This document shows, in pieces, positions 1 through 34,776 of a DNA stretch of 34,776 nucleotides. A program made the translations under genes and the position numbers. Every line of letters begins with the position of its first letter. Position 1 is the first letter of the stretch. The notes under the pieces were generated by a model. That model searched no databases. It was not told where the DNA came from and saw only the letters and a program-made list of their open reading frames with translations. The stretch spans positions 1 to 34,776 of the forward strand of contig CAUYTY010000192.1 of assembly GCA_963575655.1 (NCBI GenBank), written 5' to 3'. Source of the stretch: Gammaproteobacteria bacterium. GTDB lineage: Bacteria > Pseudomonadota > Gammaproteobacteria > CAIRSR01.

Positions 1-76
1 CCATGGAACATATACATTACCTAATGTTGATGAGAATACTTAATATAAAATTGAAGCTAGATTTCCTCAAGATAGT

Positions 77-1222
77 TTGAATTATATTAGAGACTATGCT
101 GTTACAATTTCAGACGCAATCAAATCATATAATGAATATGTTAACACAGATGTTAATCAAAGTTATAACCACAACTATTTGAAACATGGTTTAGGATTTT
201 TAATTGGTGACATCAATCTAAACACTAAATTTGATGGTGGAGACCCTTATGGGATTTACGCTTCAGTTTCAGGGTTAAAACCTATTGATACTTCAAAATT
301 GATAAATGTTTTCAGTAAAGCGGAATACGATTCTCTTGTAATGGGAAGTAACCAATGGACTGATTGGGTTAATTACTCAAATAGAGGAACTTTCATTTAT
401 GATAGTGTTGGATTAACTAATTTATCGGTAGACATCAAATATTTTGTTTTAGGTGATGTTGATAGAACACACTCTTCACCTGTATTTAATGGAGCAACTG
501 AAATATTCGCAGCAATCTACAAAGGACAATTTGATGTGAATATTCCTGATGTTTATTCTGTAGGTGAACCAATGTATGTTCCATTTAATATCAATACAAA
601 TGGAGAATTGAGCAATGGTTTACAATTTGAGGTAAAGTATGATGTAAATAAAGTTTCATTCGATGAGATGGTATCAAACTTGCAAGGTCCGTGGTTACAA
701 TATGTGACTCACGACAATGCAAATGGTATTGTTAGATTCGGAGCAATGAATAATCAAAAAAATGGGTCGCTACAAGGGTTAGCGACCCCTTTTAATTTAA
801 AATTTATAGCCAAAACACCAACGGATGATATCTCAACCGATGTTGTAATTAGACAATTAATGGATGCCTCAGATAAAGAAGGAGACCATTTTAATATTGT
901 GTTAGCGTCACAAAGAGTTGTGATGATGTATAAAATGACACAAGTAGTGAATAATATCACAGAGCCAACGATTAGTATTTACCCTAATCCAAATACAGGT
1001 AATTTTACAACAGAATTTGAATTATTACCTAACACAAACATGAACGCATCTATTTATGATTATCAAGGTAAACTAATGATTAACTTAGGAGATGTTAACT
1101 CAGATGGACTTAATACAAAAATTATAAAATATGTGACCCATCCAGAACTACCTCAAGGGAACTATTTATTGGTATTATCTAATAATAATAAACAAATAAC
1201 TAAACCTTTTACAAAACTTTAA
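77..1222 (+). CDS. Secreted protein with T9SS type A sorting tail, 5' part broken or off-window
   Basis: The last ~80 residues have the layout of a Bacteroidetes type IX secretion (Por) C-terminal sorting domain. They open with SIYPNPNTGNF, continue with a short beta-rich segment containing IYDYQGK, and end with GNYLLVLSNN. Upstream, roughly residues 155-265 look like a cohesin-type beta-sandwich (NTNGELSNGLQFEVKYD, then VRFGAMNN). A GDVDRTH stretch before that recalls a dockerin-like loop. The frame stays coding-like back to position 2, but an in-frame TAA lies at 41-43, so position 77 (TTG) is only the first usable start after it. The gene was probably longer and begins outside the window. 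Base composition is far more AT-rich than anything after 2 kb. Sorting by T9SS makes no sense in a gammaproteobacterium, so this belongs to a Bacteroidetes cell, its phage, or a misassembled contig. Confidence 0.7.
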   Translation: MNYIRDYAVTISDAIKSYNEYVNTDVNQSYNHNYLKHGLGFLIGDINLNTKFDGGDPYGIYASVSGLKPIDTSKLINVFSKAEYDSLVMGSNQWTDWVNYSNRGTFIYDSVGLTNLSVDIKYFVLGDVDRTHSSPVFNGATEIFAAIYKGQFDVNIPDVYSVGEPMYVPFNINTNGELSNGLQFEVKYDVNKVSFDEMVSNLQGPWLQYVTHDNANGIVRFGAMNNQKNGSLQGLATPFNLKFIAKTPTDDISTDVVIRQLMDASDKEGDHFNIVLASQRVVMMYKMTQVVNNITEPTISIYPNPNTGNFTTEFELLPNTNMNASIYDYQGKLMINLGDVNSDGLNTKIIKYVTHPELPQGNYLLVLSNNNKQITKPFTKL

Positions 1223-1226
1223 AAAA

Positions 1227-1553
1227 ATGTCAGAAGAACAAAATGTAGAGACAAATGACGGAACTTGGTCAGGTCTTAAAAAAACAATCATTGGAGTGTT
1301 AACAACACTTGTTACCGCAGGTGGTGTGTGGTTAAGCAGTCAATTATTTGGTGGTCATGAAGAGGCACCGGCACAGGCAACACAACAAGTTGCTCCTGTT
1401 ATTAACATTAACAACACTCAACAGCAACAACAATCAGGTGGAAACACAACAACAATTATTAAAGAAAAAGTTGTTGAGAAGTCAGCGCCACAAGAAACAA
1501 AAAAAGCTGAGCCTAAACAAGACGAACTTAAAACTAAAGAACCACAATGGTAA
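1227..1553 (+). CDS. Small Gln-rich single-pass membrane protein, unknown function
   Basis: This 108-residue protein starts 4 bp after the preceding stop. It has a hydrophilic N-terminus, then one membrane segment at about residues 17-42 (rich in I, L, V, T and G and ending in SSQLFGG). The remainder is low complexity, with Gln/Asn runs (NNTQQQQQ) and a charged Lys/Glu/Pro tail. There is no enzymatic motif. The tight spacing with its neighbours and the shared AT-rich composition suggest a phage-like or Bacteroidetes-like operon. A spanin- or holin-type role is conceivable for a phage, but nothing seen here demonstrates it. I do not recognise a named family. Confidence 0.55.
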   Translation: MSEEQNVETNDGTWSGLKKTIIGVLTTLVTAGGVWLSSQLFGGHEEAPAQATQQVAPVININNTQQQQQSGGNTTTIIKEKVVEKSAPQETKKAEPKQDELKTKEPQW

Positions 1554-1566
1554 AATACTTATTTAA

Positions 1567-1989
1567 ATGGCGGTAGTTTATAGACACATAAGAGAAGACA
1601 CCAATGAGGTGTTTTATATTGGGATTGGGAAGACAGATAAAAGAGCATATGAAAAAAATCGACATAGGAGTGATTTTTGGAAAAATATTGCTAAAAATGG
1701 GTTTAAGGTTGATATTATTTTTGATGACTTAACTTGGGAAGAGGCGGGTGAAAAGGAAAAGGAATTCATATTATTATATGGTAGAAAAGATAAAGGATTG
1801 GGAAGTTTAGTTAATATGACTGACGGAGGTGACGGAGGATATGGTATCATCGTAAAGGAGGGAACAAAAGAAAAAATAAGATTATTCCAACTATCACTTA
1901 ATAAAAAAGGAAAACCGGGTAGAAAACAATCAAGTGAAATTAGAGAAAAAATAAAAAAAAATCACCCAAAGTTGCTACCTATGCGGTGA
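1567..1989 (+). CDS. GIY-YIG endonuclease with NUMOD3-like motif, C-terminus replaced by a repeat element
   Basis: The N-terminus has the GIY-YIG nuclease signature in its VYRH...VFYIGIGK form, followed by a short helix-rich core with EKEKEFILLYGR and the NMTDGGDGG segment common in phage homing nucleases of this family. Residues ~115-133 (GKPGRKQSSEIREKIKKNH) resemble the NUMOD3 DNA-binding motif, which is often repeated downstream in intact proteins. The reading frame then runs into the terminal sequence of the miniature element that starts at 1964. The last residues (PKLLPMR) and the stop at 1987-1989 are supplied by that element. The protein is therefore truncated relative to the family. 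Its neighbours are AT-rich and phage- or Bacteroidetes-like. The function would be site-specific DNA cleavage, and activity of this truncated form is doubtful. Confidence 0.7.
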   Translation: MAVVYRHIREDTNEVFYIGIGKTDKRAYEKNRHRSDFWKNIAKNGFKVDIIFDDLTWEEAGEKEKEFILLYGRKDKGLGSLVNMTDGGDGGYGIIVKEGTKEKIRLFQLSLNKKGKPGRKQSSEIREKIKKNHPKLLPMR

Positions 1990-2110
1990 GAAACAAAAAA
2001 GCCCCCCCCCCCCCGGGAGAGGGGTTGGGGTGAGGGCGGGAATTTGTTGATTTGTCAGTATCACGCCCTCACCCCCGGCCCCTCTCCCGGAGGGAGAGGG
2101 GAGAAAAGCG
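1964..2110 (+). mobile_element. Truncated copy A of the ACCCAAGTTGC miniature element
   Basis: From 1964 the sequence matches the element at 7008 almost base for base in the same orientation. It has the terminus (with one extra A), the GCGGTGAGAAAC block and the two palindromic GC-rich arms around CCCTCTCCC/GGGAGAGGGG. The match stops at GAGAAAAGCG (2101-2110), so the right inverted terminus is missing. The left side lacks the TA dinucleotide that flanks intact copies. A run of 13 C at 2002-2014 replaces CCCCTCTCCCCC of the sister copy. It marks the junction between the AT-rich segment and the remaining chromosome. Confidence 0.75.
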
Positions 2111-2192
2111 CTATTTTCGTTCCCCCTCCCAACGAGAGGAGGAGCGATACAACTTTACGTTAGTGGCCATCCAACCTGGGGGCAGAGTCATC

Positions 2193-3359
2193 ATGAATAA
2201 GGTATTGATCAGCTTTCTTGGCAAGGCAAGAAAGGAAGATAACGGAAAATATCGTACTGCTCGCTATCGATTCGACAATGGAACGGTAGAAGAAACCCGT
2301 TATTTCGGACAAGCCTTGGCGAAACAGTTACCACTGGATAAGGTGATTCTTCTCGGTACCCAAGGCAGCATGTGGGATGTGCTGATGGATGATCTGGGAC
2401 AAGGCGAAGAATTCGCCGAGGATCGCCTAGCACTAATCGACGAGGTGGATAATAATCAGGTGCAAGAAAGCCGATTGGAAATACTTACTCCCCTGCTAAC
2501 ACGGAAAATTGGAAAACCTTGCCGATTACGCCTTATCCCTTTTGGGCGCAACGAAGAGGAGCAGACTCGAATCCTGGAAATATTAACCAACGAAGTGAAT
2601 GAAGGAGATGATGTTTATCTCGATGTGACCCATGGTTTTCGGCACCTGCCCATGCTGGGATTGCTGAGCGCATTGTATCTGCGCACGGTGAAGGAAGTAT
2701 CCATCCAAGGGTTGTATTACGGCGCATTGGATATGTTGGATAAAAATACTGGGGAAACCCCGGTGTTGCGTTTGGATGGATTATTGACCATCGCCGATTG
2801 GATTGGCGCTATTGCTCGTTATGACCAAAGTGGTGATTATGGAGTATTCGCGCCCTTGCTATCCAATCATCTAAAAACGGATACGTTGAAGCTCGCTTCT
2901 TTTTACGAACGCACGAGTAATTCAGTAAAGGCCAAGGTACAGCTCTCAACATTCCATGGCTTATTCAAAAATGTAGAGTTATCTTCGATTGCCCGCCTAT
3001 TCCGCGCCCCCTTGGAAAAGAGAATTGCATGGTTTAAGGAAAATGATCGTGCTAAAAGAGAATGGGAACTTGCCGAAAGATATCTTGAGAGGAAAGATTT
3101 TCTGCGCGCAACTATTTTCGGTTATGAATCCCTCGTAACCAAAGAAACATCCAAACGTAAATCTGATATTCACGACTTTGCCGAGCGCAAAAGTTCTGCG
3201 GAATCATTGAAAAAAGAACATAGAGACTTCAAAGAATTAGAATATCTTCGCAACGCTATGGCGCACGGGCTTCGGTCTGGGAAAAAAGAAATCAGTGACT
3301 CGTTGGATTCAGAAAGTGGTCTGGTAGAAAAGATCAAGAAATTATTCAAGAAACTCTAA
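2193..3359 (+). CDS. csx2: CRISPR-associated CARF-HEPN protein with DxTHG motif (Csx1/Csx2, TM1812-like)
   Basis: The family binds cyclic oligoadenylate, made by Cas10 during type III interference, through an N-terminal CARF domain and then degrades RNA with a C-terminal HEPN domain. The N-terminus (MNKVLISFLGKAR, then RYRFDNG) matches the TM1812-type opening. The diagnostic DVTHGFRHLP lies at residues 144-153. The HEPN catalytic signature RNAMAH is at residues 353-358, R and H being the expected RNase pair. I chose ATG 2193 because the upstream in-frame extension to 2052 is translated repeat element. The protein is 388 residues. It sits 14 bp upstream of cas1 in one orientation, so the three genes look like one transcript. 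No Cas10 is present in the window, so the signal would have to be made elsewhere. The exact subfamily name is less certain than the CARF-HEPN assignment. Confidence 0.85.
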   Translation: MNKVLISFLGKARKEDNGKYRTARYRFDNGTVEETRYFGQALAKQLPLDKVILLGTQGSMWDVLMDDLGQGEEFAEDRLALIDEVDNNQVQESRLEILTPLLTRKIGKPCRLRLIPFGRNEEEQTRILEILTNEVNEGDDVYLDVTHGFRHLPMLGLLSALYLRTVKEVSIQGLYYGALDMLDKNTGETPVLRLDGLLTIADWIGAIARYDQSGDYGVFAPLLSNHLKTDTLKLASFYERTSNSVKAKVQLSTFHGLFKNVELSSIARLFRAPLEKRIAWFKENDRAKREWELAERYLERKDFLRATIFGYESLVTKETSKRKSDIHDFAERKSSAESLKKEHRDFKELEYLRNAMAHGLRSGKKEISDSLDSESGLVEKIKKLFKKL

Positions 3360-3373
3360 ATTTGTGAACCATT

Positions 3374-4411
3374 ATGCCTACCCTCTATGTAACCGAGCCT
3401 GGAGCGACGGTACGGATCTTTGGGGAAAGCCTGCGCGTAACAGCGGAAGGGAATCGTGGTGATCGCGCTGCCTCTACCTCGCAACGTGCATTACTGGAGA
3501 TTGCGCCACACCGTCTAGAACTAATTGGATTGGTGGGGCGAGTACATATTACCCTGGATGCCCTTAAACTCTGCCAGGAAAAAGGGATTGGGGTAGCTTG
3601 GTTTTCCTGGAATGGTCGATTTTTAGGGCGGATGGTTCCTGCGGCAGCACGTTCCGGTGATCTACGTTTAGCTCAATATCGGGTCATGGTGGATACCCAT
3701 ACCGCGATACAATTTGCACGAACAGTAATCACCGCAAAATGTTCCAACGCAGTGGCTGTTCTGCGGAGAATTCAATCCAATCAGCCAGGATTGGAGGAAG
3801 TATCTAAGGCTTTACGAAAATTGGTGGACATTCAGGAGAAAATCGTAGATTGCGATAATTCCGAAGAATTGTTAGGGTTGGAGGGACATGCGGCGAGTCA
3901 CTATTTTTCAGCCTTGGGAAGTGGATTTCGTGGTGAGATTGAATTCAGCACGAGGCAACGACGCCCACCTCCTGACCCGGCCAATGCCTTACTTTCGTTT
4001 GGATATGTTTTACTAGGTAATCTGATCGGCGGGCATATCGAAGCGCGAGGATTAGATCCCACTCTGGGTTTTCTTCACGCAATACGATCTGGTCGGGCTA
4101 GTCTGGCGTTAGATTTGTTGGAAGAGTTTCGGCATCCTATCGTGGATCGGTTTGTGATGCGCGTGTGCAATCTTCGCATTATTCAAATTAATATGTTTGA
4201 AGCTGATCCAGAAAATAGTGGTGGAGTACGTTTAACTCAGGATGGATTGAAGAAATTCTTTAAAGCCTGGGGCGAATATCTCGAACGACCTATTCAGGAA
4301 GATGGTGCGGAGAAAATAACCCCTACTGCCTTGATTTATCGCCAGGTGAATCGCTTGGCGATGGCTTTCCGAGGTGATACTACCTATCAGCCATTTCTGT
4401 TTGAGCATTGA
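3374..4411 (+). CDS. cas1: CRISPR-associated endonuclease Cas1
   Basis: This is the metal-dependent integrase that, with Cas2, inserts new spacers at the leader end of the array. The protein is 345 residues, normal for the family. The catalytic residues are visible: Glu170 in LLGLEGHAASHYF, His235 in LDPTLGFLHAIRSGR, and the acidic pair 250-251 in LALDLLEEFRHP. The N-terminal beta domain (TLYVTEPGATVRIFGESL) and the all-alpha C-terminal domain are both complete. The family style (EGxAAxxYF, GFLHxxRxGRxSLALDL) is that of Cas1 found with type I-C/I-D/III loci rather than I-E/I-F. It lies 14 bp after the CARF-HEPN gene and 17 bp before cas2. Confidence 0.97.
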   Translation: MPTLYVTEPGATVRIFGESLRVTAEGNRGDRAASTSQRALLEIAPHRLELIGLVGRVHITLDALKLCQEKGIGVAWFSWNGRFLGRMVPAAARSGDLRLAQYRVMVDTHTAIQFARTVITAKCSNAVAVLRRIQSNQPGLEEVSKALRKLVDIQEKIVDCDNSEELLGLEGHAASHYFSALGSGFRGEIEFSTRQRRPPPDPANALLSFGYVLLGNLIGGHIEARGLDPTLGFLHAIRSGRASLALDLLEEFRHPIVDRFVMRVCNLRIIQINMFEADPENSGGVRLTQDGLKKFFKAWGEYLERPIQEDGAEKITPTALIYRQVNRLAMAFRGDTTYQPFLFEH

Positions 4412-4428
4412 CTAGAAATTGACTAGAA

Positions 4429-4719
4429 ATGAATCATTCTATGCGTTATATCATTTGCTATGACGTAAGTGACAATAAACGGCGACGTCATCTTTCGATG
4501 TGCTTAAGCGGTTATGGTGATCGAGTACAAGAGAGCGTCTTTGAGGCGGTTTTAGACCGTACACTCTTTGAAAAAATGATCAGCGATGTTGAAAAGCAGA
4601 TTAAGCGTACAGTGGATACGGTACGAATCTATCCTCTTTGTGGAGTATGTACTAATAAGGTAGTGCAGTTAGGAGTATCTGTTAATAAGCATCAAGAAGA
4701 TATTGTATTTGTCGTTTGA
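4429..4719 (+). CDS. cas2: CRISPR-associated protein Cas2
   Basis: Cas2 forms the central dimer of the Cas1-Cas2 spacer integration complex. This 96-residue protein has the ferredoxin-like opening YIICYDVSDNKRR with the conserved Asp12, then GDRVQESVFEA and RIYPLCGVC, all standard Cas2 signatures. ATG 4441 (residue 5, MRYIICYD) is an equally good start, and most Cas2 proteins begin at that point. The cas1-cas2 junction contains an exact tandem duplication of TTGACTAGAAA (4408-4418 and 4419-4429) that includes the cas1 stop codon. No strong ribosome binding site is visible, which fits translational coupling to cas1. The leader and array follow directly. Confidence 0.95.
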   Translation: MNHSMRYIICYDVSDNKRRRHLSMCLSGYGDRVQESVFEAVLDRTLFEKMISDVEKQIKRTVDTVRIYPLCGVCTNKVVQLGVSVNKHQEDIVFVV

Positions 4720-5029
4720 ACGCGGGATACTTTCCGTAACATGGAATCGTGCCTTTTCGAGGGGCAGTTACGAAAAGCGACTTGGAGTGATTATAAACAC
4801 CACATGTTGTGGTTAGTTCTAAGCGGAACAGAACCCCTAGGATCTATTTTAAGATATTAGCGTGTGTAAGATATTGTTTCATCACAAAGAATATTTGAAC
4901 AGATTAGTTGGTTTTTAGCCTATTGCCACCTTTTTTAAGAGTGTATTAATGTGGAAAATGACATCTTTTTAGACGTTACGAAAAGTGTTTTACATTCTTC
5001 ATAGATTCTAGTATGTTGCCAGGGAGTGG
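4720..5029 (+). promoter_or_regulatory. CRISPR leader
   Basis: This 310-bp AT-rich stretch has no gene and lies between cas2 and the first repeat. An 11-bp direct repeat, GTTACGAAAAG, occurs at 4767-4777 and 4975-4985. The array polarity (see the CRISPR entry) shows that new spacers enter at this side, so it should hold the array promoter and the integration signals. A TTTTAC...TAGTAT pair near 4990-5016 could be a promoter, but the spacing of about 15 is short. I cannot place the start of transcription. Confidence 0.7.
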
Positions 5030-7232
5030 CCTGAAGTAATCGCCCCGCCTGAAAGGGGATTGCGACTCGATATCGCTTTTAGCTAACGCATCGTATGCAG
5101 ACTTTACCTGAAGTAATCGCCCCGCCTGAAAGGGGATTGCGACAATCCAGTTGTTAACACATTTGCGTTGGTTATTGCACGCACCTGAAGTAATCGCCCC
5201 GCCTGAAAGGGGATTGCGACAAGCATTGAATAACTTCGGCGCGAATTATACTTAATATGTCCTGAAGTAATCGCCCCGCCTGAAAGGGGATTGCGACCTC
5301 TCTCAATGTCTTCCTTAGATAAGCACCATCTCCCACCTGAAGTAATCGCCCCGCCTGAAAGGGGATTGCGACCAATACATTCCTTTGCAAGTAGTTGATT
5401 ATCTTCGCAACCCTGAAGTAATCGCCCCGCCTGAAAGGGGATTGCGACATGAATGGTGCGTGCACCAAGAAACTCTAAAATCATCTTTCCTGAAGTAATC
5501 GCCCCGCCTGAAAGGGGATTGCGACCTCACGAAAATCCCCTGATTCCCTCGAAAGAAAAGTTGTTTCGCCCGAAGTAATCGCCCCGCCTGAAAGGGGATT
5601 GCGACTTTCTCTATATCCTTCCGTGTGAGACACCACTTCCCTTGACCCGAAGTAATCGCCCCGCCTGAAAGGGGATTGCGACCAGATGGGAAAATTTGAA
5701 TCCCAGATACCCGTATATAGACTCCCGAAGTAATCGCCCCGCCTGAAAGGGGATTGCGACCTCACGAAAATCCCTTCGAAAGTCAGATAATCTTCTTTTC
5801 CCGAAGTAATCGCCCCGCCTGAAAGGGGATTGCGACCCCTCTTCCTGATCCTCCATGCCCTCAACCTACCTTTCCCGAAGTAATCGCCCCGCCTGAAAGG
5901 GGATTGCGACACGACGTACATGTGAGTCATACAACCCTTTTTTTTAAAACCCGAAGTAATCGCCCCGCCTGAAAGGGGATTGCGACTTTATTTCTTCAAC
6001 CCTTATAAAAACCGTACCTTTAAGGACCCGAAGTAATCGCCCCGCCTGAAAGGGGATTGCGACATAACTGCACGGTGTACCCGTGCGGTTTCATCCACCT
6101 CCCCCCGAAGTAATCGCCCCGCCTGAAAGGGGATTGCGACCTTTTTCCAGCCTTTCCTTGGCCTCCTCGATGTCTTCACGCCCGAAGTAATCGCCCCGCC
6201 TGAAAGGGGATTGCGACGTAGACGGGGTGACCCCCTGTCGCGACGACGGCCAGAAAATCCCGAAGTAATCGCCCCGCCTGAAAGGGGATTGCGACACATC
6301 GAGCTCCATCTCTGTACCTGAGTCCTCCTCATACCCGAAGTAATCGCCCCGCCTGAAAGGGGATTGCGACGAAAAATAGTCGGAAATATCTAACGGATGT
6401 TCCTCACTAAACCCGAAGTAATCGCCCCGCCTGAAAGGGGATTGCGACCGTCATAGAACATCCAGTCCGGGTATTCTGAGGAACACTCCCCCGAAGTAAT
6501 CGCCCCGCCTGAAAGGGGATTGCGACCCTTCCTTCCGTGCTCATCAATGAACTCTATGCTGATCCCGAAGTAATCGCCCCGCCTGAAAGGGGATTGCGAC
6601 CATAATGAGAGTTTCAGGGCTTGGATTGTCAGACATTTTCCCGAAGTAATCGCCCCGCCTGAAAGGGGATTGCGACCAGCGATATTTCTATCGCCGCCGT
6701 TCGGTATAGAGAATAGCCCGAAGTAATCGCCCCGCCTGAAAGGGGATTGCGACCGCAGCGCCCAATTCCGACAACGATGGATTTACAATTGGTTCCCGAA
6801 GTAATCGCCCCGCCTGAAAGGGGATTGCGACCCCCTTAGGTTTATCCCTATATCTCCGTACTCCCTGCCCTTCCCGAAGTAATCGCCCCGCCTGAAAGGG
6901 GATTGCGACTCATCAGACATTTTCAATCACCTCGCCATCTTCTTTAGTCCCGAAGTAATCGCCCCGCCTGAAAGGGGATTGCGACAAAAACGATTACGTT
7001 ATAGTTAACCCAAGTTGCTACCTATGCGGTGAGAAACGAAAAAGCCCCTCTCCCCCGGGAGAGGGGTTGGGGTGAGGGCGGGAATTTGTTGATTCGTCAG
7101 CATCACGCCCTCACCCCCTGCCCCTCTCCCGGAGGGAGAGGGGAGAAAAGCGTGCTAGGTAGCAACTTGGGTTAGTTACGGAAGATATCCCCCATCCCGA
7201 AGTAATCGCCCCGCCTGAAAGGGGATTGCGAC
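5030..7232 (+). CRISPR. CRISPR array, 27 repeats of 37 nt, 26 spacers, last spacer split by a miniature element
   Basis: The repeat unit begins CC(T/C)GAAGTAATCGCCCC and ends AAAGGGGATTGCGAC. It contains a CCCC/GGGG stem and an ATTGCGAC tail that would give an 8-nt 5' crRNA handle of the type III style. Repeats start at 5030, 5107, 5184, 5261, 5336, 5412, 5489, 5569, 5646, 5724, 5800, 5874, 5950, 6027, 6104, 6181, 6259, 6334, 6412, 6490, 6564, 6640, 6717, 6795, 6873, 6949 and 7196. Undisturbed spacers are 37-43 nt. Position 3 of the repeat is T in repeats 1-7 and C in repeats 8-27. Because new repeats are copied from the leader-proximal one, this places the growing end at the left, next to cas2. 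The long lightly related spacers, the handle, and the adjacent CARF-HEPN gene favour type III crRNAs. Confidence 0.98.
7008..7172 (+). mobile_element. Intact miniature element (copy B) inserted in CRISPR spacer 26
   Basis: This 165-bp element has perfect inverted ends. ACCCAAGTTGCTACCTA is on the left and its complement TAGGTAGCAACTTGGGT on the right. It is flanked on both sides by TA (7006-7007 and 7173-7174), the target duplication expected for IS630/Tc1-mariner-type transposition. The core holds two GC-rich palindromes (CCCTCTCCC...GGGAGAGGGG and a CCTCACCCC-type arm) and no gene. Removing it with one TA restores a 43-nt spacer between repeats 26 and 27. No transposase of its own is present, so it would be moved in trans. 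Confidence 0.9.
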
Positions 7233-7282
7233 TCGTCCCATCTACTGACTCCACTGCTGATCTACAGAGCAAGGCCAGCTAA

Positions 7283-7377
7283 CCACCACGGAGGACAAGG
7301 TACGAGGATGCGGTGAGGAACGAACCGCATCCATCGAGTAACCGCGAATTAGTGCACGTAGTTCGCGCAAGTGGTGG
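7283..7377 (+). ncRNA. Candidate structured RNA, three-way junction
   Basis: Outer arms CCACCAC (7283-7289) and GTGGTGG (7371-7377) are exactly complementary. Inside lie two more helices: GATGCGGT/ACCGCATC (7307-7314 with 7324-7331) and CGCGAA/TTCGCG (7343-7348 with 7362-7367). Together they make a three-way junction 50 nt after the last CRISPR repeat. No gene overlaps it convincingly. It could be a small RNA, the remains of a mobile element, or chance pairing. The strand is not determined by the sequence. I do not recognise a known RNA family. Confidence 0.3.
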
Positions 7378-8063
7378 GCGTTGCAAAGGGCATGTAACAC
7401 ACCAAATTCCGCTTATTGCCCGCGCTTGGCCTTACTCGTCGAATTTGATGAAGAATGGGCATTCGGGAAAATCTATCTGACCATCAGCCCTAACTACCCA
7501 TCCATTGGAAAGTTATTGCAGCTTTTACAGAAAGTTGGTTGCTCTATCTTATTGAACGGACGAGTTTTATAAGACCATTGTGTCCCCTGCTTATGCGATG
7601 GCCACGTGGAGCGTCGTCGAGGTACAACCCGAAGCAATTTCCCCACGTACCCTAACTAACCTGAGTTCGACGTAGGGGATGATGTAACCTGCTGTATCAG
7701 CTAGGCTTAATTAGATTCCAACAAAAAAGTCAACTATTGATTTGACCTACACCAGCTTTGCCCACGACCCTGCCCCAAGTCGTGCTTGGCAGATGCGTCC
7801 TATCCCCCCATTAGCCATACGTGTACACCTCCGTTGTAAAATGGAAATTTCCGCTTGCCTGTGCTCCTGTGCGAAAATCCACCCCGCTGATGCGGTCGGT
7901 CCCCGTTTTAGGGTTCCCCTCCGGGATACTCTCATTACTCCCCATAGCAGCGATTCACTATCCCCTGTTTTACGGGGGGAGAGTACGCAAATTCGCCAAA
8001 CTTCGGGTACCCAACTGCGTCATACCAAAATTCTTGTGAGTAATTCTTAGGAAAAACGAGACC
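7378..8063. other. Non-coding stretch between CRISPR array and ppdK
   Basis: Nothing here supports a real gene. Short open frames, including one of 63 codons from 7381 beginning with TTG, have no recognisable motif and no ribosome binding site. The stretch probably contains the ppdK promoter. AGGA at 8049-8052 is the ribosome binding site for the ppdK start at 8064. Confidence 0.5.
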
Positions 8064-10862
8064 ATGAGCGAGAACCAGCAATACGTCTACGCATTCACCG
8101 AAGGCGATGGCAAGAACAAACAGCTTCTCGGCGGCAAAGGGGCCAACCTCTGTGAGATGACCCAGATTGGCCTGCGCGTTCCACCGGGTTTTGTCATCAC
8201 CACCAAGGCATGCCTGACCTACCTGGACGATCCCATGCACGATCTGCCCGCTGGTGTGATGGACCAGGTCCACGCCCAGATGGCAAACCTAGAGCAGATC
8301 ACCGGCAAGGGCTTCGGCTCGGCCACGAATCCACTGTTGGTATCGGTACGATCCGGTTCAGCGATGTCCATGCCAGGGATGATGGATACCATCCTCAATC
8401 TTGGACTTAATCCAGCCACGCTACACGGCCTCATCACCCAGACGGGCAACGAACGCTTCGGCTACGACTCCTACCGCCGCTTTATTCAACTCTTCGGCAA
8501 GGTCGCACTGGGTATCCCCGACGAAAAGTTCGACCACCAGCTCGTCGCGGTGAAGACTAGTAGCGGGGTTGCGTCTGACGTGGATCTGTCCAGCGAAGAC
8601 CTTAAAAGAGTCGCCTCACGCTTTCTCGCCGTGGTGAAAGAACACACCGGGCGTGACTTCCCCGAAGACCCCAACGAACAGCTCAAAATTGCCATCCAGG
8701 CGGTATTCAACTCTTGGATGGGCAGACGTGCCGTGGATTACCGGCGTGAATTCAAAATTACCAAGGATATGGCCAACGGTACGGCGGTAAACATCTGTAC
8801 CATGGTTTTCGGCAACATGGGTAATGACTCTGCTACCGGTGTAGCCTTCACCCGTAATCCAGGTACTGGTGAAAACGAGTTTTTTGGCGAGTACCTGGTC
8901 AATGCCCAGGGCGAGGATGTGGTTGCGGGGATCCGTACCCCCAAGCCGGTAGCGGACATGCAACACGAGATGCCGGAGATCTACGATCAGCTCGTCAAGT
9001 TACGCCAAAAACTGGAGACTCACTACAAAGAGGTCCAAGACTTCGAATTCACCATTGAGAAAAACGTCCTCTACTGCCTCCAGACCCGCAACGGCAAGAT
9101 GAATGCCCAATCGATGGTTCGGAGTTCCGTGGAGATGGTGAGTGAAGGCCTTATTGACCGGGAACAGGCACTACTACGCATTCGTCCCGAGGATCTAGAG
9201 CAACTTCTCTTCCCGCGTCTCGATCGTCACGCGAAGGTGAAGCCGATTGCTCAGGGTCTACCTGCCTCGCCCGGAGCGGCCTGTGGCCAGATCGTCTTCG
9301 ATGCCGATCGTGCCGCGACCCAAGGCAAGCTTGGTATCAAGATTATTCTGCTTCGTGAAGAGACCAAACCCGAAGACATTCACGGTTTCTTTGCTGCCCA
9401 AGGTATTCTCACCTCGCGTGGTGGCAAAACCTCGCACGCTGCGGTCGTGGCCCGTGGCATGGGTAAACCTTGCGTAACTGGGGCGATGGGCATCCATGTC
9501 GATGTGGAATTACGCAAGGCCCACATCGGCGACCAGATTCTCTCCGAGGGGGATATCATCACCATCGATGGTGGTAGCGGTAACGTCTACCTGGGCGAGG
9601 TGCCGTTGGTAGCGGGTGAGTTTACCGACGAATTGACCACCCTACTGTCCTGGGCCGACGAGATTGCCACCCTCAAGGTAATGGCCAACGCTGATACCCC
9701 CGAAGACGCTCAGCGTGCGCTGAGCTACGGTGCGATGGGGATCGGATTGTGCCGCACCGAGCGGATGTTTAACGCGGTGGATCGCCTCCCCCTGGTGGTG
9801 GAGATGATCATGGCCGAGAACCACGAGGAGCGAGAAAGTGCCCTCAACCGACTGTTACCTATCCAGCGCCAGGACTTCATCGAGCTGTTTACGCTGATGG
9901 CCCCCCGCTCGGTGACAGTACGCCTGCTCGACCCCCCCATCCACGAATTCCTGCCTTCCGAGATCCAACTCCGCACCGAAATCGACAATTTGCGTAACCT
10001 GCGGACCACAGCCCAGGGTATGGACAAACTCATCGATACCTTGCGCCTACTCGATCCCGGTGTCGCGGAGTCTGCTCACGCTGCCGTCGAGACACTCCTC
10101 GCCAATCTACATCGCATCTGCGACATTCGAGCGGGCGAGCAGACCTTGATCGCAAAACAGAAGATGCTTCGCAAGGTCCGCGAGACCCAAGAGGTCAATC
10201 CCATGCTGGGGCATCGTGGGGTACGGTTGGGGCTCACCTATCCCGAGATCTATCAGATGCAAATCCGCGCAGTCTTGGAGGCCACAGCGGAGTGCATCAA
10301 GGCTGGAATAAATGTAAATCCCGAGATCATGGTGCCTCAGGTCTGCATCGTGAAAGAATTGGAGGTTGTGCGTGCCATGGTGGACAAAATACATGCCGAA
10401 GTAGAGGCCGCCTACGGCATAAAGGTCCCCTTCAAATTCGGCACAATGATTGAGGTGGTGCGGGCCTGCATGCGCGCCGACCGCTTGGCCACCTCCGCAG
10501 GATTCTTTTCCTTTGGCACGAATGATTTGTCTCAGGCCACATTTTCCTTTTCACGGGAAGATGCGGAGAACAAATTCCTACCCTTCTACCACGAGAACGG
10601 TATCCTCCAGGACAATCCCTTCGAGGTCCTAGACGTAAACGGCGTTGGACGACTCATGAAACTCGCCGTAGGATTGGGTCGTGGCACTAATCCGGCGCTA
10701 AAGGTTGGCATCTGCGGTGAACAGGGAGGACATCCCGCCTCTATTCGTTTTTGCCAGTACGTGGGACTGAATTACGTCTCATGCTCGAGCCCACGGGTAC
10801 CAGTGGCGCGCCTCGCCGCAGCTCACGCCAAGCTCAAAGAAAAGGAATACAAGTTCGAATAG
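8064..10862 (+). CDS. ppdK: Pyruvate, phosphate dikinase
   Basis: It interconverts pyruvate, ATP and phosphate with phosphoenolpyruvate, AMP and pyrophosphate. The protein is 932 residues, slightly longer than the ~880-residue norm. The N-terminal ATP-grasp domain opens with LLGGKGANLCEM. The central phosphohistidine domain has TSRGGKTSHAAVV with catalytic His458. The C-terminal TIM barrel has GTNDLSQ and the catalytic Cys884 in GICGEQGGHPAS. All three are intact. ATG 8064 is preceded by AGGA at a suitable distance. A strong hairpin 9 bp downstream of the stop closes the unit, so the gene is probably monocistronic. With the malic enzyme at 21056 it could provide a C4-acid to PEP route. No regulatory PDRP gene is adjacent. 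Confidence 0.97.
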   Translation: MSENQQYVYAFTEGDGKNKQLLGGKGANLCEMTQIGLRVPPGFVITTKACLTYLDDPMHDLPAGVMDQVHAQMANLEQITGKGFGSATNPLLVSVRSGSAMSMPGMMDTILNLGLNPATLHGLITQTGNERFGYDSYRRFIQLFGKVALGIPDEKFDHQLVAVKTSSGVASDVDLSSEDLKRVASRFLAVVKEHTGRDFPEDPNEQLKIAIQAVFNSWMGRRAVDYRREFKITKDMANGTAVNICTMVFGNMGNDSATGVAFTRNPGTGENEFFGEYLVNAQGEDVVAGIRTPKPVADMQHEMPEIYDQLVKLRQKLETHYKEVQDFEFTIEKNVLYCLQTRNGKMNAQSMVRSSVEMVSEGLIDREQALLRIRPEDLEQLLFPRLDRHAKVKPIAQGLPASPGAACGQIVFDADRAATQGKLGIKIILLREETKPEDIHGFFAAQGILTSRGGKTSHAAVVARGMGKPCVTGAMGIHVDVELRKAHIGDQILSEGDIITIDGGSGNVYLGEVPLVAGEFTDELTTLLSWADEIATLKVMANADTPEDAQRALSYGAMGIGLCRTERMFNAVDRLPLVVEMIMAENHEERESALNRLLPIQRQDFIELFTLMAPRSVTVRLLDPPIHEFLPSEIQLRTEIDNLRNLRTTAQGMDKLIDTLRLLDPGVAESAHAAVETLLANLHRICDIRAGEQTLIAKQKMLRKVRETQEVNPMLGHRGVRLGLTYPEIYQMQIRAVLEATAECIKAGINVNPEIMVPQVCIVKELEVVRAMVDKIHAEVEAAYGIKVPFKFGTMIEVVRACMRADRLATSAGFFSFGTNDLSQATFSFSREDAENKFLPFYHENGILQDNPFEVLDVNGVGRLMKLAVGLGRGTNPALKVGICGEQGGHPASIRFCQYVGLNYVSCSSPRVPVARLAAAHAKLKEKEYKFE

Positions 10863-10871
10863 CGTTACCTG

Positions 10872-10913
10872 GGGTCACCGGCGTAAAGTTGCACAACTTT
10901 ATGCCGGTGACCC
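10872..10913 (+). terminator. Hairpin terminator after ppdK
   Basis: GGGTCACCGGCGTAAAGTTG pairs with the complementary arm ending GCCGGTGACCC through about 20 bp with one G-T wobble and almost no loop. The following TCGTTGTTTCG is only moderately T-rich, so termination may be partial or bidirectional. Confidence 0.7.
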
Positions 10914-10946
10914 TCGTTGTTTCGTTCTCTAGTGGAAATTTGAGAC

Positions 10947-11486
10947 ATGAATCTAAGAAATTATCTGGACAAGATGAGGGGAAACCTTGGAGGTAATTCA
11001 AGTAAGCGAGAGATTATTTGGTCCTGGATTGGCGGCTTTCTAGGTATCAGTGCCGTGGCCTGGATGTCTGCGTGGATCTTCGGCGGTAATGATTTGACTC
11101 TGGTAATAAGTTCGATGGGGTCTTCGGCAGTGTTAGTCTACGGAAATGTAGACAGTCCTCTCGCCCAACCTCGCAATCTAATTGGCGGTCATATTCTCTC
11201 CGCTATTGTTGGGGTAGCTTGTTATAAATTGTTTTTGGATATCCCTTGGCTAGCAGCAGCCAGCGCAGTCGCTACTTCCATTGCAGCGATGCACATGACT
11301 CGTACTCTCCATCCCCCGGGTGGTTCCACCGCACTATTCGCTGTCGTTGGTTCGAGGTCTATTCACGACATGGGATGGAATTACGTCCTACTACCCGCAA
11401 CAGTTGGTCCGTTAATTCTGCTTGCGGTGGCACTGCTGACTAACAATATTTCAGATACTCGGAGTTACCCAAAGAGATGGTTTTGA
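10947..11486 (+). CDS. HPP family integral membrane protein
   Basis: This 179-residue protein belongs to the HPP family (Pfam HPP), named for the motif seen here in [16 protein letters not shown]. Another family hallmark, [11 protein letters not shown] followed by [13 protein letters not shown], is also present. Four membrane segments are visible: about residues 25-46, 52-68, 80-120 (containing a break) and 145-165. A plant member has been linked to nitrite transport, but bacterial members are mostly uncharacterised, so the substrate is unknown. It lies between the ppdK terminator and fliI in the same direction, 37 bp before fliI. The proximity to fliI has no obvious functional meaning. Confidence 0.9.
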
Positions 11487-11523
11487 TGTCCGATATCATC
11501 ACTTGGTCCGCTGGGAGGAAAAG

Positions 11524-13008
11524 GTGAATCCGAGCGAACCTGTGTCTGAATTTGAACCCAAGCCTGAATCTGAGCCTAAGCCCGAATCTGGGTCCGAACT
11601 TAAATCTGAATCTGAGTTTAAATCCGAACCTGAGCCCACCCCCGTACCTAAACCAAAGCCTATAACTGGGCCACGACTCAGCCATCGCTGGGCAGCGCCA
11701 CTTGCCCAATACCGAGAGCGGATAAACGGACCACCACCGGAGCTGATCGTAGAGGGACGTATCACACGCATGGTGGGATTGACCATGGAAGCGATTGGGG
11801 TACGTGCGGCAATCGGTGGACGGTGTTATCTCGTCCTCCCCGGAGGACGACGGGTTGACGCCGAGGTGGTGGGCTTTACCGGCGACCGTTTATTTCTCAT
11901 GCCGACTGGCGACATCCGTGGCCTAACCCCCGACGCTCGAGTCATCCCCGGTAGCGGTGCGGTAGAGGCCCCGGCAGGGGAAGGACTACTCGGACGCATC
12001 ATGGATGGCGCGGGAAATCCCCTGGATGGCAAGGGTCCGCTCCAGGCCAGCGCCCGGATGCCCTTGAACGGTACGCCCATCAATCCGTTGGCACGGCATC
12101 CTATCCACGAGCCCTTGGACGTAGGGGTACGTGCCATCAATGCCCTACTCACCGTAGGACGAGGTCAACGCATGGGCCTGTTTGCCGGTTCTGGGGTGGG
12201 CAAGAGCGTACTGCTCGGGATGATGACACGATTTACCAATGCGGACGTAATCGTGGTTGGACTCATCGGTGAACGTGGCCGAGAGGTCAAGGAATTTATC
12301 GAAAACATCCTGGGTTCGGAGGGATTATCCCGATCCGTGGTGGTAGCGGCCCCCGCAGATAGCTCGCCGCTGCTTCGAATGCAGGGGGCGGCGCTGTCCA
12401 CCAGTATTGCCGAGTGGTTCCGCGATCAGGGGCACAATGTGCTGCTCCTCATGGATAGCCTCACTCGCTACGCCCAAGCAGGACGAGAGATCGCCCTGGC
12501 CATCGGCGAACCCCCCGCAACCAAGGGTTATCCCCCTTCGGTATTCGCCAAACTCCCAGCCTTGGTCGAGCGTGCGGGCAATGGTGATGAGGGTGGAGGT
12601 TCCATCACTGCCTTTTATACCGTCTTAGCAGAGGGCGATGACCAACAGGACCCCATTGCCGATGCCGCCCGCGCCATTCTTGATGGCCATGTCGTCCTCT
12701 CGCGCACATTGGCCGAGTCAGGACACTATCCGGCTATCGATATTGAGGCATCGATCTCTCGGGCCATGCCCTCTATCGCCACCCAGCGTCATCAAGATGC
12801 CGCACGCCGTTTCAAACGGTTATATTCCACCTATCACCAGCACGCCGATCTCATCAGCGTGGGGGCCTATACCCCCGGCTCGAATCCTCGGGTCGATGAG
12901 GCGGTAAACATCCACCCTCGCCTTCAGGAATTCTTGCAACAGGAGATGAATCGCGCGAGCCCTTTGCAAGCAAGCCAAGATGAGTTATTTAAACTTCTTC
13001 GCGTCTGA
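11524..13008 (+). CDS. fliI: Flagellum-specific ATP synthase FliI with acidic/Pro-rich N-terminal extension
   Basis: FliI is the hexameric ATPase of the flagellar type III export gate. The F1-type ATPase core is complete, with Walker A GSGVGKS at residues 222-228, [20 protein letters not shown] (Walker B and following), and the C-terminal [20 protein letters not shown] chose GTG 11524 because GGGAGGA lies just upstream. An in-frame TTG at 11503 is possible but has no such site. Residues ~1-48 are an unusual run of Glu, Lys, Pro and Ser in degenerate repeats ([20 protein letters not shown]) before the conserved domain starts near [11 protein letters not shown]. This makes the protein ~494 residues against ~440-460 in most relatives. 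fliJ follows 59 bp downstream; no other flagellar genes are in the window. Confidence 0.96.
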
Positions 13009-13067
13009 CACGACGTAACAATCGAAGAACAGAGATTCCTGTACAGAAAACTCGAAGGACTTTCGTT

Positions 13068-13511
13068 ATGGCAAAGCGTTCCGAACGCTTGCAACCGGTA
13101 CAAAAAATCGCCGAAAACCGTGAACAAGATGCCGCCAAGGCAATGGGTAAGGCACGTACCCATGTGGAAGAATTAGAAGCACGCCTAACCGAACTAATCA
13201 CTTTCCGTGAGGAATACGCTCGCAATTTCCTAAGCGCAGGCGAAACAGGAATGGGCGTAACGAGAATGCGCGAGTACCAAACCTTTATTACCCGTATCGA
13301 TCAGGCCATTACCTACCAACGTACTATGGTGGAACAGGCCAAAAGAGCATATGCTGACCGCCAACGGGTGTGGGGACGCCTCCATAGCCGAGTTCTGGCC
13401 ATGGATAAATTGGCCACCCGCTATCGTCAGCAGGAACGTGCCGAAACCGATCAACGAGAACAAAAAGAAACCGACGAGCGCGCCCAACGCGCGGTGCGCG
13501 TAGAATTGTGA
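13068..13511 (+). CDS. fliJ: Flagellar export chaperone FliJ
   Basis: FliJ is the coiled-coil stalk that works with the FliI hexamer in flagellar protein export. This 147-residue protein is almost entirely charged heptad-like helix. It opens with RLQPVQKIAENREQDAAKAM, which matches the family's start, and continues through YARNFLSAGETGMGVTRMREYQTFI to a long basic/acidic second helix ending in ERAETDQREQ. GAAGGA precedes ATG 13068 by about 8 nt. Its position after fliI is the standard one. Sequence conservation in FliJ is low, so the call rests on size, coiled coil, the opening motif and the neighbour. Confidence 0.92.
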   Translation: MAKRSERLQPVQKIAENREQDAAKAMGKARTHVEELEARLTELITFREEYARNFLSAGETGMGVTRMREYQTFITRIDQAITYQRTMVEQAKRAYADRQRVWGRLHSRVLAMDKLATRYRQQERAETDQREQKETDERAQRAVRVEL

Positions 13512-13673
13512 ACAACACGCACACCCACCACCATTATTCATCGTCTTGCACCACCTGCTCGGTATTGCCATGCACCGCTATCAGGGGCAGCATTTCTATT
13601 CGGCGGGTCCACTAAACATTATCAATTATCGCCCCGCAATTTCTCCAACCAAACCGAGACCGACAGGACACCT

Positions 13674-14537
13674 TTGATTCAATCCATAAACTACCGGCAT
13701 GTCTTTCATGCGGGCAATTTTGCTGATGTCCATAAACATGCCACCCTGGCCCTTTTGTTACAAGCAATGGGACGCAAGGACAAACCTTTCTTTTACTTGG
13801 AAACTCACGCCGGGGCGGGTCGCTATGACCTTTATGGTCCTGATGCCGACCGTAGCCGCGAATGGGAGGATGGCATAGGTCACCTCTGGGCGCAAAACGT
13901 CCGCAATCCCACTTCTCGGCTTGCACCCTATCTGGCAGCGATTGCGGCACTCAATCCCAATGGGCATTTGCGTCACTATCCAGGTTCGCCGTTGATCGCC
14001 CGGGCTTGTCTACGTCCCAATGATCGGATGGTTCTTTTGGAGGCACGTTTTTCCGACGCACAACGATTGGAAACAACCCTGGGGGCCAATGACAGTAATC
14101 ACATACAGGTTCGCGTGGGCGATGGATATGCGGCACTCGAACCTTGGCTTCCCCCTTCGGAACGGCGAGGCGTCGTGTTTATCGACCCACCATTTGAGCG
14201 TAACGATGAATTCAAACAACTCTTGGCGGCATTAAATACCGCACATCGACATTTTGCCACCGGAACCGTGGCGATATGGTATCCGCTCAAAGATCGCTCT
14301 TCAGTAACCCGCTTTCATTACGCATTGAAAGAAAGTGGGCTACGTCGTTTGCTCTTAACAGAATTGCGAGTATTGCCCGAAGATGTTGGTGGACGACTTT
14401 ACGGCAGTGCCTTGTTGCTCCACAACCCTCCGTGGAAATTGGATCGGGAGCTTACCGCCCTGGGTAAGGAATTGACTATCCTGTTCTCCTTGGGTCCCAT
14501 GGCCGGTGCCGAGGTACGCTGGTTGGTAGGAGAGTAA
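13674..14537 (+). CDS. rlmJ: 23S rRNA (adenine(2030)-N6)-methyltransferase RlmJ
   Basis: RlmJ methylates N6 of A2030 in 23S rRNA using S-adenosylmethionine. The N-terminus YRHVFHAGNFADVHKHATL is the family signature. The SAM-binding YLETHAGAGRYDL follows, and the catalytic motif is DPPFE (DPPY/F type) in the GVVFIDPPFERNDEF segment. Length (287) is normal. The start is TTG 13674 with AGGA a few bases upstream; no ATG is available nearby in frame. The gene stands alone between fliJ and an HDOD gene, separated by about 160-190 bp on each side, and is probably transcribed on its own. Confidence 0.95.
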   Translation: MIQSINYRHVFHAGNFADVHKHATLALLLQAMGRKDKPFFYLETHAGAGRYDLYGPDADRSREWEDGIGHLWAQNVRNPTSRLAPYLAAIAALNPNGHLRHYPGSPLIARACLRPNDRMVLLEARFSDAQRLETTLGANDSNHIQVRVGDGYAALEPWLPPSERRGVVFIDPPFERNDEFKQLLAALNTAHRHFATGTVAIWYPLKDRSSVTRFHYALKESGLRRLLLTELRVLPEDVGGRLYGSALLLHNPPWKLDRELTALGKELTILFSLGPMAGAEVRWLVGE

Positions 14538-14729
14538 AAGTTGCTACTATTTTGTAAAGCGCCCAAGAAACAGATTAAGCTCGAGCAACATCTAATTTTA
14601 TTAAAATCTCCGGTTGCTGCTGAAGGAAACGGGTAGAATTGGGACGTATCAAGATGTCGGCGTCGCCGTAGTGATTTTCTGATAGGAGGAGAGTACCCTG
14701 CCGTTTACTCGTCAGGAGAGGGCCGTGCC

Positions 14730-15575
14730 ATGGCAGATATCCAAGAACAATTCATGCTCCAGCTCATGGAGGATCTGGTCAACAACCGAGTAATGCTGCC
14801 GACTTTGCCGGAGGTTGCCCTCCGCGTAAAAAAAGTAGTAGAGGATGATCGCAGCACCCCGGCCCAGATCGCCAGAATGGTAGGGACCGACGCCGCCCTT
14901 TGTACGCGGTTGCTGCGCATTGCCAACAGTGCCTTTTACCGTGGACGATCCCCTGCCAGAAACGTACAGGAGGCAGTCTCGCGCCTGGGCATGTCACAGG
15001 TACACAATGTTATCAACGCATTGGTGATAGAACAGCTCTATCAAATGGCCTCGCTCAAGGCCCTACGTCCCCACCTGGCGCGCTTGTGGGCTCATAGCAC
15101 GCGGGTAGCCGCGATTGCCATGGTTCTCGCGCGTCGCTACACCAAACTCTCCCCAGAGCAGGCAATGCTCGGCGGCCTTATCCATGATGTAGGCGTGCTC
15201 CCCATCCTCGGTCGAGCAGAACGCTACCCAGTGCTGTTCAACAATCCCAAGATTTTGGGCGATGTTGTTGCCGACCTCCACGGCGATGTGGGTCGCACCA
15301 TCCTTGAATCCTGGCATTTTCCTCCGGAACTCTCCTCTGCGGCAGCCGAACACGACGACCTGACCCGCGACAGCGGCCCGGTAAAAGACTTGGTGGATGT
15401 AATTCAGATTGCCAATCTATTGAACTATGTAGGTACCGACCATCGTCATACCGCAGTAGATTGGAATACGGTGCCCGCCTTCGCCAAACTCGGATTTACC
15501 CCAGCGATGGGTATCGGAGTACTCAAAGAGGCTGCAACAGAAATCCGCGATACCCAGAACATGCTCGGAAGTTAG
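14730..15575 (+). CDS. HDOD domain protein (signal transduction)
   Basis: HDOD proteins are HD-GYP/HD relatives that usually lack catalytic metal ligands and act as regulatory scaffolds, often near chemotaxis, motility or c-di-GMP genes. This 281-residue protein consists of the HDOD domain alone. Visible segments are LPTLPEVALRVKKVVEDD, TRLLRIANSAFYRG, a SRLGMSQVHNVINAL helix, and LGGLIHDVGVLPIL, in which the HD pair is retained. No receiver, GGDEF or EAL domain is attached. ATG 14730 has GGAGAG upstream. It converges with the chemotaxis receptor gene on the other strand; hairpins lie between them. Confidence 0.93.
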   Translation: MADIQEQFMLQLMEDLVNNRVMLPTLPEVALRVKKVVEDDRSTPAQIARMVGTDAALCTRLLRIANSAFYRGRSPARNVQEAVSRLGMSQVHNVINALVIEQLYQMASLKALRPHLARLWAHSTRVAAIAMVLARRYTKLSPEQAMLGGLIHDVGVLPILGRAERYPVLFNNPKILGDVVADLHGDVGRTILESWHFPPELSSAAAEHDDLTRDSGPVKDLVDVIQIANLLNYVGTDHRHTAVDWNTVPAFAKLGFTPAMGIGVLKEAATEIRDTQNMLGS

Positions 15576-15713
15576 AACAACCATTGGTATCGAGATTCAC
15601 CTCGACGCCAACTCTCTCTATCGCCAAGTCTGGCAGCGTCGGGAGGTATGGTGTCGGGGCAGCGTCCCTGCTACCCCGGAGATACCGGCACTCCCTGCCG
15701 GGATAGCGACGTA

Positions 15714-15732
15714 ACGCCACGGGAAGTGGCGT
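15714..15732. terminator. Possible bidirectional hairpin between HDOD gene and receptor gene
   Basis: ACGCCAC-GGGAA-GTGGCGT makes a perfect 7-bp stem in the gap between two convergent genes. Neither side has a clear T run, so intrinsic termination is only suggested. Confidence 0.35.
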
Positions 15733-15836
15733 CAGGAGGGAAAAAGCGTCAGCAATATATCGATGTACAGCTGTACCACATCACGCCAGCGACCAACAAG
15801 AAGCTATACGTGGAAGAGGATCAGCACTAGCAAGAA

Positions 15837-17090
15837 CTAGCGCTTCCTTTCCGACATACGGCCCCCCTGATAATCCTGTCCGGTTCTTCGGGAGAATCGC
15901 GACGAGGAGTCCGAACCTTTGCGGTGATCTCCGTTGAATCTCTGCACCATCTGCCGTAGCTCATCGATACCCTCAACAATCGACACGCTGGAACGAGCTG
16001 TTTGTTGAGAACCCGAGGCGGTCTCGTCAGCCACACTACCAATATTGACAATATTACGATTCATCTCTTCCGCCACAGCGCTTTGTTCTTCGGCTGCGGT
16101 GGCAATCTGCGTATTCATATCGGTAATGGCAACGACGGCCTGGGTAATAGCCTCTAGGGACTCTCCCGCGCTGGCCGCTTGCTGCACGCTGGCCTCTGCC
16201 TGACGACGGCCCTCCTTCATGGCGCGCACCGCCTCCTGGGCACCCGTTTGGAGACGTTGAATCATCGACTGAATTTCAGCCGTCGACTGTTGCGTCCGGC
16301 TCGCCAGGGTACGCACCTCGTCGGCAACGACCGCGAAACCGCGCCCCTGCTCACCCGCACGGGCCGCCTCGATGGCAGCGTTCAGGGCCAACAGGTTGGT
16401 CTGCTCAGCAATACCCCGAATGACATCAAGGATGGTGCCAATGTTGTCACTGTCGGCCTCTAGCCGCTGGATAACACCGGCTACTTGCTCGACAGCCCCG
16501 GCTAACTGGCCGATGGTATCGATCGCCTTGGCCACCACTTGTCGCCCATTGGCCGCCTCACCCTTGGCGCGGTTGGCCGTTTCGGCAGCAGTGGCAGTGT
16601 TGCGGGCTACCTCGTGAACCGTAGCGGACACCTCATTGATGGCGGTAGCCACCTGACCAATCTCGGTGCGCTGACGCTGCACACCGGAGTTGGTCTGCTC
16701 GGCCACCGTCGACAACTGGGAGGCCTCACCAGCCAATCGACCCACTGAAGAACCAACGTGTTCGATAATGCCCTGAAAACTCTCCATCACAGCGTTAAAG
16801 GCCTGGGCCGTCCCCTCCAGCGCATCGTCACCGCGCTCTGGGATACGAACCGAGAGGTCCTTATCGCTGGCAACGCGAGAAAGGGCGCTCTGGAGGTGGT
16901 CAACAGACTTACTAATCGATCGGCTGAACCAAATCAGGCCCCCCGCCACCACCAGGAGGGTGGCTAGCAAGAGCACCTCGATAATCAACCGACTGCCGAC
17001 CAGAGATTCGGAGGTGACCAAAAAGGTCAACAATATCGCCAGCACAATCCCGCCGATCATCGGGATAAATCTGGTTTTTAACGATGTCAT
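15837..17090 (-). CDS. Methyl-accepting chemotaxis protein without a periplasmic sensor domain
   Basis: It would signal to CheA/CheW and the flagellar motor. The C-terminal half is a standard MCP signalling domain, with the hairpin tip around [20 protein letters not shown] and [17 protein letters not shown] domain ([16 protein letters not shown]...[16 protein letters not shown]) precedes it. The N-terminus has two membrane helices (about residues 8-28 and 37-56 of the short form) separated by only about ten residues, so no external ligand domain exists. Sensing must be by membrane state, cytoplasm or a partner. I chose ATG 17090; a TTG 39 bp upstream would add 13 polar residues. The tail after the signalling domain is Ser/Arg-rich. 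Neighbours are trmL (same strand, about 450 bp upstream) and the convergent HDOD gene. Confidence 0.93.
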
Positions 17091-17330
17091 GGATGCTTCG
17101 CCAGTGTGTTTGGAGTGTTCATGGTTCAAGCGCGAACGACACGTTCACGATGCGCAATGCTATGTTAATTTCATGATAGCGGCAACCTTCCCTTCGACTC
17201 GGCAGTACCACGGTTCCGCATAGATATTAGGTGCGTAGACACGTTCGTTACGTGTTGGCAACCAAGCCGTTTTTCCTAGGTCTACGAGAGGGATATTACC
17301 GAAAAGCACCTGCAATCTTTAGCATAACTA

Positions 17331-17419
17331 ACCCAAGTTGCTACCTAGCGCGCTTTTTTCCCCTCTCCCTCAGGGAGAGGGGCTTCTTCATTTCTCGCCG
17401 CATAGGTAGCAACTTGGGT
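17331..17419 (-). mobile_element. Miniature element copy C (89 bp)
   Basis: Perfect 17-bp inverted ends (ACCCAAGTTGCTACCTA and complement) flanked by TA at 17329-17330 and 17420-17421. The short core has one palindrome, CCCCTCTCCCT/AGGGAGAGGGG. It is the same subtype as the copy at 34590 but in the opposite direction. It sits in the 450-bp gap upstream of the chemotaxis receptor and downstream of trmL, where it could affect transcript ends. Confidence 0.88.
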
Positions 17420-17541
17420 TAACTAACTGATTCCTCCAAAATATCAAAAATCAATCAGTTACGCCAAGATCTTCGCCAAATTTGATGACCACGGGAAGGT
17501 AGGCAGAACAAAGTTAAATCCACACCTAACTAACAGGTGAA

Positions 17542-18006
17542 TCAGTTCCCCCCCACGAACTGATACCGACCCCAGGCATGGTAGACCACAACCGCTACCG
17601 CATTAGACAGGTTCAGGCTACGATTGCCAGAAATCATGGGAATACGTAACCGTTGGGCTGGCACCACCGAATCGAGTACTGCTGTCGGCAAGCCTCGAGT
17701 CTCAGGCCCAAAGAGGAACGCATCACCTTTTGCTAGATCAACCTCGCTGTAGAGACACGTTCCGCGCGTAGACAAGGCCCAAACCCGAGGTGGTCGAATG
17801 GCTTCCAGATAACTAGCAAGATTGTCATGGACCACGACAGACACCCATTCATGGTAATCTAACCCGGCTCGCCGCAGCTTGCTATCGGAAAGTTCGAACC
17901 CCAACGGGCGAATCAAGTGCAGTCGCGCCCCGGTGTTAGCACACAAACGGATAACATTGCCCGTATTGGGAGGGATCTCAGGTTCGAATAATACGACGTC
18001 AAACAT
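17542..18006 (-). CDS. trmL: tRNA (cytidine(34)-2'-O)-methyltransferase TrmL
   Basis: TrmL is a SPOUT-fold enzyme that 2'-O-methylates the wobble base of tRNA-Leu isoacceptors. The 154-residue protein has the family opening FDVVLFEPEIPPNTGNVIRLCANTG. The SAM-knot motifs FGPETRGLP and IPMISGNRSLNLSNAVAVVVYHAWG are both intact. ATG 18006 is preceded by AAGGAG. It is transcribed alone and diverges from the small gene at 18126. Confidence 0.97.
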   Translation of the reverse strand: MFDVVLFEPEIPPNTGNVIRLCANTGARLHLIRPLGFELSDSKLRRAGLDYHEWVSVVVHDNLASYLEAIRPPRVWALSTRGTCLYSEVDLAKGDAFLFGPETRGLPTAVLDSVVPAQRLRIPMISGNRSLNLSNAVAVVVYHAWGRYQFVGGN

Positions 18007-18125
18007 GTAAAATATCTCCTTGACTTCTTTCGATGGAGCAGGACACCCAGGAGTAACGCGTAGTTGCAGGCCGCAACCATAACTTAGGTTGTATCTAGCC
18101 GCAAAACAACGACGAGGATGCTACG

Positions 18126-18350
18126 ATGAGGAAACAATCCCAAGGGGAAAGAGAAAAACTCCTCCGCCCTAGTAAAGATTCAAGTCTACCTATCCGTTTG
18201 AATCAAAAAATAGCGTGCTATCTCGCTGAGCAAGCTGCCACCAGAGGCGTAAAACTTTCCGATCTAATCAACGATCTACTAAAACGCAAGTTCGATATTC
18301 TTGATGAAGAAGCGCCCCTCAAGGAACCTCAACAAATTACGCATCGCTAG
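18126..18350 (+). CDS. Small protein with ribbon-helix-helix-like C-terminal half
   Basis: This is a 74-residue protein with a basic N-terminus. The segment LPIRLNQKIACYLAEQAATR followed by GVKLSDLINDLLKR has the strand-helix-helix pattern of RHH (Arc/MetJ/CopG-type) DNA-binding proteins. ATG 18126 has GAGG upstream. No toxin gene is adjacent, so an antitoxin role is not supported by context; a small transcriptional regulator is also possible. It diverges from trmL with a 119-bp gap. Confidence 0.6.
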   Translation: MRKQSQGEREKLLRPSKDSSLPIRLNQKIACYLAEQAATRGVKLSDLINDLLKRKFDILDEEAPLKEPQQITHR

Positions 18351-18530
18351 CGTACCTCACGCGGCTTCTACCAATCTCCACCCTGAAAGGAAAATCAGCA
18401 TGGTTTGGGGCCTTCCGAACATTGTACGTAACGATACCAAATCTCGACGAAAGCCTTCACCAGACCGAGCACGTTGCCCTTCCTCTATTGGCCATTAAGA
18501 ATAACATGACCATTTCCTACCATTAGGCAG

Positions 18531-18601
18531 CCCAAGTTACGACCGCTCCGTCATTTCGGAAGAAAATGACAGAATGACGGCCCAGTCGTTGGTAACTTGG
18601 G
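18531..18601. repeat. Inverted repeat, probable decayed miniature element
   Basis: CCCAAGTTAC at 18531-18540 is complementary to GTAACTTGGG at the right end, and the interior carries CCGTCATTTC/AATGACGG arms. The ends share CCCAAGTT with the main miniature family but the rest differs, and no TA duplication is evident. Apart from this the 18351-18843 gap before dnaN shows no gene. Confidence 0.5.
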
Positions 18602-18843
18602 AGATTATACAATCTCCAATATTTTACAGAACTCCCACGTTTGAGACCAAATACGAACGAATCTTGTCTTGTGATGGAATTTTCCGTGACAAAAATGTAG
18701 AGTTGGTGGTAATCCGAGACGGGGTCCTGCCCAACTTGGAAGAACGGTGAAGTGATCAGTGCGTACCATCCTTGCACGCCCGCGACCTTGCCTAATTTTA
18801 AGTCGCTCCGTGGAACTAGCGTAACCATTCAAAGAGATAAACG

Positions 18844-19944
18844 ATGCGGTTCACGATTCAGAGAGATGCACTACTCAAACCCTTGCAGGCAGTCGCAAGC
18901 GTGGTCGAACGGCGACAGACATTGCCAATCCTGGGAAACCTGCTGTTGGCGGTAACAGAAAACGAACTCGCCGTGACCGCTACCGACCTGGAAGTAGAGC
19001 TGGTAGGAAAGGTACCACTGGTGGCCGCTGAACCTGGTCGAATTACCGTGCCGGCCCGCAAGCTATTGGATATATGTAAAGCCTTTCCGGAAGGAATGGA
19101 GGTCGGGGTAGCATTGGAGGGCGAACGGGTATCGTTGCGAGTTGGTAAAAGTCGCTATACCCTCGCAACACTGCCAGCCGAAGAATTCCCCAATGTAGAA
19201 GAAATGCGCGAAGGTATGAAATTGAGCCTCCCCCAAAATGTGCTCAAAGGACTCATTGCCCGAACCCATTTTGCCATGGCGGTCGCGGATGTTCGCTATT
19301 TTCTGATGGGGCTTCTGTTAGAGGTTGAGAAAGGACAAGTGCGAACCTGCGCCACTGACGGACATCGACTCGCCTTGTGCGAAATACCATCCGAAGTAGA
19401 CCCAACCAATCCTATTCAGGTAATCATCCCACGCAAAGGGGTTGGAGAATTGCTACGATTACTACAAGACTCACAAATACCAGTCCAGGTAGCACTCGGC
19501 ACAAATCATATTCAGGTAACCCTCCCCGAAGCTACCTTTACCTCAAAACTCATTGATGGCCGGTTTCCTGACTATCAACGGGTAATTCCTCAGGCTACCA
19601 CCAAAATAGCCACGGCCAATCGAGATGAATTACGTCAGGCCCTCAACCGCGCCGCCATCATTTCCAATGAGAAGTTTCGTGGGGTACGCATCCAAGTATC
19701 AGAGGACAAGATCCGGGTATTTGCTGCGAATCCAGAACAAGAGGAAGCCGAAGAAGAATTGGCTGCAGAATATCAGGGAGAACTTTTAGAGATTGGATTT
19801 AACGTAGGATATCTTCTGGACGCGTTGGGTGCGATTGAGGACGAACGTGTAATGATCGGATTGATCAATGCGGATAGTAGCGCATTGATTCAGGGCGTGG
19901 GGAATGAATCCTGTCGCTACGTAGTAATGCCCATGCGACTGTAA
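18844..19944 (+). CDS. dnaN: DNA polymerase III beta subunit (sliding clamp)
   Basis: DnaN forms the dimeric ring that tethers polymerase III to DNA. The protein is 366 residues, the family norm, and has all three clamp repeats. It opens with MRFTIQRDALLKPLQAVASVVERRQTLPILGN in the classic pattern and ends with the conserved VMPMRL that lines the partner-binding pocket. ACTDGHRLA is also present in its ATDGHRLAL form. AAAGAGAT precedes ATG 18844. The gene stands alone. dnaA, recF and gyrB, its usual neighbours near the origin, are not in the window, and I see no cluster of DnaA boxes. Confidence 0.97.
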   Translation: MRFTIQRDALLKPLQAVASVVERRQTLPILGNLLLAVTENELAVTATDLEVELVGKVPLVAAEPGRITVPARKLLDICKAFPEGMEVGVALEGERVSLRVGKSRYTLATLPAEEFPNVEEMREGMKLSLPQNVLKGLIARTHFAMAVADVRYFLMGLLLEVEKGQVRTCATDGHRLALCEIPSEVDPTNPIQVIIPRKGVGELLRLLQDSQIPVQVALGTNHIQVTLPEATFTSKLIDGRFPDYQRVIPQATTKIATANRDELRQALNRAAIISNEKFRGVRIQVSEDKIRVFAANPEQEEAEEELAAEYQGELLEIGFNVGYLLDALGAIEDERVMIGLINADSSALIQGVGNESCRYVVMPMRL

Positions 19945-19963
19945 ATTAATTCAAGTTGCCACC

Positions 19964-20004
19964 CTATCCGTCATTCCAACAGCCCCTACCGGAATGACGG
20001 ATAG
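19964..20004 (+). terminator. Hairpin after dnaN, possibly a decayed miniature element
   Basis: A perfect 14-bp inverted repeat (CTATCCGTCATTCC and complement, loop 13) lies 20 bp after the dnaN stop. The preceding TCAAGTTGCCACC (19951-19963) resembles the end of the miniature family, so this may be an old insertion now serving as a transcript end. There is no T run. Confidence 0.5.
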
Positions 20005-20030
20005 CTCAACAATATCTCCGATAATACCTA

Positions 20031-20176
20031 ACCCAAGTTGCCACCTATTCAAAATTCGGGATCGCATTCAATCGTCCCCCCTCAATCCCCCCGTAAACGG
20101 GGGGAGGTCTGCGGCCTACTCCCTCCCCGTTTACGGGGAGGGCTGGGGAGGGGGGCAAGTAGGTGGCAACTTGGGT
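20031..20176 (+). mobile_element. Miniature element copy D (146 bp)
   Basis: Inverted ends ACCCAAGTTGCCACCTA and the near-complement TAGGTGGCAACTTGGGT are flanked by TA at 20029-20030 and 20177-20178. The core has palindromic arms built from CCCCGTAAACGGGG-type sequence, different from copies A-C. It ends 6 bp before the stop codon of the SapC gene, so its hairpin probably forms the end of that transcript. Confidence 0.88.
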
Positions 20177-20182
20177 TACCTA

Positions 20183-20944
20183 TTAAGCACTGCCAACGGT
20201 TGGCGTGGCAGCAAGACTTTCCGCTTGACTGACCGGCAGACGGCCCATCAAGTGGGAAAAGTTATCCAGGGAATTGAGATGAAGGTAGATCAACTCCACG
20301 CCTCCATCGCGTACCAACTCCGCGAGCTGCTCGGCAGGAAGGTCAGCAAGACGTTGTCGATTTACCGCGAAAAAACCTCCCATACGCAACCGTGCCCCAG
20401 TATTAATCTCTACATTGGCCTGCATGGGTTCCAATATTCCCAACGCCTTGAGCCGCGCGGCAAACCGTATGCTCAACACGTACTGTGCCTGGAAATCTTT
20501 GAGGAAATCTAAAGTCTTCCTGAGGAAGTCGCTCTCCATCCCCCCCTCGAATAATGCCATCCCCCGCTGTTCGCTATTGAAATTAGGAGAGGATTGATCG
20601 ATGCAGACCGTAAGAACATCGGAATCAGGCTGGGTTGATAGGATAAAAGGATAACGACGCACATAGGCTGGTATGTAGCTTGCGTTCCATTTCCCCTCCG
20701 CAGTGACAAACAAATTTTCTCCATCCCGCAATCCCAGTACTACCAAAGGAAAAGCCGTCTGGCCATCATCGCCGAAGACAATAGGATATTCGTGACAGGT
20801 TCGGCCGAATTCTACGGTCGCCAGGAATATTGCATTGCTACCCATCGCATAGCGGTAGTCCACGCCCGGAGCAAAAAAGAGCGCGCCATGCTGGCGGCGA
20901 TCAAGAGGAACAATCTCTTGATAAAACACTGGGGTGGACTGCAT
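20183..20944 (-). CDS. SapC family protein
   Basis: The family (Pfam SapC) is named after a Campylobacter S-layer-associated protein. Its biochemical role is not established. Family features seen here are FYQEIVPLDRRQHG at the start, a VEFGRTCHEYPIVFG segment, LGLRDGENLFVTAEGKWNAS, YIPAYVRRYPFIL, and the Cys-containing VLTVCIDQSS. The 253 residues cover the full domain. No signal peptide or membrane helix is present. AAGGAG lies upstream of ATG 20944. A miniature element abuts the stop codon. Its upstream neighbour on the same strand is the malic enzyme, 111 bp away, possibly a separate transcript. Confidence 0.88.
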   Translation of the reverse strand: MQSTPVFYQEIVPLDRRQHGALFFAPGVDYRYAMGSNAIFLATVEFGRTCHEYPIVFGDDGQTAFPLVVLGLRDGENLFVTAEGKWNASYIPAYVRRYPFILSTQPDSDVLTVCIDQSSPNFNSEQRGMALFEGGMESDFLRKTLDFLKDFQAQYVLSIRFAARLKALGILEPMQANVEINTGARLRMGGFFAVNRQRLADLPAEQLAELVRDGGVELIYLHLNSLDNFSHLMGRLPVSQAESLAATPTVGSA

Positions 20945-21055
20945 AGTAGTAATACTCCTTAAACAAACGGTTCAGCACACTAGCGTTCGCAAACCCGCCC
21001 GGCTAGCGGAATAACTCTAAAAGAGTTCGCGGTAAAAACGAATTCAAACACCGCC

Positions 21056-22297
21056 CTACGGATAATGAGCAGGATAGGGGAGACGGGCAACCCCTGCGGC
21101 AATGGCGGCTCGGGCCACAGCCGGGGGAATACGCTCCCTCAAGCGTGGGTCAAAAGGTTTGGGAAGGATATAATCCGGCCCAAATTCCAAATGGTCGAGG
21201 TTATAGGCAGCCAAGACCTCGGCAGGTACGGGCTCTCGTGCTAGCGCGCGAAGGGCATGAACCGCAGCAATATGCATGGATTGAGTAATCCGGCGGGCAC
21301 GCACATCCAACGCACCCCTAAAGATATAGGGAAAACCTAAAACATTATTGACTTGATTAGGAAAATCGGTTCGACCAGTCGCCATTACCAAATCATTACG
21401 CGCCGCATGAGCACGAGCGGGATGAATCTCTGGGTCAGGATTAGACAATGCGAAAACCACCGGACGCGGCGCCATTGCGTTCAACATAATCTCATCAACC
21501 AGATTCGCAGCCGCTACGCCGATAAAGACGTCGGACCCCGCCATAGAATCCCGAAGCGTACGCTCCGGGCACTCACAGATAAACTCGCTCTTGTAGGGAT
21601 TGAGGTCATGACTCTCTCCATGCAGAACCCCATGGCGATCCACTAACAGCATATTGTGCCGATCCGCCCCCAAGGCGACGAGCAAACGCATCGAGGCAAT
21701 CCCCGCCGCCCCTGCCCCCAGACACACGATGCGGGCATCGGATAGAGTTTTTCCCTGAATTTCTAAAGCATTCATCAAACCAGCGGCCACGATGATCGCG
21801 GTACCATGCTGGTCATCGTGAAAAACCGGGATATCCAGACGATCCGTTAACGCCGCCTCAATCTCGAAACAATGAGGCGCTGCAACATCCTCTAGGTTAA
21901 TCCCCCCGAAAGTGGAAGCAATAGCCGTCACAACGTTGATGAAATGCCCCGGTGAGTCAGCATTGACCTCGATATCGAAGACATCAATGTCGGCGAATTT
22001 CTTGAAGAGCACCCCTTTTCCTTCCATCACCGGCTTCCCTGCCAGGGCCCCCACCTTACCCAGACCGAGAACCGCCGTACCATCGGTGATCACCGCCACC
22101 AGATTGGACTTGGCGGTGTAGAGGTAGGCAGCTTCAGGATCGGCGGCGATCTCCAGTACAGGGGCAGCAACACCGGGGGTATACGCAAGACCCAATTCCT
22201 GTTGGGTATCGCACGGTTTGGTAAGGGCGATCTCGATCTTTCCCGGACGTGACCGGGCATGGTATTCGAGGGCCGCCCCATGCAACGCGCTGGACAT
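21056..22297 (-). CDS. NAD(P)-dependent malic enzyme (short form)
   Basis: It oxidatively decarboxylates malate to pyruvate. The catalytic Tyr39 lies in GLAYTPGVAAP, the general-base lysine region is GVLFKKFADIDVFDIEV, the metal ligands are in FHDDQHGTAI, and the nucleotide-binding loop is CLGAGAAGIAS. The 413 residues include only the catalytic part. The C-terminal phosphotransacetylase-like domain of MaeB is absent, so it is the short bacterial form. Cofactor preference cannot be read confidently. It starts 6 bp after rpmE and is almost certainly cotranscribed with it. Pyruvate made here could feed the dikinase encoded at 8064. Confidence 0.93.
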   Translation of the reverse strand: MSSALHGAALEYHARSRPGKIEIALTKPCDTQQELGLAYTPGVAAPVLEIAADPEAAYLYTAKSNLVAVITDGTAVLGLGKVGALAGKPVMEGKGVLFKKFADIDVFDIEVNADSPGHFINVVTAIASTFGGINLEDVAAPHCFEIEAALTDRLDIPVFHDDQHGTAIIVAAGLMNALEIQGKTLSDARIVCLGAGAAGIASMRLLVALGADRHNMLLVDRHGVLHGESHDLNPYKSEFICECPERTLRDSMAGSDVFIGVAAANLVDEIMLNAMAPRPVVFALSNPDPEIHPARAHAARNDLVMATGRTDFPNQVNNVLGFPYIFRGALDVRARRITQSMHIAAVHALRALAREPVPAEVLAAYNLDHLEFGPDYILPKPFDPRLRERIPPAVARAAIAAGVARLPYPAHYP

Positions 22298-22303
22298 TTC
22301 TGG

Positions 22304-22513
22304 TTATCTCTTCCCGTATTTGCGGCGGAATCTATCAACACGCCCAGCCGTATCCAGGACACGACTGCGCAATTCACCGGTATAGAAAGGGTGGCAAGCC
22401 GAACACACCTCCACATGGAGGTTCTTGCAGATGGTGGAACGGGTTTGGAAGCTGTTGCCGCAACCACAGGTTACGGTGATTTCTTGGTAACTGGGGTGGA
22501 TATCCGACTTCAT
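22304..22513 (-). CDS. rpmE: 50S ribosomal protein L31, zinc-binding form
   Basis: This 69-residue protein has all four zinc cysteines (16, 18, 37 and 40, in TCGCGNSF and [14 protein letters not shown]), so it is the C+ type that also acts as a zinc reserve in some bacteria. The beginning [16 protein letters not shown] is typical. GAGGT precedes ATG 22513. The 5' region contains the hairpin CCGGAG-CTTTC-CTCCGG (22550-22566), a possible leader structure. The malic enzyme gene follows after 6 bp. Confidence 0.97.
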
Positions 22514-23091
22514 TGAGTCAACCTCGTTGTAGGCTTGCGCGTACCGCCGCCGGAGCTTTCCTCCGGTACCGTATGCAGGGAGTAGATTGTCGCAAAAAAG
22601 GCCGGATAATAGGGAAGTTTCCGATAACGGTCAAGGTTGGTAAAATCATTTCCTAAATTTCCATAAATTTTTAGAGTTCGTAAAACCTTAGGTGATAACC
22701 ATTCAATAACAACAAGTTATAAAATAAATCACCACCTAGGTTGGGTTACGATACTCCGCAAACCAACCTTATTTGTCTGTTTCGCGAAACCAACGCTACC
22801 CCCTCCTTAGATAAGGAAATGAGGTGTTTGGATACTCTGCCTGTCACCTTAACCCGCCCATCCAGAGTAATCGAATGGCATTTTTGGTTCCTTCCAGGTT
22901 GATCCGACAGCATCAACCCAACCTGCAATTGCTTAATGGCCCCAAGACCGGGGAACGACCGGAATAATCTTTTTGAATATAGAAAATAAAAGGCTAAATA
23001 GCCAATTGAGAACCGATTGAGAACCGATAGCGTCATAAGCGCCCGCGCGCTAAAGGCTTTAAGCGGGCCATAACTCGATAACGAAGAGCCC
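22514..23091. other. Gene-free divergent gap between rpmE and ubiA-like gene
   Basis: No convincing gene. A 150-codon frame on the minus strand overlaps the real UbiA start and has no motif. The segment 22600-22740 is AT-rich and probably carries promoters. ACCACCTAGGTTGGGTTA near 22731-22748 loosely resembles the miniature-element end, but no partner end is clear. Confidence 0.5.
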
Positions 23092-23991
23092 ATGGATTCT
23101 TCATCAAGAAAATTTTGGCACGTTTGGGAAAAACAATTACGTTTACACCAATGGGTCAAGAATTTATTGTTGTTCATACCTTTGCTGGCAGCCCACAAGA
23201 TTGATGATATTGCTCTGCTAATATCTGGACTATTTGCTTTTTTGCTATTTAGCTTGTGCTCCTCTAGCGTCTACCTACTCAATGATTTGCTAGACTTAGA
23301 AGATGATCGCCAACATCCCCATAAACGTTTCCGTCCGCTGGCAGCGGGGATACTGTCAAAAAGAGAAGTCTCGCACGTATTCCCCGCACTACTCTTGAGT
23401 GCATTCAGCGGTGCAATATGGATTATGCCCTGGAAATTTACGCTGACCATGCTCTGTTACTACCTTTTGACGCTGGCGTATTCCTTGATACTGAAGCGAG
23501 TCATGGCAATGGATGTAGTCGTCCTCGCGATGCTTTATACCGTGCGGATTATTGCCGGAACATTTGCATTCAATGTCAGCCTGACTTTCTGGATGCTGGC
23601 ATTTTCCATGTTTCTATTTCTAAGCCTGGCACTGGTTAAACGCTACGCCGAATTACGTGAACTATCCAGTAAAGGCGAAACCGAACGCACCAGAGGGCGC
23701 GGTTACTATCCCAGCGATGAGGAAATGATATCGTCGCTCGGTGCAACCTCCGGCTATCTCGCGGTAATGGTTCTCGCGCTCTACATCCAAGATCAAAGTA
23801 CTCTTGCCTTATACCGCCACCCTCAGGTCATCTGGCTCGCCTGCCCATTATTGCTCTATTGGATCACCCGTACTTGGATGATCACCCATCGCGGGTGGAT
23901 GCACGAAGATCCCGTAGTCTTCGCAATGACCGACCGCGTTAGCTTAATCCTCTGCGGAATTTTCTCTGCGGTTTTCTGGCTTGCTATATAA
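23092..23991 (+). CDS. UbiA-type prenyltransferase, probable polyprenyl-phosphate phosphoribosyltransferase
   Basis: UbiA enzymes transfer groups to or from polyprenyl carriers in the membrane. Here the first Asp-rich motif is NDLLDLEDDRQHPHKRFRPL, and a second acidic region is MAMDVVVLAMLYTVRIIAG. The subfamily with KRFRPLAAG, WMLAFSMFLFLSLALVKRYAEL and YYPSDEEMI is the one that makes decaprenyl-phosphoryl-5-phosphoribose (Rv3806c type). About eight membrane helices are visible. Compared with some proteobacterial relatives there is no N-terminal phosphatase domain. The phosphate-removal step would need another gene, which is not in the window. It converges (18-bp gap) with DprE2- and DprE1-like genes, which supports the arabinose-carrier role over ubiquinone synthesis. 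Confidence 0.85.
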   Translation: MDSSSRKFWHVWEKQLRLHQWVKNLLLFIPLLAAHKIDDIALLISGLFAFLLFSLCSSSVYLLNDLLDLEDDRQHPHKRFRPLAAGILSKREVSHVFPALLLSAFSGAIWIMPWKFTLTMLCYYLLTLAYSLILKRVMAMDVVVLAMLYTVRIIAGTFAFNVSLTFWMLAFSMFLFLSLALVKRYAELRELSSKGETERTRGRGYYPSDEEMISSLGATSGYLAVMVLALYIQDQSTLALYRHPQVIWLACPLLLYWITRTWMITHRGWMHEDPVVFAMTDRVSLILCGIFSAVFWLAI

Positions 23992-24009
23992 ACAATTCCG
24001 CCAACGGTG

Positions 24010-24747
24010 TTACAGATTTAGTTTTTTGAAGAGTGACTCGGGAATTGAGCGAATAATCAGCATAAGATAACACCAAAAGGCTGGCAGATAGGCAATATCG
24101 CGTTTTCTTTCAATTGATCTCAGAATGCCGCGCGCGATGGCCTCGGGTTGTGTCCATAATATGTTTTTCTTAAAATCCGCAGTCATGGGCGTATCCACAA
24201 AACCGGGTTTGATGGTCAGAACCCGAATCCCAGATTTATCCAAACGGTTACGGAGCCCTTGCAGAAAGAGGGTCACTGCACCCTTGGCGGTTCCGTAGAT
24301 ATAATTTGACTGGCGCCCGCGCTCTCCCGCAACTGAACTGATCACAGCAATAACTCCCTGCCGTTGCGCTTCAAATCGATTGGCCAAATGGGTAAGCATC
24401 GCTAGGGTACTAATGGCGTTGGTATTAAGCTCGTACAGCGTGCGTTCAATACTACCCTCACACGCTTTTTGATCGGGCAAGGTGCCATGGGCAATCAATA
24501 CCAGATCAATACCACCCAGTGCCGCAATCGCACTATCCAACATTACCAGATGGTTCGCGAAATTATTGACATCGAATGGTGCGAAGGCTACCCACTCCGC
24601 ACCGCGAATCCGTAGATCCTGGGCGAGAGCGGTCAATCGTTCTTCGTTTCTGGCCAACAAATAAAGTCGATCCCCCCGCTGCGCGAACAGTCTTTCCGTG
24701 GCCTCGGCAATTGCTGAGGTAGCCCCGATGATTAATGTTCTTTGCAT
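24010..24747 (-). CDS. dprE2: SDR oxidoreductase, DprE2-like (polyprenyl-P-2-ketoribose reductase)
   Basis: DprE2 reduces the 2-keto intermediate to polyprenyl-phosphoryl-arabinose. The 245-residue protein has the NAD(P) loop GATSAIA at residues 8-14. Catalytic Ser is in ISSVAGERGRQSNYIYG, and Tyr151-x3-Lys155 completes the SDR site. SSVAGERxRxSN.xYG(S/T).K is typical of the DprE2 branch, as is the hydrophobic C-terminal helix (WCYLMLIIRSIP) that would attach it to the membrane. It follows the DprE1 homologue by 3 bp, so the two are translationally coupled. As an isolated SDR it could do other reductions; the neighbour makes this assignment. Confidence 0.82.
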   Translation of the reverse strand: MQRTLIIGATSAIAEATERLFAQRGDRLYLLARNEERLTALAQDLRIRGAEWVAFAPFDVNNFANHLVMLDSAIAALGGIDLVLIAHGTLPDQKACEGSIERTLYELNTNAISTLAMLTHLANRFEAQRQGVIAVISSVAGERGRQSNYIYGTAKGAVTLFLQGLRNRLDKSGIRVLTIKPGFVDTPMTADFKKNILWTQPEAIARGILRSIERKRDIAYLPAFWCYLMLIIRSIPESLFKKLNL

Positions 24748-24750
24748 AAC

Positions 24751-26049
24751 TTAGATTCCTAACCGTTCCGATTGAAGCGAGTGAAATAAACCTTCGGCAC
24801 CGTAGTGGCAGCGCGTTTTCATGAACTCTTCCCACCTCGGATACCCTGCTTTAAACATCGCCGCGCTCATGCGTGCGTCTTTGCTCAAATAGAGCCGCCC
24901 ACCATAATCAAGAACAATACGATCGAGTCTATCTAGGTATGAAAATAGATCGTAACTAAGCTTAAAGTCCAACGCCAGCGTATATCCCTCCATGGGAAAG
25001 GATAGATGATTGTCGTTGCCGCGCCCGAAGACCTTTAATACGGCGAGAAAGGAACCACGCTGCGACCTTGCTATATCGCTAAGAATGGTGCGCATCGCTT
25101 CCCAACCAGCAGACTGGGGAATTACCAATTGATACTGCGTAAAACCACTCGAACCATAGAGCCGATTCCATTGAAGAATTCGATCGAGCGGGTAGAAAAA
25201 CGGCTCATAAGGAACGACACGCTCCACCCGTTTGCCACGTATGTGACGATAATAGATTTCATTGAACGCCGCGACGAGATGACGATTTAAGAATGAATTA
25301 GGTAGATCGAAAGGAAAAGGGAGCGACCTCGGACGAGACCAATCGAGACAACCATCTTGCGCGTGCTCGCCCATCATCAGTAGCGATCGCCCTAATTTAG
25401 CACCACCAGAAAGGCAATCGATCCAGGCGACTGAATAAGTTGTTGCGGCGTGCACGGCAAAAAGTTCAATCGTTTCGGTGATATCAGTAGCCTTGAAGAT
25501 AGTTTCGTTGATATAGACACTGGTGATCGGCTTCAATGAGAAAGCGGCGTCCAAGATAATTCCCGTTAGCCCCATCCCACCACAGGTGGCATGAAAGAGC
25601 ACAGGATTCTCCAACGGGGAACAGCGTAGCGTGGTTCCATCCGCCAACAACAAAGTAATACTATTGAGATGATCGCAAAAACTGCCCTCGACATGATGAT
25701 TCTTTCCATGAACATCACTAGCAATGGCGCCTCCTACCGTAACAAATTTGGTGCCCGGGGTGACGGGAAGAAACCAACCACGCGGGACAAAAACCTCAAG
25801 TAACTCGGCCAGAGTAACGCCGGCCGCACAACGCAAGAATCCATTGGTTTCGTCAAATTCCAATATAAAGTTAAGTCGGAGTGTACTGATCATTTGCCCA
25901 GCCAAGGAACTATCTCCATAGCTCCGCCCCATACCTCTAGCGATACCACGAAATCCTCGGGTCAACGCTAATTTAGTATCAGAGGGTGTCTGCGGCGTAA
26001 TAATCTTGCCATCAATTTTAGGGTAACGCCCCCAGTTGCTAATCGACAC
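24751..26049 (-). CDS. dprE1: FAD-dependent DprE1-like oxidase (polyprenyl-P-ribose 2-oxidase)
   Basis: DprE1 oxidises polyprenyl-phosphoryl-ribose at C2, the first half of the epimerisation to arabinose. The FAD_binding_4 motifs are strong: ARGMGRSYGDSSL, LPVTPGTKFVTVGGAIASDVHGKNHH, and CGGMGLTGII. The C-terminal domain has FGRGNDNHLSFPMEGY and GGRLYLSKDARMSAAMF. In a hand alignment Lys390 corresponds to the mycobacterial catalytic Lys418, and Ala359 replaces the benzothiazinone-reactive Cys387. Length 432 is usual (mycobacterial ~461). It overlaps the upstream GtrA-like gene by 11 bp and is followed by dprE2 after 3 bp: one operon. Confidence 0.88.
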   Translation of the reverse strand: MSISNWGRYPKIDGKIITPQTPSDTKLALTRGFRGIARGMGRSYGDSSLAGQMISTLRLNFILEFDETNGFLRCAAGVTLAELLEVFVPRGWFLPVTPGTKFVTVGGAIASDVHGKNHHVEGSFCDHLNSITLLLADGTTLRCSPLENPVLFHATCGGMGLTGIILDAAFSLKPITSVYINETIFKATDITETIELFAVHAATTYSVAWIDCLSGGAKLGRSLLMMGEHAQDGCLDWSRPRSLPFPFDLPNSFLNRHLVAAFNEIYYRHIRGKRVERVVPYEPFFYPLDRILQWNRLYGSSGFTQYQLVIPQSAGWEAMRTILSDIARSQRGSFLAVLKVFGRGNDNHLSFPMEGYTLALDFKLSYDLFSYLDRLDRIVLDYGGRLYLSKDARMSAAMFKAGYPRWEEFMKTRCHYGAEGLFHSLQSERLGI

Positions 26050-26455
26050 TTAATTTTCCTTTCTGTTTATGGAAGACAAAACGCTTATCTAAGTGATATT
26101 TCATCCAATAACCGATGGAAAGCCCCACAACGCCTCCCAGATAGCGCGCTGTTTTGGAGGCAAACCATAGATCAAAACCAAACTCGAAACTCCAGAAAAT
26201 CGTCGTAGTAAGAATCCCCATAAGAGTGTACAACGCAAAAACCTGCGTATCATGAGCAACACTCTTCGTTTGGAACTTGAAAATGTATTTCTTATCGAGG
26301 ACGTATTTCATCAGCAAACCTACGACGGTACCGAATACTACCGATAGAGTGACCGCATAACTCCCCGTATAGCAACGAGTCGCGATATCCTGACTACCGA
26401 TGTTTGCCGCAGTAGCAATTAATGCAAAAATTGAATAAAACAATGCGATCCGCAT
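26039..26455 (-). CDS. GtrA-like membrane protein (first)
   Basis: GtrA-family proteins are small four-helix membrane proteins that help move or hold polyprenyl-linked sugars; Rv3789 is the partner of the mycobacterial arabinose carrier genes. This 138-residue protein has four hydrophobic segments and the family's repeated helix-plus-basic motif, GLLMKYVLDKKYIFKF and later SIGYWMKYHLDKRFVFHK. It overlaps the start of the DprE1 homologue by 11 bp, so its stop and the next start are coupled. The role is inferred from the neighbours. Confidence 0.83.
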   Translation of the reverse strand: MRIALFYSIFALIATAANIGSQDIATRCYTGSYAVTLSVVFGTVVGLLMKYVLDKKYIFKFQTKSVAHDTQVFALYTLMGILTTTIFWSFEFGFDLWFASKTARYLGGVVGLSIGYWMKYHLDKRFVFHKQKGKLSVD

Positions 26456-26530
26456 AAGCTTGAAAGTTTTTTGTATTTGAATAACCCAACAAATTACGCA
26501 TTAAGATTGAAGCCGCAAATTAAGAATCAA

Positions 26531-27058
26531 TCACGAGGAATCATTGTTTGTCACCGCCTGTGTGGCGAAGGTGTAGTGTTTGTGGCCGAAAAAATTTACC
26601 ACCACTGACCCTGCCATCAGCATTGCGCCCGCGAGGTAGGGGACTAATTGGTGAGAGGTAACGAACTGCTTAAGAACCGCCATCAGTAACGGTAGCAGTA
26701 TCAAACTCATCAGCAGCGTACCACCATACACCACAAAGCTACGCAGATACTCTTTAAGAAAGTTACCCTTTGTTCTAAAAACTAGCAATTTGTGCCCGAT
26801 AAAAGCAACCGTGACCGATATTCCGGTACCCAATATAGTCGCCACCATAGCAGCCAGGTAGTCACTCGCGATGATTGGTGTCAACAAATATATTAATAGC
26901 GCATACATGCCATAACCAAATAATGTGTTCCACCCTCCGACAATCAGGTAGCGTATTACCTGACCAGGAGGTGCGTGATACGCAAGCTGCGCAAGAAGGT
27001 TTTTCAGAATCGTTCTCCTAGGCAATGTGCCACAATCCAAGACGAGCCACTTAGACAA
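26531..27058 (-). CDS. GtrA-like membrane protein (second)
   Basis: A second four-helix member with IRYLIVGGWNTLFGYGMYALL, typical of the GtrA N-terminus, and VVNFFGHKHYTFATQ at the end, typical of its C-terminus. The start is uncertain. The frame opens with TTG at 27058, but AGGAGA at 27012-27017 (minus strand) would point to a non-standard start codon a few bases further in (ATT or CTG), giving ~160 residues. It lies 75 bp upstream of the first GtrA-like gene on the same strand, probably the first gene of the dprE operon. Two GtrA-like genes in one arabinose-type operon is a small oddity. Confidence 0.8.
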   Translation of the reverse strand: MSKWLVLDCGTLPRRTILKNLLAQLAYHAPPGQVIRYLIVGGWNTLFGYGMYALLIYLLTPIIASDYLAAMVATILGTGISVTVAFIGHKLLVFRTKGNFLKEYLRSFVVYGGTLLMSLILLPLLMAVLKQFVTSHQLVPYLAGAMLMAGSVVVNFFGHKHYTFATQAVTNNDSS

Positions 27059-27351
27059 CTCCCAACAAATAATGCGGATTCAAACTCGAAATGCAACTCT
27101 TGAATTAACAGTTGATTGAGTGTTCAAGGTACACTAGTTTCTGTATCAGATGAATCCCCGCGATGTCAAGGGACCGTGGAATAAATACAGTTGTATCTTT
27201 GGTATCACGTTACTCAAAATTATCAACACTTTCTTTTGAGGCGCCATAATTCTGAGAATTTTCGTTGTAACCTATGATGGGTTCAATGTAAGGTGCCTCC
27301 CCAAACTCAAACATTGGCCACAGATTATCATCGCGAGACCATCGTCAATCA

Positions 27352-27716
27352 CCCCGGGCTAAAGCCCGGGGCTTGTGAAAGCAAGCCCGAGATTGACCAG
27401 CCTTAGTCCGAGAAATCGGACTACGTTGCAACGAAGTACAAGACTCACCTTGGGGCGCTTCCTCAACTCCAAGCTCTGAAAGCAGCAGAAGCAGACACGC
27501 GACGGGTACGCACGAAACGGTCTGCTGCAAGGTTCGCAAGAATCGAAGCTGCGTTGCAACATTGGCGAGGGGAGCCACACCGTAAGGTGTGCGTCACTAG
27601 GCCCTTACGGGCTGACAGCCGGGAAAGACCGGCAACTTTAAAGATTTTGCTATCCAATGGGACGGCGAAAACCGTCCCCTTTCCTCCCCGCCCTCAAGGG
27701 CGAGGTTTCTCGGGGA
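27352..27716 (+). mobile_element. Hairpin-dense IS200/IS605-like remnant
   Basis: This stretch holds a row of near-perfect hairpins. They are CCCCGGGC-TAAA-GCCCGGGG (27352-27371), GCTTG/CAAGC (27371-27386), TAGTCCGA-GAAA-TCGGACTA (27404-27423), CACACC-GTAA-GGTGTG (27576-27591), GCCC-TTAC-GGGC (27601-27612), GCCGG/CCGGC (27618-27633), GGGACGG/CCGTCCC (27659-27678) and CGCCC-TCAA-GGGCG (27689-27702). The last one, followed by AGGTTTCTCGGGG, has the look of the right end of an IS200/IS605 element and of its TnpB guide RNA. No TnpA or TnpB frame survives. The boundaries and family are an inference from structure only. The sequence runs up to the start of the MFS gene. 27059-27351 shows no gene and should hold the dprE operon promoter. 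Confidence 0.4.
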
Positions 27717-27721
27717 CACTG

Positions 27722-28915
27722 ATGAAAGATCGTCGCATCCTTTATTTCACCACATTCCTCCGCGCTTTTGCCACGGGGGTATTGGGGGTGCTGTTGGGTT
27801 TGTATTTGGCCCGCCTCAATCTTAGCGTCGCCACCTTGGGGATAGTGCTTAGTATGGGGCTCCTCGGCGCGGTAGGGGCCGCACTATTGGTCACGATGAT
27901 GGGTGATCGCCTGGGACGACGCAGGGTATTAGTCGGGCTCGCCCTGTTAAATGCCGCAGGAACGGGAGGATTGGCCTTGGTAAGTGGGGCTGGAGCGTTG
28001 GTCGCATTAGCTTTCTTCGGCATGGTCAATGGGATGGGACGTGACCGGGGAGCAGCCCTGATTGTGGAGCAAGCAATACTCCCCGCTACGGCAAATGACA
28101 CCGAACGTACCCGAGTTTACGCCTGGTATAACGTCGTTCAGGATTTTGGCCATGCCCTGGGAGGATTGGCAGCGGCAGCACCAACCCTGATGCGGATGGC
28201 CTTTCACATCGAGGAATTGGATTCATTGCGCGTAATGGTGCTGATCTGCTCCGCCCTATCGCTGGTCGCTGGTATGGCCTACCTGCGCCTCTCCGCCAAC
28301 GTGGAGGTGATAGAACCACCTCACTGGCCACAGATCAGCCCCGCCAGCCGGCGGATCCTGACGCGAATATCCCAACTATTCGCCCTGGATAGCGTGGCGG
28401 GAGGTTTTCTGGGCAGCGCCTTACTCGCTTACTTCTTTTTCGAACGATTTGGGGTCTCGGAGGCAGCCGTAGCAACGCTATTTTTCGTGGCACGTCTAGC
28501 CAATGCTCTATCTCACCTGGGGGCTGCCTGGCTCGCGACGCGCATCGGTCTGGTGAAAACCATGGTCTTTACTCACATCCCATCGAGCCTGGTACTCGCC
28601 ACGGTCCCCTTTGCCCCGGATTTTCTCACTGCCGCTGCCCTGTTCCTGGTGCGGGAGTCCTTGGTAGAGATGGATGTACCTACCCGCCAATCCTACGTTA
28701 TGGCTATGGTACAACCTGAGGAGCGTACCTTCGCCTCCGGGGTAACCCACTTGGTTCGACTCGCAGGTTGGGCGGTGGGACCAGTCATGGCAGGCGCCGC
28801 CATGACCGGGTTGACCTTGGCCGCGCCCCTGGTCGTAGGGGCAACGCTAAAGGTGTCCTATGACCTACTGCTGTGGCAAGCCTTCCGCCATCTGTCTCCT
28901 CGGGAAGAGAAATAA
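27722..28915 (+). CDS. MFS transporter
   Basis: It is a 397-residue membrane protein with about twelve hydrophobic helices. The signature loop between helices 2 and 3, MMGDRLGRRRVL, identifies the major facilitator superfamily. The second half repeats it weakly (AAWLATRIGLVK). Substrate and direction cannot be told; drug or metabolite export is the usual annotation. I chose ATG 27722 (MKDRRILYFTTFL) because the in-frame extension to 27554 reads through the structured repeat region. No partner gene is adjacent. The last 15 bp of the repeat-like region may supply its 5' untranslated region. Confidence 0.88.
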   Translation: MKDRRILYFTTFLRAFATGVLGVLLGLYLARLNLSVATLGIVLSMGLLGAVGAALLVTMMGDRLGRRRVLVGLALLNAAGTGGLALVSGAGALVALAFFGMVNGMGRDRGAALIVEQAILPATANDTERTRVYAWYNVVQDFGHALGGLAAAAPTLMRMAFHIEELDSLRVMVLICSALSLVAGMAYLRLSANVEVIEPPHWPQISPASRRILTRISQLFALDSVAGGFLGSALLAYFFFERFGVSEAAVATLFFVARLANALSHLGAAWLATRIGLVKTMVFTHIPSSLVLATVPFAPDFLTAAALFLVRESLVEMDVPTRQSYVMAMVQPEERTFASGVTHLVRLAGWAVGPVMAGAAMTGLTLAAPLVVGATLKVSYDLLLWQAFRHLSPREEK

Positions 28916-29110
28916 AAACACCACCTTTCACCTTTAACCTGTTGACCCAACGACGCCCGTTTGCCATAGTGGCGCACCTGCAAAATTCTGGTAACTGGTT
29001 GATTTGACTAAACAGGTCTGTCTGAAAAGTCATTATTACTCAGCATATTAGGAAAGGTTTTGCAGATACCTAAACGCATCAGCAAAAACACATACGTTGG
29101 GAGTAATAAA

Positions 29111-29419
29111 ATGAGATACCGTTTAGCTGCACTACTTCCGTTGGCAATTTTGTCCTTCTTGTATGGTTGTGGTGCTGCCCCTCAGAATCCAGGAGAAAAA
29201 CCTGGTGAGACCCCGCCACGTCTCGTCAAGAACACAGAGGGAAAGGTCGCGTGGGATCACCCTGAATACTTTGGTCCGGTCCCGGCGGAGTTAAAATCCA
29301 AGGGGGATGGAATCTGCAAATCTGTGGGTGCCCGTGAAGCTACCGGGTATCACGCCAAGGCCACTGACTTAAATGGAAAGCTTCTTCTTGCTGGCGGTTA
29401 TTTTTGCGGTGCCAAGTAA
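29111..29419 (+). CDS. Small predicted lipoprotein, unknown function
   Basis: This 102-residue protein opens with MRYRLAALLPLAILSFLYGC, a lipoprotein signal peptide ending in lipobox LYGC with acylation expected at Cys20. A Pro/Gly-rich linker follows, then a compact domain with GDGICKSVGAREATGYH and a C-terminal GGYFCGAK; two cysteines here may pair in the periplasm. GGGAG lies 8 nt before ATG 29111, so this start is preferred over an in-frame one at 29060. I do not recognise the family. Confidence 0.7.
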   Translation: MRYRLAALLPLAILSFLYGCGAAPQNPGEKPGETPPRLVKNTEGKVAWDHPEYFGPVPAELKSKGDGICKSVGAREATGYHAKATDLNGKLLLAGGYFCGAK

Positions 29420-29433
29420 ATAATCAAAAGTCT

Positions 29434-29751
29434 TTAGAGCATTTTCGGGGAGTAGTTTGACGTACCCACGGCTATTCCCATAAGCAATCCAAATGCTGAA
29501 AGACTATACGAGCACCTTCTTGACCTCTTGCGCTGACAAAAACGGTAACCGAGATTCTTGTTATGACATCGTTTAGTCCGCTCGCCGAGATAACGTTGGT
29601 TAGTTCGTAGCCATTTAGCCTTTACCCAGTACTCCCCTGCCACGGGGAAGATGGAATAAGGGACCATCCACTGAAAACAATTCCTATTATCAATGTTATA
29701 CTGTGCATGGGCGCTGATTTTGTTTTTGTCTCTAATAATCGGAATTGCCAC
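29434..29751 (-). CDS. Doubtful 105-codon frame, GTG start
   Basis: The frame is open from a GTG at 29751. Its middle is rich in Arg/Lys/Cys (GERTKRCHNK, CQRKRSRRC) and the end is short and hydrophobic (LSAFGLLMGIAVG). There is no recognisable domain, no clear ribosome binding site and its codon pattern is unconvincing. The 29420-29897 gap otherwise shows no gene. It may equally be a pseudogene or chance. Confidence 0.2.
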   Translation of the reverse strand: MAIPIIRDKNKISAHAQYNIDNRNCFQWMVPYSIFPVAGEYWVKAKWLRTNQRYLGERTKRCHNKNLGYRFCQRKRSRRCSYSLSAFGLLMGIAVGTSNYSPKML

Positions 29752-29897
29752 TAATTAAACTTCAGCCCTCCGATGCCCTGGAATATTTTTTCGACTGGAG
29801 CACAAGTCACCATGGCTAGGTGGCAGATTAGGTTGTTAATCCACCTTTTAGAGGAAATAATTTTAGGCCATGCACAGTATATCTTCGAGACTATATA

Positions 29898-30701
29898 GTG
29901 AAGGTTGCAACCTGGAATGTAAATTCCCTGCGGGTGCGGCTACCCCAGGTATTGGATTGGCTCGCCACAGAGCGACCTGACATACTGGCCCTGCAGGAAA
30001 CTAAAATACCCGATCACGATTTCCCCGTAACAGAATTACAGGCGGCGGGTTACCATTCTCTCTACCGTGGCCAACCTACCTACAATGGGGTGGCCCTGTT
30101 GAGCCTCACACCACCGACTGAAACGCAGATGGACATTCCGGGATGGGACGACCCGCAACGCCGTGTCGTGGCGGCCAGTTACAGTGCCCCACACCTGTCT
30201 GGAGGGAAATTACGGGTACTGAACATTTACATTCCTAACGGCCAAGAGGTCGGTAGTGATAAATATGCCTATAAGTTGAATTGGCTTAACCGACTTACCG
30301 CTTGGTTGAAAGAAGAGTTAGCTACCCATCCCAATCTAGTAATGATGGGTGATTACAACATCGCCCCAGAGGATCGGGATGTTCATGACCCTGTCGGCTG
30401 GGAGGGTAGTATTGCGGTAAGTGTTCCAGAACGAGCAGCGTTTCGAGGCTTGTTGACGTTAGGGCTGAGCGATGCCTTTCGACTTTTCGAGCAGGAGGCC
30501 CGCAGTTTTAGCTGGTGGGACTATCGCTCCCAAGCCTTTCGCCGCAACTTGGGACTACGCATTGACCACATTTTATTGAGTCAACCGCTTACCACCTGTT
30601 GTACCACCTGCCACATCGACAAAGGTCCACGAAATTCGGGGCGCCCTTCAGACCATGCCCCAGTAATGGCTGAATTGAGTGATTCTCGGGTGACCAGTTA
30701 A
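29898..30701 (+). CDS. xth: Exodeoxyribonuclease III
   Basis: It is an apurinic/apyrimidinic endonuclease and 3'-exonuclease of base excision repair. The 267 residues have all the EEP-nuclease motifs: ATWNVNSLRVR, metal-binding Glu34 in LALQETKIPD, MGDYNIAPEDRDV with the Asp/Asn catalytic pair, GLRIDHILLS, and the final GRPSDHAPVMAEL with Asp-His. The start is GTG 29898; the preceding bases (ATATA) do not contain a good ribosome binding site. It is followed by cysC after a 49-bp gap. Confidence 0.95.
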   Translation: MKVATWNVNSLRVRLPQVLDWLATERPDILALQETKIPDHDFPVTELQAAGYHSLYRGQPTYNGVALLSLTPPTETQMDIPGWDDPQRRVVAASYSAPHLSGGKLRVLNIYIPNGQEVGSDKYAYKLNWLNRLTAWLKEELATHPNLVMMGDYNIAPEDRDVHDPVGWEGSIAVSVPERAAFRGLLTLGLSDAFRLFEQEARSFSWWDYRSQAFRRNLGLRIDHILLSQPLTTCCTTCHIDKGPRNSGRPSDHAPVMAELSDSRVTS

Positions 30702-30750
30702 CTTTTAATTTCCATAGTTCCCCAACCTAAATAACACAATGAGGTTTTGC

Positions 30751-31395
30751 ATGAAAGGCAATGCTTGGGACAAGGTCGATATCGTCCGTGCTACCAATAT
30801 CACCTGGCATGAAGGTCACGTAGGACGTACTCATCGCGAGCACTTGCTCAATCAACACGGCGCGACCTTATGGTTCACCGGATTATCGGGCTCGGGAAAA
30901 AGCACTGTTGCCTTTACCTTAGAACACCAGTTAGTGGCACGTGGCAATATGGCGTACGTATTGGACGGTGATAATGTTCGTCATGGACTCAACAAAAACT
31001 TAGGATTTTCTGCTGAGGATCGGGCCGAGAACATTCGTCGCATCGGCGAGGTAGCTAAGCTCTTTGCTGATACCGGCATCATCTCCATTACCAGCTTCAT
31101 TTCGCCCTATCGAACAGATCGTGCGATTGCGCGCACCATGCATGAGGCGGAAGGACTGCCTTTCTTGGAGATCTACCTATCTACTTCCATCAACATCTGC
31201 GAACAACGGGACCCCAAAGGCTTATACAAAAAGGCCCGTGCCGGGCAGCTCAAAAATTTTACGGGAATTGATGACCCCTACGAAATTCCTGAGGCCGCCG
31301 AGATTGTTCTGGATTCTAATCTGCTCACCCCCCCCGAGTGTGCCCGCCAGATCATCAATGAACTGGAACGTCGTGGAATCGTTCCCCCGAAATAA
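30751..31395 (+). CDS. cysC: Adenylylsulfate kinase
   Basis: CysC phosphorylates adenosine 5'-phosphosulfate at its 3' hydroxyl to make PAPS for sulfate activation or sulfation. Visible motifs are Walker A WFTGLSGSGKSTVA, DGDNVRHGLNKNLGFS, RAENIRRIGEVAKLFADTG, and the DPKGLYKKARAGQLKNFTG lid. I chose ATG 30751 because GAGG lies 7 nt before it; the ATG at 30739 has nothing comparable. The enzyme is a stand-alone kinase with no attached sulfurylase. No other sulfate genes are in the window. Confidence 0.95.
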   Translation: MKGNAWDKVDIVRATNITWHEGHVGRTHREHLLNQHGATLWFTGLSGSGKSTVAFTLEHQLVARGNMAYVLDGDNVRHGLNKNLGFSAEDRAENIRRIGEVAKLFADTGIISITSFISPYRTDRAIARTMHEAEGLPFLEIYLSTSINICEQRDPKGLYKKARAGQLKNFTGIDDPYEIPEAAEIVLDSNLLTPPECARQIINELERRGIVPPK

Positions 31396-31437
31396 TGTCC
31401 TGGTGTTGCTGAGGGCTAACGTTGGAATAACCGATAG

Positions 31438-31476
31438 TAATCGTCTACACCTCTCCCAAAGAGAGGTGGGCGATTA
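31438..31476. terminator. Inverted repeat in the cysC-secA gap
   Basis: TAATCG...ACCTCTC pairs with GAGAGGT...CGATTA with a few mismatches around a CCAAA loop. It lies 42 bp after the cysC stop. It could end the cysC transcript or be a small relic repeat; no T run follows. The rest of 31396-31765 shows no gene, and no SecM-like regulator precedes secA. Confidence 0.4.
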
Positions 31477-31765
31477 CCAGCGGTTTGTAATCATTCACTC
31501 CCCCTGGAAACGTAGACGTCACATCCCAGAAAAATATGAATCATTACAGCCGCTTAGCTACTCCCGCTCTTCTTTGTTAAGAGGTACAAAGGTCAAAACA
31601 AGGAATGTCTAAAGTGTTTATTCTCCCCTCGGAAAATGCATTGGATGGTTAATGTGTTTATATCCGTCCCGTGTTTTACCCATTTTCTGAGGATCGGGCG
31701 AAACGGTTACATGCCAACCGACCGCAATTCTTTAATTCTTGTCAAAGACTCCTAAAGACTCCGTT

Positions 31766-34501
31766 ATGGTGACCAAGCTTCTACGCAAAATCTTCGGCAG
31801 CCGCAATGAACGCGTTCTCCGCCGCATGGGTAAGGTAGTCCAGCGCATTAATGCCCTGGAACCACAGATGATGACCCTGTCTGACACCGACCTGCGCGCC
31901 AAAACTGCGGAATTCCGCAACCGACTCGCAATGGGGACGGCCCTGGATGATTTGTTGCCTGACGCCTTTGCCGTGGTGCGCGAGGCCTCCCGACGGGTAT
32001 TGGAGATGCGCCACTTCGATGTCCAGCTCATCGGTGGCATAGTTCTCCACGAAGGCCGTATCGCCGAGATGCGTACCGGCGAGGGTAAGACCTTGGTCGC
32101 CACCCTGCCGGTTTATCTCAATGCCTTGCCCGGCAAAGGCGTCCACGTGATTACGGTAAACGACTACCTAGCCCGACGCGATGCCGCTTGGATGGGTCAG
32201 GTCTATCAATTCTTGGGAATGACGGTAGGCGTCGTTACCTCTCACCAAGACCCGCAGGAAAAACGTGAGGCCTATGCCTCCGATATCACCTACGGCACCA
32301 ACAACGAATTTGGTTTCGACTATCTACGCGACAATATGGCCTTTACCATGACGGACAAGATGCAGCGTTCGCTGCACTATGCCATCGTGGACGAGGTAGA
32401 CTCCATCCTTATTGATGAGGCGCGCACCCCGCTGATTATTTCCGGGTCCTCCGAGGAGAGTTCGGAACTTTACGTACGAATGAATGACCTGGTCCCGCGT
32501 CTCAAGAAGCAGAAAGTCGAAGAGGGTCCCGGCGACTATTCTGTGGACGAAAAGGCACGGCAGGTTTTACTTACCGAAGAGGGCCATCAAAACGTCGAGG
32601 ACCTATTGACGAGAGAAGGAATTCTTCACGAGGGAGAAAGTCTCTACGATGCCACCAACATCTCCATCATGCATCACCTCTATGCCGCACTGCGTGCCCA
32701 TGTGCTGTTTCGTCGCGACGTGGATTATGTGGTGCAGAACGGTCAGGTGGTTATCGTAGATGAGTTCACAGGGCGCACCATGCCGGGACGACGTTGGTCG
32801 GAGGGATTGCATCAAGCGGTCGAGGCCAAGGAACGAGTATCCATCCAGGCCGAAAACCAGACACTGGCCTCGATTACTTTCCAGAATTATTTCCGCCTCT
32901 ACGAAAAACTCGCAGGTATGACCGGTACGGCAGATACCGAGTCCTATGAATTTCAGCAGATCTACGGGCTTGAAGTAATTATCATCCCCACCCACCAACC
33001 CATGATCCGCGATGACCGTGGTGATTTGATCTATATCACTACCAAAGAAAAATTTGCGGCGATCATCGACGACATCAAAGATTGTTCCCGCCGACAACAA
33101 CCGGTTTTAGTGGGCACCACCTCGATCGAAACCTCCGAATATCTATCAGGATTGCTGGAGGGCGAGGCCATTCCTCATCAAGTGCTCAATGCCAAGTATC
33201 ACGAGCGCGAAGCCCAGATCGTATCTCAGGCGGGTCGCCCCGGTAGCGTTACCATTGCCACCAATATGGCCGGTCGCGGTACCGATATCGTACTCGGGGG
33301 TAATTGGAAGGCCGAAATAGCCGCCTTGGAAACCCCCGATCCACATCTCGTGGAGAACATTAAAACCACCTGGCAGGAGCGTCATCGACAGGTCGTGACG
33401 GCGGGAGGGTTGCACATTATCGGTACCGAACGCCACGAATCTCGACGCATCGATAATCAATTGCGTGGTCGTTCGGGTCGTCAGGGTGACCCTGGTTCTA
33501 GCCGTTTCTACCTCTCCCTAGAAGATAATCTGATGCGGATCTTCGCATCCGACCGTCTCGGTGGGTTGATGCAGAAACTCGGTATGGAAACCGGCGAGGC
33601 GATTGAACACCCGTGGGTAAGCAAAGCCATCGAAAACGCCCAACGTAAGGTTGAAGCCCGCAACTTTGATATTCGAAAACAACTCCTAGAATATGACGAT
33701 GTCGCCAATGACCAACGCAAAGTAATCTACGAACAACGCAATGAGTTGATGATGACCGAGGACCTTACCGAAACGGTCCAGTCTCTTCGCGCTGATGTGA
33801 TCAACGAGATTATTGACCTCTATGTCCCCCCCCGCAGCATGGAGGAACAATGGAACATTCCGGGTTTAGTCGTAGCCTTGGAACGCGACTCTGCTATTAC
33901 CCTGCCGATCCAGGAATGGTTGGATCAAGAAACAACGCTGGGCGAAGCGAGGTTACGTGCGCAGATCCTGAAGGCTGCCGAAGATGCCTATGCCGCTAAA
34001 GAGGCATTGGCCGGATCAGCAGTGGTACGTCATTTCGAAAAGGCCATCGTGATGCAAGTTTTGGATACTCTATGGAAGGATCATCTGGCCGCCATGGATT
34101 ATCTACGCCAAGGTATCCACTTGCGAGGTTATGCCCAGAAAAATCCCAAACAGGAGTACAAACGCGAAGCCTTTGAGATGTTCCAGCAGATGCTCGAGCG
34201 TTTCAAACACGACGTAACTGGCATCCTGGCTCGTGTCCAGGTTCGTGCCGAAGAAGATGTTGCTGCCGTAGAGGCACGTCACCGAACAAATGTGAATTTA
34301 AATTTCCAACACGCCCCCGCCTTATCCATGACGGCTGATGCGGAAGAAGAGAAGGTAGAAGGCGGAAATCTCGAAAATACTTCTCTGCCTGCGGAGGTTC
34401 ACATCCCATTTGTCCGTCAGAGCCCCAAAGTTGGCCGCAATGAACCTTGCCCCTGTCGTTCGGGAAAGAAGTATAAAAATTGCCATGGGAAATTGAAATA
34501 A
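31766..34501 (+). CDS. secA: Preprotein translocase subunit SecA
   Basis: SecA is the ATPase motor that drives proteins through SecYEG. The 911-residue protein contains Walker A MRTGEGKT with Lys108 at the same number as in E. coli, which supports ATG 31766 ([16 protein letters not shown]). The DEAD-type box [20 protein letters not shown] and the second helicase half with [14 protein letters not shown] and [12 protein letters not shown] are also present. The C-terminal zinc site is [13 protein letters not shown] (Cys895, Cys897, Cys906, His907), needed for SecB and lipid contacts. A TTG at 31739 would add nine residues without support. Miniature elements lie just downstream. Confidence 0.98.
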
Positions 34502-34589
34502 TCATTCGTGGTCGGCACTTCCATGTTTTGATAAACGTTGAGACTTTAACTCAATCTTCCATCATATAGGTGGTAACTGAGATTAAATA

Positions 34590-34678
34590 ACCCAAGTTGC
34601 TACCTATGCGGTGAGAAACGAAAAAACCCCTCTCTCCCCGGGAAAGGGGAGAAGAGCGCACTAGGTAGCAACTTGAGT
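34590..34678 (+). mobile_element. Miniature element copy E (89 bp)
   Basis: Left end ACCCAAGTTGCTACCTA, right end TAGGTAGCAACTTGAGT with one mismatch, flanked by TA at 34588-34589 and 34679-34680. The core resembles copy C in the opposite direction. It begins 88 bp after the secA stop. The preceding ATAGGTGGTAACTGAGATTA (34565-34584) looks like the decayed end of another copy. Confidence 0.85.
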
Positions 34679-34726
34679 TAAATAGATATCGCGAATTAGG
34701 CGGGTGGCCTGAGATCCAATAATGTA

Positions 34727-34776
34727 ACCCAAGTTGCCACCTACTTGCCCCCTCCCCAGCCCTCCCCGTAAACGGG
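34727..34776 (-). mobile_element. Miniature element copy F, cut by the window edge
   Basis: TA at 34725-34726 is followed by ACCCAAGTTGCCACCTACTTGC and the CCCTCCCCAGCCCTCCCC core. This matches the reverse complement of copy D at 20031, so it is the same subtype in opposite orientation. Its other end lies beyond the window. Confidence 0.8.

Follow-up and report, generated by a model that had tools for sequence, protein, structure and literature searches.

Organization of the CRISPR-Cas locus

The window, by which we mean the whole 34,776-nt stretch of DNA that was analyzed, carries a CRISPR array preceded by cas1, cas2, and a gene for a CARF protein of the TM1812 family (Table 1). The open reading frame listed for the CARF protein begins with TTG at position 2052. 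Because this start lies inside an old copy of the miniature transposon (MITE) described below and the family match begins only at residue 51, the true start of the gene is probably the ATG given in Table 1. Further upstream, the protein encoded at positions 77–1222 has a C-terminal sorting domain of the Por secretion system (PF18962), which is unusual in a genome that groups with gammaproteobacterial Thiotrichales. An intact set of type III-A effector genes, namely csm1 (cas10), csm2, csm3, csm4, csm5, cas6, and an NE0113-type csm6, was found on another contig of the same genome (C221). Since no other array has the same repeat, we infer that the effector genes on C221 serve this array and that the system is of type III-A. 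The contig with the csm operon also encodes a protein with many near-identical repeats, SILSDIRAQLSLLEGG... (G000:C221, L154 1-4338).

Table 1. Positions of the features in the window
Feature	Position	Strand	Remarks
Older truncated MITE copy, same family	1963-2113		immediately precedes the TM1812/Csx1-like CARF gene
CARF protein gene, TM1812/Csx1 family	2196..3359	+	probable start at ATG 2196
cas1	3374..4411	+	
cas2	4429..4719	+	
Promoter-like site	4989..5017	+	immediately 5' of repeat 1, on the leader side; matches the consensus weakly
CRISPR array	5030..7232	+	27 repeats of 37 nt, 26 spacers
Repeat 26	6949..6985	+	intact
Interrupted spacer 26	6986..7195	+	210 nt; 39 nt without the element and one copy of the target site duplication
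Target site duplication, left copy	7002..7007	.	TAGTTA, flush with the element
MITE, 165 bp	7008..7172	+	non-autonomous, IS982-type ends; within spacer 26
Left terminal inverted repeat	7008..7024	+	ACCCAAGTTGCTACCTA; 17/17, perfect
Terminator-like hairpin in the MITE	7045..7066	-	CTTTTTC tail; reads against the array
Right terminal inverted repeat	7156..7172	-	TAGGTAGCAACTTGGGT; exact reverse complement of the left end
Target site duplication, right copy	7173..7178	.	TAGTTA, flush with the element
Repeat 27, terminal	7196..7232	+	intact
Other MITEs sharing the ends of this element (89- and 146-bp types)	17331-17419, 20031-20176, 34590-34678, 34727-34776		target site duplications TAACTA, TACCTA, TAAATA; the last is cut off by the window end

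The repeats of the array are identical over their last 34 nt (27/27), and spacers 1–25 are 37–43 nt long with a mode of 40. All 27 copies of the repeat in the genome lie within this array, and no second array with the same repeat was found. The repeats start with CCT in repeats 1–7 and with CCC in repeats 8–27, so that the first variant forms a contiguous block on the leader side. Spacers 7 (5526–5568) and 10 (5761–5799) have their first 14 nt in common (CTCACGAAAATCCC), which suggests two acquisitions at the same point from related targets. The 3' end of the repeat is ATTGCGAC, which corresponds to the 8-nt 5' handle of Thermus type III crRNAs. This repeat end, together with the promoter-like site just before repeat 1, indicates that the array is most likely read from left to right and that spacer 26 is leader-distal. 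A search of 56 genomes found the same array in none of the relatives and no strain with an empty array.

Structure of the element in spacer 26

The initial annotation described spacer 26 as a spacer of 210 nt, against 37–43 nt for the others, that is interrupted by a 165-bp element with perfect inverted ends and lies between intact repeats. Measurement of the array confirmed the lengths, and repeats 26 and 27 as well as the two 17-nt ends proved to be as described. No open reading frame of at least 80 amino acids overlaps the element, and a transposase gene is absent from it. The flanking repeat had been given as TA and the restored spacer as 43 nt, and both statements required correction. The direct repeat is the 6-bp sequence TAGTTA, and 6–8 bp is typical of the element family. 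Once the element and one copy of TAGTTA are removed, the empty spacer reads AAAAACGATTACGTTATAGTTACGGAAGATATCCCCCAT and measures 39 nt, one less than the modal length of 40; the value of 43 nt arises if only TA is removed.

The element, its ends, and the duplication support the earlier proposal that a miniature transposon was inserted after the spacer had been acquired. Acquisition by Cas1–Cas2 of a single, abnormally long spacer from a MITE-bearing replicon is a reading that we regard as practically negligible: every other spacer of the array is 37–43 nt long, and the extra DNA is bounded exactly by mobile-element ends with a target duplication. A protospacer of spacer 26 that would distinguish between 39 and 43 nt was sought as well. 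Neither half of spacer 26 has an exact 20-nt match in IMG/VR, and no spacer match was found in phage or plasmid records; of the two weak hits, the one to a phage falls within the hairpin of the MITE, and the one to a plasmid spans 28 nt.

The MITE family and its target sites

The genome is a draft of 4.2 Mb in 261 contigs. A BLAST search of it found about 30 full or partial relatives of the long type of the element. When up to three mismatches were allowed, 366 copies of the end sequence were counted on one strand of the whole genome and 358 on the other, versus 5 and 3 for the reversed pattern, which shows that the element is no chance arrangement. As these counts are far above the control, the genome is estimated to hold several hundred elements of the family, with size classes near 89, 145, and 165 bp. 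To sample the family, 55 complete elements were collected from parts of this genome. Of these, 35 are flanked by exact, flush duplications of 6–8 bp (6 bp, n = 27; 7 bp, n = 7; 8 bp, n = 1), whereas a duplication of at least 6 bp is expected in 5.8% when the right flanks are shuffled among the elements. The duplications of these 35 elements almost always read TANNTA or TANNNTA. The frequency and the pattern led us to conclude that the family duplicates 6–8 bp and that TA is merely the invariant border of the target. The other 20 elements show TA only or no flush repeat, and they have probably been recombined, mutated, or misassembled. The relatives, the hundreds of end copies, and the duplications identify the element in spacer 26 as a MITE.

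These data also bear on the integrity of the assembly. A short-read assembler may have fused unrelated contig ends through the repeated MITE, in which case the array end and the downstream DNA would not be neighbors. The draft state of the genome, in which many contig ends lie inside these MITEs, is in favor of such an artefact. However, a flush 6-bp direct repeat seldom results from a false join, as the shuffled flanks indicate, and the join would need an extra repeat with an identical 34-nt core, spaced for a 39-nt spacer, although all copies of the repeat belong to one array. We thus consider an artefact at this locus to be very unlikely.

The copy in spacer 26 differs from a 166-bp family consensus, built from 20 copies, by two substitutions and one single-base deletion. 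Because other copies carry up to 23 substitutions, it ranks among the youngest members of the family, and its insertion appears to be fairly recent. Relatives of the element at about 77% identity are present in a sister species of the genus, and the same ends with a TAGTTA flank were found in metagenome-assembled genomes (MAGs) named Pseudanabaena, Chamaesiphon, Poribacteria, Armatimonadetes, and uncultured Thiotrichales bacterium. MITEs of about 115–280 bp with the same end sequence occur in cyanobacterial, Armatimonadetes, and Poribacteria MAGs (L091, L093, L096, L097, L098, and L101), some of them with a TANNTA duplication. A crude periodicity check saw no other CRISPR array beside the sampled MITE copies, and a literature search for the end sequence returned no relevant paper.

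Candidate transposase

Elements of the IS982 family have ends starting with AC, direct repeats of 2–10 bp, and lengths of 845–1282 bp, and their end consensus is AC(N)6T(N)5TT (PMC7335449). The MITE end ACCCAAGTTGCTACCTA contains AC(N)6T and lacks the final TT, and the 6–8 bp duplications fall inside the published range. A counterpart was found in the sister species, where an intact 1,205-bp element (G001:C329, L113 1369-2573) encodes a 275-codon IS982 transposase frame that is recognized by NF033520 (189 bits versus a cut-off of 130) and by Pfam DDE_Tnp_1_3. Its ends, ACCTAAGTTGCTACCTA and ACTCAAGTTGCCACCTA, differ from those of the MITE at one and two of 17 positions, and it is flanked by an 8-bp target site duplication, TAAAATTA. 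The same sister-species contig (L113/L116) holds two tandem IS982 copies; a MITE that shares these ends has disrupted one of them. Because the ends are shared with an IS982 element, we infer that the MITE was mobilized in trans by a related insertion sequence.

In the genome of the window, an IS982 copy with the end ACCCAAGTTGCCACCTA is present on C250 and is cut short at the contig end. No intact IS982 copy with exactly the ends of the MITE was found in this draft, and the active transposase may have been lost, may be unassembled, or may be a related one. The intact resident IS982 elements carry other ends (ACCTGAGTTCGACGTAAG), and their duplication, TAGGTA, is a TANNTA site. A solo end of this other resident type, ACCTGAGTTCGACGTAGG, lies at 7659–7676, about 430 bp past the array and preceded by TAACTA; it is a second IS982-type relic. 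Two other candidates were rejected: an IS1-like transposase beside one family end (L045/L070), whose intact copies have other ends (GGTGGTGYCTTACGTTGACCTAA), and IS1-like chimeras with 145-bp MITEs (L077-L088), which are truncated or recombined.

The TA given in the initial annotation would correspond to a TA-duplicating transposase of the IS630/Tc1 type, an assignment that the duplication length and the matching ends replace with an IS982-like one. A MITE of the IS630/Tc1-mariner type with an empty spacer of 43 nt would agree with the TA on both sides of the element, and the genome does have intact IS630-type transposases (DDE_3). Nevertheless, the exact 6–8 bp duplications in 35 of the 55 family members contradict it, and the matching ends are located on IS982 elements and not on the IS630 copies seen. 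We therefore regard the IS630/Tc1 assignment as highly improbable. The explanation that we hold to be very probably correct is that an IS982-family DDE transposase mobilized the 165-bp MITE in trans into a TAGTTA site in spacer 26, at the leader-distal end of a type III-A array, and that those six bases were duplicated.

Target choice within the array

The array before the insertion had six TANNTA sites, located in spacers 1, 3, 4, 9, 18, and 26, and none in the repeats. Its sole TANNNTA site was also in spacer 26. With so few preferred sites and none within the repeats, an insertion into spacer 26 that leaves both adjoining repeats intact requires no selection, and the repeats would have been spared simply for want of a preferred target site. 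The earlier suggestion that the oldest spacer was hit because its loss costs least thus found no support, since target choice alone suffices. The last spacer may be the cheapest one to lose.

Consequences for the crRNA and the transcript

The crRNA of unit 26 would share only the first 22 nt with the original spacer and continue into transposon sequence, and the loss of this guide, and with it of the corresponding memory, is most likely. Spacers 1–25 are transcribed upstream of the MITE and should be unaffected. The entire unit is predicted to fold as a single long rod (−130 kcal/mol, z −12.4), and a transcript end of the array altered by this fold, as had been proposed, is plausible. The terminator-like hairpin is directed against the array; no such site was found on the sense strand. 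The hairpin region is common to the aligned family copies, suggesting that each MITE insertion may bring a one-way terminator with it.

These structures allow a more speculative reading, in which the insertion was kept as beneficial. The minus-strand hairpin (7066–7045) would keep antisense transcription out of the array, or the transcript end would be stabilized by the RNA rod; hairpin and rod would act as a 3' boundary, so that insertions at the trailer end are favored or tolerated. The terminator-like site and the stability of the fold are what such a function would build on. However, the occurrence of the hairpin region in the aligned family copies makes it a property of the element and not of the spacer 26 site, and the young age of the copy and the availability of one of six sites are explanation enough. 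We accordingly hold a beneficial role to be very improbable.

Relation to known systems

A MITE in a CRISPR spacer is a known phenomenon, and the present case is a well-resolved example, not a new class of system. In Haloquadratum walsbyi HBSQ001, the MITE HqIRS37 was reported in 2011 to lie within a CRISPR spacer, and the ancestral spacer was reconstructed (PMC3119063). As in the present array, removal of the element recovers the ancestral spacer; the HqIRS37 case, however, concerns an archaeon, a remnant array without cas genes, and a spacer near the leader, whereas the present insertion affects the last spacer of a type III-A system that belongs to a bacterium and has cas genes. An IS982-derived MITE of about 240 bp, originating from ISCca4, has been described in the genome of the endosymbiont Cardinium cOegib (PMC9769881). 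It resembles the present family in being short, lacking a transposase, reaching high copy number, and having ends similar to those of an IS982-family insertion sequence, but the present element is 165 bp long and its intact parent was not found in the genome.

Insertions of insertion sequences and MITEs in cas genes have been catalogued (PMC10359306), and they likewise illustrate damage to CRISPR-Cas loci by mobile elements. Those insertions inactivate the system, whereas here a single spacer is hit and the system is formally complete. The large sulfur bacterium Thiomargarita nelsonii is also rich in MITEs, which have 10-bp direct repeats and no parental insertion sequence found (PMC4853749). 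The two genomes are alike in their very high MITE load and in insertions in functional loci, but the elements belong to different families.

The array preserves a clean insertion record from which the 39-nt empty spacer can be recovered. The target rule, TANNTA or TANNNTA with a duplication of 6–8 bp, has been measured over 55 elements, and a MITE family with some 360 end copies per strand can be assigned a probable transposase family. The locus also illustrates that target-site preference by itself can generate an apparent story about the oldest spacer. For the organism, the MITE insertion likely represents the loss of a single memory from a type III-A system that is bacterial and has cas genes; the probable cost to the cell would be only one old memory.
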